Below are positions 1-64,000 of a stretch of 64,000 nt of DNA, piece after piece. A program made the position numbers and the translations under genes. Below the pieces are notes generated by a model. That model had not been told where the DNA came from and ran no database searches. It saw nothing but the letters and a program-made list of their open reading frames with translations. Numbering within the stretch: position 1 is the stretch's first letter; every line of letters begins with the position of its first letter. Source of the stretch: Streptomyces sp. 1331.2 (lineage in GTDB: Bacteria > Actinomycetota > Actinomycetes > Streptomycetales > Streptomycetaceae); the NCBI RefSeq assembly GCF_900199205.1, contig NZ_OBMJ01000001.1:3785001-3849000 (forward strand). Direction: 5' to 3'.

Positions 1-743
1 TGGCCAAGACCGCCAAGGTGACCGTCCGCACCCTGCACCACTACGACGAGATCGGCCTGTTGTCCCCCGCCGGCCGTACCCGGTCCGGCTACCGCCGGTA
101 CGTGGACGCCGACCTCGACCGGCTGCAGCAGATCCTCTTCTACCGAGAACTCGGATTCCCCCTGGAGGAGATCGCGGCGATCCTGGACGACGACTCGGTC
201 AGCCCGACCGAACACCTCCGGCGGCAGCACCGGCTGCTGACCGACCGGATCAGCCACCTCCAGGAGCTCGCCGCAGCCGTCGAACACGCCATGGAGGCAC
301 GGAGAATGGGCATTCAGCTGACGCCGGAGGAGAAGTTCGAGATCTTCGGCGAGGGCTACCGCGAGGAGTGGGAGCAGGAGGCCGAGCAGCGCTGGGGCGA
401 CACCACCGCCTGGGCCGAGTCCCAGCGCCGCACCGGCGGCTACACCAAGGCCGACTGGCAGCGGATCCAGGTCGAGATGACCGAGCTCAACGCCCGCCTG
501 GCCGAGGCGGTCACCGCCGGCGAGCCCGCCGACGGCCCGGTGGCCACGGACCTCGCCGAGGAGCACCGGCAGCACATCTGCCGGAACTTCTACGACTGCA
601 CCTTCACCATCCACCGCGGCCTGGCCTGCCTGTACGTCTCGGACCAGCGCTGGACGGACACGTACGAGGCCATCGCCCCGGGCCTGGCGCAGTGGCTGCA
701 CGACGCCATCGTCGCCAACGCGGACCGGCGCGAGCAGGCCTGA
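1..743 (+). CDS. TipA-type MerR transcriptional regulator with TipAS domain (5' end cut by window)
   Basis: The frame is already open at base 1, where two bases of a codon precede AKTAKVTVRTLHHYD. The first HTH helix therefore lies outside the window, and the internal GTG at 18 is not the true start. The visible part shows the MerR winged-helix signature (VRTLHHYDEIGLLSP, then SGYRRY, then FYRELGFPLEEI), a coiled-coil dimerisation helix and a C-terminal TipAS-like domain of about 140 residues. That domain includes FEIFGEGYREEWEQEA and the later NFYDCTFTIHRGL segment. TipAS domains bind thiopeptide or other hydrophobic antibiotics, and this activates transcription from a long-spacer promoter. 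The ligand here is unknown. The gene converges on the DJ-1/AraC regulator, and a 14-bp tandem repeat begins at its stop codon. Confidence 0.9.
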   Translation, partial: AKTAKVTVRTLHHYDEIGLLSPAGRTRSGYRRYVDADLDRLQQILFYRELGFPLEEIAAILDDDSVSPTEHLRRQHRLLTDRISHLQELAAAVEHAMEARRMGIQLTPEEKFEIFGEGYREEWEQEAEQRWGDTTAWAESQRRTGGYTKADWQRIQVEMTELNARLAEAVTAGEPADGPVATDLAEEHRQHICRNFYDCTFTIHRGLACLYVSDQRWTDTYEAIAPGLAQWLHDAIVANADRREQA

Positions 744-810
744 GACCCGAGGCCTGAAACCCGAGGCCTGAGACCCGAGGCTTGAAACCCGAGGCTTGAG
801 GCCTGAGGAA
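741..810. repeat. 14-bp tandem repeat between convergent genes
   Basis: Four units in register, alternating TGAGACCCGAGGCC/T and TGAAACCCGAGGCC/T, run from 741 to 796, and a degenerate fifth follows to 810. The alternation makes a higher-order 28-bp AB-AB pattern. The array starts exactly on the TGA stop of the TipA-type gene and ends just before the stop of the convergent AraC-type gene at 814. No hairpin with a strong stem is evident, so it is not an obvious terminator. Confidence 0.85.
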
Positions 811-813
811 CGC

Positions 814-1857
814 TCACGCCACCCCGCGCCCGAAGGAGCGCCGGTACGCGGTCGGCGAGGTGCGCATCACCCGGCCGAAGTGGTGGCGGAAGGTCGCCGA
901 GCTCTCGAAGCCGACCGCCGCGGCGATCTCCTCCACCGTCCCGTCCGGGGACTCCAGCAACGGCAGGCTGGCCGCGATGCGCTGGGTGACGACCCAGCGC
1001 ATCGGGCTGGTCCCGTTGCGGGCGGTGAAGTGCCGCAGGTAGGAGCGGTCGGACATCCGGGCGGCGCGGGCCAGCACGGGGACGGTCAGCGGGGACGACA
1101 GGTGGTCCAGCGCCCACTGCATGCTGCGCCCGATCCCGTCGTCCTCCTCCTCGACCGGGCGGACCGCCGCCTCGATGAACTGGGCCTGCCCGCCGTCCCG
1201 GTGCGGCGCCACCACGAAGCGGCGGGCCACGTTGTTGGCCACCCTGGCGCCGTGGTCGCGCCGCACGAGGTGCAGGCACAGGTCGATCCCGGCGGCGCTG
1301 CCCGCGCTGGTCAGCACGGACCCGTTGTCCACGTACAGCACGTCCGGGTTGACCCGCACCGCCGGGTGGCGCTGCTGGAGCAGGTCGGCGTACCGCCAGT
1401 GGGTGGTCGCCTCCCGGCCGTCCAGCAGCCCGGCGGCGGCCAGCGCGAAGGCGCCCGAGCAGATCGACACGATCCGGGCGCCGCGCTCGTGCGCCGTACG
1501 CAGTGCCGCGACCAGCCCGGGGGAGACGTCGCCGCCGAACGCGTTCGGCACGCCGGGCACCACCACGGTGTCGGCCGCCGCCAGCTCGTCCAGCCCGTGC
1601 CGGGCGGTCAGCGCGAAGCCGCCGACGGTGTCCAGCGCCGTCCCGGGGCGGTCGGCGCACACCTTGAGGCCGTACCAGGGGGCCGCCAGCAGCCCGGTCA
1701 GCTCGGGCCGTGCCAGCCCGAACACCTCGACCACCACGCCGAGTTCGAACGAGGCCATGCCGTCGAAGGCGTACACCGCGACGTCGTGCACGGGCTCGGG
1801 CCGCCGGCCGATGGCGACGTCCACCGGCCGAGGCCGGGTGCCGGTCTGCTCGGTCAT
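814..1857 (-). CDS. GlxA/FtrA-like transcriptional regulator (DJ-1/PfpI domain + AraC HTH)
   Basis: This 347-residue protein has two domains. Residues about 25-190 form a DJ-1/PfpI class-I amidotransferase-like sensor, with VSICSGAFALAAAGLLDG at the nucleophile elbow carrying the Cys, and GSAAGIDLCLHLV. Residues about 235-340 form an AraC-type double HTH, with MSDRSYLRHFTARNGTSPM, then VEEIAAAVGFESSATFRHHF and SPTAYRRSF. Proteins of this layout act as cytoplasmic transcription factors that sense small metabolites, and the sensor is usually not enzymatic. The start MTEQTG is the first in-frame ATG. The region 1858-2091 upstream is shared with the divergent ECF sigma gene. Effector and targets cannot be read from the sequence. 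Confidence 0.88.
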   Translation of the reverse strand: MTEQTGTRPRPVDVAIGRRPEPVHDVAVYAFDGMASFELGVVVEVFGLARPELTGLLAAPWYGLKVCADRPGTALDTVGGFALTARHGLDELAAADTVVVPGVPNAFGGDVSPGLVAALRTAHERGARIVSICSGAFALAAAGLLDGREATTHWRYADLLQQRHPAVRVNPDVLYVDNGSVLTSAGSAAGIDLCLHLVRRDHGARVANNVARRFVVAPHRDGGQAQFIEAAVRPVEEEDDGIGRSMQWALDHLSSPLTVPVLARAARMSDRSYLRHFTARNGTSPMRWVVTQRIAASLPLLESPDGTVEEIAAAVGFESSATFRHHFGRVMRTSPTAYRRSFGRGVA

Positions 1858-1937
1858 GCGAACCCCCTGCTCACGGGTGGCGGAATGCCGGTGAGTGTAG
1901 CCGCCCCGGCCTGCTCGGAAATTTCTTCGACCCCACC

Positions 1938-1964
1938 TGCAACCTCCACTCCCGTCACACGTCC
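1938..1964 (+). promoter_or_regulatory. Candidate ECF sigma promoter (TGCAAC-N16-CGTC), upstream of the ECF sigma gene
   Basis: TGCAAC at 1938-1943 is followed after exactly 16 bases by CGTCC at 1960-1964. The same element with the same spacing occurs at 4290-4316 before the lipoprotein gene. The AAC-type -35 and CGTC-type -10 are characteristic of ECF sigma promoters, which suggests the sigma factor at 2092 activates its own gene. The assignment rests on two sites only. Confidence 0.6.
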
Positions 1965-2091
1965 ATGGGTACGGGGGCGGAGGGAGCCGGGCCGGGTGCA
2001 GCTGGGAGGATCCCCCCGATCACGATCTTGATCAGGTGTCCTGACGGTCCGGCGAACGCCGTCACCGTCCCGGGGGAAAGCGGAAGCGCAC

Positions 2092-2769
2092 ATGTCCATG
2101 GCCATCGGGCCGACCGTCGCACCGGCCGGGAGGCGGGGATTCTCCGTCCGCGGCGCGATCGCCCTGCTGTTCGGCGTGCAGGAGGTCGGCGAGCCGCTCG
2201 CCGGCCCCGTCACCGAGCAGGAGGCGAAGCAGCGCCGTTCCGGATTCCGGCTGCTGCGCGGCGGCCGCAAGCCGGCGGAGGACCGGCCCACCCTGACCGA
2301 CCTGTACCACGCCCACCGGCTGGGCCTGGTCCGGATGGCGGTCCTGCTGGTCGACCACCAGGACCTGGCCGAGGACGTCGTCCAGGACGCGTTCACCCAG
2401 CTCTACCAGCGGTACGGCGAGGACCTGGACGACCTCGACAACGCCCTCGGCTACCTGCGGACCTCCGTGGTCAACGGCGCCCGGTCGATGCTGCGCCGCC
2501 GCAAGACCGCCCGCGAGTACGTGCCGCCGCACGAGGCCGACGCCCCGTCCGCCGAGGACCACGCGGTGCTCAACGACGAACACCGACGGGTGCTCGTCGC
2601 CCTGCAGGAGTTGACCCCCCGCCAGCGTGAGGTGCTGGTGCTGCGCTACTGGTCCGACATGTCGGAGGCGCAGATAGCCGAGACCCTGGGGCTGTCCCGG
2701 GGTGCCGTGAAGTCCACGGCCAGTCGCGCCCTGGACGCCTTGGAAAAGCACCTGGAGAAGGTTCGATGA
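2092..2769 (+). CDS. ECF RNA polymerase sigma factor, Streptomyces SigE-family (TIGR02983-like)
   Basis: This 225-residue protein has an N-terminal extension of about 65 residues. Region 2 follows (LTDLYHAHRLGLVRMAVLL, then VVQDAFTQLYQRY), then a linker, and then region 4 (LTPRQREVLVLRYWSDMSEA, then AETLGLSRGAVKSTASRAL). There is no region 1.1 or 3, as expected for ECF (group 4) sigma factors. The final ATGA overlaps the start of the next gene, so the two are translationally coupled, and that neighbour is the likely membrane partner or regulator. ATG at 2092 follows a GGGGGAAAG-type ribosome site. A second ATG at 2098 is possible. The shared promoter motif suggests positive autoregulation. 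Confidence 0.9.
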   Translation: MSMAIGPTVAPAGRRGFSVRGAIALLFGVQEVGEPLAGPVTEQEAKQRRSGFRLLRGGRKPAEDRPTLTDLYHAHRLGLVRMAVLLVDHQDLAEDVVQDAFTQLYQRYGEDLDDLDNALGYLRTSVVNGARSMLRRRKTAREYVPPHEADAPSAEDHAVLNDEHRRVLVALQELTPRQREVLVLRYWSDMSEAQIAETLGLSRGAVKSTASRALDALEKHLEKVR

Positions 2770-4184
2770 CCGACAAGCTCCCCCGCCGGATCGGCGGCGA
2801 CGGCGACGGGCCGGCCGAGACTCCGACCGAACGGCTGCTCCGCGAGGCGATGGGTGCCCGCGCCTCCCTGGTGACGGCGGACAGCCTGCGCCCGGCCGCG
2901 CCCCCGAAGAGCCGGATCCGCCGGCTGCGCCCGGTGTACGCCGTCACCGTGCCGCTCGGCCTGGCCGCCGCGATGGCGCTCGGCGTGCTCACCTTCCACG
3001 GCGAGCCGGTCGCCCACGACCAGGTGCCGCCGCCGGCCGCCACCGTGACGACCTCCCCCAGCCCGACCGCGGAGCCGACCACCTCCCCCAGCCCGACGGC
3101 CACCGCCACCGACACCGGCACGCCGACGGGCGAGCCCGAGACCGACGTCCGGCCGGCCAACGGCACCCCGTCCTCCGGCCCGTCGGCCACCAACACCCTG
3201 CCCGTCGGCCCGGCGAGCTCGTACAACCTGCGGGGCGTCAAGTTCAAGGTCCCCGCGGGCTGGAAGGCCGTGCAGCTCTCGGCGAGCCGGGTCTGCGTCC
3301 TGAGCCCCGGCGCGCCGACGGACCCGCAGCCGGGCTGGACGTCGGCGCAGTGCGAGCCGTACGGCGTCCTGGTCGTGGCGTACAACAGCCCGGACGAACT
3401 GGACGGCGGCGCCTGGCCCACGATGGCCGACCTGGGCTCGGAGAGCGGCTGGGGCCACCAGCCGAACTGCCCGGTCTGGGGCCGCCCCTACGTCCCCGCC
3501 AACGGCTACTCCTCGATCGGCACCCCCGTGCGGACCAGGGACATCGTGGCCGGGAAGACGATCGACAAGACGCAGTGGCAGGTGACCTGCCAGCCCGGTG
3601 ACACCTTCACGGCCCAGCTGTGGGGGCTGAGTTCGGACCAGGTGTTCGTGGTGGCGAACGGGTTGAAGAGCGACTACCAGCCCGCGCTGGTCTCGATCCT
3701 CGACACCCTGGACGTCAGCGGCCACCAGCCGCCGGCCTCGGCGACGGCGAGCGGGACGGACATCGGTATCACCGTGGACGGCCTGGTCACGGGCCAGCAG
3801 ATTCCCGACGACGGCAGCCCGACGACGTTCTCGGTCACCTTCAAGAACACCGGCAAGACCGCCTACGCCCAGGTGACCCCGCACGTGGTCGCCGAATCGT
3901 ACGGGGGCAGCCAGCCGACCGTGCACGGGACGCTGGAGCGCCAGGACGGCGCGGTCTGGACTCCGGTGGACCTCAACCGGCCGGGCGCGGGCAAGCCCGG
4001 CATCGCCGGGAGCTTCGCACTGGCCCCCGGGCAGAGCGTGACGCTGAAGTACCGGATGAAGCTGACCAAGGAGGACGGTGCCGGAGTGATGCCCGTGACG
4101 GCGGAGGCGCTGTCGATCCCGGCCGACGGGCCGGCCGTCACCGTCGGCCAGCACACCGTGCCGGTCCGGGTGACCGCGAAGTAG
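2766..4184 (+). CDS. Single-pass membrane protein coupled to the ECF sigma factor (putative anti-sigma/sensor partner)
   Basis: The first about 55 residues are polar and cytoplasmic-looking. A transmembrane helix follows at about 60-78 (VYAVTVPLGLAAAMALGVLT), then a Thr/Pro/Ser-rich linker and a large extracytoplasmic part. The C-terminal about 150 residues (from IGITVDGLVTGQQIPDDG) resemble the corresponding region of the lipoprotein at 4442-5674: both have G(I)GIT..GL..G.QI, F.VT.KN, GTLER.D and a Y.M.L pattern. The start overlaps the sigma stop by 4 bp. Topology and coupling fit an anti-sigma or signal-sensing membrane partner, but no recognised zinc anti-sigma motif (HxxxCxxC) is present. 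The function is inferred from context. Confidence 0.75.
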   Translation: MTDKLPRRIGGDGDGPAETPTERLLREAMGARASLVTADSLRPAAPPKSRIRRLRPVYAVTVPLGLAAAMALGVLTFHGEPVAHDQVPPPAATVTTSPSPTAEPTTSPSPTATATDTGTPTGEPETDVRPANGTPSSGPSATNTLPVGPASSYNLRGVKFKVPAGWKAVQLSASRVCVLSPGAPTDPQPGWTSAQCEPYGVLVVAYNSPDELDGGAWPTMADLGSESGWGHQPNCPVWGRPYVPANGYSSIGTPVRTRDIVAGKTIDKTQWQVTCQPGDTFTAQLWGLSSDQVFVVANGLKSDYQPALVSILDTLDVSGHQPPASATASGTDIGITVDGLVTGQQIPDDGSPTTFSVTFKNTGKTAYAQVTPHVVAESYGGSQPTVHGTLERQDGAVWTPVDLNRPGAGKPGIAGSFALAPGQSVTLKYRMKLTKEDGAGVMPVTAEALSIPADGPAVTVGQHTVPVRVTAK

Positions 4185-4289
4185 CCCGCAGCGGGCCGTC
4201 CTTGAGGCGCCGTGACGAGGGGTTTCCCCTGGTCACGGCGCCTTTCGGCGTTCCGGCGGGAACGCGCGAAAAATAGTGTCGAACCCGGC

Positions 4290-4316
4290 TGCAACCCCCG
4301 GGCGGGATGGACGTCT
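4290..4316 (+). promoter_or_regulatory. Candidate ECF sigma promoter (TGCAAC-N16-CGTC) of the lipoprotein gene
   Basis: TGCAAC occupies 4290-4295 and CGTCT 4312-4316, with 16 bases between them. This is identical in composition and spacing to the element at 1938-1964. The lipoprotein start at 4442 lies about 120 bp downstream. Confidence 0.6.
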
Positions 4317-4441
4317 ATCAGGGTGAGAGGCGGGGAGAGCGAGCCGGCGGAGCCGGGGCTCGGGCCGGCTCCTCGGGGCGCGCGACGAGGCGCCCGTTCA
4401 TCCGATCATCACCATCACCATGTCCTTGGGGGGACTGTCCC

Positions 4442-5674
4442 ATGAGCGCGTCCGTTATTGCCCGTATTGCGAAGATCGTTCCGCTGGCCGTCATCGCCGC
4501 CGTCGGTGTCACGGCCTGCGGTCCGGCGGACAACGGCGCCCCGGCCGCCGCCTCGGCCCCCGTCTCCACCCCGGCCGCCGTCTCGGTGACGCCCGGCGCC
4601 GGTGCCGTCCCCGCCCTCCCGGCTGCGCCGACCACCGACCCCGCCGCCCCCACCGCCGCGCCGGCGCCCGCCGAGACCCCCGAGGCCGCGGCCGCCGTGA
4701 CGGCTGGGACCAAGCCGGCCGCCAAGCCCACTGCCGCCAAGGCCGCCACCGCCCCGAAGGCCGGCGCCGCGCCGAAGGCCTCCACCGCGCCCGCCCCGTC
4801 CACCGGCAACGGGAAGGGCAGCGGCAGCGGCATCGGGATCACCTTCACCGGTCTGGACGACGGTCGGCAGATCGAGCTGAACGACCTGGTGTCCTTCTCC
4901 GTCACCTGGAAGAACAACGACGCCACCGGCACCCGCAGCGTGGCCCCGGTGGTGGCGACCCAGCAGTACGAGGGCGCACCCTGCAGCCGGGTGGTCGCGA
5001 TGGCGGACGGCACCCTGGAGCGCAAGGACGCCTCGGGCTGGAAGAAGCTGGACAGCCTCAGCCAGGGCACCGGGATGGACTACGTGACCAACCGCAACGA
5101 CGGGGCCTTCACGCTCGCCGCCGGCGAGAGCCGGACCATCGAGTACCGGATGCGGCTGTCCCCGGCCAACCGTCCGGGCCGGATCGGGATCGAGGCGGAC
5201 GCCCCCGTGCCGGGCTCCACGGACTACCGCGGCATGGCGAAGGCCGTGGTGAACGCCACGGTCGTCGACCACCACGGCCCGGAGGTGACCGGCGTGTCCG
5301 CGGGCAGCGTCAAGGTCGGGACGAGCCCCACCGCGTTCGGCTTCGTCGTCTCCGCCCCGGAGGGCACCGCGGACCTGCACCCCGTGGTGTCCGTCTCGGC
5401 CGCCGACGAGCTGGCCGCGGACGACGTCACCGTGGAGGCCATGGTCGGCGGCGCCTGGAAGCCGGTCGAGCTGAAGCAGGACTGCGAGGGCCTGACCGCG
5501 GTCGCCCCGACCGGGCTGGAGGTCAACCGGTGGGGCGACTCGGTCGAGTACGCCTTCCGGATCGCGCTGAAGAAGGCCCCGGTCCACGGCGACGTGGAGG
5601 TCCTGGTGGGCGCCCGGTCCAACGGCCACCAGGCCGCCCGCTGGAACCCCTTCGCCCCCCTGGGCGGGCGGTAG
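4442..5674 (+). CDS. Secreted lipoprotein with duplicated Ig-like/DUF4352-like regions, probable ECF regulon member
   Basis: The start is ATG at 4442, preceded by GGGGGGAC; an earlier in-frame start at 4307 has no such site and would bury the signal peptide. The protein has 410 residues. A signal peptide ends in a lipobox (AVGVTACGPADN, Cys about 24), followed by an Ala/Pro/Lys-rich linker to about residue 120. Two beta-rich regions come next: about 130-280, with FSVTWKNNDATG and EYRMRLSP, and about 290-405, with FGFVVSAP and EYAFRIALKKAP. The first is related to the C-terminus of the preceding membrane protein. It is predicted to be anchored on the outer face of the membrane. The function is unknown. 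Confidence 0.8.
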   Translation: MSASVIARIAKIVPLAVIAAVGVTACGPADNGAPAAASAPVSTPAAVSVTPGAGAVPALPAAPTTDPAAPTAAPAPAETPEAAAAVTAGTKPAAKPTAAKAATAPKAGAAPKASTAPAPSTGNGKGSGSGIGITFTGLDDGRQIELNDLVSFSVTWKNNDATGTRSVAPVVATQQYEGAPCSRVVAMADGTLERKDASGWKKLDSLSQGTGMDYVTNRNDGAFTLAAGESRTIEYRMRLSPANRPGRIGIEADAPVPGSTDYRGMAKAVVNATVVDHHGPEVTGVSAGSVKVGTSPTAFGFVVSAPEGTADLHPVVSVSAADELAADDVTVEAMVGGAWKPVELKQDCEGLTAVAPTGLEVNRWGDSVEYAFRIALKKAPVHGDVEVLVGARSNGHQAARWNPFAPLGGR

Positions 5675-5709
5675 CCGTTCGGCGGCCCCATGACTGCGCC
5701 CCCATGACC

Positions 5710-5748
5710 GAGGGCCCGGCCTCCCACTGCTCGGGAGGCCGGGCCCTC
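5710..5748. terminator. Bidirectional terminator hairpin
   Basis: A perfect 16-bp stem (GAGGGCCCGGCCTCCC and its complement) encloses a 7-base loop. It lies between the convergent lipoprotein and aminopeptidase genes. Confidence 0.85.
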
Positions 5749-5808
5749 TTGGCTGCCCAGGCGCTCGGGCTCGGTCGCGCAAGCGCTCAGCCGCGCGAGC
5801 GCTCAGGC

Positions 5809-7308
5809 TCAGGCGAGCGAGGCCATCCAGGCCTCGACGTCCGCCGAGCGGCGGGGAAGCCCGGCCGACAGGTTCTCGTTGCCGTCGGCGGTGACCAGGA
5901 TGTCGTCCTCGATCCGGACGCCGATGCCGCGGTACTCCTCCGGCACGGTCAGGTCGTCCTGCTGGAAGTACAGGCCGGGCTCGACGGTGAGGACCATGCC
6001 GGGCACCAGCAGCGCGTCGACGTGCTCCTCGCGGCGCGAGTGGGCGCAGTCGTGGACGTCCAGGCCGAGCATGTGGCCGGTGCCGTGCAGGGTCCAGCGG
6101 CGCTGCAGGCCCAGCTCCAGGACCTTCTCGACGTCGTACACCGTGGCGTCCAGCAGGCCCCAGGCGAGCAGCCGCTCGGCGAGCACCCGCTGCGAGGCGT
6201 CGTGGAAGTCGCGGAAGCGGGCGCCCGGCTTCACCGCGGCGATGCCGGCCTCCTGGGCGTCGTAGACCGCGTCGTAGATCTTGCGCTGCAGGTCGGTGAA
6301 GCGGCCGTTGATCGGCAGGCTGCGGGTGACGTCGGCGGTGTAGAGGGTGTGGGTCTCCACGCCCGCGTCCAGCAGCAGCAGCTCGCCGGGGCGCACGTCG
6401 CCGTCGTTGCGGACCCAGTGCAGGGTGGTGGCGTGCGGGCCGGCGGCGGCGATGGTGCCGTAGCCGACGTCGTTGCCCTCGACCCGGGCGCGGCGCCAGA
6501 AGGTGCCCTCGATCCAGCGCTCCGAGGTGGCGACGGCCTGGCCCAGCTCGCGGACCACGTCGGTGAAGCCCTTGACGGTGGCGTCGCAGGCGGCGCGCAG
6601 CTCGCCGATCTCCCAGTCGTCCTTGACCAGCCGCAGGCCGCTCAGGAACTCCTTGAGCTCGGCGTCCCGGTCGGCGTCCAGGGCGTCGGCGAGCGCGGCC
6701 TCCAGGCCGGCGTCGTAGCCGCGGACGATCCGGGTCGGCACGGCGGAGTCGGCGGCCTTCGCGGCCAGCTCCTCGGCGGCCTTGCGGACGTCGCGCGCGG
6801 GCAGGCCCAGCAGCTGCTCCTGCTCGGCCAGGCTGTACCGGCGGCCGACCCAGAGCTCACCGTGGCCGTCCAGCCAGAACTCGCCGTTCTCGCGGTCGGA
6901 GCGGGGCAGCAGGTAGAGGACGAACTCGTGGCCCGCCCCGCCGGTCGGCTCGCCGACCAGCACGGCGTCCTCGGTCTGGTCGCCGGTGAGGTGCACGTAC
7001 TCGCTGGCGGCGCGGAAGGCGTAGTCGGTGTCGTTGGACCGCACCCGCAGGTTGCCGGCCGGGACCACCAGGCGCTCACCCGGGTAGGCGGCGGACAGCT
7101 TGGCGCGGCGCTCGGCGGCGTACGGGGCCTGGGCGACGGGCGCGAGGCCGTGCAGCTCGGTGTCGGCCCAGCCGGACTTCATCGAGGCGGCCAGCTCGTC
7201 GGAGATCTCGCCGTAGAGCCCGTTCTTGCGGCCCTTGAACTCCTGCGGCTCCTCGCCGCCCTCGGCCTCGGGGTTCTCGGCCAGCGCGGGGGTGCGGTCC
7301 TCGGTCAC
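5809..7308 (-). CDS. Xaa-Pro aminopeptidase (M24B family)
   Basis: This 499-residue cytosolic metallopeptidase is predicted to remove N-terminal residues before proline. The N-terminal aminopeptidase-P domain occupies about residues 35-190, and the pita-bread M24 domain follows. The dimetal ligands are visible: the Asp pair in LLDAGVETHTLYTADVTRS, His in LHGTGHMLGLDVHD, Glu in LTVEPGLYF and Glu in GVRIEDDILVT. GTG at 7308 is preferred because AAGGAGG lies 8 bases upstream. The longer frame to 7431 has no such site and adds an Arg/Pro-rich stretch of no family resemblance. It converges on the lipoprotein gene across a shared terminator. Confidence 0.93.
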   Translation of the reverse strand: MTEDRTPALAENPEAEGGEEPQEFKGRKNGLYGEISDELAASMKSGWADTELHGLAPVAQAPYAAERRAKLSAAYPGERLVVPAGNLRVRSNDTDYAFRAASEYVHLTGDQTEDAVLVGEPTGGAGHEFVLYLLPRSDRENGEFWLDGHGELWVGRRYSLAEQEQLLGLPARDVRKAAEELAAKAADSAVPTRIVRGYDAGLEAALADALDADRDAELKEFLSGLRLVKDDWEIGELRAACDATVKGFTDVVRELGQAVATSERWIEGTFWRRARVEGNDVGYGTIAAAGPHATTLHWVRNDGDVRPGELLLLDAGVETHTLYTADVTRSLPINGRFTDLQRKIYDAVYDAQEAGIAAVKPGARFRDFHDASQRVLAERLLAWGLLDATVYDVEKVLELGLQRRWTLHGTGHMLGLDVHDCAHSRREEHVDALLVPGMVLTVEPGLYFQQDDLTVPEEYRGIGVRIEDDILVTADGNENLSAGLPRRSADVEAWMASLA

Positions 7309-7476
7309 TGCAACGCCTCCTTGGGGGTGGTACCGCCGCCCCTGGGGGGAGTGTCGGATCGCGACACGCGCGGGCGGCCGTGCGTCCATGGTACGGACGC
7401 CCGGCCGCTCGCCTGTTCGGGCCCGGTGCACCCTCCCCCGGCCTCCGGCCGGGGGACCCCCATGGGCCCGGCGCCG

Positions 7477-8931
7477 TCACTCGAAGCGGGCGCCGAGCAG
7501 CATCAGGTCGTCGGTGGCCGTCGCCGCGGCCTCTGGGGTGGGGCAGACGGCCAGCAGGTGGGCGCAGAGCCGGTCCGGGTCGATCCGCACGTCGCGCGGG
7601 GCGTCGGCGGCGGCCCGGCGCAGGTTGGCCTGCCCGGCGTGCAGGGTCGGGCCGCAGCGGCGGGCCAGTCCCTCGGTGTAGAGCAGCAGGGTGTCGCCGC
7701 GTTCGACGGTGAGCTCCACGCCGGGCGCCTCCCAGCAGGCCAGCATGCCGAGCGGGGCGGAGAGCGAGGTCTCGACGAACTCGGCGCCGTGCCGGCCGAC
7801 CAGGATCGGCGGGCAGTGCCCGGCGCCGGCCAGGGTGATCCGGCGGTCCTCGGGCTCGACCCAGGCGTAGACGGCGGTGGCGCTGCGGGTCGGCTCGGTG
7901 GTCTTGAGCAGCAGCTCCAGGTCCCCCAGGACGGAGACCGGGTCCTCGCCCTCCAGCACCGCGTACGCCCGCAGCGCGGCCCGTACCCGGCCCATCGCGG
8001 CGGCCGCGCCGGGGGCGGAGCCGGGGCCGGCGCCGGGCCCGTCGCCGGAGACCGAGCCGACGGTCAGGCCGACGGTGCCGTCCGGCAGCGGGATCGCGTC
8101 GTACCAGTCGCTGCCGCAGGAGCGATCGAGCCCGGCCGGGACGAGCCGGGCGGCCAGCCGCAGGCCGTCGGTGCGGGGGAGCCGGTCGGGAAGCAGACCG
8201 CGGCGCAGCGCCTCGGTGGTGCGCAGGATGCGGTCGGCCTCCAGCTGCTTGGCGAGCAGCGGGGCGGCGATCTCGCAGTAGTGGCGGGCGAGTTCGCGCT
8301 GCGCCTGGGTCGGTTCGGCGGGCTCGTCCCAGAACCAGAGGACGGCGGCGAGCGGGCCGTCCTCGGCGGTGGCGAGCGGCAGGCCGTAGGCGCCGCCGAG
8401 GCCGAGGTGGACGGCGAGTTCGCGCAGCCGGGCGCCGGTGGCGGGGTCGGTGGCGAGGTCGGGGGAGTGCAGCTGCTCGGGCCGGTCCTGTTCGCGCAGC
8501 AGCCGGGCGAGCAGGCTCTGTTCGGTCGGGACGGTCTCCAGGGCGCCGAGGCTGGAGCGGTCGAGGTGGAGGCCGATCGGCTGGCCGGGGCCGCCGCCGG
8601 GCAGCCTGGTGACCAGGACGCCGCGGCGGGCGCCGAGCAGGGCGGCGCCGGAGGCGAGCACGGTGTCCAGGGTGGCGGCGAGGCCGCGGACCCGGGCGAG
8701 CTGCTCGGTGTGCTCGTGCAGGCTGGTGATATCGGACAGGCGTCCGGCCAAACGGTCCTGCACCGCGGCGGACGGGGCCGTGCGGTCCGCCGCCGGGCCC
8801 TGCGGCGCGTCGGTGGGGCCGGGGAGGCCCGGCGGCGGGTCGAGGACGGTGAGCCCGCCTGCGCAGCCCGGTTCGCCAGGCTCGGCGGTGGTCGTCGTCG
8901 GGAGGGCCGTCGACGGGTGGGACTCGGTCAT
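7477..8931 (-). CDS. GAF domain + PP2C/SpoIIE-type phosphatase
   Basis: This 484-residue protein has a low-complexity N-terminus to about 55. A GAF domain occupies about 75-225, with a typical coiled linker after it. The SpoIIE/RsbU-like PP2C domain runs from about 245 to the end (SDWYDAIPLPDGT, later GDTLLLYTEGLARR and TATDDLMLLGARF). Such proteins usually dephosphorylate anti-sigma-factor antagonists and so release stress or development sigma factors. One point is unusual. The motif normally GDVxGHG, whose Asp binds metal, reads GSVSGDG here, so a core metal ligand is Ser. The other acidic residues (DWYD, the late DD) are kept. Activity is therefore uncertain. The cognate antagonist is not adjacent. 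Confidence 0.85.
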   Translation of the reverse strand: MTESHPSTALPTTTTAEPGEPGCAGGLTVLDPPPGLPGPTDAPQGPAADRTAPSAAVQDRLAGRLSDITSLHEHTEQLARVRGLAATLDTVLASGAALLGARRGVLVTRLPGGGPGQPIGLHLDRSSLGALETVPTEQSLLARLLREQDRPEQLHSPDLATDPATGARLRELAVHLGLGGAYGLPLATAEDGPLAAVLWFWDEPAEPTQAQRELARHYCEIAAPLLAKQLEADRILRTTEALRRGLLPDRLPRTDGLRLAARLVPAGLDRSCGSDWYDAIPLPDGTVGLTVGSVSGDGPGAGPGSAPGAAAAMGRVRAALRAYAVLEGEDPVSVLGDLELLLKTTEPTRSATAVYAWVEPEDRRITLAGAGHCPPILVGRHGAEFVETSLSAPLGMLACWEAPGVELTVERGDTLLLYTEGLARRCGPTLHAGQANLRRAAADAPRDVRIDPDRLCAHLLAVCPTPEAAATATDDLMLLGARFE

Positions 8932-9553
8932 GCCGCCACTCCTGACGCGGTGCTACGTGCCATGCGAAACCCCCAGATGCGGCCAAATGTGGAGCGAGCA
9001 CGGCCAAAGGGCGTGTTTCGCCTCGATTCGCTACTACTCGTCATTGATCGACAGCAATGCCACCACTTCTACACAGGCCATTCGGGGCATGTCCAGATCC
9101 GGGAGGACGCGGGGGCCGGTTCCACAGCCATCGCGACCCGGTCGGGGGGCGTGCGTGCTTCGTGTGCGCGCCGCTCGGGCCGGGAGGCATGGAGGGAGCC
9201 GCGAGCGGGCAGAACCGAGGGAACGGACCGGGCGGCCGTCCGGATGCTATGCCCGTGCCGCCCGTGAGCCGGGTCAGCCGGAACTCTCTCACTCGTACGG
9301 TGGAACCAAGCGCGCCCGGGCGGCGTCCATCCGGTCGCATACGGGATTCTCGTTCCAAGGGCTGTTCCAGTGCGCGGCCCCTCTCATGTCGTGATCCACG
9401 TCGTAGCCGCGCCGTCCGCCATTTCGCCCGCCCCGCTCCGCGCCGCCCGGGGCCGTGCCGCGGCGGGCCCGTACGGGACGTCCCGACGGATGCCTGCGGG
9501 CGGAGCGAACCGAGGCGGAGCGAACCGAGCGGTCAGGGAAAGGAACGAGCGCC
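8932..9553. other. 622-bp intergenic region without a supported gene
   Basis: This stretch separates the divergent phosphatase and Prim-Pol-like genes. About 8990-9090 is noticeably less GC-rich than its surroundings, as expected of promoters. Open frames here, such as 9041-9358 on the minus strand, have poor codon bias and no family resemblance. The Prim-Pol gene's ribosome site (AAAGGAA) is at its right end. Confidence 0.5.
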
Positions 9554-10189
9554 ATGCGTGAGAACCCGAAGGACCGGTCGGAGGAGCGTGCCGCCCGGCT
9601 CGAAGCGGCCCTGGCGGCCGCCGTCGACCACCGCTGGCCCGTGGTGCCGGGCGCGGTGCTGGACGGCGGGCGCTGCTCCTGCGGCGACCTGGACTGCACC
9701 GTCCCCGCCGCGCACCCGCACGACCCCTCGCTGCTCGCCGCCACCACGGACGCCCGGATGGTGCGCTGGTGGTGGGAGCGGCAGAGCCCGGACGCACCGG
9801 TGCTGGCCGCCACCGGCACCACCGTCTCGGCGGTCAGCCTGCCCGCGGCGGCCGGGGCCCGGGCGCTGGCCTACCTGAGCGCGCTGCGGATGCCGCTCGG
9901 CCCGGTGCTGGCGATGCCGGGCCGCTACGCGCTGCTGGTGGCCCCGTACTCGCTGGACGTGCTCGGCGAGATGCTCGCCCAACTGCCTTGGGTGCCTGGC
10001 TCGTTGCGCTACCACGGGCCGGGCGGCTTCCTGGCGCTGCCGCCCGGCGGGCCGGCCGGGCGGGTGCGCTGGGTGCTGGCGCCGCGGCCGGGCGAGGGCG
10101 GTGGGGTCTGGCTGCCGCAGGTCGGGCCGCTGCTGGGCGAGTTGGTGGAGGCGACGGTCCGGCTGGACAGCGGGCGCTCGGCGTACTGA
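9554..10189 (+). CDS. Bifunctional DNA primase/polymerase N-terminal-domain-like protein
   Basis: The start is ATG at 9554, preceded by GGGAAAGGAACGA; a longer frame to 9455 adds unsupported Arg-rich sequence. The protein has 211 residues. After an Arg/Glu/Ala-rich helix comes a Cys cluster (GGRCSCGDLDCTVPAAHP) that matches the start of the Prim-Pol (archaeo-eukaryotic primase-like) family carried by actinomycetes, in which CxCG...C...HP precedes the fold. I do not see the DxD catalytic acidic pair of active primases, and the protein is shorter than active members. A catalytically dead accessory or regulatory protein is therefore as likely as a polymerase. It is a single gene followed by a hairpin terminator. 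Confidence 0.7.
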   Translation: MRENPKDRSEERAARLEAALAAAVDHRWPVVPGAVLDGGRCSCGDLDCTVPAAHPHDPSLLAATTDARMVRWWWERQSPDAPVLAATGTTVSAVSLPAAAGARALAYLSALRMPLGPVLAMPGRYALLVAPYSLDVLGEMLAQLPWVPGSLRYHGPGGFLALPPGGPAGRVRWVLAPRPGEGGGVWLPQVGPLLGELVEATVRLDSGRSAY

Positions 10190-10297
10190 TCCGCAGTGAT
10201 CCGGGCGGTCGGTAGCGGCTCGAACCGCGGCTCGATCCGCGGTGATCCGGGCGCCTGATCCGCGGTGATCCGCGCGGCCCGCCGGAAAAACAAAAGA

Positions 10298-10335
10298 TCC
10301 GGCCGCTGGCGACGGGGGATGCACCAGCGGCCGGA
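10298..10335. terminator. Bidirectional terminator hairpin
   Basis: A 12-bp perfect stem (TCCGGCCGCTGG and its complement) surrounds a 14-base loop. Rightward transcripts then read CTCTTTAG. Leftward transcripts read a T-rich tail (GATCTTTTGTTTTT). It sits between the convergent Prim-Pol-like and SEC-C genes. Confidence 0.8.
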
Positions 10336-10451
10336 CTCTTTAGACAGTAACAAGGATCTGCGCCCGCGCCAATTTCCAAGACGCCCTCCACGCCCGGAAA
10401 TTGCGCGTTCAGCGCGACAATGTGACGCGTATCACGCCGATCCTGCGCCCT

Positions 10452-11435
10452 TTAGTTCAAAGTGACCTGACGGTTCACCAGGTTGGCGCGGGCGCGCCGC
10501 TCCTCGGCGGTGAGCGGGGTCGCGTCGGCGAGCGTGGCGACCAGCCGCTGGTGGAACTCGGCGGCCGGCTTCTCGCAGTCAGCGGCGGTCATCGCGAGCG
10601 GCAGGTCCCAGACCGGCACGGTCAGGCCGTGCGCGCGGAACGAGCCGACCAGGCGGGTGTCCGGGCCGAGCGAGGCCTCGCCGGCGGCGTTCAGCCGGGC
10701 CAGCGCGTCCAGCAGCTGCTCCTCGGGCACGGTCATGACCCAGCGCAGGTGGTTCTTGTCCGGGGTGCCGCACCAGTAGGCGGCGTCCAGGCCGGCCAGC
10801 TTCTCGGTCGGGATGGCCGAGGCGTTGGCGCGCTCCAGGGAGGCGGCGACCTCGCCGGTGGCGGTCTCGGCGTCCTCCAGCCAGAACTCGAAGCCGGTGT
10901 GCACGGCGGGCGTGAACTCGGCCGTGGTGTCCAGCAGGTCCTGCAGGCGGCGCCCGCCCGGGACGGTCCGGCGGGCCGGCACCGGGTTGCCCGGCTCGGT
11001 GGCCAGGGCCAGCTCCAGGGCGTCCGCGAGGTCGCGGCTGAGGTCGCCGGAGGCGGACTGGGTCTGCAGGCCGAGCAGGATCGAGCCGTCCTGGCGGCGC
11101 AGGGCCGGCCAGGCCAGCGGCAGCACGGTGGCCAGGGTCACCGACGGGACGTCGCCGGTGGCGCCCTCGGCCACGCCGGCGGCCAGCGTCAGCGGCACCG
11201 TGGCGGCGGGCACCAGCTCGCGCAGCGCGACCCAGTCGGCCTCGCCCGGCAGGCCCTCGAACGGGCGGTGCACCAGCTCCTGCACCGCGTGCGAGGCCTC
11301 CCGGCCGTGGCAGGCCTTGTACCGGCGGCCCGAGCCGCAGGGGCAGTCCTCGCGTGCCCCGACCACGGGGATCTCGCCCGTGACGGCGGTGGTGGACTGA
11401 CGCTGCGGCGCCTTCTTGGCGGCCTTCTTGCCCAT
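10452..11435 (-). CDS. DUF5926 family protein with N-terminal SEC-C zinc motif
   Basis: This 327-residue protein begins with a lysine-rich segment (MGKKAAKKAPQ). A SEC-C motif follows at about residues 29-44 (EDCPCGSGRRYKACHG), the CxCxnCH zinc-binding pattern also found at the SecA C-terminus. The remaining about 280 residues match a conserved actinobacterial protein I know only as DUF5926, with no visible catalytic motif. It is predicted to be cytosolic. SEC-C motifs often mediate contact with ribosome or translocase components, but nothing here specifies the partner. The ATP-binding protein gene lies upstream in the same direction, 64 bp away. Confidence 0.85.
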   Translation of the reverse strand: MGKKAAKKAPQRQSTTAVTGEIPVVGAREDCPCGSGRRYKACHGREASHAVQELVHRPFEGLPGEADWVALRELVPAATVPLTLAAGVAEGATGDVPSVTLATVLPLAWPALRRQDGSILLGLQTQSASGDLSRDLADALELALATEPGNPVPARRTVPGGRRLQDLLDTTAEFTPAVHTGFEFWLEDAETATGEVAASLERANASAIPTEKLAGLDAAYWCGTPDKNHLRWVMTVPEEQLLDALARLNAAGEASLGPDTRLVGSFRAHGLTVPVWDLPLAMTAADCEKPAAEFHQRLVATLADATPLTAEERRARANLVNRQVTLN

Positions 11436-11499
11436 GGTGCGGCTCTCCCGGGAACGGTGGTCCTCTGTCCCGGGAAGCCTACTGACGTTCCTGAGCCCG

Positions 11500-12087
11500 C
11501 TACGCGCTGCGGGCGTCGCCGCCGCGCCGGGCGTGCCGGGCGCGGGCGGGCAGTGCCGCCCACACTGTGACCTCGCCGGGCGCGTCGCGCACGCCCCAGT
11601 CGCTGGCCAGTTCGTCGACGATGTTCAGTCCGCGGCCGCCGCGGGAGGTCAGCGAGGGACCGGCGGGCAGCGGCCGGGTGGCCGCGCCGCCGTCGGTGAC
11701 CTCCAGGGTGAGCACGCCGTCGGCGTGCATCTGCCAGCGGACCAGTACACCGCCGTCCGGCTGCGCCGGGCCGTCGCAGTCACCGTGCTCCCGACCCTCC
11801 CGCACGGGGTGCGCCCCGGACGGGACCCCGACCAGCACCTGGCCGAGCACCTCGGCCCGGGCGCTGCGGCCGAGCGCCGGCAGCGGGCCGAGCGGGCGGG
11901 CGTACCGGCACGCGTTGCTCAACAGCTCGGAAAGGATCAGTACGGCATCATCGATGACCGGTTCCGGTATCTGTCGGTCACCCAGATCTCGACGCAGTCG
12001 GCGCCGTGCGACCCCGACACTCGCTGGGCCGTGCGGCACTGCCATGGTCGATGAAGCCGGCACTTCGCGCGCCACCATCAACGCCAC
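11500..12087 (-). CDS. Anti-sigma-factor-like ATP-binding protein (HATPase_c_2, RsbW/SpoIIAB-type)
   Basis: GTG at 12087 is chosen because a perfect AAGGAGG lies 8 bases upstream. The open frame continues to 12210, but that extension lacks a ribosome site. The 195-residue protein is a single GHKL ATPase domain. Its N-box is ILSELLSNACRYARPLG (Glu and Asn), its G1-like box VTDGGAATRPLP, and its G2 box SRGGRGLNIVDELASDWGV. Streptomyces encodes dozens of these free kinases, which bind sigma factors or phosphorylate antagonists. No partner gene is adjacent. An upstream low-GC stretch around 12240-12260 may hold the promoter. Confidence 0.87.
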   Translation of the reverse strand: MALMVAREVPASSTMAVPHGPASVGVARRRLRRDLGDRQIPEPVIDDAVLILSELLSNACRYARPLGPLPALGRSARAEVLGQVLVGVPSGAHPVREGREHGDCDGPAQPDGGVLVRWQMHADGVLTLEVTDGGAATRPLPAGPSLTSRGGRGLNIVDELASDWGVRDAPGEVTVWAALPARARHARRGGDARSA

Positions 12088-12349
12088 CCCCGGACCTCCT
12101 TCAGCGTATGCCGAGGGAGAGATGCCCCTTGGTAATGCGTCGGAAACGAGCACCGGACGATCCCGCGGGCCCATTTCGACGGTCGCGACCGAGGGTCGAC
12201 CGGAGGTCATTCCGTGCTCACCCTCTGTCGCCCGGGGGCCGGAATTCCGGCAATATCGTGCGGCGAAGGTTTGGCTGCCGACCAGAGTGATCAGTCGTGA
12301 TCGGTCGTGATCAGCCGCGGACGGGGACCGCTGTCGGTGCGTCGGCGGA

Positions 12350-13174
12350 TCACCGGCCGAGCTGCGCCAGCACCTCGGCGGGCCGGTTGGTGATGATCGC
12401 GGACACCCCGAGTTCCAGGCAGAGTTCGACGTCGGCCGGTTCGTCCACCGTCCACACGTGCACCTGGTGCCCCAGCTCGCGCAGCCTGGTCACCAGCTGC
12501 GGGCGGGCCCGCACCAGCTCGATGCCCGGCCCGGCGATCCGCGCCCCGCCCGGCAGCGGCGAGCCCTCGCGCAGCCGGCCGAGCAGCGGCAGCGTCCGCT
12601 CGAACAGGAACACCCGCCGGTAGTCCCGCGCGGCGGCGGCCACCCGGTTCAGCGCGACCGAGGAGAAGCTCATGATCCGGGCGGACGGGCGGTCGCCCTC
12701 CCGGGCCGCGCCGATCTTGTACCGCTCCAGCATCCGCAGCAGCTCGGCCTCCACCCGGCCGCGGAAGCGCACCGGGTGCTTGGTCTCGATCGCGAGGTCC
12801 ACCGGGCGGCCGCAGTCCACCACCAGCTCCAGCAGCCGGTCCAGCCGCAGGACGCCGCGCAGCTCCGGGTCGGTGCTGGGGCGGCCGGTCTTCCAGCCAC
12901 CGAAGTCGTACGCCTCCAGCTCGGCGAGCGTCATCGCCGAGACGGTGCCCCGGCCGTTGGAGACCCGGCCGATCCGCCGGTCGTGCACGCACACCAGGTG
13001 GCCGTCGGCCGTCACCCGGACGTCGCACTCCACGGCGTCCGCGCCCTCGTCGAGCGCGCGGCGGTAGGCCGCGAGGGTGTGTTCGGGCAGGGCGTGGGAG
13101 GAACCGCGGTGGGCGATCACCTGGACGGGCGGCGCGGTGCGCGCCGCCGTCGAGGACAGGTCTGGGCTGGTCAC
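12350..13174 (-). CDS. Glycerophosphodiester phosphodiesterase (GDPD)
   Basis: This 274-residue enzyme hydrolyses glycerophosphodiesters to glycerol-3-phosphate and an alcohol. The family signature is clear. VIAHRGSSHALPEHTLAAY supplies the catalytic His and a metal Glu, and ADAVECDVRVTADGHLVCVHD supplies Glu, Asp and the second catalytic His. IETKHPV and the C-terminal HVWTVDEPADVELCLELGV follow. There is no convincing signal peptide, so it is probably cytosolic. The GTG start (VTSPDLSS) precedes the domain by 20 residues; the open frame to 13528 runs antisense into the neighbouring transporter gene and is not credible. It follows the transporter gene after 91 bp, in the same direction. Confidence 0.92.
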   Translation of the reverse strand: MTSPDLSSTAARTAPPVQVIAHRGSSHALPEHTLAAYRRALDEGADAVECDVRVTADGHLVCVHDRRIGRVSNGRGTVSAMTLAELEAYDFGGWKTGRPSTDPELRGVLRLDRLLELVVDCGRPVDLAIETKHPVRFRGRVEAELLRMLERYKIGAAREGDRPSARIMSFSSVALNRVAAAARDYRRVFLFERTLPLLGRLREGSPLPGGARIAGPGIELVRARPQLVTRLRELGHQVHVWTVDEPADVELCLELGVSAIITNRPAEVLAQLGR

Positions 13175-13265
13175 AGCGCCAACGATAGGCGGCGGAGGTG
13201 ACGCGGAGGAGAAGACGGCCCCAACCTGCGGGGCCGTCTGCGCACTGTCGGGCGTCCGGCCCGCC

Positions 13266-14681
13266 TCAGCGGGCGGTGCGGCGGGCCAGCGGGGTGAGCG
13301 CCCAGGTGGCCAGGGCGGGCACCAGGAAGGCGAACAGCGAGGCGGAGGTCCACTCCTGCGGGGTGAAGTGCAGCGCCTCCTGGGCGGAGGTCCAGAAGTC
13401 CGTCCACCAGCCGGCCACCTTGGTCGGGGCGATGAACTGGTAGACCGCGAAGCCCAGCGCCCACGGCAGCAGCATCGTCCAGCGCGACGGCGCGTCGGCG
13501 GAGAGGTTCCAGCCGTGCCGCCCGGCACCGAGGAAGAAGTCCACCGCCAGCACCGCCAGCAGCGGCACGAACACCGAGCCGATCAGGCCGAGGAAGTTGT
13601 AGTAGGTGTCGGTGAACTGGTCGATCTGCAGCGCCAGCACGGTGATCAGCGCGCCGATGCCGCCGCTCAGCAGCCGGCGGTCCACCTTCGGCAGCAGGTT
13701 CTGCACCGACATCGCGGTCGAGTACACGTTGGCGAAGGACTGGTCCGTCTCGCGCAGCACCAGGACCAGCAGGAACAGCCAGCCGGCCCAGACGCCGAGG
13801 AAGGAGTCGAAGATCTTGTTCGGGTCGCCGTCGGACTGCAGCAGCGCCATCAGACCGAGCGCGTAGCACCAGACCTGGGCGATCGTGTAGCCGGAGAAGC
13901 TGCCCCAGAACGCCGAGCGCCCGGTGCGCGAGTGCCGGGTGTAGTCGGCGGCCAGCGGGACGAAGGAGACCGACACCGCGATCATCGCGTCGGTCGCGCC
14001 GAGGAAGCCGTGCCAGTTTCCGGCGCCCGGGTCCGGCACGCCCTGGCGGCCCAGCTGGACGGTGAAGTACACCATCGCGACGGCGACCGCCCCGGCCACG
14101 AAGCGGCGCAGCACCGCGATCGAGCCCAGCGGCCAGATCGTCAGCGCGGTGGTCAGGGCGCCCGCGAGCAGCACGAACAGCCAGCGGTAGCCGGTGGTGT
14201 GGGCGACGGTCTGCGCGCCCGCCGAGATCGTCAGCAGCTCGAACACGCCCCAGCCGATGCACTGCACGATGTTCAGCACCGTCGGCAGGTACGACAGCCG
14301 GGTGCCGAACAGCCCGCGCAGGTTGGCCATCGCGGGGGCGCCGGTCCGGGCGCCGATCAGCGCGGCCACGCCGAGCATCGCGGTGCCGACCGCCGTACCG
14401 ACCGCGATCGCGGTCACCGCGGCGGCCAGCGACAGCTCGCTGCCGGGCGCGCCGAGCACGGTCGCGGCGGTGGAGAAGCCGATCAGGCTGACGCCCAGGT
14501 TCATCCAGAGCGCGAAGTGGTCCCGGAAGCGCAGGGTGCGCGGCGGCTCGGTGTCCAGCACCAGCGGCGCCTCGACGCGCTCGTGCCGGTCCAGGACGGC
14601 CGTCGCGGCGGCCGCGGAGGACTCGGGGAAATCCTTGGACGCGGACGCGCCCGAAGAAGAGGATGGCGAAGCAGGCGGCAT
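13266..14681 (-). CDS. cytX: NCS1-family hydroxymethylpyrimidine (thiamine precursor) transporter CytX
   Basis: This 471-residue integral membrane protein has about 12 hydrophobic helices and the NCS1 purine/cytosine permease pattern: NLGVSLIGFSTAATVLG in the first helix, NLRGLFGTRLSYLP, then FVPLAADYTRHSR and the late LAVDFFLG. The cytosolic N-terminus of about 50 residues is Ser/Ala-rich. The substrate is suggested by regulation: a TPP riboswitch immediately precedes it, and NCS1 genes under TPP riboswitches are the CytX type that import HMP for thiamine synthesis. The ATG at 14681 lies just after the riboswitch end, whose GTAGGGAG doubles as the ribosome site. No other thiamine gene is next to it. 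Confidence 0.87.
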   Translation of the reverse strand: MPPASPSSSSGASASKDFPESSAAAATAVLDRHERVEAPLVLDTEPPRTLRFRDHFALWMNLGVSLIGFSTAATVLGAPGSELSLAAAVTAIAVGTAVGTAMLGVAALIGARTGAPAMANLRGLFGTRLSYLPTVLNIVQCIGWGVFELLTISAGAQTVAHTTGYRWLFVLLAGALTTALTIWPLGSIAVLRRFVAGAVAVAMVYFTVQLGRQGVPDPGAGNWHGFLGATDAMIAVSVSFVPLAADYTRHSRTGRSAFWGSFSGYTIAQVWCYALGLMALLQSDGDPNKIFDSFLGVWAGWLFLLVLVLRETDQSFANVYSTAMSVQNLLPKVDRRLLSGGIGALITVLALQIDQFTDTYYNFLGLIGSVFVPLLAVLAVDFFLGAGRHGWNLSADAPSRWTMLLPWALGFAVYQFIAPTKVAGWWTDFWTSAQEALHFTPQEWTSASLFAFLVPALATWALTPLARRTAR

Positions 14682-14685
14682 GGCC

Positions 14686-14820
14686 GATACTCCCTACGCC
14701 GGCATTACCCGGACAGGTTCCGGCGGTCAGCGCCCCCTCGAAGGACCGCCCCGCTCGCGTGGCGTACCTTCGACATGCGCACTCTCAGCCTGGTCGGTCC
14801 AAGCTCCCGCGTGTCAGTTT
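14686..14820 (-). promoter_or_regulatory. TPP (THI-element) riboswitch of cytX
   Basis: Read on the minus strand, the conserved blocks occur in order: GCGGGAGC, then GGCTGAGA, then GAACCTGTCCGGGTAATGCC, then GGCGTAGGGA. These match the TPP aptamer core. The distance from CTGAGA to GAACCTG is about 60 bases, longer than the usual form, and holds an extra helix (TCGAAGG pairing with CCTTCGA), an enlarged P3 arm. The 3' GTAGGGAG lies about 9 bases before the ATG, so ligand binding could hide the ribosome site directly. Boundaries are approximate. Confidence 0.93.
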
Positions 14821-15070
14821 GGAGCGACAGGCTAACCGGCACGGGGGCGAACTCCAAGGCCAGGCCGGAGTGCGGTCCGCATCGCGGGACGCCCGGCGGG
14901 GGAGGGGAGCCCTCGGCCGCCGGCGCTCGTCGGCGCTCGTCGGCTTTCGACGGGCTGTCGTCGGCGCCGGCTAAGGATTCTTATGAGTTCTTCAGAGGGG
15001 TCCTTACGGCAATCGAATCGACGGTGCGAAAAACTATGGTCCTTGGTTCTGTCAGCTATGGAGGTCGTCC

Positions 15071-16951
15071 GTGAGCACCGAGCGCGAGGTTGGGCCCACC
15101 GGGCCGCAGGGGGAGCAGCCCGCCGGCCAGGGAGCGGCCGAGACCGCTACCGAGGGCCCCGCTCAGGGAGGGCACAAGCCGACCATGGCCTTCCGGCGGG
15201 TCCCCGAGCCGGAGGCCGGCACCGTCGAGGCGGCACCCGTCGAGGCCGCTCCGGCCGCGGAGGCCGACGCGGCCCCGGCCGACGGCGGGCACAAGCCGAC
15301 CATGGCGTTCAGCCGGATCCCCGAGCCCGAGGCGGCGCCCGCCGAGGCTCCGGCGACCGAGGGCGTTCAGGCCGGGAGCGTTCAGGCCGAGGGCGGGCAC
15401 CAGCCCACCGTCGCGCTCACCAAGGTCCCCGCGCCGGAGGCCCCGGCCGCCGCGCCCGCCGCGCCGGTCGCCGAGGCGCCCGCCGTCGACCCGGCCACCG
15501 GCTACCTCGATGCCCCGCCGCCGGTCCTGCCTCCCGCGGCTCCGGCCGCCCCGGCCGCCGCGCCCGCGGCCCCGGCGCTGCCGCCGGCCGGCAACCCGTA
15601 CGCCACCCCGACCCACGGTGTCCCCGCCGCCGGCGCCCACGACGCGTACGGTGCCGCCCCGGCCGCCCCGGCCGCGCACGGCCACCACCCCTTCGGCGCC
15701 GGCCAGCCGCTCGGCGGCTGGGGCCCGAGCCACGACGCCACCTCCGGCGGCGCGGGCTTCCCCGGCGGCCCGGGCGGTCCGCTCGGCTACCCGGCCGAGT
15801 ACCCCGGTGGCCCGACCGGCGGCGGCCCGCGCAAGAAGCGCGGCGGCCTGGTCGCCCTGATCGCGGCCGTCGCCGTGGTCGCCGGCCTGGCGGGCGGCGC
15901 GCTCGGCGTGACCGTCGCCGACCGCAACGGCAGCAGCAGCTCCGCGGACGACCACCGCAGCACCACCGTCCAGGCCAGCGACACCCAGAAGAACGAGCCC
16001 GCCCCCGGCTCGATCGCCGCCATCGCGCAGAAGGCGCTGCCCAGCGTCGTCACCATCAAGGCGCAGGGCAACGGCGAGTCGGGCACCGGCACCGGCTTCG
16101 TCTTCGACACCGAGGGCCACATCCTCACCAACAACCACGTGGTCGCGCCGACCCTCAACGGCGGCAAACTGACCGTCAAGTTCGCCGACGGCACCTCCTA
16201 CCCGGCCTCGGTGCTGGGCCACGCCGAGGGCTACGACGTCGCCGTGGTCAAGATCGACAACCCGCCGAAGAGCAAGCTGGCCCCGCTGCCGCTGGCCGAC
16301 TCCGACAAGGTCAACGTCGGCGACGCCACCGTCGCGATCGGTGCGCCGTACGGCCTGGAGTCCACCGTCACCAGCGGCATCATCAGCGCCAAGGACCGCC
16401 CGGTCGCCTCCGGCGACGAGACCGGCTCGCAGGCCTCCTACATGAACGCCCTGCAGACCGACGCCTCGATCAACCCCGGCAACTCCGGCGGCCCGCTGCT
16501 CGACTCCGGCGGCGCCGTCATCGGCATCAACTCGGCGATCCAGTCCAACGCCTCCGCCAACGGCCGGGCCGGCAGCATCGGCCTCGGCTTCGCCATCCCG
16601 ATCAACCAGGCCAAGTGGGTCGCGGACACCCTGATCAAGACCGGCAAGCCGGTCTACGCCAAGCTCGACGTGCTGCGCAACGACGACTACAAGGGCGACG
16701 GCGCGCAGATCCAGACCAAGGACATCCAGGGCCAGCCCGCCGTCACCCCCGGTGGCGCGGCCGACAAGGCCGGCCTCAAGCCGGGCGACGTCATCACCAA
16801 GCTCGGCGGCGCGCCGATCGAGAACGGCCCCGCCCTGGTCAGCCGGATCTGGACGCACAAGCCCGGCGAGACCGTCGACGTCGAGTACACCCGCAACGGC
16901 CAGACCTTCAACACCAAGGTCGTCCTCGGCCAGCGCGACGGCGACCAGTGA
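15071..16951 (+). CDS. HtrA/DegP-like membrane-anchored serine protease with PDZ domain
   Basis: This protein has 626 residues. The GTG start follows GGAGGTCGTCC. Residues 1-250 are a disordered cytoplasmic region rich in Ala/Pro/Gly, containing three copies of a GGHKPTMAFxRxPEPE-type unit (about 35-50, 75-90 and 110-125). One transmembrane helix lies at about 258-278 (after RKKRGG). The trypsin-like domain follows, with triad residues in TNNHVVAP (His), GYDVAVVKI (Asp) and NPGNSGGPLLD (Ser). A C-terminal PDZ domain (PGGAADKAGLKPGDVITKL) completes it. It is predicted to act outside the membrane in protein quality control. The cytoplasmic repeats are unusual and could be phosphorylation or docking sites. 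Confidence 0.93.
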   Translation: MSTEREVGPTGPQGEQPAGQGAAETATEGPAQGGHKPTMAFRRVPEPEAGTVEAAPVEAAPAAEADAAPADGGHKPTMAFSRIPEPEAAPAEAPATEGVQAGSVQAEGGHQPTVALTKVPAPEAPAAAPAAPVAEAPAVDPATGYLDAPPPVLPPAAPAAPAAAPAAPALPPAGNPYATPTHGVPAAGAHDAYGAAPAAPAAHGHHPFGAGQPLGGWGPSHDATSGGAGFPGGPGGPLGYPAEYPGGPTGGGPRKKRGGLVALIAAVAVVAGLAGGALGVTVADRNGSSSSADDHRSTTVQASDTQKNEPAPGSIAAIAQKALPSVVTIKAQGNGESGTGTGFVFDTEGHILTNNHVVAPTLNGGKLTVKFADGTSYPASVLGHAEGYDVAVVKIDNPPKSKLAPLPLADSDKVNVGDATVAIGAPYGLESTVTSGIISAKDRPVASGDETGSQASYMNALQTDASINPGNSGGPLLDSGGAVIGINSAIQSNASANGRAGSIGLGFAIPINQAKWVADTLIKTGKPVYAKLDVLRNDDYKGDGAQIQTKDIQGQPAVTPGGAADKAGLKPGDVITKLGGAPIENGPALVSRIWTHKPGETVDVEYTRNGQTFNTKVVLGQRDGDQ

Positions 16952-17028
16952 CCCCCGCCCACTGACCCGCACCGGCACGAAACCGTGTGCACCGAACCCC
17001 GCCGGACCCGTTAGGCTGACCTCCGCCT

Positions 17029-17116
17029 GGAGAGCTGCCCGAGCGGCCTAAGGGAACAGTCTTGAAAACTGTCGTGGCGTGACCCGTCACCGTGGGTTCG
17101 AATCCCACGCTCTCCG
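17029..17116 (+). tRNA. tRNA-Ser (anticodon UGA)
   Basis: The acceptor stem is GGAGAGC/GCTCTCC with G discriminator. The anticodon arm is ACAGT-CTTGAAA-ACTGT, giving TGA. A long class-II variable arm follows, and the T-arm is GTGGGTTCGAATCCCAC. CCA is not encoded. It decodes UCA and UCG. Confidence 0.96.
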
Positions 17117-17138
17117 CTGGTAGGAGAACCACCTGCTC

Positions 17139-17172
17139 AGGGCGGGTGCCGAGACCCCTCGGCACCCGCCCT
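17139..17172 (+). terminator. Terminator hairpin after tRNA-Ser
   Basis: A perfect 14-bp stem (AGGGCGGGTGCCGA and its complement) with a 6-base loop starts 22 bases after the tRNA. A short GGTGTTT tail follows. Confidence 0.85.
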
Positions 17173-17239
17173 CGGTGTTTCCGCGGGGCCGGAGCCGGGG
17201 CCGGAGCCGGGGCGGTTCGGCGGTCCGGGGCGAGGGGGG

Positions 17240-17270
17240 TTGACCCTGACACCGTGGGAGGCCGTGGAGT
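17240..17270 (+). promoter_or_regulatory. Possible MerR-type promoter of the MerR gene itself
   Basis: TTGACC at 17240-17245 is separated by 19 bases from TGGAGT at 17265-17270, ten bases before the ATG. The spacer contains CTGACACCGTGGGAG, a partial dyad. This is weaker than the element before the exporter, because the -10 is poor. Confidence 0.4.
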
Positions 17271-17279
17271 GGAAGCACC

Positions 17280-18107
17280 ATGTTGAACATCGGAGACTTC
17301 GCCAGCCACGGCCGGGTGTCGGTGCGGATGCTGCGCCACTACGACGCGATCGGCCTGCTGCGGCCCGCCCGGGTGGACCCGGTCAGCGGGTACCGCTCGT
17401 ACGAGGCGGGCCAACTCGCCCGGCTCAACCGGGTGATCGCGCTCAAGGAGCTCGGCTTCACGCTGCAGCAGGTGCGGGCCGTCCTCGACGAGGAGGTCGA
17501 CGCGGCCGCCCTGCGCGGGATGCTGCGGCTGCGACGGGCCCAACTCGCCGAGGCGATCGCAGCGGACGAGCAGCGGCTGGCCCGGGTGGAGGCGAGGCTC
17601 CGGACGATCGAGAGCGAGGGGACGATGTCCCAGCACGAAGTCGTGGTGAAGCCCGTGCCGTCCGTCCGGGTGGCCCAACTGACCGGTGTGGCAGCGAGTT
17701 ACGAGCCCGAGGAGATCGGGCCGGTGATCGGCCCGCTGTTCACCGAACTGTGCCGCCGGCTGGCCGCGGCGGGGATCGCGGAGACCGGTCCGTCCGTCGC
17801 CCGCTACGAGGACTCGCCGGAGGGCGACGGCTCGGTGCGGATCCTGGTCGCCGTCCCGATCGCCCGCTCGGTGCGGCCCGGCCGGGCCGATGTCGAACTG
17901 CTCGACCTGCCGCCGGTCGAGCAGGCCGCCTCCGTCGTGCACCGCGGCTCGATGGACGACTCGGTGGGCAGCTTCCAGGCCCTGGCCCGCTTCATCGAGG
18001 AGAACGGCTACCGTTCGGCCGGCTACGCCCGCGAGCTCTACCTGGAGTGCCCGGACGACCCCGCACGGTGGGTGGTGGAGCTCCAGGAGCCGGTGGTCCG
18101 CCGGTAG
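17280..18107 (+). CDS. MerR-family regulator with GyrI-like effector domain
   Basis: This protein has 275 residues. The N-terminal winged helix is typical: MLNIGDFASHGRVSVRMLRH, then YDAIGLLRPARVDPVSGYRS and IALKELGFTLQQVRAVL. A dimerisation coiled coil to about residue 115 (LRRAQLAEAIAADEQRLARV) follows. A C-terminal domain of about 155 residues resembles the GyrI/AraE-type small-molecule binding fold of BmrR-like regulators (VKPVPSVRVAQLTGVAASYE, later ARELYLECPDDPARWVVELQ). It lies 67 bp upstream of a major facilitator exporter whose promoter has a MerR architecture. The pair is therefore probably a drug- or metabolite-responsive activator and its export target. Confidence 0.88.
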   Translation: MLNIGDFASHGRVSVRMLRHYDAIGLLRPARVDPVSGYRSYEAGQLARLNRVIALKELGFTLQQVRAVLDEEVDAAALRGMLRLRRAQLAEAIAADEQRLARVEARLRTIESEGTMSQHEVVVKPVPSVRVAQLTGVAASYEPEEIGPVIGPLFTELCRRLAAAGIAETGPSVARYEDSPEGDGSVRILVAVPIARSVRPGRADVELLDLPPVEQAASVVHRGSMDDSVGSFQALARFIEENGYRSAGYARELYLECPDDPARWVVELQEPVVRR

Positions 18108-18135
18108 GCCGCTCGTTCGAGCCCCGGGCGCGCGC

Positions 18136-18166
18136 TTGCCCTCGACCAGGTCGAGGGTCCTAGCGT
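18136..18166 (+). promoter_or_regulatory. MerR-regulated promoter of the exporter (19-bp spacer with dyad)
   Basis: The -35 TTGCCC (18136-18141) and -10 TAGCGT (18161-18166) are separated by 19 bases instead of 17. The spacer centre carries the inverted repeat CCTCGACCAGGTCGAGG. This is the arrangement that MerR activators unwind. The ATG at 18175 falls about where transcription would begin, so the mRNA may be leaderless. Confidence 0.8.
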
Positions 18167-18174
18167 CGCCCGGC

Positions 18175-19605
18175 ATGACCACTGCCGTCCGCACCCCGCC
18201 CCCGCCGCGCGCCGCGCTCCCCGGTCCGTACCTGCTCTGGCTGGCCGGCGCCCAGGCCGGGCTGCTCGGCGACGCCGCGCTGTACTTCGCCCTCGGCTGG
18301 GCCGCTTCCGCGCACGGCGGCGGGGCGGCCGGGCTCGTCCTGACGGCGGTCACCGTGCCGCGAACGGCCCTGGTCCTGCTGGGCGGTGTGGTCGCGGACC
18401 GGTTCGGCGCCCGCCGGGTGATGCTCGCCGGGGACGCGGTGATGGTGGTGGCGACGCTCGCCCTGGCGCTCCTGGCGGGCCGGGTGGGGACGCCGCTGTG
18501 GCTGCTGGTCGCGGCGGCCGCCGTGATCGGCACCGTCGACGCCTTCTACCTCCCGGCGAGCGGATCGCTGCCGCGCCGCCTGGTGCCCGCCGCCGGCCTG
18601 CCCCGGGCGCTCGCGCTGCGCCAGGCCGGCGGGCAGGGCGCCGTCCTGCTCGGGGCGCCGCTGGGCGGTCTGCTGGTCGCCGTGGCCGGGCTGCCCGGTG
18701 CGGCGGTGGCCGACGCGGTGAGCTTCGGGGTCGTCCTGCTGGTCCTGCTGCGGGTCCGGCCCCCGGCGGCATCCTCTGCCGCCGCCGGACAGAGCCCCGC
18801 CGCCTCGCGCGGCCTGCTGCACGAGGCGGCGTCCGGGGTCCGGCTGGCCCTGGCCGACCCGCTGCTGCGGGCCGCGCTACTGCTCACCGGCGCGGCCGCC
18901 GGGGCGCTGCTGCCGGTGGTGTCGCTCCTCGGCCCGCTGCTCGCCCGGGCGCACGGCTGGGCTGCGGGTCCGGCCGGACTGGTGAGCGGCGGGCAGGCGG
19001 CCGGGGTGCTCGCGGTGGCCGGCCTGGTCGCCTGGCGGGGCACGCTGCCCCGGGCGGGCGTCGGGGCGGCGGCCGGGCTCTGTACGGCGTCGGCTGGGAT
19101 CGCGCTGCTGGCCCTGGCCGCGGAGCCGGTGCCGGCGGTGGCCGGCAGCGCGGTGGCGGGCGTCGGCTCGGGGCTCTTCGCCTGCCACCTCGGACCGCTG
19201 GTGCTGACGGGGGCGCCGCACACCCACCTCTCCCGCGTGCAGGCGCTGCTGACGCTGGTGCAGAGCGTGGCGCTGGTGCTCTCGAACGCCCTGCTGGGCC
19301 TGCTCGCCGACACGGCGGGAGCCGCACTCCCCACCCTCCTCTGCGCCCTCGCCACCGCTGCCGCAGGCCTCACCGCCCTGGCCACCCCCACCCTCCGCCG
19401 CGCCCGACCCGGCTGCGGTGTGGCACCTGCCGTCCGCTTCCCCACCCGTCTCCCGTCCCACCCGTCCCCTGTTCCGCCCGGTTCCCGTCCTCCGTTTCCC
19501 ATCCGTCCCTCGCCCCTCCCGAGGCCCACTTGCCCGGCACCTGCCGTCCGGGCAGAGTGCGGAGGTGGAGGCGGTCGGGCGGTGAGCGGAGGCGGCGATG
19601 AGTGA
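18175..19605 (+). CDS. Major facilitator superfamily exporter
   Basis: ATG at 18175 is chosen because of the promoter just before it; the open frame extends back into the MerR gene. The protein has 476 residues with about 12 hydrophobic helices up to about residue 405. The loop-2/3 motif is present (GGVVADRFGARRVMLAGD), as in MFS drug exporters of the DHA3/enterobactin-exporter type. The last about 70 residues are a soluble Pro/Arg/Gly-rich tail encoded by a pyrimidine-rich stretch, which is unusual for the family and may reflect loss of an earlier stop. The 3' end overlaps the next gene's start by 8 bp. Regulation by the adjacent MerR protein is likely. Confidence 0.85.
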   Translation: MTTAVRTPPPPRAALPGPYLLWLAGAQAGLLGDAALYFALGWAASAHGGGAAGLVLTAVTVPRTALVLLGGVVADRFGARRVMLAGDAVMVVATLALALLAGRVGTPLWLLVAAAAVIGTVDAFYLPASGSLPRRLVPAAGLPRALALRQAGGQGAVLLGAPLGGLLVAVAGLPGAAVADAVSFGVVLLVLLRVRPPAASSAAAGQSPAASRGLLHEAASGVRLALADPLLRAALLLTGAAAGALLPVVSLLGPLLARAHGWAAGPAGLVSGGQAAGVLAVAGLVAWRGTLPRAGVGAAAGLCTASAGIALLALAAEPVPAVAGSAVAGVGSGLFACHLGPLVLTGAPHTHLSRVQALLTLVQSVALVLSNALLGLLADTAGAALPTLLCALATAAAGLTALATPTLRRARPGCGVAPAVRFPTRLPSHPSPVPPGSRPPFPIRPSPLPRPTCPAPAVRAECGGGGGRAVSGGGDE

Positions 19606-20962
19606 TCTGACGGACCGACTGGCGCAGGGCCTCCCGGCCGGGGCGGTGGTGGCGGATCCCGAGGTGACCGCCGCGTACAGCCGCGACATGGCGGGTTTCT
19701 GTGCGGCCGGTGTGCCCGCCGTGGTGGTGTTCCCGGAGACGGTCGAGCAGGTGCAGCACGTGATGCGCACCGCGACCGAGCTGCGCGTGCCGGTGGTGCC
19801 GCAGGGCGCCCGGACGGGGCTGTCGGGTGCGGCGAACGCGGTGGACGGCTGCATCGTGCTGTCGCTGCTGAAGCTGAACCGGATCCTGGAGATCGACCCG
19901 GTGAACCGGATCGCGGTCGTCGAGCCGGGCGTGGTGAACGCCGAACTCTCGCACGCCGCCGAGGAGTTGGGTTTGGCGTACCCGCCGGACCCGTCCAGCT
20001 GGGAGTCCTGCACGATCGGCGGCAACATCGGCACCGGCGCGGGCGGCCTCTGCTGCGTGAAGTACGGCGTCACCAGCGAGTACGTGCTCGGCCTGGACGT
20101 GGTGCTGGCGGACGGGCGGCTGCTGTCCACCGGCCGCAGGACGGCCAAGGGCGTGGCCGGGTACGACCTGACCCGGTTGTTCGTCGGCTCGGAGGGGACG
20201 CTCGGCGTGGTGGTGCGGGCGGTTCTGGCGCTACGGCCCGCGCCCGCCCCGCAGTTGGCGCTGGCGGCGGAGTTCCCGAGCGCGGACGCGGCGGGTGCGG
20301 CGGTCTGCGAGGTGATGGCGCGCGGCCTGACCCCGTCGTTGATGGAGCTGATGGACGCGGTCTCGGTGCGGGCCGTCAACGAGATGGGGCAGATGGGGCT
20401 GCCGGAGTCGACCCAGGCGCTGCTGCTGGTGGCCTTCGATGGGCCGGACCGGGTGGCCGAGCTGGCGCGGGTCGCGCGCCTGTGCCGGGAGGCCGGGGCG
20501 ACCGAGGTGGTTCCGGCCGAGGACCAGGCGGAGTCCGACCTGCTGTTGGCCGCGCGGCGGATGGCGCTGCCGGCGATGGACCGGCTGGGCACCACGATGA
20601 TCGACGACGTGGCGGTGCCGCGCTCCCGGCTGGCCGAGATGCTGAACGGCGTCGCGGTGATCGCCGAGCGGCACGGGCTGACCATCGGGGTGGTCAGCCA
20701 TGCCGGGGACGGCAACACCCACCCGATCGTGATCTTCGATGCGGGCGACGAGGAGCAGGCCGTTCGTGCCCAGCGCTCCTTCGACGAGATCATGGCGCTC
20801 GGGCTGGAGCTGGGCGGCACGATCACCGGGGAGCACGGGGTGGGGCTCCTCAAACGGGAGTGGCTGGCCCGCGAGTTGGGCCCGGTGGCGCTGGAACTGC
20901 AGCGGCAGCTGAAGGCGGTCTTCGATCCGCTGGGCCTCCTCAACCCGGGCAAGATGGTCTGA
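19598..20962 (+). CDS. FAD-linked oxidase, GlcD/lactate-glycolate oxidase type
   Basis: This 454-residue flavoprotein has two recognisable parts. The PCMH FAD-binding domain (about 35-215) contains VPVVPQGARTGLSGAANAVD and the later GGNIGTGAGGLCCVKYG. The FAD-oxidase C-terminal domain (about 220-450) contains the histidine motif SHAGDGNTHPIVIF and GEHGVGLLKREWLA. The length fits 2-hydroxyacid dehydrogenases such as GlcD, D-lactate dehydrogenase or FAD-dependent D-2-hydroxyglutarate enzymes; the substrate cannot be decided from sequence alone. It is soluble, with no separate FAD/Fe-S partner genes (glcE, glcF) nearby. Start overlap with the exporter suggests co-transcription. Confidence 0.9.
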   Translation: MSDLTDRLAQGLPAGAVVADPEVTAAYSRDMAGFCAAGVPAVVVFPETVEQVQHVMRTATELRVPVVPQGARTGLSGAANAVDGCIVLSLLKLNRILEIDPVNRIAVVEPGVVNAELSHAAEELGLAYPPDPSSWESCTIGGNIGTGAGGLCCVKYGVTSEYVLGLDVVLADGRLLSTGRRTAKGVAGYDLTRLFVGSEGTLGVVVRAVLALRPAPAPQLALAAEFPSADAAGAAVCEVMARGLTPSLMELMDAVSVRAVNEMGQMGLPESTQALLLVAFDGPDRVAELARVARLCREAGATEVVPAEDQAESDLLLAARRMALPAMDRLGTTMIDDVAVPRSRLAEMLNGVAVIAERHGLTIGVVSHAGDGNTHPIVIFDAGDEEQAVRAQRSFDEIMALGLELGGTITGEHGVGLLKREWLARELGPVALELQRQLKAVFDPLGLLNPGKMV

Positions 20963-21414
20963 TTTTCGACAGGTCACATCGGCGGTTTCTCCGCGCCCGT
21001 CCGCCCGCTGTATTGATGTGACTTTCTGATGGTCGGGAGATGGCTGGAAAGTCGACATGGAAGGGTGACCGAACTTTTCAGGGGCGCGTTCGTGGTTCGT
21101 CTGCGCCGGGGTGGTGCGACAGGTGGTTCGTCCGGCGTCGAAGCGCCGTTTCCGGAGGCCCGTCGAGGTGCCGCCGTTCGAGTGAAAATCCCAGGTCAGC
21201 AAGGGTGCGTCGGCGAGTTTCCCTTTGCTTCGCTGTTATTCCCGGCCCTGGTGGATATCACGCTAAAGGGCGAAAACGGCTCCGTCGGCTAGTGCTTTGT
21301 CGATTTGTTGCGGAAGTCTGACGTCCGGCGTCGCAGCCCGCAGGTGTTCGTCTGGCCGGCGAACCTTGCACACCATGCTCGATCAATGCGATCAACACCT
21401 TCTTGGAGGCATTC
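20963..21414. other. 452-bp intergenic region, lower GC, no supported gene
   Basis: Base composition drops to roughly 60% GC, with AT-containing stretches such as TATTGATGTGACTTTCTG near 21010 and CACGCTAAAGGGCGAAAAC near 21260. Short frames here (for example 21029-21292) lack codon bias and ribosome sites. It probably contains the promoter and a leader for the small secreted protein at 21415. I recognise no RNA motif. Confidence 0.45.
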
Positions 21415-21744
21415 ATGGCTCGCATCCACTCCCATCGGGTGGCCGGACTCCTGCTCGCCGGGCCGCTCGCGGCCGGTCTGCTGCTGGCAGGCGCCGGTGC
21501 TGCCGTCGCCGACAACGGCGCGGGCGCCGCGGGCGGTTCCAACGCCGGCGTGGTGTCCAACACCGGCACCGGCAACGTGTTCGGCGGGGTCGACGGCAAC
21601 TACGTCTCGAACCAGCAGACGGCCACCGGCTCCGGCGCCTCGAACCAGAGCAACACCCTCGCGGCGAAGGACAACGCGGGCGCCATCCTGGCCGGCCAGG
21701 GCAACAAGAACGTCAACGTCATCTTCGCCCCGATCTTCCCCTGA
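21415..21744 (+). CDS. Small secreted Asn/Gly/Ser-rich protein, unknown function
   Basis: ATG at 21415 follows TTGGAGGC, and the protein has 109 residues. A signal peptide covers about 1-33 (hydrophobic core LAGPLAAGLLLAGAGAAVA, cleavage after AVA). The mature about 76 residues are small and polar, rich in Asn, Gly, Ser and Gln (NTGTGNVFGGVDGN, SNQQTATGSGASNQSNT), and end in a hydrophobic NVNVIFAPIFP. There is no cysteine, LPXTG motif or chaplin domain. Composition and end are reminiscent of self-assembling surface proteins (chaplin/curlin-like), but this is only a resemblance. It is a single gene with its own long upstream region. Confidence 0.75.
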   Translation: MARIHSHRVAGLLLAGPLAAGLLLAGAGAAVADNGAGAAGGSNAGVVSNTGTGNVFGGVDGNYVSNQQTATGSGASNQSNTLAAKDNAGAILAGQGNKNVNVIFAPIFP

Positions 21745-22240
21745 CCATGCCGAGCGGCCGAGCGGCTGTGTGGCCGCGGAGCCGAGTGACCGCGTGATCG
21801 CATGACCGCACCGGGCACCACGGAAGGCGGGGGCGCCGGAGGTGGCTGTCCACGGGCGGGCCGAGCATCGGCGGTCGGGCCCGGAACGGGCCGGAACGAA
21901 CGGAGCAGCAGGAAACAACCGGAACAACCGGAACAACCAGAGGGATCCGCGCATCACGGAGGAACAGCGCATCGACCGGCCAGCGGAAAGGGTCGCCGCG
22001 AAACCGGCTTCGTGGGCGGTGCCGCCATCGGCACCGCCCACGAGTGCGTCCGGCGCCGCTCCGCCCGCCGTCCACCCCGTCCCCGCCGACCGGCCGCGAT
22101 CCGCCGACCCGAGGGCCCGCGCCCGGAGCCGTCGGCTCACGGCGGTACGGTTGCGCTCCGACAGCGCACCACGTTCCCGGGCCCGGAAGGGCCGGCCCGG
22201 CCGGGGTGGCGACCGCGGCAATCGGAAGGAAGGGTGCGCG
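21745..22240. other. 496-bp region without a supported gene; short tandem repeats
   Basis: The frame of the downstream oxidase stays open through this region but shows no family similarity and no ribosome site before 22241. It contains GAGCGGC-type repeats (21752-21790) and three copies of CGGAACAAC at about 21910-21940. The right end holds the promoter and GGAAGGAAG ribosome site of the next gene. Confidence 0.4.
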
Positions 22241-23041
22241 ATGGCGGCGGAGGAGGAGGGCCTGACCGGTCCGGACGAGGCCAGGCCTGCACCGGAGCCC
22301 GATCCCGCGGCGCAGGCGCAGTCGCGCCCGGAGCCGACGGTCGAGCCGGCCGGTGAGCGCCGGCCCGAGCCCAGGTCCGTCCCCGAGCTGCTGCTCGGCC
22401 GCCCGCCGATGGCCCGCCCGCTGCCGTCCTTCGACCACACGGCCGCGCCCGCCGCGCCCGGCCCGCTGTTCGTGGACTGGCTCGCCACCGCGCTGGACGC
22501 CGGGGTGCTGGACCCGCAGGCGTTCACCCTCTCCACCGTCGACTCGGACGGCATGCCGGACGCCCGGGTGCTGGTGCTGCGTGACGTCGACGCGGCCGGC
22601 ACCGGCTGGAACTTCTCCGCCGCCGCCGACAGCCCCAAGGGCCGTCAGCTCGCCGGCCACCCGGCCGCGGCGCTGAGCGTCTACTGGCCGCAGCTGGGCC
22701 GCCAGGTGCGGGTGCGCGGCACCGTCGAGCGGGCTGCCGACGTGGTCGCCGCCGCCGAGTTCGCCACCCGTACGCCCGCCGCCCGGGTCGGCGCGCTGGT
22801 CGGGCGGCAGAGCGAGCCGCTGTCCTCGCCGGCCGAGTACGACGAGGCGGTGGCGGTCGCTCGTCGCCGCCTGGAGGCGCACCCGGACGCGGTCGCGCCC
22901 GGGCACGCGGTCTACACCCTGTGGGCGCACGAGGTGGAGTTCTGGCAGGGCGACGCCCAGCGCCGGCACGTCCGGCTGCGCTACACCCGCACCGGCCCGG
23001 TCAGCTCCCCGGAGTGGTCGCGCACCCTGCTCTGGCCGTAG
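22241..23041 (+). CDS. Pyridoxamine 5'-phosphate oxidase (PdxH)-like flavoprotein
   Basis: ATG at 22241 follows GGAAGGAAGGGTGCGCG. The protein has 266 residues. About 60 disordered Pro/Glu-rich residues lead into a split-barrel flavin-binding domain: FTLSTVDSDGMPDARVLVLR, FSAAADSPKGRQLAGHPAA and VYWPQLGRQVRVRGTVER. The C-terminal EVEFWQGDAQRRHVRLRY matches the PdxH substrate-binding end (WQG..R.H.R). PdxH oxidises pyridoxamine or pyridoxine phosphate to PLP with FMN. The order of domains fits, but the family also includes relatives with other substrates, so the reaction is probable rather than certain. The gene converges on the EamA transporter. Confidence 0.82.
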   Translation: MAAEEEGLTGPDEARPAPEPDPAAQAQSRPEPTVEPAGERRPEPRSVPELLLGRPPMARPLPSFDHTAAPAAPGPLFVDWLATALDAGVLDPQAFTLSTVDSDGMPDARVLVLRDVDAAGTGWNFSAAADSPKGRQLAGHPAAALSVYWPQLGRQVRVRGTVERAADVVAAAEFATRTPAARVGALVGRQSEPLSSPAEYDEAVAVARRRLEAHPDAVAPGHAVYTLWAHEVEFWQGDAQRRHVRLRYTRTGPVSSPEWSRTLLWP

Positions 23042-23123
23042 TGCATCGGGGCGTCCTCAGCCGTAAAGCCCCGACGCCCCGACGCCCCGGCGCGCGCTGA
23101 CCCCCCCGACGGAGGCGCCGCGC

Positions 23124-24194
23124 CTACCGGCGCCCGGTCAGCGTGGCACCCACGCTGGCCGCCACCACGCACCCGATCCCGGCCAGCTGCGGCACGCCCA
23201 GCAGCTGGCCCAGCACCACCAGGCCGACCAGCGCGCTGACCGCCGGCTCCAGGCTGACCAGCACGCTGAACACCCGCTGCGGCATCCGGCGCAGCGCGGT
23301 CATCTCCAGCGCGTACGGGATCACCGGCAGCAGCAGCGACACCCCGGCCACCGAGGCGAGCAGCACCAGCGGCGAGGCGTCGGGCGCGGTCAGCCCGTCC
23401 CAGGCCTGGCCGAGCCCGAACGGAGCCATCGTCAGCGCGCCGACCGTCATCGACACCGCCAGGCCCTGGAACCCCTGGAAGGTCGCGCCGACCTTGTCGG
23501 TGAACAGGATGTACAGCGCGTAGCAGGCGGCCGCCCCGAAGGCGAAGAGCAGGCCGACCGGGTCGAGCGAGCCGCCGCCGTCCCCCTCGCCGAGCAGCGT
23601 CAGCAGCATCACGCCGGCGGCCGCGAGCAGCGCCCAGAGCAGGTGGCTGGCGCGCCGGGCGAAGACCAGGGCGACCGCGAGCGGGCCCAGGAACTCGATG
23701 GTCGCGGCGGTGCCCATCGGCAGCCGGTCGATCGCCCCGGCGAACAGGAAGGTCATCCCGGCCGAGGCCATGCCGAGCAGCGCCGCCGCGGCGAGGTCGC
23801 GCGGGCGCTTGTCGCGCAGCTTCGGGCGGGTGGCGGCGAGCAGGATGACGGCGGCGAAGCCGAGCCGCAGGAAGGTCGTGCCGCTGACCCCGAGCGGGCC
23901 GAAGAGCGGCTTGGACAGCGCGATGCCGGTCTGCACCAGGAACATCGCGGTCAGACAGAGAAGCGGCGCCGGGATCCTCTCCGGGCGCCGCAGGACCTTG
24001 CCGAACCGGCCGGTGGAGCGGCCGGGCTGGACCTCGGGTGGTGCCCCGGAGCCGGAGGAGGCCCCGCCTCGTCGCCAGCTGCCCCGCTCGCCGGCAGGCT
24101 CGCCCTTGGGGGCGGGCGGCATGGCAAGGGCCTCGGCGACGGCGGCGGCCGACGACGAGGCGGCGGGGGTTTCGCTGGTATGGGAGGTGGGCAT
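23124..24194 (-). CDS. EamA/RhaT-family (DMT) transporter
   Basis: This 356-residue membrane protein has about ten hydrophobic helices arranged as two EamA repeats, after a polar Ser/Arg-rich N-terminus of about 75 residues. Recognisable pieces include FLVQTGIALSKPLFGPLGVS and GTTFLRLGFAAVILL, PMGTAATIEFLGPLAVAL, and in the second repeat RVFSVLVSLEPAVSALVGLV followed by LLGVPQLAGIGCVVAAS. The pattern fits RhtA-type amino-acid or metabolite exporters. The substrate is unknown. It converges on the PdxH-like gene, and a GTCGGGGCG-type inverted sequence between them (about 23046-23080) may terminate both. Confidence 0.88.
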   Translation of the reverse strand: MPTSHTSETPAASSSAAAVAEALAMPPAPKGEPAGERGSWRRGGASSGSGAPPEVQPGRSTGRFGKVLRRPERIPAPLLCLTAMFLVQTGIALSKPLFGPLGVSGTTFLRLGFAAVILLAATRPKLRDKRPRDLAAAALLGMASAGMTFLFAGAIDRLPMGTAATIEFLGPLAVALVFARRASHLLWALLAAAGVMLLTLLGEGDGGGSLDPVGLLFAFGAAACYALYILFTDKVGATFQGFQGLAVSMTVGALTMAPFGLGQAWDGLTAPDASPLVLLASVAGVSLLLPVIPYALEMTALRRMPQRVFSVLVSLEPAVSALVGLVVLGQLLGVPQLAGIGCVVAASVGATLTGRR

Positions 24195-24346
24195 AGTGGC
24201 GAGTTTGCCGTAAGGAGTGCTGAACGGGCAAGCTCGTTACCAATATCGGGACGGATGCGGACGGGTGCGCCCGAAGGGGTGGCCTCCGGAAGGCCTCGCG
24301 GCGTGGCTGCCGGATTCATCCGATGGTCCGTCAGTAACAAGGCCGG

Positions 24347-25213
24347 ATGCGCTACCTCCGTCCCGCCTCCCTCCTGGCCGCCTCCCTCGTGCTCCTGCTG
24401 GCCACCGACGGGACGGGCGTGAGCGCCGGAGCCGCCGCCCCCGTCGCCGTCCCCCGCATCCGGGCCGTCACCCTCCCCGACCGGGCCGTCCCGCCCCGGG
24501 TGCGCGAGAGCTGGAGCGGCCCCGCCTTCGACGTCTGCACGGCGCCGCCGCTCGACACCCTGCGGGCCTGGCGCGGCACCTCCCCGTACGGGGCGGTCGG
24601 CATCTACACCAGCGGCTCCCAGCGCGGCTGCGGCCAGCCCCGGCTCACCGCCGAGTGGGTGCACCACGCGCGTGCGATGGGCTGGCGGTTCCTGCCGGTG
24701 CACGTCGGACTGCAGGCGCCGTGCGCCGATCCGAGCCGCAAGCCCAAGCGGATCGACCCGGCGAAGGCCGTGCAGCAGGGCCGGGACGAGGCCGACGAGG
24801 CCGCCCGCGCGCTGCGCTCGCTCGGCTTCGCCCCGGGCAGCCCGGTCTACCTGGACATCGAGGCCTACCCGCTGCACGATCCGGCCTGCGGCCAGGCCGT
24901 CGTCGACTTCGCCCTCGGCTGGACCCAGGCCCTGCACTCCGCCGGCTACCGCTCCGGCGTCTACTCCAGCCTCGACTCCGGCATCGCCGACCTGGCCGCC
25001 GCCGCCCGGGCCGGCAGCTCCCCGCTGCCCGATGCGCTCTGGTACGCCCGCTGGGACGACCGCGCCGACACCGCCGGCTCCGGCGGCCTCGACCCCGACC
25101 TCTGGAACCTCCACCAGCGCGTCCACCAGCACCACGGCAACGTCGCGGAGAGCTACGGCGGCGCCACCCTCACCGTCGACCGCAACCAGACGGACGGCCC
25201 GACCGCCGACTGA
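24347..25213 (+). CDS. Secreted DUF1906 (Rv2525c-like glycoside-hydrolase-like) protein
   Basis: This 288-residue protein has a signal peptide (about 1-28, LLAASLVLLLATDGTG). A TIM-barrel-like domain begins at about residue 55 with FDVCTAPPLDTLRAW and GAVGIYTSG. It continues with WRFLPVHVGLQ, SPVYLDIEAYP (the conserved Asp/Glu pair) and SAGYRSGVYSS, and ends near LWNLHQRVHQ. This is the pattern of DUF1906, a family related to GH25 lysozymes that is often exported in actinobacteria and proposed to act on cell-wall polymers. No hydrolase activity can be assumed. It is followed by a membrane-protein gene after 52 bp in the same direction. Confidence 0.88.
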   Translation: MRYLRPASLLAASLVLLLATDGTGVSAGAAAPVAVPRIRAVTLPDRAVPPRVRESWSGPAFDVCTAPPLDTLRAWRGTSPYGAVGIYTSGSQRGCGQPRLTAEWVHHARAMGWRFLPVHVGLQAPCADPSRKPKRIDPAKAVQQGRDEADEAARALRSLGFAPGSPVYLDIEAYPLHDPACGQAVVDFALGWTQALHSAGYRSGVYSSLDSGIADLAAAARAGSSPLPDALWYARWDDRADTAGSGGLDPDLWNLHQRVHQHHGNVAESYGGATLTVDRNQTDGPTAD

Positions 25214-25265
25214 CGGCCCCGCCGGTAGGGTGACCCCCGATCGAGCAGACGGGGGGCGGGGCGCC

Positions 25266-26486
25266 ATGTCGGACGGCCAGGGGTACGGGTACGGCTATGG
25301 GCACGGCGCACCGCCGCCCCAGAACCCGTACGCACAGCCCGTGCCGCAGAACCCGTACGCACAACCGGTCGCGCCGCCGCACCCGTACGCCGCGCCGCAG
25401 CCATACGCCGCGTCGCAGCCGTACGCCGCCCAACCCCCGTACCCGGAAGCCCAGTTCGCCCCACCGTCCGCACAGGCCGCGCCACTCGCACAACCTGCGC
25501 CGCCCGCACCCGGAGCCGCCTTCCCTGGCCCGGCCCCGCGCCGCGGCCGCCTCGCCGTGCTGCTCCAGTTCCTCCTCCAGTGGATCTACGCCCCGCTCTG
25601 GATCCTCGGCCTGGTGCTCCTCTTCGCCGTCCTGCTCCTCGCGGACTACAGCGGCAGTGGCCCCAGCTCCGACGGCTGGCTGAAGGTCAACCGCACCTTC
25701 CTCCCGCCGCGCCGCCTGCGGGCCGAGCTCACCGGCCGCCCGGAGGACTGGGAGCGCTACCTCACTCCGATCCTCCGGCGCCGCATCGAGGCCGCCGAGG
25801 CCGCGCACGCGGCCGGCGGCGGCGAGGTGCAGGCCGACCTCGGCCGGGAGGTGTCGGTCGGGCTCGCCGTGCGCCTCTACCGGGGCCTCGGCGCGGACGG
25901 CGTGGTCCGGCTCGCCGAACGGCACGGCTGGCAGGGGTCGTTGTCCGGCACGGACGCCGAGCAGGTCCGGCTGGTCCGCCGCTTCCCCGCCCCGGCCGGC
26001 CTGAACGCCCCGTCCCCGCAGGACCCGCCCGCCGCCCCCGGTACCCCGTGGGGCCCGCAGCCGACCCGCCCGGCGCTGCTGCTGCCCTTCGTCTTCCTCC
26101 TCCAGATCCTCTACGTCCCGGTGTACGGCCTGCTCACCTTCTGGGTGAGCCGCCCGGAGCCGGACTACTGGGAGCGCTGGGGTGCCCGCTGGACGGTCGG
26201 CCCGCGCGCCTTCCGGGCCGAGTTCACCGACAGCCCGGCGGCCTGGGACCGCCACATCCGCCGGATCCTCGCGCGCGACACCGCCCGCAAGGACGGCAGC
26301 AACGGGCCGCCCACCGGTCCCGGCGGCACCCGGCTGCGCCGCATCCGGCTGAACCGCGCCACGTACCGCGGCGCCGGCGCCCACCAGGCCCTGCGCATCG
26401 CCGCCGAACAGGGCTGGACCCTCGACCCGGCCTACACCCCGGACCCCGCCAACTCCCTCCGCCTCTGCCGCCACGAGCAGGCCTGA
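25266..26486 (+). CDS. Membrane protein with internal duplication, unknown family
   Basis: ATG at 25266 follows GGGGGGCGGGG; the frame upstream is antisense-quality sequence overlapping the DUF1906 gene. The protein has 406 residues. The N-terminal about 95 residues are Tyr/Pro/Gln-rich (QNPYAQPV repeats), like cytoplasmic tails of many actinomycete membrane proteins. Two similar modules follow. Module 1 (about 98-245) is a hydrophobic segment, then PPRRLRAELTGRPEDWERYL and a RLYRGLGADGVVRLAERHGW element. Module 2 (about 270-405) is a hydrophobic segment, then GPRAFRAEFTDSPAAWDRHI and ATYRGAGAHQALRIAAEQGW. The duplication is clear by eye. I do not recognise a function. Confidence 0.78.
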   Translation: MSDGQGYGYGYGHGAPPPQNPYAQPVPQNPYAQPVAPPHPYAAPQPYAASQPYAAQPPYPEAQFAPPSAQAAPLAQPAPPAPGAAFPGPAPRRGRLAVLLQFLLQWIYAPLWILGLVLLFAVLLLADYSGSGPSSDGWLKVNRTFLPPRRLRAELTGRPEDWERYLTPILRRRIEAAEAAHAAGGGEVQADLGREVSVGLAVRLYRGLGADGVVRLAERHGWQGSLSGTDAEQVRLVRRFPAPAGLNAPSPQDPPAAPGTPWGPQPTRPALLLPFVFLLQILYVPVYGLLTFWVSRPEPDYWERWGARWTVGPRAFRAEFTDSPAAWDRHIRRILARDTARKDGSNGPPTGPGGTRLRRIRLNRATYRGAGAHQALRIAAEQGWTLDPAYTPDPANSLRLCRHEQA

Positions 26487-26660
26487 CGGTCCGGTAGGCC
26501 GGGATCGCCCCGGCCACGGCCGGGCCGTGATCCGTGCAACGGTGTCGGGATGCTGACAGCGGGTGGCGCGAGACGGCAAAATCGGGCAAGTCCGCGCACA
26601 TTACCGCCCGGTAGGTGCCGCAGGCGCAGCCGCCAGTGCCCGCCAGGTCAAGGAGGACCC

Positions 26661-28322
<1,662 letters not shown>

Positions 28323-28338
28323 CCGCAGGGACGGAAGC

Positions 28339-28375
28339 GGCCGGTCGCCCCGTAAAGAAACGGGGGCGACCGGCC
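28339..28375. terminator. Bidirectional terminator hairpin
   Basis: GGCCGGTCGCCCCGT pairs with its complement (one bulged G) around AAAGAA. It separates the convergent acyl-CoA ligase and PAS/receiver genes. Confidence 0.8.
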
Positions 28376-28394
28376 CTTCGACGTGTGCGGGGGC

Positions 28395-31300
28395 TCAGCC
28401 CGCGGCGGCCACGCCCGCCTCGCCCATCGCGCCGATCCGCCCGAGCAGGTCCACGATCCGGCCCTGGACGTCCTCGCTGGTCGAGCGCTCGGCCAGGAAC
28501 AGCACCGTCTCGCCGGTGCGCAGCCGGGGCAGCTCGCGCGGGTCGAGGTCCACCGAGGTGTAGACCACCAGCGGGGTGCGGTGCAGCCGGTCGTTGGCGC
28601 GCAGCCAGTCCAGCAGGCCGACCCGGCGGCGGCGGATCTGCAGCAGGTCCATCACCACCAGGTTGGGCTGCACGCTGCTGGCCCGGGCCACGGCGTCGTT
28701 CTCGTCCACCGCGTGCTCGACGTGCATGCCGCGCCGCTCCAGGCTGCTGATCATGGCGGCGGCGATGTCCGGGTCGCCCTCGACCAGCAGGACGCGCGGG
28801 GCGTGGTGCTCGCCGTCGCGCGGCGCGAGGGCGCGCAGCAGGACGGCCGGGTCGGCGCCGTACGCGGCGTCCCGGGTGGCCTGGCCGAGGCCGGCGGTGA
28901 CCAGCACCGGGACGCGGCGGTTGAGCGCCGCGGTGCGCAGCGACTGCAGCGCGGTGCGGGTGATCGGGCCGGTCAGCGGGTCGACGAAGAGGGCGGCGGG
29001 GAAGCCGGAGACCTGGGCGTCCACCTCCTCGCGGGAGCTGACGATCACCGGTAGGTAGCCGCGGGCCTGGAGGGCCTGCTTGGTGGCCGGGTCGGGCTCC
29101 GGCCAGACCAGCAGCCGACGGGTGTTGGCCAGCTCGCCACCGGTGGCCGACGCCTGCTCGGGGAAGGGCGGGGCGCCGGCGGGCCGCTCCTCGGCAGCCG
29201 CGAGCTCCGCCATCGGGCGCGGCGCGGTCCGGGCCTCGGCCGGGACGGGCGGCTGCGGCGCGCCGGCGGGCACCGCGGCGGTGCCGAGCGGGCGCGGCGG
29301 GGCGAGTTCGCCCAGGCCGGTGCCGACCGGGCGCGGGCCCGACGGTTCCTCGGCGGCGGGCAGTGCGGGCCGGGCGGGCGCCGGCGCGGTGCCGGGCGTG
29401 CCCGGCTCCTGGCCGGACGGAGCGGCGGTGCCCACCGGCGCGTCCGGGCCGGGCCCCGGCGGGACGGCCAGCCGGCGGCGGCGCCCGGTCGGTGTGGCGG
29501 CCGGTTCGGGCGGCGCGGGCGCGGGGCCGACCGGCAGGGCGTGCTCCAGGCCGGGGTAGACCGGGGCCTCGGGCATCCCGGGCAGGGCGAAGCCGCCGGA
29601 GGAGTCCTCGGCGGAGGGCAGGGCGCGGCGTCGACGGGGCTTGGGCTCGCCGGGAGCCTCCTCCGGGGCGGCCTCGGCGGTCGGGGTGCCGCCCGCCGGG
29701 GTGCCCTCGGCGCCGGCCGGCGCGGCGGGGGCGGACGCCGGGGCCGGACCGAGCGCGAGCGGTTCGCGCCCGCCGGTCCGGTTCTGCTGGGCCCGCTCGC
29801 CCTCGACGGGCACGGCGTAGGCGGGGCCGGAGCGGCCGTCGTCCTTGCCCCACGGGTCGCTCTGCACGCCGTTCGGGCCGGCCATGCCCTGACGGCCGTA
29901 CGCGGGATCGTTGCCGGTGCCGTTCCACTGCTCGGGGACGGCCCGTTCGACCCGGGCGGGGGCGTTCGGCCACTGGTCGGCGGGGGTGTCGGGGGTGCCG
30001 GGCGCCGGGGTCTCGGCGGCCGGCCGGCCACGGCGACCGCGCCGCTCGGCGGCGGGCGGCTCCTCGGCCGGAGCCCGGTCCGGCTGCTCGCCCGTCGGGA
30101 CGACCGGAGTGGCCTGAGCGGGCTGGGCGGCCGGGGCCGGCTCGGCGGGCCCGTCGCTGCTGGGCAGCTGGGGGATGCCCGGGAGCTCGGGCAGGACGGC
30201 GCTGTCGGTCTCCTTGGGCCGGTCGGAGCGGCCCTCGGCGGACGCGCGCTCGGCGGCGGCCTTCGCGGCGGCCGGGTCCAGCGGCAGCTCGACCACGTAC
30301 GTGGTGCCGGCCTTGCCGGGCAGCTCGTGCGGCTGGAGCACGCCGCCGTGCCGCTCGACCACCGCGCGGGCTATCGGCAGGTGGACGGGGCTGCCGCCGA
30401 CACCGGGGCCGCGGATCTCGACCCGGGCGACCTCGCCGCGCTGGGCGGCGGCCAGGACGACGGTCGGCAGCTCCACGGCGGGCGGCAGCACGGGCACCGA
30501 GCCGCCGTTCAGCCCGGGCACGGCCAGGCCGGGAGAGGGGGCGATGGGGGCGTCCAGTGCGTAGCCGGTGCCGCTGACGTCGGCGACCAGGTGGGCCAGC
30601 GCCTGGGCGAGCCGCCGCTCGTCGGCGATCACCTCGACCGCGGCGGCGTGCACCGAGAAGCGCACCCGGCCCGGGCCGACCAGCTCGCCGGCCTCCTCGA
30701 CGGCCCGGCGCACCACCGCGTCCAGCGAGACCGGCACCCGCGGCGCGGACTTCCGGCGCCCCTTGCCGTCCCCGCCGTCGGTGCCGCCCTTGCCGTCGGT
30801 GTCGTCCTTGCGGTCCTTGGCGTCCTTGCCGTCCTTGGCCTCGGCCGCGCCGCTCTCGCCCGCCTCGCACCGCTGGTGGTCCAGGACTCCGTCGATCAGC
30901 TTCCCGAAGCGGCGGCACTCGGCGGCGAGCCGGCGCAGCGTCCAGTTGGCCTCCGGCCAGAGCTGCCCGGCGGGGTCCGCGGCGAGCGCGTCCAGCCGCT
31001 GGTTCAGCGCGTTCAGCGCGCCGCCCAGCTCGCTCTCCAGGACGGCGGTGAGGTGCTCGTTGCGGGCGACCAGGGCGAGTTCGCGGCTGCGGTCGGTGAA
31101 GGTCATCACCGCGCCGACCAGCTGGTCGCCGTCCCGGACCGGGGCGGTGGTGAGGTCGACGGTGACCGGCCGGCCGTCCTTGCGCCACAGCACGGTGCCG
31201 CGCACCCGGTGCTTGCGCCCGGAGGTCAGGGTGTCCAGCAGCGCGGACTCCTCCAGCGCCAGCGGGGTGCCGTCGGGCCGGGAGTGCTGGATCAGCGGGT

Positions 31301-31922
31301 GCAGCTCGCGCCCGCCCAGCTCGCTCGCCCGGTACTCCAGGATGTGCGCGGCGGCCGGGTTGACCAGCACGCAGCGGCCTTCGAGGTCGACCCCGAGCAC
31401 GCCCTCGGCGGCGGCGCGCAGGATCATCTCGGTCTGCTTGTGCTGGCGGCGCAGCTCGGCCTCGACGCCGAGCCGGCCGGACAGGTCGCGGACCAGCAGC
31501 AGGAGCAGGTCGGAGGAGGACGGCGAGCGCGAGCCCTCGCGGTACGGGTCGTACGGGACGAGCGGGGAGAGTGCGTAGCCGCGGCCCTCGCTGCCGTCGT
31601 CGGCGAAGTCGTTGCCGGAGACCTCGACCGGGAAGGTGGTGCCGTCGGTGCGGTGGGCGGTCATCCGGACCGGACGGTCGAGGGCGTCGCCGTCCCGGGT
31701 GGCCGGCCGCATCGAGCCCGGGATCCGGCTGGGGTCGAACTCGGGGAGCAGGCCCAGCACGCCCATGCCGACCAGTGAGGTGCCCGGCGCCTGCAGCGCC
31801 TGGACCGCCGCGCTGTTGGCGTCCACGACGGTGCCGTTGCTGTTCACCAGCAACAACGCGTCGGGCAGGGCGTCGAGTATGGCGGCGAGGCGAGCAGCGC
31901 CTCGGATCGGCCTGCTGCTCAC
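28395..31922 (-). CDS. Very large PAS - degenerate histidine-kinase - disordered - receiver protein
   Basis: GTG at 31922 is preferred: GAGGAGA lies 9 bases upstream. It gives 1175 residues. PAS domains occur at about 10-110 (LPDALLLVNSNGTVVDANSA) and 170-290 (AAEGVLGVDLEGRCVLVNPA). A DHp-like helix follows, but the His-box position reads LESELGGALNAL with no histidine. The ATPase-like part (about 420-560) keeps the fold (VERHGGVLQPHE) but lacks the N-box Asn and the DxG Asp. About 400 disordered Pro/Ala-rich residues follow, then two receiver-like domains. The last (RVLLVEGDPDIAAAMISSLE) keeps the phospho-Asp (LVVMDLL) but has Glu at the usual Lys. It is probably a signalling scaffold rather than an active kinase. 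Confidence 0.8.
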   Translation of the reverse strand: MSSRPIRGAARLAAILDALPDALLLVNSNGTVVDANSAAVQALQAPGTSLVGMGVLGLLPEFDPSRIPGSMRPATRDGDALDRPVRMTAHRTDGTTFPVEVSGNDFADDGSEGRGYALSPLVPYDPYREGSRSPSSSDLLLLLVRDLSGRLGVEAELRRQHKQTEMILRAAAEGVLGVDLEGRCVLVNPAAAHILEYRASELGGRELHPLIQHSRPDGTPLALEESALLDTLTSGRKHRVRGTVLWRKDGRPVTVDLTTAPVRDGDQLVGAVMTFTDRSRELALVARNEHLTAVLESELGGALNALNQRLDALAADPAGQLWPEANWTLRRLAAECRRFGKLIDGVLDHQRCEAGESGAAEAKDGKDAKDRKDDTDGKGGTDGGDGKGRRKSAPRVPVSLDAVVRRAVEEAGELVGPGRVRFSVHAAAVEVIADERRLAQALAHLVADVSGTGYALDAPIAPSPGLAVPGLNGGSVPVLPPAVELPTVVLAAAQRGEVARVEIRGPGVGGSPVHLPIARAVVERHGGVLQPHELPGKAGTTYVVELPLDPAAAKAAAERASAEGRSDRPKETDSAVLPELPGIPQLPSSDGPAEPAPAAQPAQATPVVPTGEQPDRAPAEEPPAAERRGRRGRPAAETPAPGTPDTPADQWPNAPARVERAVPEQWNGTGNDPAYGRQGMAGPNGVQSDPWGKDDGRSGPAYAVPVEGERAQQNRTGGREPLALGPAPASAPAAPAGAEGTPAGGTPTAEAAPEEAPGEPKPRRRRALPSAEDSSGGFALPGMPEAPVYPGLEHALPVGPAPAPPEPAATPTGRRRRLAVPPGPGPDAPVGTAAPSGQEPGTPGTAPAPARPALPAAEEPSGPRPVGTGLGELAPPRPLGTAAVPAGAPQPPVPAEARTAPRPMAELAAAEERPAGAPPFPEQASATGGELANTRRLLVWPEPDPATKQALQARGYLPVIVSSREEVDAQVSGFPAALFVDPLTGPITRTALQSLRTAALNRRVPVLVTAGLGQATRDAAYGADPAVLLRALAPRDGEHHAPRVLLVEGDPDIAAAMISSLERRGMHVEHAVDENDAVARASSVQPNLVVMDLLQIRRRRVGLLDWLRANDRLHRTPLVVYTSVDLDPRELPRLRTGETVLFLAERSTSEDVQGRIVDLLGRIGAMGEAGVAAAG

Positions 31923-32099
31923 GTCGACAGGTCTCCTCGGCTCGGGGCAGCTCCTCCGGAGACGGCAGTATCTCATTCTTCTTTGCGGCGGGGTCGACCC
32001 GCCTAGTAACGTGGGCGGTGGTTGGTGCCGAGCCCCACGGTTGTGGCATCATCACTGACACACGGAACGGGTCCGCTCGCGCGGGCTTGGTCCATGTGG

Positions 32100-32193
32100 G
32101 GAGGCTTCGCCTAGTCCGGTCTATGGCGCCGCACTGCTAATGCGGTTTCGGGGTTATTCCTGATCGAGGGTTCAAATCCCTCAGCCTCCGCCA
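32100..32193 (+). tRNA. tRNA-Ser (anticodon GCU)
   Basis: The acceptor is GGAGGCT/AGCCTCC with G discriminator. The anticodon loop is CTGCTAA, giving GCT. There is a long variable arm, and the T-arm is GAGGGTTCAAATCCCTC. CCA is encoded (32191-32193). It decodes AGC and AGU. Confidence 0.95.
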
Positions 32194-32198
32194 GTCGG

Positions 32199-32232
32199 GA
32201 GCCCCCGTCGACGATCTCGTCGGCGGGGGCTC
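32199..32232 (+). terminator. Terminator hairpin after tRNA-Ser(GCU)
   Basis: GAGCCCCCGTCGACGA pairs with TCGTCGGCGGGGGCTC (one mismatch) six bases after the tRNA. TCTTCGCGTT follows. Confidence 0.82.
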
Positions 32233-32411
32233 TTCGCGTTCCCGGAGGCCGGGCGGAGCCGGTCGGCGGCAGGTCGGGCCGGGCCGGCCGCCCGCCCTGG
32301 GCGGACCCGGGGCGTCCCCGGGGGCGGGGCCCGGGGCAATCGATTTCGCCCCACGTCGCAGGTCATGTAATGTTGTCCACGCAACGCCCCGGGGCAACGT
32401 TCACGGGGCGA

Positions 32412-32487
32412 GCGCTCATAGCTCAACGGATAGAGCACTTGACTACGGATCAAGAGGTTGCAGGTTCGAATCCTGCTGAGCGCACCA
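32412..32487 (+). tRNA. tRNA-Arg (anticodon ACG), copy 1
   Basis: The acceptor is GCGCTCA/TGAGCGC with A discriminator and encoded CCA. The anticodon arm is CTTGA-CTACGGA-TCAAG, and the T-arm is GCAGGTTCGAATCCTGC. A34 is the substrate of TadA, encoded at 54943-55521. Confidence 0.96.
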
Positions 32488-32518
32488 AACTCCGCAAGAT
32501 CGGGTTCGCCCGTTCCTT

Positions 32519-32594
32519 GCGCTCATAGCTCAACGGATAGAGCACTTGACTACGGATCAAGAGGTTGCAGGTTCGAATCCTGCTGAGCGCACCA
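32519..32594 (+). tRNA. tRNA-Arg (anticodon ACG), copy 2, identical to copy 1
   Basis: All 76 bases match copy 1, which begins 107 bp upstream. The 31-bp spacer has no terminator, so the two are probably processed from one transcript that ends at the hairpin at 32597. Confidence 0.96.
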
Positions 32595-32596
32595 GC

Positions 32597-32629
32597 GAGA
32601 AGCCCCCGGCCGTCGGCCGGGGGCTTCTC
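32597..32629 (+). terminator. Terminator hairpin ending the tRNA-Arg pair
   Basis: A perfect 15-bp stem (GAGAAGCCCCCGGCC and its complement) with a 3-base loop begins 2 bases after the second tRNA-Arg. Confidence 0.88.
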
Positions 32630-33008
32630 CCGTTCCCGGCTCCGTGACGACCCCGGAGCGACCACCCGGGAGCGATCACCCAGGAGCGGACATCCCGGCC
32701 GCTCGCGGCGGGTCGTTCGAACAGGGCTTCCCGATGAGTGGTCAGATACCGTCCGCCGGAATCCCCCGGATCGGCCGGGATTTCCCGTTCCGGTATCCGT
32801 GCGGATCGACCCGTTGTCGCCCAACGGATGAAAGGCGGCCGTTTCGGGTACATCCCGCCCTGCCGCCCGGATGACCGCCGAACGGGTGGGACACGGCCGA
32901 AAGCGCAGGTGTCGCAGGATCGCCGTTCCGGCGTCGTGATTCCTTCTTGTCGGATCTTGTGCCCGGACTGCCCGCCCCATTCGGCAGCCGACCGCGAAGG
33001 AGAGCCGG
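32630..33008. other. 379-bp intergenic region upstream of the large surface protein
   Basis: No gene is supported. Three 14-bp repeats of a CCCGGGAGCGA-type unit lie at about 32648-32690. The following 200 bases, with local AT content near 32935-32955 (GTGATTCCTTCTTGTCGGA), probably hold the promoter. AAGGAGAGCC at 32997 is the ribosome site of the next gene. Confidence 0.45.
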
Positions 33009-35975
<2,967 letters not shown>

Positions 35976-36168
35976 CCTGCGCCGATTGTTCCACTCGCCC
36001 GTTCATGTGCCTGCGCGTCGGGTCGGCTTGGACGATTCGTCAGCAAATGTCGACACACCTCGGCTCAAATGTCGCATTTGATGACGTATGAACTTAGCCT
36101 GACCATGGCACTGCCCGTCAGATCCGGGCCGCCCGTTGCGCGACACACCAACCCCAGAGGATCCGTGC

Positions 36169-37440
36169 ATGGACGTCACCCGCGATTCTTCGCAGCGACC
36201 CGAGAACCTGTCCAAGGCGTTCCCACCGGCCGTGCCGGAACGTTTCGCCTCTGATGCGGGCCCGCTGGCCGGGGCTTCGGCGATCAGGGCGGTCAAGGCC
36301 GCCCCGGCCGACAGCGGGCCGGCGACCACCTCGCTCGCCGTCCTCCCCGGCCCCTCGTCCGTCGGCCCGGTGGACCTGCGCGACCCCTTGGAGGCCGCCG
36401 CCCCGGAGACCGTCGAGCTGCTGGATCCCGTCCGGACCGGGGCATCCACCGCCGCCACCTCGCGGCGGCCCCCGCGGGCCGACCAGGCGCTGCGCGAACA
36501 CGCGGCCACCACGCTGCCGGGCTGGCTCGCCCTGCTGGTGCTGCTGCTCGGCCTGGCCGGGGCGCTGTTCGTGCTGCTGCGCACCGGCGTCGTCCCGCAC
36601 TGGGAGGTGCTGCCCGACCTGCGCGGGGCCGGCGCACGGGCGAGCGGGCGGGCGGAGGTGGACGCCCGGGCGATCGCCGGGGTCAGCGCATCCGGCCTGC
36701 TGGTGGTGCTCGCGCTCGCCGGGCTCCTGGCCAACGCGGGCGGCGAGACCCGGGTGCTCTCCCGCTGGGGCCGCTACCGGGGGACCGTCCGCCGGACCGG
36801 CCTGGTCTGGGTCAACCCGCTGCTGCGCCGCCGCCGGGTGGACGTGCGGCTGCGGCACTGGCGCAGCGAGCCGGTCAAGGTGGTCGACCGCACCGGTACG
36901 CCGATCGTGGTCCGGCTGCTGGTCGTCTGGCGGGTCAAGGACACCGCGCGGGCGCTGCTGGCGATCGAGGACCACGAGGGCTACCTGCGCGAGCAGGTCC
37001 AGGCGGTGCTCACCCGGACGGCGTCCACGCTGCCCTGCGACAGCAACGCGGCGCCGGGGCCGGCGCTGCGCGACGGGCAGTGGTTCGCCGACGAGATGAC
37101 CAGGGCGCTGGCGGCCGAGGCCGCTCCGGCGGGCCTGGAGGTCTACTCGGTGCAGCCGCTGGCGCTGGACTACGCGCCGGAGGTCGCCGAGTCGATGCGC
37201 CGCCGCCGGTTGGCCGACCTGGACGCCGGCCTGCGGACGGTGCTGGTGGACGACGCGGTGGAGGCGGCGGCGCTCGCCGTCCGCCGCCTGGAGCGGGCGA
37301 CCGCCCACGAGCTGGACGAGGCCGCCCGCAGCGCACTGATGGAGCAGCTGCTGGTCGCCTTCGTCGCCCCGGCCGGATTGGCCGCTTCGGTACCGCCCCC
37401 GGCCGCGCGTGCCGGGCGGAAGGAAGGACGACCCGCATGA
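36169..37440 (+). CDS. SPFH/Band-7 domain membrane protein
   Basis: This protein has 423 residues. A disordered cytosolic N-terminus (about 1-110) is followed by two hydrophobic helices at about 117-140 (LPGWLALLVLLLGLAGALFV) and 180-200 (GLLVVLALAGLLA). An SPFH/prohibitin-type domain then runs to about 400: GRYRGTVRRTGLVWVNPLLR, the basic WRSEPVKVVDRTGTPIVVRL, WRVKDTARALLAIEDHEGYL and an Ala/Glu-rich helical end. Such proteins form large membrane-associated rings that organise protein complexes or microdomains. The stop overlaps the next start (ATGA), so it is translationally coupled to the NlpC/P60 hydrolase. That suggests a role in placing cell-wall hydrolysis. Confidence 0.85.
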   Translation: MDVTRDSSQRPENLSKAFPPAVPERFASDAGPLAGASAIRAVKAAPADSGPATTSLAVLPGPSSVGPVDLRDPLEAAAPETVELLDPVRTGASTAATSRRPPRADQALREHAATTLPGWLALLVLLLGLAGALFVLLRTGVVPHWEVLPDLRGAGARASGRAEVDARAIAGVSASGLLVVLALAGLLANAGGETRVLSRWGRYRGTVRRTGLVWVNPLLRRRRVDVRLRHWRSEPVKVVDRTGTPIVVRLLVVWRVKDTARALLAIEDHEGYLREQVQAVLTRTASTLPCDSNAAPGPALRDGQWFADEMTRALAAEAAPAGLEVYSVQPLALDYAPEVAESMRRRRLADLDAGLRTVLVDDAVEAAALAVRRLERATAHELDEAARSALMEQLLVAFVAPAGLAASVPPPAARAGRKEGRPA

Positions 37441-38429
37441 GGATAGCCACCGGCGCGTACGCCGAACCGGGCATCGGACTCGACGAGGATCCCGGTCTGA
37501 TCGGCTTCGAGGAGCGCCTGGGCAGCATCCCCGCGATCACCGGCTGCGGCTGCCCGAACTGCGCCGCCCGGCCGCGCACCGCCCGCGGTGCGACGGCAGC
37601 CGGCAGCAGCCGAATGCACCGCGCCGTACGGAGCACCTGCCTGGCCACCACCGTGCTGGCGGGCGCCGGCGTGGTCGGTCTGACGGCCGGGGCCGGATCC
37701 GCGCACGCCGCGGCCGGGAAGCAGGGCTGGGACGGGTCGAGGTACTGGTTCAAGAACGCTGCCGGCGAGTGGCGTTGGACCAGCCACTACGACGTCTACA
37801 CGGCCCGCACCGGCCGTTCCGGCAGATCCGGCGCCGCCGGCTCGGGTTCGACGGCCGTCTCCAACGGTTCGGCCTCCTCCTCCGGGCTGCGCCAGGGGTG
37901 GGACGGCTCGAAGTACTGGTTCAAGAACGGCAGCGGCGAGTGGCGCTGGACCAGCCACTACGACATCTACCTGAACCGCACCGGGCAGTCCGGGGGCGGT
38001 TCGGCCGAGGACCCCGCTCCCGCCCAGCCCGCGGGCCGTCCGTCCTCGGACACCGTGCCGGACGCCGGGAGCAAGGAGGAGGCCGTCGACTTCGCGCTCG
38101 CCCAGTTGGGCAAGCCGTACGTCTGGGGCGGCGACGGCCCGTCCGGCTACGACTGTTCGGGGCTGGTCCAGCAGGCCTACCGGCGGGCGGGGATAAGCCT
38201 GCCGCGGGTGGCCGACGACCAGTACGCGGCGACCACGCCGATCAGCGCGGGGCAGCTGCGCCGCGGTGACCTGGTGTTCTGGTCGGACAGCGGCCGGGCC
38301 TCGGGGATCCACCACGTGGGGATATACCTGGGCGGCAACACCTTCGTGGAGGCGCCGCGGCCGGGCAGGACCGTCCGGATCTCGACCCTCGACTCGGGCT
38401 ACTACCCGACCCACTTCGGGCGGCCGTAG
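37437..38429 (+). CDS. NlpC/P60 cell-wall endopeptidase with two YWFK-type repeats and long N-terminal extension
   Basis: This protein has 330 residues from ATG 37437, which follows AAGGAAGGA and overlaps the SPFH stop. A signal-peptide-like segment begins only at about residue 60 (MHRAVRSTCLATTVLAGAGV, cleavage near SAHA), leaving a 59-residue extension with GCGCPNCAARP. Two near-identical repeats follow (QGWDGSRYWFKN.AGEWRWTS and QGWDGSKYWFKN.SGEWRWTS, about 100-128 and 155-183). The NlpC/P60 domain (about 215-330) has catalytic Cys in GYDCSGLVQQAY and His in GIHHVGIYLGG. It cleaves peptidoglycan stem peptides. ATG 37614 is an alternative start, but it has no ribosome site. Confidence 0.88.
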   Translation: MRIATGAYAEPGIGLDEDPGLIGFEERLGSIPAITGCGCPNCAARPRTARGATAAGSSRMHRAVRSTCLATTVLAGAGVVGLTAGAGSAHAAAGKQGWDGSRYWFKNAAGEWRWTSHYDVYTARTGRSGRSGAAGSGSTAVSNGSASSSGLRQGWDGSKYWFKNGSGEWRWTSHYDIYLNRTGQSGGGSAEDPAPAQPAGRPSSDTVPDAGSKEEAVDFALAQLGKPYVWGGDGPSGYDCSGLVQQAYRRAGISLPRVADDQYAATTPISAGQLRRGDLVFWSDSGRASGIHHVGIYLGGNTFVEAPRPGRTVRISTLDSGYYPTHFGRP

Positions 38430-38455
38430 GGCCGGTCGGCCGCAGGTGACGCACT

Positions 38456-38488
38456 GGGCCCCCGACAGCACACCGCTGTCGGGGGCCC
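38456..38488. terminator. Bidirectional terminator hairpin
   Basis: A perfect 14-bp stem (GGGCCCCCGACAGC and its complement) with a 5-base loop lies between the convergent NlpC/P60 and aldo/keto reductase genes. Confidence 0.88.
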
Positions 38489-38508
38489 GGTCGCGCGCGG
38501 CGAGGTGC

Positions 38509-39465
38509 TCAGGCGGCGGAGGCGGCGTCCAGGAGGGCGGTCTGCTCCGGGGTGAGCTTCAGCGTGGCGCCGGCCAGCAGCGGCGGAAGCTGCTCGACGG
38601 TGCGGGCGCTGGCGATCGGGGCGGCGATCGTCGGGCGGGCGGCGAGCCAGGCCAGGGCGACGCCGGCGAGCTCGGCCCCGTGCTCGGCGGCGACCACGTC
38701 CAGCGCCTCCAGCACCTTGGGACCGCGCGGCTCGGCCAGGTAGCGGGCGGCGCCCTCGGCGCGGGCGCTGTCGACACCCGGGCCGCCCGGGCGGTACTTG
38801 CCGGTCAGGAAGCCGGAGGCGAGCGCGTAGTACGGGACGGTGGCCAGGCCGTGCTCGGCGACCACGTCGGCCAGCGGGCCCTCGAAGGTGTCGCGCGAGA
38901 CCAGGTTGTAGTGCGGCTGGACGGCGACGTACTTCGCCAGGCCCTCGCGCTCGGCGAAGGCCAGCGCCTCGGACAGCCGGTCGGCGCCGATGTTGGAGGC
39001 GGCGACCGCACGGACCTTGCCCTCGCGGACCAGCTCGTCCAGCGCGGTGACGAACTCCTCGACCGGGGTGTCGTCGTCCCGGTGGGTGTAGTAGAGGTCG
39101 ATCCGATCGACGCCCAGGCGGCGCAGCGAGGCCTCGGCCGAGGCCTTGATGTTGGCGGCGCCCAGGCCGCTGGCCTCGGGGTGCATGCCGACCTTGGTGG
39201 CGATCACGACGTCCTCGCGGTTGCCGCGGCTGCGCAGCCAGTTGCCGAGGACGGTCTCGGACTCGCCGCCGGTGTTGCCCGGAGCCCAGGCCGAGTAGAC
39301 GTCGGCGGTGTCGACGAAGTTGCCGCCGGCCGCGGCGTAGGCGTCCAGGACGGCGAAGGACTGCTCCTCGTCGGCCGTCCAGCCGAAGACGTTGCCGCCG
39401 AGGGCGAGCGGGAAGACGGACAGGTCGGAGGTGCCGAGGCTCACCCGGCTGTGGATTCCGGTCAT
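38509..39465 (-). CDS. Aldo/keto reductase
   Basis: This 318-residue protein from MTGIHSRVSLG shows the AKR TIM barrel: NFVDTADVYSAW supplies catalytic Asp and Tyr, DVVIATKVGM the Lys, and DLYYTHRDDDTPVEEF the His. AVAASNIGADRLSEAL, VQPHYNLVSR and the C-terminal AARPTIAAPIASARTVEQL form the NADPH-binding loop. The full catalytic tetrad is present. It is predicted to be an NADPH-dependent carbonyl reductase, with unknown substrate. The open frame to 39630 adds 55 Arg-rich residues that overlap the divergent small gene and is not used. It is divergent from the small membrane protein at 39620. Confidence 0.92.
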   Translation of the reverse strand: MTGIHSRVSLGTSDLSVFPLALGGNVFGWTADEEQSFAVLDAYAAAGGNFVDTADVYSAWAPGNTGGESETVLGNWLRSRGNREDVVIATKVGMHPEASGLGAANIKASAEASLRRLGVDRIDLYYTHRDDDTPVEEFVTALDELVREGKVRAVAASNIGADRLSEALAFAEREGLAKYVAVQPHYNLVSRDTFEGPLADVVAEHGLATVPYYALASGFLTGKYRPGGPGVDSARAEGAARYLAEPRGPKVLEALDVVAAEHGAELAGVALAWLAARPTIAAPIASARTVEQLPPLLAGATLKLTPEQTALLDAASAA

Positions 39466-39619
39466 GGTGGCAGTCAACCGGATTCCGCGGCAGGGCATTC
39501 CGTTCGCCGCACGGTCTTCACGAGCCCGTCGTACCGTCGTCGCACGACGGGGTGGTGGGCCGGCCGGGACGGGGGTCCGGGCTGTGCCTGAGGTGGGCCG
39601 ATTCGTTAGAGTCCGTGCC

Positions 39620-39820
39620 ATGGCTGACAACGACTACGACCCCGCCGGCAGCACCCAGATGTTCCGGGCGTTCGTCGACGAGACTCCGGCTCGCCAGGAG
39701 CCGGGCAACGTTTCCACCTACGGCCGCAGCGGCGGCGGCAACCGTACCGGTGTGATCGCGCTGGTCGCGGTCGTCGCACTGGTCGTGCTGGGCGCCGTCG
39801 TCTGGCTGGCGGTCAAGTGA
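39620..39820 (+). CDS. Small tail-anchored membrane protein (66 aa)
   Basis: ATG at 39620 gives 66 residues. A polar cytoplasmic N-terminus carries STQMFRAFVDETP, and a single C-terminal transmembrane helix (TGVIALVAVVALVVLGAVVW) ends in LAVK. There is no signal peptide, so a tail-anchored topology with the N-terminus inside is likely. The T-x-x-F motif in the tail resembles the repeated PTMAF motif of the HtrA protein at 15071. Codon use is typical of the chromosome. It lies just past the 3' end of the exopolysaccharide operon and is convergent with it. The function is unknown. Confidence 0.7.
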   Translation: MADNDYDPAGSTQMFRAFVDETPARQEPGNVSTYGRSGGGNRTGVIALVAVVALVVLGAVVWLAVK

Positions 39821-39880
39821 CCCGCGCGCGGGTGACCCTCGTCCGGGTCACCCGCGCGACGGGAGGCAGCGGAAGCGGCC

Positions 39881-40888
39881 TCAGCAGGGCTTGCGCCAGG
39901 CGTTGAGGTCGAGCTTCTTCTGCATCGAACTGAAGCCCAGGGACTTGGCCTTGGCGCAGAACTGGTCCGTGTCGAGCTTGTACTCGACGTGGAAGACCGC
40001 CTTGCCCGCCTTGACGAAGGGCGCGACGCGGTCGCACTCGTCGAACTGCGAGCACTCCTCGTTGACCGCGAAGTCGAAGTCCGGCAGCAGCGCGGGGATC
40101 TGGTCCAGGTCGTTCTTCAGGCCGATGGCCAGGCCGCGTTCGTGCGCGAGCTGGGCCAGCATGCGGTTGTACCTGAGCTGGTCGTCGGGGCTCAGCGGGA
40201 AGCCGCTGTTCTGGTTGTAGGCCTCGATGGTGTCCGGCTCGATGGCGTCGAAGCCCTTGCTCCTGCACATGTCGAAGCGGGCGGCCATCAGCGGCTTCAG
40301 CTGGTCGAGCTTGCGGATGTCGAACCACTTCTCGCCCTTCCAGCCGGTGTCCGAGCCCTGCAGAGCCTTGGCGAAGGCTGTGGAGTCGGGGCGGAAGTTC
40401 TCCCAGGAGCCGGCGTTGATGTAGCAGATCACCTTGCGGCCCTTGGCGTGCAGCGCGGCCACCACCGAGGCGTCGTTCTCGAAGCCGTCGATGTCGTAGA
40501 CCGGCACGTCCACCGACTGGTCCACCGGGCCGCCGCCGAGCTGCCACTGCCAGGCCAGGCCCGGGGTGGGCTGCCAGCGGGCGCCGGACGGCTGCGGGGC
40601 GGCGGTGCCGGGCGTGCCCGGGGGCGTGGTGCCGTTCGGCGTGCCGGGGCCCGTGCTCGTGGCGGGGGCGCTGGGCGAGCCGGGGGTGGCGGGGGTGCTG
40701 CCGTCGGGGGTGCCCGGAGTCGTGGTGCCGGGCGTGCCCGGGGCGGTGGCCGCGGGCGGGGTGCTCGGGGAGCCGTCCGCTGAGTTGTCGTCGTCCTCCG
40801 ATCCGGAGCTGCTGCACGAGGTGGCCAGCAGGGCGGTGGCGGTGGCGAGGGCCAGGGCGGTCGGCAGCAGCCGGGTGCGGCGGTTCAC
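39881..40888 (-). CDS. GH114-family lipoprotein (endo-alpha-1,4-polygalactosaminidase, Ega3-like)
   Basis: This 335-residue protein has a signal peptide with lipobox (LLATSCSSS, Cys about 25). An acidic/Pro-Gly-Thr linker follows to about 95, then a TIM-barrel domain. Family features are WQWQLGGGPVDQSVDVPVYD, KVICYINAGSWENFRPD, GWKGEKWFDIRKLDQLKPLM, FDAIEPDTIEAYNQ and FDFAVNEECSQFDECD. The acidic residues in the last two correspond to the GH114 active-site strands. GH114 enzymes cleave alpha-1,4-linked galactosamine chains, as in fungal Ega3. It is the last gene of the operon, 22 bp after the GH135 gene, and is predicted to sit on the outer membrane face and trim or release the polymer. Confidence 0.87.
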   Translation of the reverse strand: MNRRTRLLPTALALATATALLATSCSSSGSEDDDNSADGSPSTPPAATAPGTPGTTTPGTPDGSTPATPGSPSAPATSTGPGTPNGTTPPGTPGTAAPQPSGARWQPTPGLAWQWQLGGGPVDQSVDVPVYDIDGFENDASVVAALHAKGRKVICYINAGSWENFRPDSTAFAKALQGSDTGWKGEKWFDIRKLDQLKPLMAARFDMCRSKGFDAIEPDTIEAYNQNSGFPLSPDDQLRYNRMLAQLAHERGLAIGLKNDLDQIPALLPDFDFAVNEECSQFDECDRVAPFVKAGKAVFHVEYKLDTDQFCAKAKSLGFSSMQKKLDLNAWRKPC

Positions 40889-40910
40889 GGTAGTCGAACT
40901 CCGGATCGGG

Positions 40911-41603
40911 TCAGGTGAGTTCAGCGGCGGTCAGGCCGTGCGGCAGGGTGCGCCAGGGGTTCTCCCCGGCGCCGGGGACGGCGCAGCCCACGCCGGCCCG
41001 GCGGGCGGCGATCAGTGCGGTGGCGTCCCGGGCGTACTCGGCGGGGACGTCGTAGACCAGGTGGCAGAAGCGGGAGGCCGCGTGCCGCCCCGTCCACAGC
41101 GGTTGCGTCATCGCTCGGTAGGTGTCCCAGTCGCCCTCGAAGGTGACCAGCAGGTCGGCCAGGCCGACCTCGGCGTAGCCCGGGTCCGGGTGCTCGCCGT
41201 GACCGAAGATCACGGTGCCGCAGCCGGCCGCGCGGGCTGCCGTGGCCAGCCGTCGGTAGTGCGCCAACGCCCCTGGCTGGGTGGAGACTTGGTCGAGGTA
41301 GACACCGGTGATGCCGTGCCGCTGACGGTACGTCAGGATGTCGGCGACCACGGCCGCGTGCGGCCTGCGGCCGTAGTCGGTGTCGGTGTAGCCGACCAAC
41401 GGCAGCCCCGCCGCACGGAGTTCGTCGGCGGCCTCGGCGAAGACGCCGTCCGGGACCTCGCCCGGACCGTCGGCGAGGTTGAGCACCACGGCGGCGATCC
41501 GGTCGGGGTCGGCGGCGGCGACCGCCCGCCAGGCCGCCGGGTCCACCGCGGGGTGGACGTACAGCGGCACCAGCAGGCGGCCGTCGGGGTGCCCGGCGGT
41601 CAT
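40911..41603 (-). CDS. GH135-like spherulation-specific family 4 protein (Sph3-like)
   Basis: ATG 41603 overlaps the SDR stop by 4 bp, giving 230 residues with no signal peptide. The spherulin-4/GH135 barrel pattern is visible: RLLVPLYVHPAVDPAAW, IAAVVLNLADGPG, GLPLVGYTDTDYGRRP, GITGVYLDQVSTQ, GTVIFGHGEHPDPGY and ADLLVTFEGDW. In characterised Sph3 (endo-alpha-1,4-N-acetylgalactosaminidase) the active site is a DE pair plus a later Glu. Here the pair reads D-Q, while the later Glu is kept, so catalysis may be altered. Fungal sph3 is needed for galactosaminogalactan synthesis. The coupling to sugar-nucleotide genes supports a role in the same pathway. Confidence 0.83.
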   Translation of the reverse strand: MTAGHPDGRLLVPLYVHPAVDPAAWRAVAAADPDRIAAVVLNLADGPGEVPDGVFAEAADELRAAGLPLVGYTDTDYGRRPHAAVVADILTYRQRHGITGVYLDQVSTQPGALAHYRRLATAARAAGCGTVIFGHGEHPDPGYAEVGLADLLVTFEGDWDTYRAMTQPLWTGRHAASRFCHLVYDVPAEYARDATALIAARRAGVGCAVPGAGENPWRTLPHGLTAAELT

Positions 41604-42517
41604 GCGACCACCGGGGTCGACGTGGGCTCGGCGGTGCTGAGCCACAGGTCGCGCAGGGTGTCGGCGAGGTCCGTCCGCGGGCGCCAGCCGAGCTCCCGGG
41701 CGGCGGCCGAGACGTCGGCCTGCTGCCAGGAGACCGCGGCCGACCGTTCGGAGCCCGCCCCGCTCTCGTCGATCCGACCAGCGAAGCCGGCCGCGGCGAC
41801 CAGGCCGTCGGCGATCGCCCGGACCTGCCTGGCCTGCCCGGAGGCGAGGTTGAGCACCCGGGGGAGCGGCCGCTCGGCGGCGACCGCCAGGCCGACCGCC
41901 TCGGCGATGTCGCGGGCGTCGACGAAGTCGCGGTAGGCGGAGAGGTCCCCGACCGTGACGACGCCGTCCGTGCCCTCGGGCGCCACCCGGCGCAGCTCGG
42001 CGGCCAGCCGGCCGGGCAGCGAGCCCGCCGGGGCGCCGGGGCCGACCGGGTTGAACACCCGCAGCACCACCGCGTCCAGCGGCGAGCCGGCCACCGCGAG
42101 GGAGCCGGCCAGCTTGGTCGCGCCGTACACGCCGACCGGGCGGGCGTCGGCGTCCTCGGACAGCGAGCCGCCCGCTTCGCAGACGCCGTACTCGCCGGCC
42201 GAACCGATGTGCACCAGGCGGGCCTTGGGGGTGCCGAGCTGCAGCGCCTCGCAGAGCACCGCCGGGCCGCGGGCGTTCACCTCGGCGAGCTTGACCGCGC
42301 TGCCGGCCACCGCGCCGGCGAAGTTGACCACCACGTCGGGCGCCAGCGCGGCCAGTTCCTCGCCGAGCGGGCCGGCCTGGGCGGTGGCCAGGTCCAGCCG
42401 CAGGTCTTGGGAGGGCCGCCGGCCCGCGGTCAGCACGGTGGCACCGGGCAGCGACCGCAGGACGGCGGTGGCGTGACGGCCCAGGAAGCCGTCGCCGCCG
42501 AGGAGCAGGATTCTCAC
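41600..42517 (-). CDS. NAD-dependent epimerase/dehydratase (extended SDR) of the exopolysaccharide operon
   Basis: The GTG start (VRILLLGGDGFLGRH) overlaps the nucleotidyltransferase stop by 4 bp (GTGA), giving 305 residues. The Rossmann motif GGDGFLG (GxxGxxG) lies at about 7-13. VVNFAGAVAG, a Ser in IGSAGEYGV and a YGATK catalytic Tyr-Lys pair follow, then SAYRDFVDARDIAEAV and a C-terminal GWRPRTDL element of sugar-nucleotide SDRs. It is predicted to reduce or epimerise an NDP-sugar in the cytosol. It could be the 4-ketoreductase acting after the LegB-like protein. The exact substrate cannot be read. Confidence 0.85.
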   Translation of the reverse strand: MRILLLGGDGFLGRHATAVLRSLPGATVLTAGRRPSQDLRLDLATAQAGPLGEELAALAPDVVVNFAGAVAGSAVKLAEVNARGPAVLCEALQLGTPKARLVHIGSAGEYGVCEAGGSLSEDADARPVGVYGATKLAGSLAVAGSPLDAVVLRVFNPVGPGAPAGSLPGRLAAELRRVAPEGTDGVVTVGDLSAYRDFVDARDIAEAVGLAVAAERPLPRVLNLASGQARQVRAIADGLVAAAGFAGRIDESGAGSERSAAVSWQQADVSAAARELGWRPRTDLADTLRDLWLSTAEPTSTPVVA

Positions 42518-43344
42518 GCGGCCCGTCCGTCGCTCTCGGCGCCCGCGGCGGCGGGCTCGTCGGTCGTGTCGTCCGCGGCGGCGCGGGCGGCCGCGAGCGG
42601 CAGCTCCGCGACGTCCGGGGTGAGGCCGGCCGACTCGAAGGGCATCAGGATCGGGCGGATGGTCGAGAACTCGGTGTTGGCCCGGTCGTAGTCGTCGGGG
42701 CGGCCGATGTCGAGCCAGTAGCCGTCGAACTCGTACGCGGACGGCGGGGTCTTGGCCGCCAGCAGGTCCAGCACCAGCTCGTCGAAGCCCAGCGGCAGGC
42801 CGGGGGTGTACTTGGCGAGCGCCGAGCGCGAGACGCCGTACACGCCCATCGAGACGCGGTAGTCGATGCTGGGCTTCTCCTGGAAGCCGGTGATGCTGCC
42901 GGACTCGCTGGTCAGCACGCCGAAGTCGATCTTGACCTGGCGGGCGTAGGTGGCGATGGTCAGCGGTGCGCCGGATGCCTCGTGGTGCTTGAGCACCCCG
43001 GCGAAGTCCAGGTCGGTGAGAATGTCGCCGTTCATCACCAGGAAGTGCTCGGGCAGGCGGTCCTGCATCGTGAGCAGGGGGCCCATGGTGCCGAGCGGGC
43101 TGTCCTCGACGGCGTAGCCCACCCGCAGGCCCCACTGGGAGCCGTTGCCGACGTAGGCGCGGATGATGTGCCCGAGGTGGCCGATGGCCAGGGTGACGGA
43201 CTGGAAGCCCGCGGCGGCGAGCTGGCGCATCACGATCTCCAGGATCGCGTGCTGGTCGCCGATCGGAACGAGCGGCTTGGGAAGCGCGGTGGTGTAGGGG
43301 CGGAGACGGACGCCCTTGCCGCCGGCCAGGATCACTGCATGCAT
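42514..43344 (-). CDS. Sugar-1-phosphate nucleotidyltransferase
   Basis: This 276-residue GT-A fold protein starts MHAVILAGGKGVRLRPYTTA, the nucleotide-binding GGxGxRxxP signature. KPLVPIGDQHAILEIVMRQL, GYAVEDSPLGTMGPL, HFLVMNGDILTDLDFAGVL (metal Asp) and GFQEKPSIDYRVSMGVYGVS (sugar-binding EKP) follow. It makes an NDP-sugar from NTP and a sugar-1-phosphate, probably the operon's precursor. The last about 35 residues are an Ala/Asp-rich tail. It sits 73 bp after the LegB-like gene and overlaps the following SDR gene, so it is part of one transcript. Confidence 0.9.
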   Translation of the reverse strand: MHAVILAGGKGVRLRPYTTALPKPLVPIGDQHAILEIVMRQLAAAGFQSVTLAIGHLGHIIRAYVGNGSQWGLRVGYAVEDSPLGTMGPLLTMQDRLPEHFLVMNGDILTDLDFAGVLKHHEASGAPLTIATYARQVKIDFGVLTSESGSITGFQEKPSIDYRVSMGVYGVSRSALAKYTPGLPLGFDELVLDLLAAKTPPSAYEFDGYWLDIGRPDDYDRANTEFSTIRPILMPFESAGLTPDVAELPLAAARAAADDTTDEPAAAGAESDGRAA

Positions 43345-43417
43345 GGTTTTTCCCCCACGGAAAGGATGTGCAGGCCACGAACCTTGGTTACCAGGACGAG
43401 CATGGTGCTGAGGCGGG

Positions 43418-44410
43418 TCAGACGTTGTAGATGTCGGTCTTGTAGCGGGCCAGGTTGGCCGGGTCGCGGAAGAACTCGATGGTCTCCTCCAGGCCCTGCT
43501 CCAGGCTGAACCGCGGGGCCCAGCCGGTGGCCTCGCGCAGCCGGGTCGCGTCCGCGACCAGGCGCATGACCTCGGAGTTGGTCGGACGGATGCGCTGCTC
43601 GTCCTCCTTCACCACCAGGTCGACGCCCATCAGCTTGCCGACCAGGGTGACCAGGTCGCCGACCGAGATCTCGCCGCCGGTGCCGGCGTTGAAGGTCCGG
43701 CCGACCACCGACTCGGCGGGCGCGGTGCCCACCGTGCGGAAGGCGTTGGCGGTGTCCTTGACGAACATGAAGTCGCGGGTCGGGCGCAGGTCGCCGAGGG
43801 TGATCTCGGTCTGGCCGGCCGCGACCTGGGCGATCACGGTCGGGATGACGGCGCGCATCGACTGGCGCGGGCCGAAGGTGTTGAACGGGCGCAGGGTGAC
43901 GACCGGGGTCTCGAAGCTGGCGTGGTAGCTGTCGGCCAGCCGGTCCCCGCCGGCCTTGGAGGCGGCGTACGGGGACTGGGTGTTGATCGGGTGGTCCTCG
44001 GTGATCGGCACGGTCTGCGCGGTGCCGTAGGTTTCGCTGGTGGAGGTGTGCACCAGGCGGGGGATCTCCAAGTGACGCACCGCCTCCAGCACGTTCAGGG
44101 TGCCGGTGACGTTGGTGTCCACGTACGAGTGGGGCGCGCGGTAGGAGTACGGGATCGCGATCAGGGCGGCCAGGTGGTACACCGCCTCGGTGCCCTTGAC
44201 CAGGCCGTTGACCGAGCCCGGGTCCCGGACGTCGCCGAGGACGATCTCGACCGAGTCCAGCACCTCCTGGGACAGGGTCTCCAGCCACCCGAAGGAGGAG
44301 AAGGAGTTGTACTGGACCATCGCGCGGACGTGGTGCCCGTCGGCGACCAGGGTTTCGACGAGGTGGGAGCCGATGAAGCCTTCGGCTCCGGTAACCGCGA
44401 CGCTGCTCAT
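43418..44410 (-). CDS. LegB-like NAD-dependent sugar-nucleotide epimerase/4,6-dehydratase
   Basis: This 330-residue extended SDR has VAVTGAEGFIGSHLVETLVA (GxxGxxG) and VYHLAALIAIPYSYRAPHSY. VDTNVTGTLNVLEAVRHLEI, the catalytic TSTSETYG and SPYAASKAGGD (YxxxK), and TLRPFNTFGPRQS follow. The AALIAIPYSY...YVDTN block is characteristic of the LegB-type UDP-GlcNAc 4,6-dehydratases and related UDP-hexosamine epimerases, rather than GalE. It probably modifies a UDP-HexNAc donor for the PelF-like transferase. A UDP-GlcNAc/UDP-GalNAc 4-epimerase role, the job of fungal Uge3, is an alternative. It is the fourth gene of the operon. Confidence 0.87.
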   Translation of the reverse strand: MSSVAVTGAEGFIGSHLVETLVADGHHVRAMVQYNSFSSFGWLETLSQEVLDSVEIVLGDVRDPGSVNGLVKGTEAVYHLAALIAIPYSYRAPHSYVDTNVTGTLNVLEAVRHLEIPRLVHTSTSETYGTAQTVPITEDHPINTQSPYAASKAGGDRLADSYHASFETPVVTLRPFNTFGPRQSMRAVIPTVIAQVAAGQTEITLGDLRPTRDFMFVKDTANAFRTVGTAPAESVVGRTFNAGTGGEISVGDLVTLVGKLMGVDLVVKEDEQRIRPTNSEVMRLVADATRLREATGWAPRFSLEQGLEETIEFFRDPANLARYKTDIYNV

Positions 44411-44513
44411 GCGGGTTCGCTTTCTTTCTCGATCGGCCGGGTCGGCCGGATGCTCTGTGGTGGTCGGCCGGCGGCCTGGTGGGTGTGTCCGGTGGAGCCG
44501 GTTCGGCCCCGGC

Positions 44514-46079
44514 TCAGCGGTGCTGGGTGGTGCGGCCGAGCGCGGGCCCGGCGATGGCGGTGAGGAGGACGGCCGCCGCCCCGCAGCCGATCAGCTGCAG
44601 GACGATCGGATCCGCACCGGTCAGCAGCCCGGCGCTCTCGGCACCCGCGGCGGCCAGACAGATGAGGGCGGTGCTCCAGCTGAACCCGAAGGCGTTCAGC
44701 AGCAGCGCCAGCCAGAGCGAGCCGCCCAGGAGCAGCATCGCGCCGAGCTGCGGCACACCGAGCGCGGGGGCGCCGGGCCACAGCACTGTCGCGGCGGCGT
44801 CCAGCGCGGCCACGGTCGTGAGGTAGATGAACAGGCAGCCGAGCAGGACCCCGCCGGTGCGGCGGGTGAACTGGCCGCTGGTGTGGCTGGTGCGCAGCGC
44901 GGCGACCGCCATCGCCCGGTAGCGGAAGAGCAGCCACTCGGCGAGGCCGAGACTGAGCGTCAGCGCGATCATGGCCGGGCCGGTCGGGGTGGTCTTCACC
45001 TCGCGCACGTGGTGGTGATGCGGCAGGGCCGCGGCCGCGCCGTGCACGGTGTGCGAGGCGGCCTGCACCGCCTGGTGGATGGTCTCGCCCAGGCCGGCTA
45101 TCAGCGTGAGCGCGCCGCAGGCCAGGCCGAACAGCAGGTGCGGCACCTCCTGGCGCAACGGCAGCCTGAGCTCCACGGACTCGCGTTCGCCCCCGCGGAC
45201 GCAGACCACCAGCTCCCGGACGGCCAGCCCGACCGCCAGCAGCAGCGAGGCGAGCAGCACGACCGTACGGACCGTCTCCGGGACGTCCACCGCCAGCACC
45301 ACGCCCGCGCCGACCGAGGCCGGTGCCAGCGCCACCAGCAGGAACTTCTCCCGCCCGAGCACCAGCAGCACGGTGGCCGCGCCCAGGTAGCAGGACTGCC
45401 CGGCGGCGAAGCACAGCGCCCCGAGCGGTCCGCCCACCACGTACGCGGCGGCGGCCGCGATCAGCGCGCCGAGCGGTGCGCCGACGGCCAGGCAGACCGC
45501 GGCCTCCCGGCGGCGCAGCCGGCCCAGCCAACGGTACGAGCGGTGCGCCAGCGCCTGGTTGAAGCCCCAGCTGACCAGCGTGGCGATCGACAGCGCGAGC
45601 ATGCCCGAGGGCAGGCCGAAGCGCATCCGGGTGGTCGCGAACAGGTTGGCGCCGAGCAGGTAGCCGAGCCCGGGCAGGGCGAACACCAGGCCGCGCACGA
45701 CGCAGCGCCAGGGGTCGGCCCGCCAGGGGTTGGCGAACTCGGAGCTCTGGCCGGGGTAGCGGCGCTCGACCTTCTCGAACAGCTCCTCGGCGACGGTGAA
45801 CGCGTCGGGGCGGCCGTACAGCAGGGCGGCCTGCTCGTCCGAGAGGCCGTCGGACTCCAGGAAGGCCGCGATCTCGTACGGGTGGACGGCGTCGGCACAG
45901 ACGTCGTGCAGGCGCTCGGCGAGTTCGTCCAGCGGGTCGGCGGAGAGGTCGAGCTGCTCCTCGGGGCCGGGCTCGGGCTCCGGCGGGGCGGTCCGGCGGA
46001 GCTTGAGCGGCAGCGTGCGCAGCTGCATCGTCCGCTCGGCGCCGCCCTCGTCGGGAACCAACCGCAGGGGACCGCTCAT
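44514..46079 (-). CDS. Polytopic membrane protein in the position of PelG (putative exopolysaccharide exporter)
   Basis: ATG 46079 gives 521 residues. The first about 120 are cytosolic and acidic (PEPEPGPEEQLDLSADPLDE). About 12 hydrophobic helices follow, from GLVFALPGLGYLLGANLFA (about 130) to the C-terminus, with one polar loop carrying HHHHVREVKTTP (about 350-365). The number of helices and its place beside a PelF-type transferase fit the PelG/MATE-like exporter role. I see no unmistakable PelG motif, so the call rests on topology and context. The stretch between its start and the end of pelF is filled by a 78-bp tandem repeat. Confidence 0.7.
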   Translation of the reverse strand: MSGPLRLVPDEGGAERTMQLRTLPLKLRRTAPPEPEPGPEEQLDLSADPLDELAERLHDVCADAVHPYEIAAFLESDGLSDEQAALLYGRPDAFTVAEELFEKVERRYPGQSSEFANPWRADPWRCVVRGLVFALPGLGYLLGANLFATTRMRFGLPSGMLALSIATLVSWGFNQALAHRSYRWLGRLRRREAAVCLAVGAPLGALIAAAAAYVVGGPLGALCFAAGQSCYLGAATVLLVLGREKFLLVALAPASVGAGVVLAVDVPETVRTVVLLASLLLAVGLAVRELVVCVRGGERESVELRLPLRQEVPHLLFGLACGALTLIAGLGETIHQAVQAASHTVHGAAAALPHHHHVREVKTTPTGPAMIALTLSLGLAEWLLFRYRAMAVAALRTSHTSGQFTRRTGGVLLGCLFIYLTTVAALDAAATVLWPGAPALGVPQLGAMLLLGGSLWLALLLNAFGFSWSTALICLAAAGAESAGLLTGADPIVLQLIGCGAAAVLLTAIAGPALGRTTQHR

Positions 46080-46080
46080 G

Positions 46081-46235
46081 CCCCCACCTCGCTGCGCTCG
46101 GCGGCCGCTTCGCGGGACGCGCACCTGTCGATGGTTCTCTCGCTTCGCTCGTTCACGCCCCCCACCTCGCTGCGCTCGGCGGCCGCTTCGCGGGACGCGC
46201 ACCTGTCGATGGTTCTCTCGCTTCGCTCGTTCACG
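46081..46235. repeat. 78-bp tandem repeat between pelF and the membrane-protein gene
   Basis: Two near-identical copies have a period of 78 bp (46081-46158 and 46159-46235), and the first bases of a third (CCCCCACCTCGCT) run on to about 46248. Each copy contains CTCGCTGCGCTCGGCGG- and TCTCGCTTCGCTCG-type self-complementary pieces. On the minus strand, one frame reads a repeated peptide containing ERSERTIDRC and AAAERSEVG. pelF itself ends EPSEVGA, so the gene end merges with the repeat. Confidence 0.9.
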
Positions 46236-47742
46236 CCCCCACCTCGCTCGGCTCGGGCCGGGCGGCCAGTGGCTGGTTCCAGTCGGGGCTGGGGACCTGG
46301 TCGGTGACGGCCACCATGCCGCCGGGCATCCAGCGGGCGGTGCCCAGGAGCTCGGTGTAGATGCCGCGGAAGCCGTCGATGTTCTGGCGGAGCGTGAACT
46401 GCTCGATGACCCGCAGCCGGGCCTGTTCGCCGAGCCGGGCGCGCCGTTCGGCGTCGCGCAGCAGCTCGATCGCGGCGGCCGCCATCGGCTCGGGCTCGCG
46501 CGGCGGGACGACCAGGCCGGTGTCGCCGACGGCCTCGCGGACGCCGCCGACGTCGGTCGAGACGGTCGCGCGGCCGCAGGACATCGCCTCGATCAGGGTG
46601 AACGGGAAGCCCTCGCTGATGCTGGAGAGCATGACCACGTTGCCCGCCGCGTACGCGTCGGTGATGTCGGCGACGCGGCCCTCGAAGGCCACCGAGTCGG
46701 CTATGCCGAGCTCGGCGGCCAGGGCTATGCAGCCGTCCCGGTAGGCCTCGCCGCCCTTGGGGGTGCCCCCGAAGAGCCGCAGCCGCGCCTCGGGGATCTC
46801 GCCTCGCACGATGGCGAAGGCCCGGATCAGCGTCTCCAGGTCCTTGATCGGGTCGACCCGGCCGGCCCAGCTGAGGGTCGGCGTCTCGGGCTCGGGGCCG
46901 GCCGGCGGGAAGGCCGCCGGGTCCACCCCGTTGTAGACGGTGCGGATGTGCGTGGACGGCGTGCCGCCGCGCTCCTCCCAGCGCCGGTTGTACCGGTTGC
47001 CGGGGGTGACCAGAGCGGCCTGCCGGTAGCTCTCCTCGGCGAGCATCCGGTAGAAGCCGAGCAGCAGTGCCTTGACCGGCCAGCGGTACGGGCCGGTGCG
47101 GTAGCCGAGGTAGCGCTCGCGCAGGTAGATGCCGTGCTCGGTCAGCAGGAACGGTACGCCGTACTGCTGGGCGGCGATCAGGCCGGGCAGGGTGGCGAGG
47201 CCGCCGCTGGCCGCGTGGGCGACTCCGTCCTTCGGCGGTTCGACCGAGAGCGGCCGCAGGGCGTGCTCCAGCAGGTCGGTCGCGTTCAGGGCGTCGTGCA
47301 GGGTGGGCCGGGAGGCGGCGGTGGGCAGGTAGTCGCGGGTCCACACGTGCTGGAGGGTCCGCAGCGCGCGCTCGCTGCGCAGCGCCGGGCTCAGCAGTCC
47401 GCGCCGGGCGAGGTCGGCGAAGCCGTACAGCTCGGTCCCGAAGTGCGTGGTGTAGACCGGGTCGAGGATGGAGTGCAGGAAGCGCTCGTACGCGTTGAGG
47501 AAGCGCCGCATCTCCTTGCCGCGGGGCGGCCTGGCCTCGGAGGCCGGGCCCCACAGCGGAGCGGTCGTGACGGACCGTACGTTCGCGGGCAGTTCCCAGG
47601 CCAGTGCTTCGTGGCCGGTTCCGGTGACGGCGATGACGTCGAAGTCGACATCGGGCATGCCTTGAACGAGCTGGTCGCACCAGACACTCACGCCGCCGTG
47701 CTGGTGCGGATACGTCCCCTCGGTGAGCAGGGTGACGCGCAT
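46231..47742 (-). CDS. pelF: PelF-type GT4 glycosyltransferase (DUF3492 N-terminus)
   Basis: ATG 47742 follows AGGAGGGGGGACAGG; the frame upstream is low-complexity. The protein has 503 residues. The N-terminus RVTLLTEGTYPHQHGGVSVW is the PelF/DUF3492 signature. DGVAHAASGGLATLPGLIAA, FLLTEHGIYLRERYL, VYNGVDPAAF, LSWAGRVDPIKDLETLIRAF and the retaining GT4 EX7E motif (SISEGFPFTLIEAMSCG, near residue 390) follow. PelF is the cytosolic polymerase of Pel polysaccharide, which is rich in alpha-1,4-linked GalNAc/GalN. Substrate choice here is inferred from the GH114/GH135/CE18-like neighbours. The C-terminal residues come from the adjoining repeat. Confidence 0.9.
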   Translation of the reverse strand: MRVTLLTEGTYPHQHGGVSVWCDQLVQGMPDVDFDVIAVTGTGHEALAWELPANVRSVTTAPLWGPASEARPPRGKEMRRFLNAYERFLHSILDPVYTTHFGTELYGFADLARRGLLSPALRSERALRTLQHVWTRDYLPTAASRPTLHDALNATDLLEHALRPLSVEPPKDGVAHAASGGLATLPGLIAAQQYGVPFLLTEHGIYLRERYLGYRTGPYRWPVKALLLGFYRMLAEESYRQAALVTPGNRYNRRWEERGGTPSTHIRTVYNGVDPAAFPPAGPEPETPTLSWAGRVDPIKDLETLIRAFAIVRGEIPEARLRLFGGTPKGGEAYRDGCIALAAELGIADSVAFEGRVADITDAYAAGNVVMLSSISEGFPFTLIEAMSCGRATVSTDVGGVREAVGDTGLVVPPREPEPMAAAAIELLRDAERRARLGEQARLRVIEQFTLRQNIDGFRGIYTELLGTARWMPGGMVAVTDQVPSPDWNQPLAARPEPSEVGA

Positions 47743-47857
47743 CTCCTGTCCCCCCTCCTGTTCTTGCGTCGGTTGTCCGGACTGGGTGGCCGGAAACGGG
47801 AGCCGTGGCGGGGCCGGGCCGGTAGCCCGGTCCGACCCCGCCGGCGGGTGGTGCGGG

Positions 47858-50206
47858 TTACCGGTTGCCGGAGCGTCCGGTGGTGCTGCCCGGCGTGGCC
47901 GTCCCCCCAGAGGCCTTGCCGTTCTTCGCCGTGGCCTTGCCGCCCTGGGCGATGGTGTCAGCGGCGACGCCCTTGCCGGGCACCGGGGTTCCACTGCCAG
48001 GGACCAGGCTCGGGGCGGGCTTGCGGGTGGTGTCGCTCGGGCCCGCCGGGACCGGGGTGGCGACGCCCTGCGGCACGACCTTCTTGTCCGCCGGCGCCGG
48101 GGCCGGGACGGACTTGGCCGCGGTGCTCGGTGCGACGGCGGCCGGGGCGGCCGGCGCGGACGGCAGGGTCAGGGTGACGCTGCTCTGCAGGGAGCCCGGG
48201 GACACCCAGCCGGAGAGCGTACCGGCGTAGGACGAACCGAAGGCGGTCGATCCGATGACCAGCTTCTGAGAAGTTCCGGTCGGCATGGTGGCCTGGACCT
48301 GAACACCGGACGGCGCGTTGACCGTGACGGTGTTGCCGACCCGGTAGGCGGTGACCTGGCCGGCGGCGAGGGCCGCGTTCCAGGCCGCGCGCTTCTGGAA
48401 CTCCTGGCCGATCTCCCGCTCGCCGAGGTTCACGATCGGGGCGTTGTCGGCGTGCAGCGACCGGTAGGTGCCGAGGATCTTCTCCAGCACCGGGTAGAGG
48501 ATCTTGTCCTCGGACAGGTTCGACTGGTGGATGAAGTGCGGCCGCGGGTCGTTGCTCAGCACGTGGCCGAGGTCGATCCGGGCCTCCAGCGGCACGATGT
48601 ACGACTGGTACCCGGTGTTGACGTCCAGCGGCGCGGGCAGGCAGGTCGAGTTGGCGTTGTTCTCGCAGACGCCGCTGCCGCCGTTGGCCTTGCTGGTGTA
48701 GATCCAGTTGTACTCGTCGGTCTCCTCCTTCGCCGTGCCGGCGTTGTAGAAGACGTTCATCGGGTACCGCGGGACGGTCAGCGTGGAGGAGCCGACGGCG
48801 CGCTGGGCGGGCTCGCGGGAGGCGTCGCTGCCGGTGAACTTGATGCCGTTGGCGGCCAGCGCCGGGGCCAGGTACGGGTTGTCGCTGGTCTCCTGCGGGG
48901 CGGTCAGCAGGCCGGAGTGCTCCCCGGTGACCAGGACCTGCGGGTCGACCTTCAGGCCGTGCGCGGTGGCCCAGTCGAAGTTGTTCTTGATCTGGCTGGA
49001 GATGGTGTTCTGGTCGGTCCAGACCGTGTTGCCCGAGGCGTCCTTGGTGCACTTCCAGGGCACCACCGTGACGTCCTGGACGCAGCCCAGGTACGGGTGG
49101 GTATAGGTGTGGTTGACCCAGCGGTAGCTGGTCTGGTCGGCGATCATCTGGTTCGCCGTGGGGTCCACGGTCGCCGTGTGGTCGGCCTTCCAGTCCTCGC
49201 TGCCGCCACCGTTGAACACCATGTCCAGGGTGAAGTTGTTGGCGGTCTGCCACTGCTTGAGGTACTGCGCGTCGGCCTGGGTCATCCGGATCGGGTTGGC
49301 CGTGTCCGGGGTGCCGGGCGGGCAGGTGACGTCACCGGGGGTGCACTTCAGCACGGTGTCCCAGCGGTCGTCGGCCAGGAAGACGTCGTCCACGTGCGCC
49401 GCGAAGTAGTTGCGGTCGTAGCCGAGATGGACGCCCTGGGTGATCCAGTCGACCATGCCGCGGGCCAGCAGCCGGTACTGCTGCTGGTACTGGTTGTAGA
49501 CGAAGGTGACGACCAGCTCCTTGCGGCCGTCGTGGGTGTACTCACCGACCAGCGACCCGCGGCTGGTCGTGCTGGGTATCGGCGCGTCCACCAGCGGCAC
49601 GAAGGAGGCGCCGGCCGGCAGGTTGGCGAGCGGCGTGGCCAGGTAGCCGTAGCTCTCGCTGACGTTCGGGTCGTTGTCCTCGAACGGGACGCTGCCCTTG
49701 AGGTACCCGAACGAACCCGAAGTTCCGGCGGCGGTGGTGGCCCCCTGGAATCCGTCCAGAGTGCCGACGAAACCGGGATTCTGCGCGTAGTTCAGCCCCA
49801 CCGCGGGACTGGCCCACGTGTACGCGTCGATCTGGCGGACGTTGAAAGCCGCTTCGTAGCTCGCGATGGCCGTCATCTCGGCGGCGCTGTTGGGGAAGGG
49901 GTTTTCGTTGGGTAGCACGATGCCCTGGAACTTCCCCCGGGGCTGGCCGTTCACCGTGTCGCTCAGGAAAGCCGAGTTGATGACGGGACGGTTGGGGTCA
50001 TTGAGGCTGATGACCTTGTACGGCGTGCCCTGGCTCTTCAGTTCGGCGGTGATGGCCGCGACCGAGGGGCCTCCGTCGTCGATGACCAGGATGGTGAGGT
50101 CGATCCTGGGCGGCGTGGTGTCGCCGTAGGCCAGGGTGGTCTGCAGGCCGCCGGCCAGCAGAACTGCCGCCGCACATGCGGCGACTCTTCGGGTCGCTCG
50201 ACCCAT
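47858..50206 (-). CDS. Secreted CE18/Agd3-like polysaccharide deacetylase
   Basis: ATG 50206 follows GGGGAGGATCACC, giving 782 residues. A signal peptide covers 1-28. An N-terminal domain starts DLTILVIDDGGPSVAAITAE and runs to about 255. A NodB-like catalytic domain follows, with HVDD at 271-274 (base and metal Asp), HTYTH at 366-370 (metal His pair), TGEHSG near 430 and HFIHQS near 557-562. The C-terminal about 100 residues are an Ala/Pro/Gly-rich tail without an anchor. Order and motifs resemble fungal Agd3, which N-deacetylates galactosaminogalactan outside the cell and makes it adhesive. It is the first gene of the operon and is predicted to make the polymer cationic. Confidence 0.8.
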   Translation of the reverse strand: MGRATRRVAACAAAVLLAGGLQTTLAYGDTTPPRIDLTILVIDDGGPSVAAITAELKSQGTPYKVISLNDPNRPVINSAFLSDTVNGQPRGKFQGIVLPNENPFPNSAAEMTAIASYEAAFNVRQIDAYTWASPAVGLNYAQNPGFVGTLDGFQGATTAAGTSGSFGYLKGSVPFEDNDPNVSESYGYLATPLANLPAGASFVPLVDAPIPSTTSRGSLVGEYTHDGRKELVVTFVYNQYQQQYRLLARGMVDWITQGVHLGYDRNYFAAHVDDVFLADDRWDTVLKCTPGDVTCPPGTPDTANPIRMTQADAQYLKQWQTANNFTLDMVFNGGGSEDWKADHTATVDPTANQMIADQTSYRWVNHTYTHPYLGCVQDVTVVPWKCTKDASGNTVWTDQNTISSQIKNNFDWATAHGLKVDPQVLVTGEHSGLLTAPQETSDNPYLAPALAANGIKFTGSDASREPAQRAVGSSTLTVPRYPMNVFYNAGTAKEETDEYNWIYTSKANGGSGVCENNANSTCLPAPLDVNTGYQSYIVPLEARIDLGHVLSNDPRPHFIHQSNLSEDKILYPVLEKILGTYRSLHADNAPIVNLGEREIGQEFQKRAAWNAALAAGQVTAYRVGNTVTVNAPSGVQVQATMPTGTSQKLVIGSTAFGSSYAGTLSGWVSPGSLQSSVTLTLPSAPAAPAAVAPSTAAKSVPAPAPADKKVVPQGVATPVPAGPSDTTRKPAPSLVPGSGTPVPGKGVAADTIAQGGKATAKNGKASGGTATPGSTTGRSGNR

Positions 50207-50620
50207 GGTGATCCTCCCCTTGGTGCAGGCGCCGCGCTGCTCGGCGCTCACCTGCCCGTGTATCTGTTCGCGGGCAGCAGGCTGCCCGGCGCCCATCCTG
50301 GTCGAGGGTCGGCAGTGCGGGGGACCAAAAGGGCGAGAGTGCAGCGAACCTGTTACCAACGTTCATGGCGATGCCATGAAGGCGCTGATTGTGACCGGAA
50401 CTGGACCGGCGATGCAAATAATGAATTGAAAATGAAAAACCGGAAGCTGAGTGCTACGCGCGGTTACCGACGGTGTGGCTCTGTAGGGCGGGCGGGACAC
50501 CTACACTGGCGTCGTTGCGCATGACACTCTCGCACATCTCGCCGGTCCATTGGGCAGGTTCATGCAATATCGGGCACCGCTGTGCCATGTGACAGTCCGA
50601 ATATGCAATGGAGGCCCCGC
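50207..50620. promoter_or_regulatory. Divergent promoter region of the exopolysaccharide operon and the phosphatase gene
   Basis: This 414-bp region has no gene. It is the least GC-rich patch of the locus (AT-rich at about 50400-50450, AATAATGAATTGAAAATGAA). It contains the perfect inverted repeat at 50362-50380. Ribosome sites lie at both ends (GGGGAGGATC on the minus strand, GGAGGCCCC on the plus strand). Confidence 0.6.
50362..50380. promoter_or_regulatory. Candidate operator: TTCATGGC-GAT-GCCATGAA
   Basis: A perfect 8-bp inverted repeat with a 3-bp spacer lies about 155 bp before the deacetylase start and 240 bp before the phosphatase start. Its length suits a dimeric HTH repressor. No cognate regulator gene is adjacent. 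Confidence 0.5.
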
Positions 50621-51496
50621 ATGGTCGATCAGCAGGCCGAGTCCGACAGAATCGGTGGTGCACGGAAAGCCGTCCCGGAGCCGGGCGGAACGGCGCTGGT
50701 AGGGCGCAGTCTTGGTCTGCGCGGCGCGGTGAACGCCCGCGACCTGGGCGGCTACCGGGCGGTCGACGGGCGCGCGCTGAGGCACGGGGTGGCCCTGCGC
50801 AGCGATGGCCTGAACCATGTCACGGCCGAGGACCTGGGCCCGCTGGGCGCCCTCGGCCTGCGCCGGGTGGTGGACCTGCGCAGCATGGACGAGGTCCGCG
50901 AGATCGGCCTCGACCGCCTCCCCGGCGGCGTGGCCCTGCACCACATGCCGCTGCTGGCGACGGACTTCGACATCGCCCTGATGGTCAGGGACGCCCTGGC
51001 GGACCCGAGTCCGCAGCGCCAGCGCGCGCTGCTCGGCGACGGCCGGGCGGCCGCCATGATGACCGGCCTCTACCGCTGGTTCGTCACCGATCCGGTGGCG
51101 CGCGGACGTTACGCGGCCCTGCTGCGCCTGCTGGCCGCCCCGGACGGGCCGCCGCTGCTCTTCCACTGCTCGGCCGGCAAGGACCGCACCGGTTGGGCGG
51201 CCGCGCTGCTGCTGACCGCCCTCGGGGTCGAGCGGGAGACCGTCCTCGCCGACTACCTGCTCACCAACGCCCGCTCCGCCCCGGTCGTGGCAAGGGTGTT
51301 GGACGACTTCCGCACCCGCGGCCTGATGAGCGAGCCCGAGCTGCTGCTGCCGGTCTTCCACGCCGACGGCGGCTACCTGGACGCGGCCTTCGCGGAAGTC
51401 GAGGCCGGCTGGGGCGACTTCGGCGCCTTCTGGCGGGACGGGCTCGGGCTGGACGAGGACGTGCTGGCCGGGCTTCGCGCCAACCTGCTGGACTGA
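50621..51496 (+). CDS. Protein tyrosine/serine phosphatase (Y_phosphatase3)
   Basis: ATG 50621 follows GGAGGCCCCGC, giving 291 residues. After about 25 variable residues, GLRGAVNARDLGGYRAVDGR opens the DSP-like phosphatase fold. VVDLRSMDEV follows, and the P-loop LLFHCSAGKDRTGWAAALLL holds the catalytic CX5R (Cys and Arg). The C-terminal GGYLDAAFAEVEAGWGDFGA is also typical. The family resembles mycobacterial PtpB-type and Streptomyces dual-specificity phosphatases. It is cytosolic as predicted. It is divergent from the exopolysaccharide operon and could share its regulatory region; a role in controlling polymer export, as tyrosine phosphatases have in capsule systems, is speculation. Confidence 0.9.
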   Translation: MVDQQAESDRIGGARKAVPEPGGTALVGRSLGLRGAVNARDLGGYRAVDGRALRHGVALRSDGLNHVTAEDLGPLGALGLRRVVDLRSMDEVREIGLDRLPGGVALHHMPLLATDFDIALMVRDALADPSPQRQRALLGDGRAAAMMTGLYRWFVTDPVARGRYAALLRLLAAPDGPPLLFHCSAGKDRTGWAAALLLTALGVERETVLADYLLTNARSAPVVARVLDDFRTRGLMSEPELLLPVFHADGGYLDAAFAEVEAGWGDFGAFWRDGLGLDEDVLAGLRANLLD

Positions 51497-51533
51497 AGCG
51501 GGAGTTGGCGCAAGCCCGGCCGAAGGTGGTGGC

Positions 51534-52457
51534 TCAGCCCTCGCTGATCAGCCCCTCGCGGAGCTGGGTGAGCGTGCGGGTGAGCAGCCGGGAGACGTGC
51601 ATCTGGGAGATGCCGATCTCCTCGCCGATCTGGGACTGGGTGAGGTTGCCGAAGAAGCGCAGCATGATGATCCGGCGCTCGCGCGGTGGCAGCTTGGCCA
51701 GCAGCGGCTTCAGCGACTCCCGGTACTCGACGCCCTCCAGCGCGAGGTCCTCGTAGCCGAGCCGGTCGGCCAGCGGCCCGTCGCTGTCCTCCTCGCCGGA
51801 ACCGGAGTCCAGCGAGCTGGCGGTGTAGGCGTTGCCCACCGCGAGGCCCTCGACCACGTCCTCCTCGCTGACCCCCAGGCAGACGGCCAGCTCGGGGACG
51901 GTGGGGGAGCGGTCCAGCCGCTGGGACAGCTCGTCGCCGGCCTTGGTGAGCGCCAGCCGCAGCTCCTGGAGCCGCCGCGGCACCCGGACCGACCAGCTGG
52001 TGTCCCGGAAGAAGCGCTTGATCTCGCCGACCACGGTGGGCATCGCGAAGGTGGGGAACTCCACCCCGCGCTCCGGGTCGAAGCGGTCGATCGCCTTGAT
52101 CAGGCCGATGGTGCCGACCTGGACGATGTCCTCCATCGGCTCGTTGCGGCTGCGGAAGCGCGCCGAGGCGTACCGGACCAGCGGCAGGTTGAGCTCGATC
52201 AGGGTGTCGCGGACGTAGGTGTGCTCCGCGCTGCCGGGCTCCAGCACGGCGAGCCGCAGGAACAGCGAGCGGGAGAGCGTCCGGGTGTCCAGCCCGGCGG
52301 CAGGTGGAGTCCCGGGCGCCGCCCCGGTGCCGGGCGGTTCGACCGGTTCGACCGGTTCGACCGGCTCGACTCGCGGTCGCGGGACCAGGCCGTCGGCGAC
52401 GGCCGTACCGGTGGCCTGACCAGCGTGGATCTCCGCAACGCCCAGCTCTCCGGACAT
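51534..52457 (-). CDS. SigB/SigF-family RNA polymerase sigma factor, SigN-like
   Basis: This 307-residue protein from MSGELGVAE has a Pro-rich N-terminal extension of about 65 residues including [12 protein letters not shown], encoded by a 9-bp GGTTCGACC repeat. Region 2 follows ([20 protein letters not shown], then [20 protein letters not shown]), then region 3 ([16 protein letters not shown]) and region 4 ([20 protein letters not shown] and [15 protein letters not shown]). It is a group-3 sigma factor controlled, in known cases, by anti-sigma kinases. Tandem position after a SigF ortholog matches the sigF-sigN pair of S. coelicolor, but the paralog assignment is by synteny only. Confidence 0.9.
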
Positions 52458-52600
52458 GCGCCCACCCCCTCGTGACTGACGGTTGAACGGGGGCCGTCGC
52501 GCGGAGGTTCCCGGCGGGGCCCTCCCCCTCCATACCGGAACACGGTCCACGGCAAACCCGAACGTCGCAAGATGTCACGTGGGGGTAACGCGCTGCAATC

Positions 52601-53446
52601 TCACTCTTCCCAGGAGTTGCCGGTCCGAAGCCTGCTGAGGATCCGTGAGAGCAGCCGCGAGACGTGCATCTGGGACATCCCCAGCTCGGTGCTGATCTGG
52701 GACTGGGTGAGGTTGGCGAAGAACCGCAGCATCACGATCCGCCGTTCCCGTTCGGGGAGTTGGACCAGCAGGTGGCGGACCATGTCGCGGTGCTCGACCT
52801 CGGCCAGCGCGGAGTCCTCGTAGCCGAGCCGGTCGAGCAGGGCGAGTCCGCCCTCGTGCTCCTGCGCGGCCTCCAGGGACGCCGCGTTGTAGGCCCGCCC
52901 GGCGTCCAGGCAGGCCCGGACGTCCTCCTCGGGGATCCGCAGGCTGGCGGCGATCTCCGGCACCTTGGGCGCCCGTCCGTGCAGCACCGTCAGCTCCTCC
53001 ATCGCGCCGCTCACCTGGACCCAGAGCTCCTGGAGCCGTCGGGGGACGTGCATGGTGCGGACGTTGTCGCGGAAGTAGCGCTTGATCTCTCCCAGGATGG
53101 TCGGCAGCGCGTAGGTGGGGAACTGGACGCCGCGGGTGGGGTCGAAGCGGTCGATCGCGTTGATCAGGCCGATGGTGCCGACCTGGACGACGTCCTCCAT
53201 CGGCTCGCTGCGGCTGCGGAAGCGGGTGGCCGCGTAGCGGACCAGCGGGATGTTCACCTCGATCAGGGCGGCCCGGACCCGTTCGCGCTCGGGGGCGTCC
53301 GGGGGCAGCTCGGCGAGCCGCTCGAACAGCACCCGGGTCAGCGTCCGGACGTCCACGACGGGCCTGCCGCCGGGGCCGCGCAGCCCGTCCGGGCGGAGCT
53401 CGCCGGCCGGGCTGATGATCGCCGCAAGCACTTCGTCCACGGACAC
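52601..53446 (-). CDS. sigF: SigF-family (sporulation/stress) RNA polymerase sigma factor
   Basis: This 281-residue protein shows region 2 ([56 protein letters not shown]), region 3 (AEIAASL-like helices and [14 protein letters not shown]) and region 4 ([40 protein letters not shown]). The NVRT.HVPRRL.ELWVQV and LEAAQE segments match what I know of Streptomyces SigF, which acts late in spore maturation. It lies upstream of the SigN-like gene in the same direction, 143 bp apart, near tadA and upp as in S. coelicolor. It is presumably held by an anti-sigma kinase encoded elsewhere. Confidence 0.88.
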
Positions 53447-53725
53447 GTCACCCCTCCCAAAGTCGTCAACGGCGGGCCCTGCGGATCGGGGGTCGCGGCT
53501 GGTCGATCACCTCGCCATGTCCGGCAAAACCGGTCATAGCATCACAAGGTGGGCGCAGGTCGGGCAAGCACCCGGTGGAGGTGTGTTGGTGGGCCGTTCA
53601 ACCTTCGCCCGGTGCTCCGGCGAGGCGCCGCAAGGGTCGTTCCGGGGCAGAACGAGGCGCCCCGTCCGGAGGTCGGAGGGGGCGCCGCGGTCCGTCCGGG
53701 CGAAGGAGCCGGGACGGGAGGGGGA

Positions 53726-54019
53726 TCAGACCTCGATGTCGGCGATCACCCAGGTCGCGAACTCGCGCCACTGGCCGGCGGCGGCCTGGTGGGCCGGGTG
53801 GGTCAGGTAGGCCTGGAGCGCGTCGCGGTCCTCGACCAGGCTGTTGATCGCATAGTCGTACGCGATGTCGCGCTCGGTGGTGTTCCAGCCGCACTCCCAC
53901 TCGCGCAGTTCGGGGATCACCGCGCCGAGCTCGGCGAACGCCTTGGCGCCGGCGAGGGCGCGCTCGTCGTCCTTGCCGACGCCATCGTTGAGCTTGAACA
54001 GGACCAGGTGCCGGATCAC
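53726..54019 (-). CDS. Dabb-family (stress-responsive alpha/beta barrel) protein
   Basis: GTG 54019 (VIRHLVLFKLNDG) follows GAGGAG, giving 97 residues. The single Dabb domain is typical: IRHLVLFKL at the start, ELREWECGWNTTERDIAYDY in the middle and LQAYLTHPAHQAAAGQWREF at the end. These small proteins dimerise into an alpha/beta barrel. Some are monooxygenases or cyclases, while others have no known substrate. Nothing nearby fixes its role. It is followed after 146 bp by the SigF gene region, read in the same direction. Confidence 0.88.
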   Translation of the reverse strand: MIRHLVLFKLNDGVGKDDERALAGAKAFAELGAVIPELREWECGWNTTERDIAYDYAINSLVEDRDALQAYLTHPAHQAAAGQWREFATWVIADIEV

Positions 54020-54167
54020 GATTGCCGCTCCTCGCGGACGGGGGTAGAGGGTCCTGCCCACCGTAGCCGGTGCGCCGGGCCGGCCGAACGGCCGTCCACC
54101 ACCCGGGCGGGGCCCGCGGGCCGGGGCGGGACTGTTCGAGCCGGCCGCCGGACCGGCCTGAGCCGGA

Positions 54168-54332
54168 CTACTTGATCAGCCCGGTCATGAAGGTGCCGAC
54201 TGCCCTGGCCGCGTTCGAGATGCCCTCGAACCCCAGTTGGACGAGCTGGGCGGACCGGGCCGGTGAGGTGATGATCGAGTAGAGCACGAAGATGAGCAGG
54301 AGGACTGCGCCGATCTTCTTCGCCTGCGCCAT
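54168..54332 (-). CDS. Small membrane protein (54 aa), unknown function
   Basis: ATG 54332 is preceded by GGAGGAAGGT at good spacing, and the frame closes with TAG at 54168. The protein reads MAQAKKIGAVLLLIFVLYSI at its start. It has a short positive N-terminus and one transmembrane helix (about 8-22), followed by an amphipathic stretch ending GTFMTGLIK. The strong ribosome site, clean start and third-position GC support it as a real gene. It has no cysteine and no recognisable motif. A role as a small regulatory or stress membrane peptide is possible but unproven. Confidence 0.75.
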   Translation of the reverse strand: MAQAKKIGAVLLLIFVLYSIITSPARSAQLVQLGFEGISNAARAVGTFMTGLIK

Positions 54333-54787
54333 CGGGTGACCTTCCTCCCAGCGGTGGGCCGCCGTCGTCCGGACCCCGAGCGGCCTGCAGGGGGCAGCTT
54401 ATCCACCCGGACGGGCTATCAAGTGTGCGACGCGTTCGGCCGCCGGGACGAAGGTCCCCGCGAGTGGGGCCTTTCTCCGGGTGCCCGGCCGCGGGCCGGG
54501 CGGCAGGATGGATGACGTACCGAGGGATCTGGCAGGAATCCCCGGTGCGTGGATCCGGAGCTCCCCGCTGTGGGACCGGCCACCGCGGCTTCCCCCCGAC
54601 GCGGTGCCGGTTGTGGGACCTCCGCCGGGGGAGCGGTCAGTCCCCCCGAGCCGCTCCCCCCTCCAGGCTCCGTACGGACCGGGCGTCGGTGGTCATCGGC
54701 CCGGGGTACGGAGCCGTTCCGCGTTCGAGGGTGCGCGGGAAAACGCCGAGGGCCCGTCCGGATCGGACGGGCCCTCGGGCTTGCTGG
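54333..54787. other. 455-bp region without a supported protein gene
   Basis: Between the small membrane protein and tRNA-Ser(CGA). The left part probably holds the small gene's promoter, with TTATCCACCC near 54399. The right end holds the tRNA terminator at 54747-54777. Open frames here are shadows with weak codon bias. Confidence 0.5.
54747..54777 (-). terminator. Terminator hairpin after tRNA-Ser(CGA)
   Basis: A perfect 14-bp stem (CGAGGGCCCGTCCG and its complement) with a 3-base loop lies 10 bases past the tRNA 3' end. CGTTTTCCCGC follows on the minus strand. Confidence 0.87.
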
Positions 54788-54874
54788 CGGTAGCGGTGGG
54801 ATTCGAACCCACGGTGGAGTTGCCCCCACACACGCTTTCGAGGCGTGCTCCTTTGGCCGCTCGGACACGCTACC
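54788..54874 (-). tRNA. tRNA-Ser (anticodon CGA)
   Basis: On the minus strand the acceptor is GGTAGCG/CGCTACC with G discriminator. The anticodon arm CACGC-CTCGAAA-GCGTG gives CGA. A long variable arm follows, and the T-arm is GTGGGTTCGAATCCCAC. It decodes UCG, a preferred serine codon in this GC-rich genome. Confidence 0.95.
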
Positions 54875-54942
54875 GAGGGGAACTCTACCGGACGGGTGGC
54901 GCGGGAACGAAATCCGTATCGGGGTGACCGTCCGTGAGGAGA

Positions 54943-55521
54943 TCAGCGGTGGGTGTCGAAGAAGGCCCGCAGCTGTTCGCCGCACTCCTCGGCGAGGACG
55001 CCCCAGATCACCTCGGGACGGTGGTTGAGCCGGCGGTCGCGCATCACGTCGAAGAGCGAGCCGGCCGCGCCGGCCTTCTCGTCGAGGGCGCCGTAGACCA
55101 CCCGGTCGATCCGGGAGAGCACGATGGCGCCGGCGCACATCGTGCAGGGCTCCAGCGTGACGACCAGCGTGCAGCCGGAGAGCCGCCACTCGCCCTCCCG
55201 TCGCCCACCGCCACCCTTGGCCGACGCGCTGCGCGCGGCACCTCTCAAATTCTCGGCGGCCTGCCGGATCGCGACCACCTCGGCGTGCGCGGTCGGGTCG
55301 CCGACCGCCTCGCGCTCGTTGTGGCCGCGTCCGATCACCTCGCCGTCGGGGCCCAGGACCAGCGCTCCGACCGGGACGTCCCCGGTGGCCGGCGCCAGGG
55401 CGGCCTCGGCCATGGCGAGGCGCATCGGCGCCGACCAGCGGTCGCGGACCGGGTCGGGGCGGACGGGGGCGGGCAGCGGCGGGACGTACAGGACGGGCTG
55501 CGTGGTGGATGCGGACTGCAT
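54943..55521 (-). CDS. tadA: tRNA-specific adenosine(34) deaminase TadA
   Basis: This 192-residue zinc deaminase converts A34 to inosine in tRNA-Arg(ACG). The active site is canonical: DPTAHAEVVAIRQAA gives the zinc His and proton-shuttle Glu, and LVVTLEPCTMCAGAIVLSRI gives the two zinc Cys. VPVGALVLGPDGEVIGRGHN and FDVMRDRRLNHRPEVIWGVL are also typical. An N-terminal extension of about 32 residues and a Gly/Arg-rich insertion (SASAKGGGGRREGE) are longer than in most bacteria. The start could be at the internal MRLAMAEAAL, but the longer form is kept. Its tRNA substrates are encoded at 32412-32594. Confidence 0.94.
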   Translation of the reverse strand: MQSASTTQPVLYVPPLPAPVRPDPVRDRWSAPMRLAMAEAALAPATGDVPVGALVLGPDGEVIGRGHNEREAVGDPTAHAEVVAIRQAAENLRGAARSASAKGGGGRREGEWRLSGCTLVVTLEPCTMCAGAIVLSRIDRVVYGALDEKAGAAGSLFDVMRDRRLNHRPEVIWGVLAEECGEQLRAFFDTHR

Positions 55522-55547
55522 GGCATCCAGTGTCGGGCATCCGCCCG

Positions 55548-56084
55548 CTACCGGACGGCCTCCAGGACCTCGCCGCAGCCCAGGGCCTCGGCGATCTCCT
55601 CCAGGGCGTCGCCCGGCACCGCGCCCTCGCCGCTGAGGGCGAGCAGGGCGTCGGAGGCCAGGCCGAACTCGGTGAGCAGGTGGGAGTCGCCGAGCGGGCC
55701 GACCGGGACGCCGCCGTGGCCGTCGGCGTCCTCCTCGTCCTGCTCCTCGGCCTCCTCGCTGTCCTCCAGCAGGTGGTCGAGGTCGCCGAACTCGCTCTCG
55801 CCGGCCTGGTCGACCAGCTCGTCGGTGAGGACGGAGCCGTAGGAGCTGCGGGCGGCCGCGGCACCGTCCGACACGAAGATGCGCGGGTCGTCCTCACCGT
55901 CCACGCGGACGATGGCGAACCAGGCGTCCTCCTGTTCGATGAAGATCAGGACGCTGTCGTCGTCCTGGGTGGAGTCGCGGGCCAGGTCGGCCAGATCGGC
56001 CAGGGTTTCGACGTCGTCGAGCTCCGTCTCGCTCACATCCCACCCGTCCTCGGTGCGAGCAAGCACTGCAGCGAAGTACGCCAC
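55548..56084 (-). CDS. tRNA adenosine deaminase-associated protein
   Basis: GTG 56084 (VAYFAAVLARTEDGW) follows TTGGGAG at 8-base spacing and matches the usual start of the family. ATG 56105 would add seven residues. The protein has 178 residues and is strikingly acidic: TELDDVETLADLADLARDST, DDDSVLIFIEQEDAWFAIVR and a central run EEAEEQDEEDADG. It is conserved immediately upstream of tadA in actinobacteria, hence the name. No motif gives a biochemical role. It is separated from tadA by 26 bp and is almost certainly in the same operon. Confidence 0.85.
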   Translation of the reverse strand: MAYFAAVLARTEDGWDVSETELDDVETLADLADLARDSTQDDDSVLIFIEQEDAWFAIVRVDGEDDPRIFVSDGAAAARSSYGSVLTDELVDQAGESEFGDLDHLLEDSEEAEEQDEEDADGHGGVPVGPLGDSHLLTEFGLASDALLALSGEGAVPGDALEEIAEALGCGEVLEAVR

Positions 56085-56366
56085 CAGGGACACTCCCAAG
56101 ATCATCGGTCTCGGCTGTCGGCGCGCTCGGGCAATGCGGAAAACTGGCCGCCCCCGCGCCAGAGGCGGTCCGCTGTTCGGACCGTCCCATCGGAATCGTG
56201 ACAGAAAGGCCGCGCTCGCGGGGGGTGTTCGGCAGCGCGTCTTTGCAGGTCGTGTCGGAAGGACCGGGAGGTCGGGGGCGTGCCCGTGTCCGGGCCGTCC
56301 GAAGCCGGTCGAAATTTGCTCCGAACGCCCGTCGGGGCCGTTTTCGGGCCCCGACCGGATGCCGTT

Positions 56367-56603
56367 TCAGATCCGGAAGGTCCGCATCCGCATCGCCTCG
56401 CGCATCCGCCGCTCCTTGGTCCGCCGGGGCTGGACCCGCTCCCGCAGCTCGCGGGCCTCGGTGAGCTCGCGCAGGAAGACGGCCCGCCGCTTGCGGCGCT
56501 CCGCCTCGGTCTCCGGGTGGTCGGGCGGAGGGCCCGCTCCGCCGACGGGCTCGTCCGCCGAGCCGCCCCCGGCCTTCGGGTTGCTCGTCATAAGACGTGA
56601 CAT
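56367..56603 (-). CDS. Small basic hypothetical protein (78 aa)
   Basis: ATG 56603 gives MSRLMTSNPKAGGGSADEPV, and ATG 56591 is an equally possible start four residues later. After a Gly/Pro-rich stretch the C-terminal half is a strongly basic helix: ETEAERRKRRAVFLRELTEA, RELRERVQPRRTKERRMREA, MRMRTFRI. It is cytosolic and probably nucleic-acid or ribosome associated by charge alone. I do not recognise a named family. It is a single gene divergent from upp, and there is no strong ribosome site before either start. Confidence 0.6.
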   Translation of the reverse strand: MSRLMTSNPKAGGGSADEPVGGAGPPPDHPETEAERRKRRAVFLRELTEARELRERVQPRRTKERRMREAMRMRTFRI

Positions 56604-56754
56604 TCCCAGAACCGTCCGGTTGATACCACAGGAGGCGCTTCCGTCCGGACATTCATGGTGTGTCACGGCGTGTCACGGTGGCGTCACCCGGTCCGGGGCG
56701 CAGGTCGGGCACGGCGTGTCGTACACCCGTCCAGACCCGGGCTAACCTCGGTAC

Positions 56755-57390
56755 ATGCGTCTCCACGTCGTCGACCACCCCCTGGTCGCCCACAAGCTCT
56801 CCACCCTGCGCGACGAGCGCACCGACTCGCCGACCTTCCGTCGCCTGACCGACGAGCTGGTGACCCTCCTCGCCTACGAGGCCACCCGGGACGTCCGCAC
56901 CGACGAGGTGGAGATCACCACGCCCGTGGCGGTCACGCTCGGTACCCGGCTCAGCTACCCGCGCCCGCTGGTGGTGCCGATCCTGCGGGCCGGGCTCGGC
57001 ATGCTGGACGGGATGACCCGCCTGCTGCCGACCGCCGAGGTCGGCTTCCTCGGGATGGTGCGCAACGAGGAGACCCTGGAGGCCTCCACGTACGCCACCC
57101 GGATGCCGGACGACCTCTCCGGCCGCCAGGTCTACGTGCTCGACCCGATGCTGGCCACCGGCGGCACGCTGGTCGCCGCGATCAGGATGCTGATCGAGCG
57201 CGGTGCCACCGACGTCACCGCCGTGGTGCTGCTGGCCGCCCCCGAGGGCGTCGAGGTGATGCACCGGGAGCTGGCGGGCCTGCCGGTCACCGTGGTCACC
57301 GCCGCCCTGGACGAGCGGCTCAACGAGAACGGCTACATCGTCCCCGGCCTCGGCGACGCCGGTGACCGGCTGTACGGGACCGCGGGCTGA
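56755..57390 (+). CDS. upp: Uracil phosphoribosyltransferase
   Basis: This 211-residue pyrimidine-salvage enzyme forms UMP from uracil and PRPP. The N-terminal [20 protein letters not shown] is the family start. [51 protein letters not shown] (PRPP loop) and [19 protein letters not shown] (uracil-binding end) follow. The length is exactly that of bacterial Upp. No ribosome site precedes the ATG, while TAACCT lies 7 bases before it. A leaderless transcript is therefore plausible. It is a single gene with a very strong hairpin terminator after it. Confidence 0.96.
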
Positions 57391-57401
57391 GCCTCGGCAG
57401 T

Positions 57402-57450
57402 CAACGACGAAGGACCCTCCGGCACGGTGCCGGAGGGTCCTTCGTCGTTG
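57402..57450. terminator. Bidirectional terminator with a 23-bp perfect stem
   Basis: CAACGACGAAGGACCCTCCG and three further bases pair perfectly with the downstream strand around a CGG loop. It lies between the convergent upp and LytR_C genes and is the longest perfect hairpin noticed in the window. Confidence 0.93.
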
Positions 57451-57472
57451 GTTCCGTCGTCGCTACCGGGTG

Positions 57473-58171
57473 TCAGCAGCTGCCGGGGGCGGTCGGGGTG
57501 GGGGAGGGCTTGGTGGCCAGGGCGAGGGCGGCGGCCGCCTGGGTCTCGTCCAGCAGGGCGTTGTAGCTGTCGCCGATCACGAAGTCCACGCTGGCGTCGG
57601 TGCGGGCGTCGGCGGTGACGGCGGCCCCGGCGATCTGCGAGCCGACCAGGGTGCCGGCCCCGGCGCCCGCCGGGCCGGCGATCACCTGGGCGGTGCCGGG
57701 CACCTTCTTGTCCAGTTCGGCCGGGGCGTTGCCGACCTTGCCGATGGTGAAGCCGCGCTTCTTCAGCTCCTCGGCGGTCCGCCCGGCCAGGCCGGCCTTG
57801 GTGGTGGCGTTGTAGACGTTCACGGTGATCGTGGCGGGCTGAGGGATGGCGTGCGGGTCGCCCTGGGCGGCGGCGGGTGCGCCGGAGGCGGCCGGGGCGC
57901 CCGGGGCGCCCGGGGTGGCGCCGCCGGTCGGGGCGGCCAGCGGCTTGCCGGACGGGGCCGCGCAGGCCTGGGCGGAGGCGTTCTTGTTCCGGCCCGTGAA
58001 GATGTCGTACAGCTGCACGCCGCCGAGGGCGACCAGGGCCAGGGCGAGCAGACCGGCGAGCGCGGCGATCACCTTGCGGCTCCGCTTCGGGGGCCGGCCC
58101 AGGCGCGGGTAGGAGTTGCCGGTGATGCGGTACTGCTTCCCCTTGAGGCCTTGGGGAGTCAACATGCTCAT
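57473..58171 (-). CDS. LytR C-terminal-domain membrane protein
   Basis: This protein has 232 residues. A cytosolic N-terminus (MSMLTPQGLKGKQYRITGNS) is followed by a basic stretch (RPPKRSRK) and a transmembrane helix at about 34-53 (VIAALAGLLALALVALGGVQ). A Pro/Ala-rich linker leads to a LytR_C domain (about 110-200): ATITVNVYNATTKAGLAGRT, AEELKKRGFTIGKVGNAP. A C-terminal Cys ends the chain. LytR_C domains usually flank LCP phosphotransferases that attach polymers to peptidoglycan; here the domain stands alone outside the membrane. ATG 58171 follows GGGGGAGAC. A second ATG two codons later is possible. Confidence 0.87.
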   Translation of the reverse strand: MSMLTPQGLKGKQYRITGNSYPRLGRPPKRSRKVIAALAGLLALALVALGGVQLYDIFTGRNKNASAQACAAPSGKPLAAPTGGATPGAPGAPAASGAPAAAQGDPHAIPQPATITVNVYNATTKAGLAGRTAEELKKRGFTIGKVGNAPAELDKKVPGTAQVIAGPAGAGAGTLVGSQIAGAAVTADARTDASVDFVIGDSYNALLDETQAAAALALATKPSPTPTAPGSC

Positions 58172-58320
58172 GGTTTGTCTCCCCCTCGTACCGGGGCGGG
58201 GTCGGGATGACGGGTCGGCCGGGTGCGGGATCCCCGGTGCAGGCGGATCCCCTGGTCGCGGCCGTAGTCAGCAGCGTAGTGCCGTACGGCTGCGAAGGTA
58301 CTAAACGATCATCATCTGGA

Positions 58321-58354
58321 GTACCCCGGTACCCGAACGGGGGTACCGGGGTAC
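58321..58354. promoter_or_regulatory. Perfect 14-bp inverted repeat upstream of the LytR_C gene
   Basis: GTACCCCGGTACCC, a 6-base gap, then GGGTACCGGGGTAC. It lies 150 bp before the LytR_C start and 83 bp after the end of the next gene upstream (58437). No T-run follows, so it could be an operator or a transcription barrier instead of a classic terminator. GGTACC is itself palindromic, giving nested symmetry. Confidence 0.6.
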
Positions 58355-58436
58355 GAGTGGACCGCCCTCCGCCCGGGGGAGAGGGGGCGGTCCGGAAACC
58401 TGGGGCGGGTCCGACGGGCCCTGGGGTGGCGGCCCG

Positions 58437-58733
58437 TCACTCCATTTCGAGGACGCGGGCGTGCAGCACCTGGCGCTGCTGCAGCGCGGCCCGGACGGCC
58501 CGGTGCAGGCCGTCCTCCAGGTAGAGGTCGCCGTGCCACTTCACCACGTGGGCGAAGAGGTCCCCGTAGAAGGTCGAGTCCTCGGCCAGCAGGGTTTCGA
58601 GGTCGAGTTGGCCCTTGGTGGTCACCAGCTGGTCGAGCCGCACCGGACGCGGGGCGACGTCAGCCCACTGTCGGGTGCTCGTCCGGCCGTGATCCGGGTA
58701 CGGCCGCCCATTGCCGATGCGCTTGAAGATCAC
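58437..58733 (-). CDS. Conserved actinobacterial small protein (98 aa), ParB-like DGLHR motif
   Basis: The protein reads MIFKRIGNGRPYPDHGRTST, then WADVAPRPVRLDQLVTTKGQ, TFYGDLFAHVVKWHGDLYLE, DGLHRAVRAALQQRQVLHAR. The DGLHR in front of a helix is like the phosphate/nucleotide-binding motif of ParB/sulfiredoxin-fold proteins (DGxHR). I recall this family being labelled a VapB-type antitoxin in actinomycete genomes, but no toxin gene is adjacent and it has no DNA-binding AbrB-like start. That label looks doubtful. It is cytosolic. It is divergent from the HerA-like ATPase gene. Confidence 0.75.
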   Translation of the reverse strand: MIFKRIGNGRPYPDHGRTSTRQWADVAPRPVRLDQLVTTKGQLDLETLLAEDSTFYGDLFAHVVKWHGDLYLEDGLHRAVRAALQQRQVLHARVLEME

Positions 58734-58880
58734 ACGGAAAGCCTACCGTTTGGGCGGCGGATGGCGCAGCAGCCGCGGCGCCGCCACGCGTGCCGGTGTG
58801 AACTGCGGGTGGCCGAATGCGGCTGTTTGATGGGAAATGTCGCGAACATCGGCCGGTGCCGAGCGGGCTCCGGTTCCGAT

Positions 58881-58930
58881 GTCGAAGTGTTCCGAAGCGT
58901 TCCGAAGCGTGCTGAAGAGTTCCGAAGCGC
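58881..58930 (+). repeat. Five in-phase decamer repeats (TCCGAAGCGT type) upstream of the HerA-like gene
   Basis: Units in exact 10-bp register are GTCGAAGTGT, TCCGAAGCGT (twice), GCTGAAGAGT and TCCGAAGCGC. All share the GAAG core. They end 26 bp before the ATG at 58957, and the helical phasing puts every core on the same face of the DNA. Confidence 0.8.
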
Positions 58931-58956
58931 TCTGATCCGTCCGGGAGTGTGCACCG

Positions 58957-60513
58957 ATGTCCTCCGCCCCCACCCCTGCGGCCGTCCGGGAGATCGCCGA
59001 CGGGTACGCCTTCACCGGGCCCGCCCTCGACCTCGGCGCGGTGCTGCTCGACGGCACCGCGTACCCGGACGCCCCGGTGCGCATCCCGCTGGGCGTGCTG
59101 AACCGGCACGGCCTGGTCGCCGGGGCCACCGGCACCGGCAAGACCAAGACCCTCCAGCTGATCGCCGAACAGCTCTCCGGGCAGGGCGTGCCCGTGTTCC
59201 TGGCCGACATCAAGGGGGACGTCTCCGGCGTCGCCGCGCCCGGCGTGCCGAGCGAGCGCACCGGCGCCCGGGCCGCCGAGGTGGGGCAGCAGTGGGCGCC
59301 GCAGGGCTGCCCGGCCGAGTTCTACGCGCTCGGCGGGCAGGGCGCAGGCATCCCGATCCGGGCCACCGTCACCAGCTTCGGGCCGCTGCTGCTGGCCAAG
59401 GTGCTCGACCTGAACGAGACCCAGGAGTCCTCGCTCAGCCTGGTGTTCCACTACGCCGACAGCAAGGGCCTGGAGCTCTACGACCTCAAGGACCTCACCG
59501 CGGTGATCGCCTTCCTCGCCTCGCCCGAGGGCAAGGAGGAGCTGCGGACCATCGGCGGCCTCTCGGCGGCCACCGCCGGGGTCATCCTGCGGGCGCTCAC
59601 CGTGCTGGAGAACGAGGGCGCCGGGGCGTTCTTCGGCGAGCCCGAGTTCGACACCGCCGAACTGCTGCGGACCACCCCGGACGGCCGGGGCGTGGTCTCG
59701 GTGCTGGAGCTGCCCGCCGTCCAGGACCGGCCGCGGCTGTTCTCCACCTTCCTGATGTGGCTGCTCGCCGACCTCTACCAGGAGCTGCCCGAGGTCGGCG
59801 ACCCCGACAAGCCCAAGCTGGTGTTCTTCTTCGACGAGGCGCACCTGCTGTTCAAGGGCGCCTCCAAGGCCTTCCTGGAGGCGATCACCCAGACCGTGCG
59901 GCTGATCCGGTCCAAGGGTGTCGGCATCTTCTTCGTGACCCAGACCCCGCGGGACGTCCCGTCCGACGTGCTGGCGCAGTTGGGCAACCGGGTGCAGCAC
60001 GCGCTGCGGGCCTTCACCCCGGACGACGCCAAGGCGCTCAAGGCCACCGTCTCCACCTTCCCGCGCTCCTCGTACGACCTCGGCGCGGTGCTGACCTCGC
60101 TCGGCACCGGGGAGGCGGTGGTGACCGTCCTGTCCGAGAAGGGTGCGCCGACGCCCGTCGCGGCGACCAGGCTGCGGGCGCCGCAGTCGCTGATGGGGCC
60201 GGTCGGGGACGGGGAGCTGCGGGCGGCCGTGGACGCCTCGCCGCTGACGGCGCGCTACCGGGACGCGATCGACCGCGAGTCGGCGTACGAGAAGCTCGCC
60301 GCGCGGGCGCCCCGGCCGGAGGCGGCGTCGGCGGAGCCCGAGCAGTCCGGACCCGAGACGCGTGAGGCTCCGCGCCAGAAGGAGGGCGTGGGCGGGCTGC
60401 TCGGATCGCTGCTGGGCAATCCGACGGTGAAGTCCTTCGCGCGCTCGGCCGGGCGGCAGCTCGGGCAGGAGATCTCGCGCAGCCTGTTCGGGACGTCCAA
60501 GCGGCGGCGGTGA
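58957..60513 (+). CDS. HerA-like DUF853 ATPase (helicase HerA domain-containing protein)
   Basis: This 518-residue protein starts with IADGYAFTGPALDLGAVLLD. The Walker A loop is in VAGATGTGKTKTLQLIAEQL, followed by VFLADIKGDVSG. Walker B is KLVFFFDEAHLLFKGASKAF, followed by FFVTQTPRDVPSDVLAQLGN (sensor). The C-terminal about 70 residues are a Glu/Pro linker and a GGLLGSLLGNPTVKSFARSA tail. The family is the bacterial DUF853 branch of FtsK-HerA motor ATPases, with unknown substrate; DNA or protein translocation is possible. There is no nuclease partner (NurA) nearby. It is predicted to be soluble. Confidence 0.92.
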   Translation: MSSAPTPAAVREIADGYAFTGPALDLGAVLLDGTAYPDAPVRIPLGVLNRHGLVAGATGTGKTKTLQLIAEQLSGQGVPVFLADIKGDVSGVAAPGVPSERTGARAAEVGQQWAPQGCPAEFYALGGQGAGIPIRATVTSFGPLLLAKVLDLNETQESSLSLVFHYADSKGLELYDLKDLTAVIAFLASPEGKEELRTIGGLSAATAGVILRALTVLENEGAGAFFGEPEFDTAELLRTTPDGRGVVSVLELPAVQDRPRLFSTFLMWLLADLYQELPEVGDPDKPKLVFFFDEAHLLFKGASKAFLEAITQTVRLIRSKGVGIFFVTQTPRDVPSDVLAQLGNRVQHALRAFTPDDAKALKATVSTFPRSSYDLGAVLTSLGTGEAVVTVLSEKGAPTPVAATRLRAPQSLMGPVGDGELRAAVDASPLTARYRDAIDRESAYEKLAARAPRPEAASAEPEQSGPETREAPRQKEGVGGLLGSLLGNPTVKSFARSAGRQLGQEISRSLFGTSKRRR

Positions 60514-60532
60514 CCGGGCGCCGCCCCGGGGA

Positions 60533-61699
60533 TCAGCCGGCGAGGGCGGTGCCGATCCGGTCCAGGGAGGACAGGCGCATCAGGCCGTAGTGGTAGAACT
60601 CGACCTCGGGGACGCCGAGTTCGCGCAGGGTGGCGATCTTGGCGGCGAGGTTCTGCGGGCCGTCGCAGTCGGCCGACATCGGGCGCAGGATCACCGCCAG
60701 GTCCTGCGGGCGGACGCCGTGGAGAGCGAAGGCTGCGATCTTCTCCCGGACGGCCTCCGGCGTCCTGGCGTAGCCGAGCGTCTCGATCCGGTCGGTGGCC
60801 TTGGCGAGGGCTGGCAGGTCGATGCCGGCGAGCCAGCCCTTGCCGGGGCCCTCGCCGTCCATGAAGGTCAGCCGCATGCCGTGGCGGCGGGCCTGCTCGG
60901 ACAGCTCGGCGGCCAGCGAGGTGACGGTGGCGGCGGAGGCGTCCACGTACGCGGCGAAGGCGCCGTCGGCGAGGGCGCTCAGGTCGGCGGGCTCGGCAGC
61001 GGCGGACTCGTCGGCCAGCCGGCGGCGCAGCTCGGCGCGGACCGCCTCGGCCGCCTCCTCGGCCGGGACGCCGGCGCGGGTGGCGGCGGCGCGGCAGTGC
61101 GGGCAGAAGCAGACGCCGAGCAGGGCCTCGGTGATCGGGCCGAGCTCCTCGAAGTAGCGCTCGTGGTGGTGGCCGTGGCGCAGCCCGTGGAAGTGCAGCG
61201 ACTCGGCGCGGATCGCGTCCACGCCGTACCGGGCCAGCTCGGCGACCAGGGTCAGCGCGTACTCGCGGACCTCCGCGTTCGCCGGGCAGAGCTCGGTGAG
61301 GTGGTGGTCGCCGAAGGCGTTGGCCGGGGCGCAGTCCGGGTGGACGAAGCCGAGCCGGTCGTTGTGGCAGAAGACCGTCCAGGCGTGCAGCTTCAGGCCG
61401 CGGCGGCGGGCCTCCTCGGTGGCCTCGGCGAAGGGGTCGCGGTCGCCGAGGGCGGTGGACGGCGTGGGCACCAGGCGGCGGCCCTGCCAGGCGGCCGGGT
61501 CGGGGCGGAAGTACGCCGCGCCCGGCTCCAGGTGGCGGATCACCCGGCGGGGGTTGTGCGGGAAGACGTCGCGGGCCTCGTGGTAGACCGCGGCGAGGGT
61601 GACGCCGCCGACTCCGGCGCGGTCGGTGAGGTTGCCGAAGAAGGTGTCGGCGCCCTCGTCGAGCAGGTCGGTGGCGAAGGCGAGGACGGACGACTCCAC
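60533..61699 (-). CDS. TIM-barrel-like hypothetical protein with a Cys pair
   Basis: This 388-residue protein has alternating beta/alpha character suggestive of a TIM barrel: VTLAAVYHEARDVFPHNP, LKLHAWTVFCHNDRLGFVHP, LVAELARYGVDAIRAESLHF (an Arg-x-Glu-x-x-His patch), GMRLTFMDGEG and IETLGYARTPEAVR. A CFCPHCRAAATRAG motif in the middle could bind a metal. This layout resembles the uncharacterised putative glycoside hydrolases of actinomycetes, where Asp/Glu at strand ends would be catalytic. I cannot assign a GH family. There is no signal peptide, so the site is cytosolic. It converges on the HerA-like gene with 19 bp between them. Confidence 0.75.
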   Translation of the reverse strand: MESSVLAFATDLLDEGADTFFGNLTDRAGVGGVTLAAVYHEARDVFPHNPRRVIRHLEPGAAYFRPDPAAWQGRRLVPTPSTALGDRDPFAEATEEARRRGLKLHAWTVFCHNDRLGFVHPDCAPANAFGDHHLTELCPANAEVREYALTLVAELARYGVDAIRAESLHFHGLRHGHHHERYFEELGPITEALLGVCFCPHCRAAATRAGVPAEEAAEAVRAELRRRLADESAAAEPADLSALADGAFAAYVDASAATVTSLAAELSEQARRHGMRLTFMDGEGPGKGWLAGIDLPALAKATDRIETLGYARTPEAVREKIAAFALHGVRPQDLAVILRPMSADCDGPQNLAAKIATLRELGVPEVEFYHYGLMRLSSLDRIGTALAG

Positions 61700-61792
61700 G
61701 GTGCGGCTCCGGGGCTGGGGGCAGGTGCGCTGTTCACGCTAGCCGCAGGGGTGGGAATGGTCTATACCTGACGGTCCGGGCGGGCGGCGTGC

Positions 61793-62524
61793 TCAGAGGC
61801 CGAGGTCGTCGAGCTCCTTGAGCAGGGCGGCGTTGGGGCTGTCCGGGGCGGTGGCGGCGGTGGTGGTGGGTCCGGGGGCCGCCGCGGCCGTGGCGGTCTT
61901 GGCGCGCGAAGTGCGCGGGGTCCGGTTGCGGAAGATCCAGGCGCCGGCCAGGCCGCCGACCAGACCGCCGAGGTGGGCGGCCCAGCTGATGCCCGGGGCG
62001 ACGCCGGGCAGGGCGCTGGTGACCATGTAGGCGAAGGAGGCGCCGAGGACGACGCCGATCAGGGTGTCCACCAGGTTGCGGTCGAAGACCCCGCGCAGCA
62101 CCACGTAGCCGAAGTAGCCGAACACCACGCCGCTGGCCCCGGCGCCGACCGTGTTCGGCGGGTCGAAGACCCAGGCGGTCAGCTCGCTGGTCAGCGCCAC
62201 CAGCAGGGTGAGGCCGAGGAACTTCTTCACCCCGCGGTAGGCCGCCAGGAAGCCGAAGACGAACAGCGGGCCGGAGTTGGCCTCCAGGTGGGCCCAGTTC
62301 CAGTGCAGGAAGGGCGCGGTGACGATGTTCGGCAGCCGGCTCGGATCCTGGGCGACGACGCCGAAGCGCCGGCCGAGGTCGTAGTCGTCCATCCAGTTCA
62401 CCAGTTGGATCAGCCAGACCACGGCCAGCACCCCGACCATGGTGAACAGCGCCCGGCGGGCGTCGGCGATCATCTGGGCGGGGTCGAGCGGGGTCGTCGC
62501 CCGGCTGCGGTCGTTCGAGGCCAT
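61793..62524 (-). CDS. Rhomboid-family intramembrane serine protease
   Basis: ATG 62524 (MASNDRSRATTPLD) follows GAGGTC, giving 243 residues with about six to seven hydrophobic helices. Rhomboid signatures are FLHWNWAHLEANSGPLFVFG (the HxxxN oxyanion helix), VGAGASGVVFGYFGYVVLRG (GxSG, catalytic Ser) and ISWAAHLGGLVGGLAGAWIF (catalytic His). The dyad is complete, so an active protease is predicted, cutting transmembrane substrates within the bilayer. The last about 40 residues are a Thr/Ala/Pro tail. It is divergent from the PEBP gene. Confidence 0.92.
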   Translation of the reverse strand: MASNDRSRATTPLDPAQMIADARRALFTMVGVLAVVWLIQLVNWMDDYDLGRRFGVVAQDPSRLPNIVTAPFLHWNWAHLEANSGPLFVFGFLAAYRGVKKFLGLTLLVALTSELTAWVFDPPNTVGAGASGVVFGYFGYVVLRGVFDRNLVDTLIGVVLGASFAYMVTSALPGVAPGISWAAHLGGLVGGLAGAWIFRNRTPRTSRAKTATAAAAPGPTTTAATAPDSPNAALLKELDDLGL

Positions 62525-62616
62525 GACCTCGACTGTAGGGGCCGCCGGATCGGGCGTGCACCCCATTACAGTGACCCGTGTCATTCCGACCGTGAGACGT
62601 GAGAGGTGGCCACCCC

Positions 62617-63135
62617 ATGACCGTTCGCCCGCCGCTGCCGTACGAGTTCCTGCCGCCGGTGCCGTCCTTCGAGCTGACCAGTCAGGACATCACCGAAGGC
62701 GGCACGCTGGCCCGGGAGTTCATCCACGCCGGCGGCAACCTCTCGCCGCAGCTGTCCTGGTCGGGCCTGCCGGAGGGCACCCGCGGAATCGCCGTCACCT
62801 GCTACGACCCGGACGCGCCCACCGGCTCCGGCTGGTGGCACTGGCTCGCCCTGAACCTCCCCGCCGACACCGCCGAACTGCCGCGCGGCGCCGGATCCTC
62901 GGACGAGGACCTGCCGGGCGCGGCCTCCTTCCACGGGCGCAACGACTTCCCGGGCAACCGCTACGACGGTGCCGCCCCGCCGCCCGGTGCCCCGCACCGC
63001 TACGTCTTCGCCGTGCACGCCCTGGACGTGGAGAAGCTGGACGTCAGCGCCGACACCCCGCCGGCGCAGGTGGGCTTCCACCTCACCTTCCACACCCTCG
63101 GTCGGGCGCTGCTGACCGCGGAGTACGGGGTCTGA
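62617..63135 (+). CDS. YbhB/YbcL family (phosphatidylethanolamine-binding, Raf-kinase-inhibitor-like) protein
   Basis: ATG 62617 (MTVRPPLPYEFLPPVPSFEL) follows GAGAGG. ATG 62599 would add six residues. The protein has 172 residues. PEBP-family blocks are FIHAGGNLSPQLSWSGLPEG, IAVTCYDPDAPTGSGWWHWL (the ligand-binding D-P-D and H) and NDFPGNRYDGAAPPPGAPHR. YVFAVHALDVEKLDV follows. It binds a small anionic ligand in a pocket. The bacterial role is generally unknown. It is cytosolic, with no signal peptide. The next gene begins 2 bp after its stop, so they are probably cotranscribed. Confidence 0.93.
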   Translation: MTVRPPLPYEFLPPVPSFELTSQDITEGGTLAREFIHAGGNLSPQLSWSGLPEGTRGIAVTCYDPDAPTGSGWWHWLALNLPADTAELPRGAGSSDEDLPGAASFHGRNDFPGNRYDGAAPPPGAPHRYVFAVHALDVEKLDVSADTPPAQVGFHLTFHTLGRALLTAEYGV

Positions 63136-63136
63136 C

Positions 63137-64000
63137 GTGTCGGCACCTGGTCGTCCCGGCCGATCCGGTCTTCCCGGCCGTTCCGGCCTTCCTGGTTCGC
63201 CGGTCGAGGTCTGGCGGCTGCCCGAGGAGGAGTGGCGGGCCGGGAGCCGGGCCCTGACCTGGACGGTCGGACCGGAGGGGGAGTTGGCCGTCCTGGTGGT
63301 ACCGGAGCGGTGCGCGGCTCCGGCCGGATCGTGGCCGTACGCCGTGCTGCCCTTCGACGGCGAGGTGCTGGTGCACGACCCGCAGGGCGAGCGGCGGGTG
63401 CCGCTCGAAGGGGTCGGCGTCTCGCCGGACCTGCTGGCGCTGCTGCCGGGCGGCCGGGTGCTGCTGGCCGGCCGCCGGGCCGAGGAGCCGGCGGACGGCT
63501 GGGAGCGCAACGGCCTGGTGTTCGGGCCCGACGGTCGACCCGGCCGGGAGCTGCAACTCGGCGACGACGTCCGGGCGTTGATCACCGACCGGGACGGCCG
63601 GATCTGGCTGGCCTTCGGGGACGAGGGCAACTACGGCGACAACCCGATCGGCCGGTTCGGCCTGGTCGGGCTGGACTCCGCCGGGCGGACGGTCTGGCGG
63701 CCGTCGGTCGGGGAACTGCCCGACGACCCGCTGGAGGGCCTGGCCGCCGCCACCGAGGGGCGGCGGACCTGGCTGGCCTGGTACGGGGACAACAGCCACC
63801 TCACCGGGATCGACCTCACCGCCGGGAAGCCGACGGCCATGCGGCTGCCGGCCCGGCAGCCGGTGGGCTTCGCGATCGCCGGGAACCGGGCCGTGTTCCT
63901 GCGGCCCGACGGCGAGCTGATCCGGTGCGAACGGGAGAGCCGCAAGGGCTGGCGGGAGGTCGGCCGGCAGCGGGTGGACGTGCCCGGGGAGCTGGACCGG
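63137..64000 (+). CDS. Hypothetical beta-propeller-like protein (3' end cut by window)
   Basis: GTG 63137 lies 2 bp after the PEBP stop, and the frame stays open for all 288 codons to base 64000, with strong third-position GC. It begins with a collagen-like stretch (PGRPGRSGLPGRSGLPGSPV) encoded by two 18-bp repeats. Regularly spaced blocks follow: RLPEEEWRAGSRALTWTVGP, LITDRDGRIWLAFGDEGNYG and FGLVGLDSAGRTVWRPSVGE. The repeated D.DGR.WLAF/GLD..G pattern suggests beta-propeller blades. I do not recognise a family. The true start could be later than the collagen-like segment. Confidence 0.72.
   Translation, partial: MSAPGRPGRSGLPGRSGLPGSPVEVWRLPEEEWRAGSRALTWTVGPEGELAVLVVPERCAAPAGSWPYAVLPFDGEVLVHDPQGERRVPLEGVGVSPDLLALLPGGRVLLAGRRAEEPADGWERNGLVFGPDGRPGRELQLGDDVRALITDRDGRIWLAFGDEGNYGDNPIGRFGLVGLDSAGRTVWRPSVGELPDDPLEGLAAATEGRRTWLAWYGDNSHLTGIDLTAGKPTAMRLPARQPVGFAIAGNRAVFLRPDGELIRCERESRKGWREVGRQRVDVPGELDR

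Follow-up and report, generated by a model that had tools for sequence, protein, structure and literature searches.

A predicted autoregulated ECF sigma factor in Streptomyces sp. 1331.2 and an Ig-like ectodomain shared by its membrane partner and surface outputs

Here we describe a locus of Streptomyces sp. 1331.2 that, as judged from sequence comparisons, most likely encodes an autoregulated ECF sigma factor with a small surface regulon. Two predicted promoters of one type precede the sigma gene and a lipoprotein gene within a 64,000 nt stretch of DNA (the window), a third lies outside it, and the membrane protein encoded directly behind the sigma factor carries an extracytoplasmic domain related to one in the lipoprotein. 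We consider it rather probable that these parts form a single circuit, in which an autoregulated sigma factor drives three units, its partner restrains it and senses what the outputs act on, and the outputs damp the response. The features of the locus are as follows.

1926..1963, + strand: predicted sigma-operon promoter, TTCGACCCCACC followed by TGCAAC-N16-CGTC, ending 128 nt 5′ of the sigma start
2092..2769, + strand: ECF sigma factor of the SigE family (TIGR02983), 225 aa, from profile matches
2766..4184, + strand: membrane partner, 472 aa, putative non-zinc anti-sigma factor; its start overlaps the sigma stop (ATGA)
4204..4244, + strand: strong hairpin, possible terminator (−40.6 kcal/mol, z −6.6), without a T-run, between the partner gene and the lipoprotein promoter
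4278..4315, + strand: predicted lipoprotein-gene promoter, GTCGAACCCGGC followed by TGCAACCCCCGGGCGGGATGGACGTC, kept in relatives
4442..5674, + strand: lipoprotein, 410 aa, with two Ig-like domains behind a lipobox signal peptide (VTAC) and an Ala/Pro-rich linker
5708..5752, + strand: strong hairpin, possible terminator (−41.7 kcal/mol, z −6.0), after the lipoprotein gene; no T-tailed terminator listed

A scan for sigma-70 promoters and T-tailed terminators returned none on the + strand of the locus.

The sigma factor and its candidate promoters

The sigma factor scores 144.7 bits against TIGR02983, above the cut-off of 141.55, and thus belongs to the SigE family; it also matches Sigma70_r2 (28.0 bits, cut-off 24) and r4_2 (64.1 bits, cut-off 25.7) and has a conserved N-terminal extension of ∼60 aa. 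Ten SigE-family sigma factors exceed the cut-off in this genome, in which the family profile matches at E 0.001 or better in 51 places.

The preliminary description had placed TGCAAC-N16-CGTC before both the sigma and the lipoprotein gene, and this is borne out by 26-nt matches at 1938-1963 and 4290-4315, with a gap of exactly 16 nt at each. Because 17 of 100 shuffles of the window also yielded at least two matches when gaps of 14-18 nt were allowed (chance expectation 0.69), the window taken alone is weak evidence, and these shuffles favour an explanation by chance matches in GC-rich intergenic DNA. A motif common at random was the outcome named in advance as telling against the claim, and the genome-wide scan that had been proposed did not find it: the exact motif occurs at 8 sites in 8.43 Mb versus 52 for the backwards pattern, and the promoter including its upstream extension, with up to three mismatches, at three sites versus none for the control. 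These counts rule chance out for practical purposes and, with the third surface-gene site, the conservation in relatives and the extended conservation, leave it a very small probability.

Three of the eight exact sites precede the sigma gene, the lipoprotein gene and a third surface gene; a simple ORF test places three of the others within genes and two in apparently intergenic DNA with no same-strand gene called downstream. The third extended promoter lies ∼71 kb away, before a gene for an LAxTG surface protein. The circuit had been called self-contained, a description that has to be given up because this promoter and its LAxTG target lie outside the window; relatives have up to six motif sites each. 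No wider regulon emerged in the same genome from a stricter pattern with one mismatch, as none of its 14 sites precedes an obvious surface gene and 13 are gene-internal by the simple ORF test (backwards control 48). A looser pattern with one mismatch gave 648 sites versus 1366 for the control, a result that covers only the matches listed, so that weak sites in this genome may be missed.

Conservation of the motif among relatives

The comparison drew on 29 copies of the sigma gene, 28 in 26 genomes of the same genus and one in a named relative. Among the 28 testable copies, 27 have the promoter before the sigma gene or before a surface gene directly upstream of it, three of them as CGCAAC. The exact motif stands 125-134 nt before sigma in 19 of the 29 and the CGCAAC variant before sigma in two; a further copy has the motif 340 nt upstream with a short open stretch between, and five have it before the upstream surface gene (four exact, one CGCAAC). 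One copy lies at a contig edge, and another (in G007) has the motif neither before sigma nor before the upstream gene. The motif was absent upstream of nine orthologues from a different family within the order. The same motif before sigma and targets across species, a matter of motif conservation and not of transcription, is the pattern expected of an autoregulated ECF sigma factor.

Motif number also follows the presence of the sigma factor, with 61 sites in the 16 genomes of the genus that have a sigma match of at least 424 bits versus five in nine genomes without, the latter counted so as to include G013 with its 253-bit match. The Mann-Whitney p for this comparison is 4.7e-5, or 9.8e-5 with the sigma factor's own promoters removed, values that are optimistic because the genomes compared are related; the backwards control gave 11 and 9 sites, respectively. 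Outside the genus, 16 genomes held 11 motif sites (control 18). When 84 distinct sites were read, 21 preceded sigma, 45 preceded a gene encoding a signal peptide, a TM segment or an LAxTG motif, and 18 preceded neither. G002, which lacks a strong sigma match, has the motif and an LAxTG gene, and in G024 one motif site is followed by no called gene. Conserved promoters and co-occurrence together support the earlier proposal that the sigma factor would drive both itself and the lipoprotein.

The promoters might instead be read mainly by another sigma factor, for instance the orthologue of S. coelicolor sigmaE or a different SigE-family member, with the present sigma factor as target and not driver. 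The ten family members above the cut-off lend this some weight, and PMC6767563 reports AAC at −35 and CGTC at −10 in S. coelicolor sigmaE promoters, as well as overlapping ECF specificity. Spacing, counted in both cases from the last base of AAC to the beginning of the −10 block, speaks against it: of the 91 sigmaE promoters in Table 1 of PMC6767563, 43 were measured and have 17 nt in 40 cases, 18 in three and in none the 16 found here, grounds on which sigmaE-type promoters and a sigmaE regulon were rejected. The spacer counts of 16/17 given in PMC6767563 use its own −35 region and so are not the same measure. As motif number within the genus also tracks the present sigma factor, we regard control by another as improbable.

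The membrane partner and the shared ectodomain

In 29 of 34 loci the partner start lies 1 nt ahead of the sigma stop codon; the five remaining loci have the same GATGA but no usable 150-aa ORF running from it, one of them being cut by a contig end. The protein consists of a short cytoplasmic segment, one predicted TM helix (∼56-78), a Pro/Thr-rich linker and a two-domain ectodomain, PsbP-like at ∼150-319 and Ig-like at ∼329-472, for which M. tuberculosis Apa (Z 9.7) and AvmM (Z 12.1), respectively, are matches of fold, not function. Structure models of partner and lipoprotein (5 sequences each) had mean pLDDT of 60.4 and 59.2, with the ectodomains alone fairly confident. On the indirect evidence of its overlapping start, single predicted TM helix and conserved cytoplasmic segment, the partner is most likely a membrane anti-sigma factor. 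It matched no known anti-sigma family in Pfam or NCBIfam; no RsgI-type domain was among its matches in these libraries at E ≤1, nor among those of one orthologue at E ≤0.5 (an RsgI model should be part of both libraries). The coupled single-pass partner with a cytoplasmic N-terminus resembles pairs of an ECF sigma factor with a zinc (ZAS) anti-sigma factor, the hallmark of which is HxxxCxxC in the cytoplasmic domain. Unlike these, the present partner lacks the motif, because residues 1-58 contain neither His nor Cys, which rules out a zinc anti-sigma factor.

The lipoprotein is assigned from its signal peptide and lipobox, MSASVIARIAKIVPLAVIAAVGVTAC, by pattern match only; its Ig-like domains (∼128-278 and ∼277-410) match general Ig-like folds (best Z 9.4). 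Sortase-E substrates carry a signal peptide, LAxTG, a TM helix and a basic tail, and the third target fits by its sequence features (PELAHTG, a hydrophobic stretch, RRLRPRR); its Ig-like domain is of a family related to the partner and lipoprotein domains.

That partner and lipoprotein share a related extracytoplasmic domain, as first suggested, was confirmed for the C-terminal domain of the partner and the first domain of the lipoprotein (36% identity over 125 aa, pairwise E 7e-20; profile-profile probability 99.9, controls ≤0.3). Homology of ectodomain to outputs is a feature of SigmaI/RsgI-type systems, and the partner has it. Kinship at the sequence level also joins the partner to the LAxTG domain, and the LAxTG domain to the second lipoprotein domain. 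It is possible, if on balance unlikely, that the sigma factor is autoregulated and drives surface proteins while the Ig-like domain is simply a common surface fold recruited several times, with neither a shared ligand nor feedback. Ig-like folds abound at cell surfaces and many unrelated proteins score alike; five of the ten profile pairs are weak (≤31), the second lipoprotein domain reaching just 4.1 against the partner domain and 1.0 against the first. Outputs without the domain also occur, namely ricin-type lectins and a WD40-like lipoprotein, and 22 of the 29 partners combine a PsbP-like with an Ig-like domain, the PsbP-like profile finding no match in the outputs scanned. (Of the partners, 21 went into the Ig and PsbP profiles; nine loci were omitted, namely the five with a double-Ig ectodomain as well as G004, G044, G120 and G148.) Against recruitment of a common fold stand the three sequence-level kinships and the distribution of domain layouts.

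Five of the 29 partner copies, in four genomes, carry the double-Ig ectodomain of the lipoprotein and are scattered on the sigma tree, where the starred branches force at least two changes, although the bootstrap of this tree had not settled. In the Ig-domain trees, which took in domain matches of at least 40 bits only, these five group with the lipoproteins (support 98/98), and an AU test did not reject a single clade of all partners (p 0.12), a point in favour of the common fold. Because of this test we would say only that partner Ig domains may have been replaced from lipoproteins; the scattered architecture is firmer evidence for exchange than the Ig-domain tree.

Proposed circuit and related systems

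In the circuit that we favour, the SigE-family (TIGR02983) sigma factor would recognise TGCAACC-N15-CGTC promoters, its own included, and drive three units: its own operon with the partner, the two-Ig-domain lipoprotein and the cell-wall-anchored LAxTG protein. The promoters, their conservation, the link to the sigma factor, and the sharing and exchange of the domain are supported by the comparisons above, and from there we infer an anti-sigma function, a ligand and a sign of feedback. At the membrane, the partner would most likely keep the sigma factor inactive by means of its cytoplasmic segment, which is short and conserved. Its ectodomain belongs to the Ig-like family from which the outputs are also built, so that what it senses would most likely be the very envelope ligand, or state of assembly, on which those outputs act. 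As output builds up, the circuit would be damped, whether through competition or through direct contact; the earlier suggestion of a lipoprotein that competes with the partner, or reports to it, is plausible, its best indirect support being the double-Ig layout in five of the 29 partner copies. A more specific version is offered tentatively, as something we doubt more than believe: the sensor would be a tethered, exchangeable copy of the outputs, free lipoprotein or wall-anchored copies would compete with its Ig-like domain and so gauge the amount of surface protein, and the ectodomain would have been swapped for the output type more than once while the sigma-facing part was kept.

Such a circuit would work by analogy with sigmaI/RsgI, although sigmaI is not known as an ECF sigma factor of the SigE family. 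In Clostridium thermocellum, according to PMC4711584, SigmaI3 and sigmaI6 each recognise the promoter of their own sigI gene, the rsgI genes mostly overlap sigI, and RsgI6 is a membrane anti-sigma factor with an ectodomain GH10 module 57% identical to the output Xyn10D. Own-promoter recognition (predicted here), the overlapping partner gene and the output-like ectodomain are thus common to both, whereas the outputs are Ig-like surface proteins here and cellulosome enzymes there. With S. coelicolor sigmaE-CseABC the present circuit shares an ECF sigma factor, envelope genes and AAC/CGTC promoters, and the CseA lipoprotein has been speculated to modulate the membrane sensor; unlike the present sigma factor, sigmaE is described in PMC6767563 as having two-component control, no anti-sigma factor and an own promoter that is not its target. 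The sigma factor and its putative anti-sigma partner with surface-protein outputs also recall BldN/RsbN, but the present sigma factor scores 48.5 bits against the BldN-family model, which requires 206.45, and is of another subfamily. BldN, with the membrane anti-sigma factor RsbN, controls surface-coat proteins (chaplins/rodlins). In a search that covered mainly journals outside subscription we found no published report of the present circuit, which makes for a weak negative, and the portion of PMC9205884 covered contains no such motif. The type of switch is familiar; its particular arrangement may be new.

Genomes of this group encode many ECF-type sigma factors, many of them without known targets or signals. 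For the present one, comparison alone can make the link to a promoter, a compact regulon and a membrane partner; the promoter is highly specific, found at three places in 8.43 Mb. That sensor and outputs share and exchange an ectodomain suggests, in testable form, how such a circuit could sense its product at the cell surface: the cell may measure its own coat, by a switch that would turn on both itself and a few surface proteins built from the module of its partner.

The locus, its predicted promoters and a third target

The closest named relatives of the locus are Streptomyces novaecaesareae, Kitasatospora sp. MAA19, Kitasatospora sp. SUK 42 and Streptomyces sp. CB02056. As the preliminary description had reported, TGCAAC-N16-CGTC precedes both the ECF sigma gene and the lipoprotein gene, and we located a further copy outside the window.

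Features of the locus and its third target
1938-1963: predicted sigma promoter, TGCAAC-N16-CGTC, upstream of sigma
2092-2769: sigma, 225 aa, TIGR02983 profile
2766-4184: membrane partner, 472 aa, start overlapping the sigma stop
4290-4315: predicted lipoprotein promoter, second motif copy, upstream of the lipoprotein gene
4442-5674: lipoprotein, 410 aa
G000:C1:3715542-3715567 (G000 being this genome), minus strand: third motif site, ending ∼120 nt before the gene of a 313-aa secreted protein

The sigma scored 144.7 bits against a cut-off of 141.55 for the SigE family TIGR02983, which was passed at 10 places in the 8.43 Mb genome. An N-terminal extension of ∼60 aa before region 2 is conserved (window 2092-2290; MSMAIG...RGFSVRG..ALFG...QRRSGFRLLRGGRKP). 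Divergent from the sigma operon, a minus-strand 347-aa ORF (814-1857), starting 80 nt from the sigma promoter core, resembles, by eye, an AraC-type regulator that includes an amidotransferase-like part. Since one strong hairpin, lacking a T-run, lies 3′ of each of the partner and lipoprotein genes, the lipoprotein gene is probably a separate transcription unit.

Within the window alone (gap 14-18), two matches were reached in 17 of 100 shuffles. Across the genome, the motif proved rare rather than common at random, with 8 exact sites against 52 for the same motif reversed (the backwards control). A stricter pattern derived from relatives, TGCAACCY-N13-RCGTC, found exactly three sites (sigma, lipoprotein and the third ∼71 kb away; control two), and adding the conserved upstream stretch TTCGAANCCACC, with three mismatches permitted, returned the same three sites and none for the control. 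The circuit had been called self-contained, a claim we withdraw because the third site precedes the gene of a secreted protein whose end shows LAHTG, then a hydrophobic stretch, then RRLRPRR, as expected of a sortase-E substrate under the LAxTG rule. The leader region of this gene resembles that of the lipoprotein gene.

Distribution of the motif among relatives

Among 25 same-genus genomes searched for both motif and sigma, 61 motif sites fell in the 16 whose sigma match was strong (at least 424 bits) and 5 in the nine others, G013 (253 bits) being counted with the latter; the backwards control gave 11 and 9, respectively. The Mann-Whitney p-values (4.7e-5; 9.8e-5 with the sigma's own promoters removed) are optimistic, as the genomes are related. 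Outside the genus, 16 genomes yielded 11 motif and 18 control sites. Exceptions were G007 (sigma present, a single site apparently within a gene), G002 (an LAxTG gene with the motif, without a strong sigma match) and G024 (a site with no gene called downstream). From such sequence comparisons, it is very probable that the sigma acts on these promoters.

We examined 29 sigma copies, 28 from 26 same-genus genomes (DNA matches of at least 424 bits) and one from MAA19. The exact motif lies 125-134 nt upstream of sigma in 19 and a CGCAAC variant precedes it in two (G020, G123a), while in G015 the motif stands 340 nt upstream with just a short open stretch intervening. In five others it precedes a surface gene upstream of sigma (exact in G004, G005, G080 and G172, CGCAAC in G120), ∼435 nt separating that gene from sigma in G080. 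With the second copy of G023, at a contig edge, left out, 27 of the 28 testable copies have the motif or its CGCAAC form before sigma or its upstream surface gene; G007 has none in either position. Gene order differs among loci, with surface genes upstream of sigma or flanking it, or a tandem pair of LAxTG genes under separate promoters (L071 from G005, L187 from G172, L206 from G004, L076 from G014, L099 from G018).

Remoter same-genus orthologues (G013, G075, G148, G161; 57-61% identity) carry CGCAACC-N15-CGTC starting 428-535 nt upstream, with a gene for a short protein, secreted or membrane-bound, called between site and sigma in all of these except G013. Beyond the genus but within the family (L167-L174), the same form occurs upstream or at the estimated start in four of eight orthologues and a CGCAAC form 909 nt upstream in one, three having no such site. 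The motif was not seen upstream of nine orthologues from another family of the order (L143-L151); in most of them another conserved stretch, around GCCCGTATATTGC and GATAGCATGGG, lies there instead, which suggests different control.

Reading 84 distinct sites (67 of 77 from the motif search, 66 after one duplicate, plus 18 from L036 and other fetched stretches; nine of the ten omitted lay outside the genus) with a simple ORF caller placed 21 before sigma, 45 before a gene with a signal peptide, TM helix or LAxTG motif, and 18 before neither. A few of these 18 are probably real and were missed by the caller (e.g. L096, L197, L201); others fall inside genes. Among the outputs are two-Ig lipoproteins, LAxTG proteins bearing Ig-like repeats, ricin-type lectins (L082; PF14200, 123.2 bits) and a lipoprotein matching the WD40-like PF07676 (24.2 vs 20.9 bits, no single stretch passing). 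The search pattern fixed the gap at 16 nt; with 15-17 permitted around sigma genes, all promoter-position sites among the matches listed had 16, the few 15- or 17-nt matches lying elsewhere. Effector promoters tend to a CCCC....GGGGATG spacer (window 4290-4315; effector sites in L069-L124), with GGGA in 26/45 effector against 6/21 sigma sites, and they almost always have TGA 9-11 nt past CGTC. These features could reflect an additional input or a signal in the initial transcript.

The membrane partner and the probable exchange of its ectodomains

In 29 of 34 loci, the start of the partner gene lies 1 nt ahead of the sigma stop codon; the other five share the GATGA, with no usable 150-aa ORF called from there (one through a contig end). 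No Pfam or NCBIfam family matched it above its cut-off. A short cytoplasmic segment with the conserved pattern ERLLREA...LRP..PP is followed by one predicted TM helix (∼residues 56-78), then a linker rich in Pro and Thr, and finally two ectodomains, for which alone the predicted structures are fairly confident. Residues 150-319 are predicted to adopt a PsbP-like fold (best match M. tuberculosis Apa, 5zxa; Z 9.7, rmsd 3.4, 139 aligned), and residues 329-472 (window 3750-4181) an Ig-like fold closest to the alchivemycin biosynthesis protein AvmM (7fe5; Z 12.1, rmsd 2.6, 136 aligned, 18% identity). A zinc anti-sigma was ruled out because residues 1-58 contain no His or Cys.

The proposed kinship of partner and lipoprotein ectodomains was borne out, with 36% identity over 125 aa between the partner Ig-like domain and the first lipoprotein domain and a profile-profile probability of 99.9. 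The LAxTG domain matched lipoprotein domain 2 (97.9), repeats of other LAxTG proteins (96.7) and the partner (96.4), and the partner matched those repeats (94.4); the remaining five of ten pairs were weak (30.7, 17.8, 13.8, 4.1, 1.0) and five controls reached at most 0.3.

Of the partners compared, 28 come from the genus or MAA19 and one from another genus. PsbP-like plus Ig ectodomains are present in 22 of these 29, two lipoprotein-like Ig domains in five (in four genomes), PsbP-like alone in one and neither in one. Two sigma-partner copies occur in G123 (L190, L191; both double-Ig) and in G023 (L131, L198; one PsbP-like plus Ig, one double-Ig). The double-Ig copies are scattered in the sigma tree, whose starred branches call for no fewer than two changes and whose bootstrap had not settled; the second G023 sigma, for instance, groups with those of MAA19 and G017 (96/93), whose partners have the PsbP-like form. 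In the Ig-domain tree all five cluster with lipoproteins (98/98), but one clade of all partners was not rejected by an AU test (p 0.12; 0.13 minus two long rows). Ectodomain exchange is likely, possibly from the lipoproteins.

Proposed working and known systems

The partner, probably an anti-sigma, would hold sigma at the membrane until a signal freed it; freed sigma would raise its own operon, giving positive feedback along with more inhibitor, and switch on the surface proteins. Because partner and outputs have a domain family in common, the latter may bind either the partner's ligand or the partner itself, thereby damping the circuit, a feedback we put forward tentatively and think somewhat less likely than not.

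Working most alike is C. thermocellum SigmaI6/RsgI6, where sigma recognises its own promoter and the ectodomain of the membrane anti-sigma is 57% identical to an output (PMC4711584); no RsgI-type domain was among the Pfam and NCBIfam matches of our partner, and the likeness we draw is one of working. For S. coelicolor sigmaE-CseABC, too, a lipoprotein has been suggested to modulate the sensor, yet sigmaE is described as working without an anti-sigma and as not acting on its own promoter, unlike the autoregulation proposed here, and AAC to the -10 block spans 17 or 18 nt in the 43 of 91 tabulated promoters that were measured, against 16 here (PMC6767563). The circuit would be a variation on known systems, pairing an autoregulated ECF sigma with a membrane partner of non-zinc type that has its sensor domain in common with the outputs.
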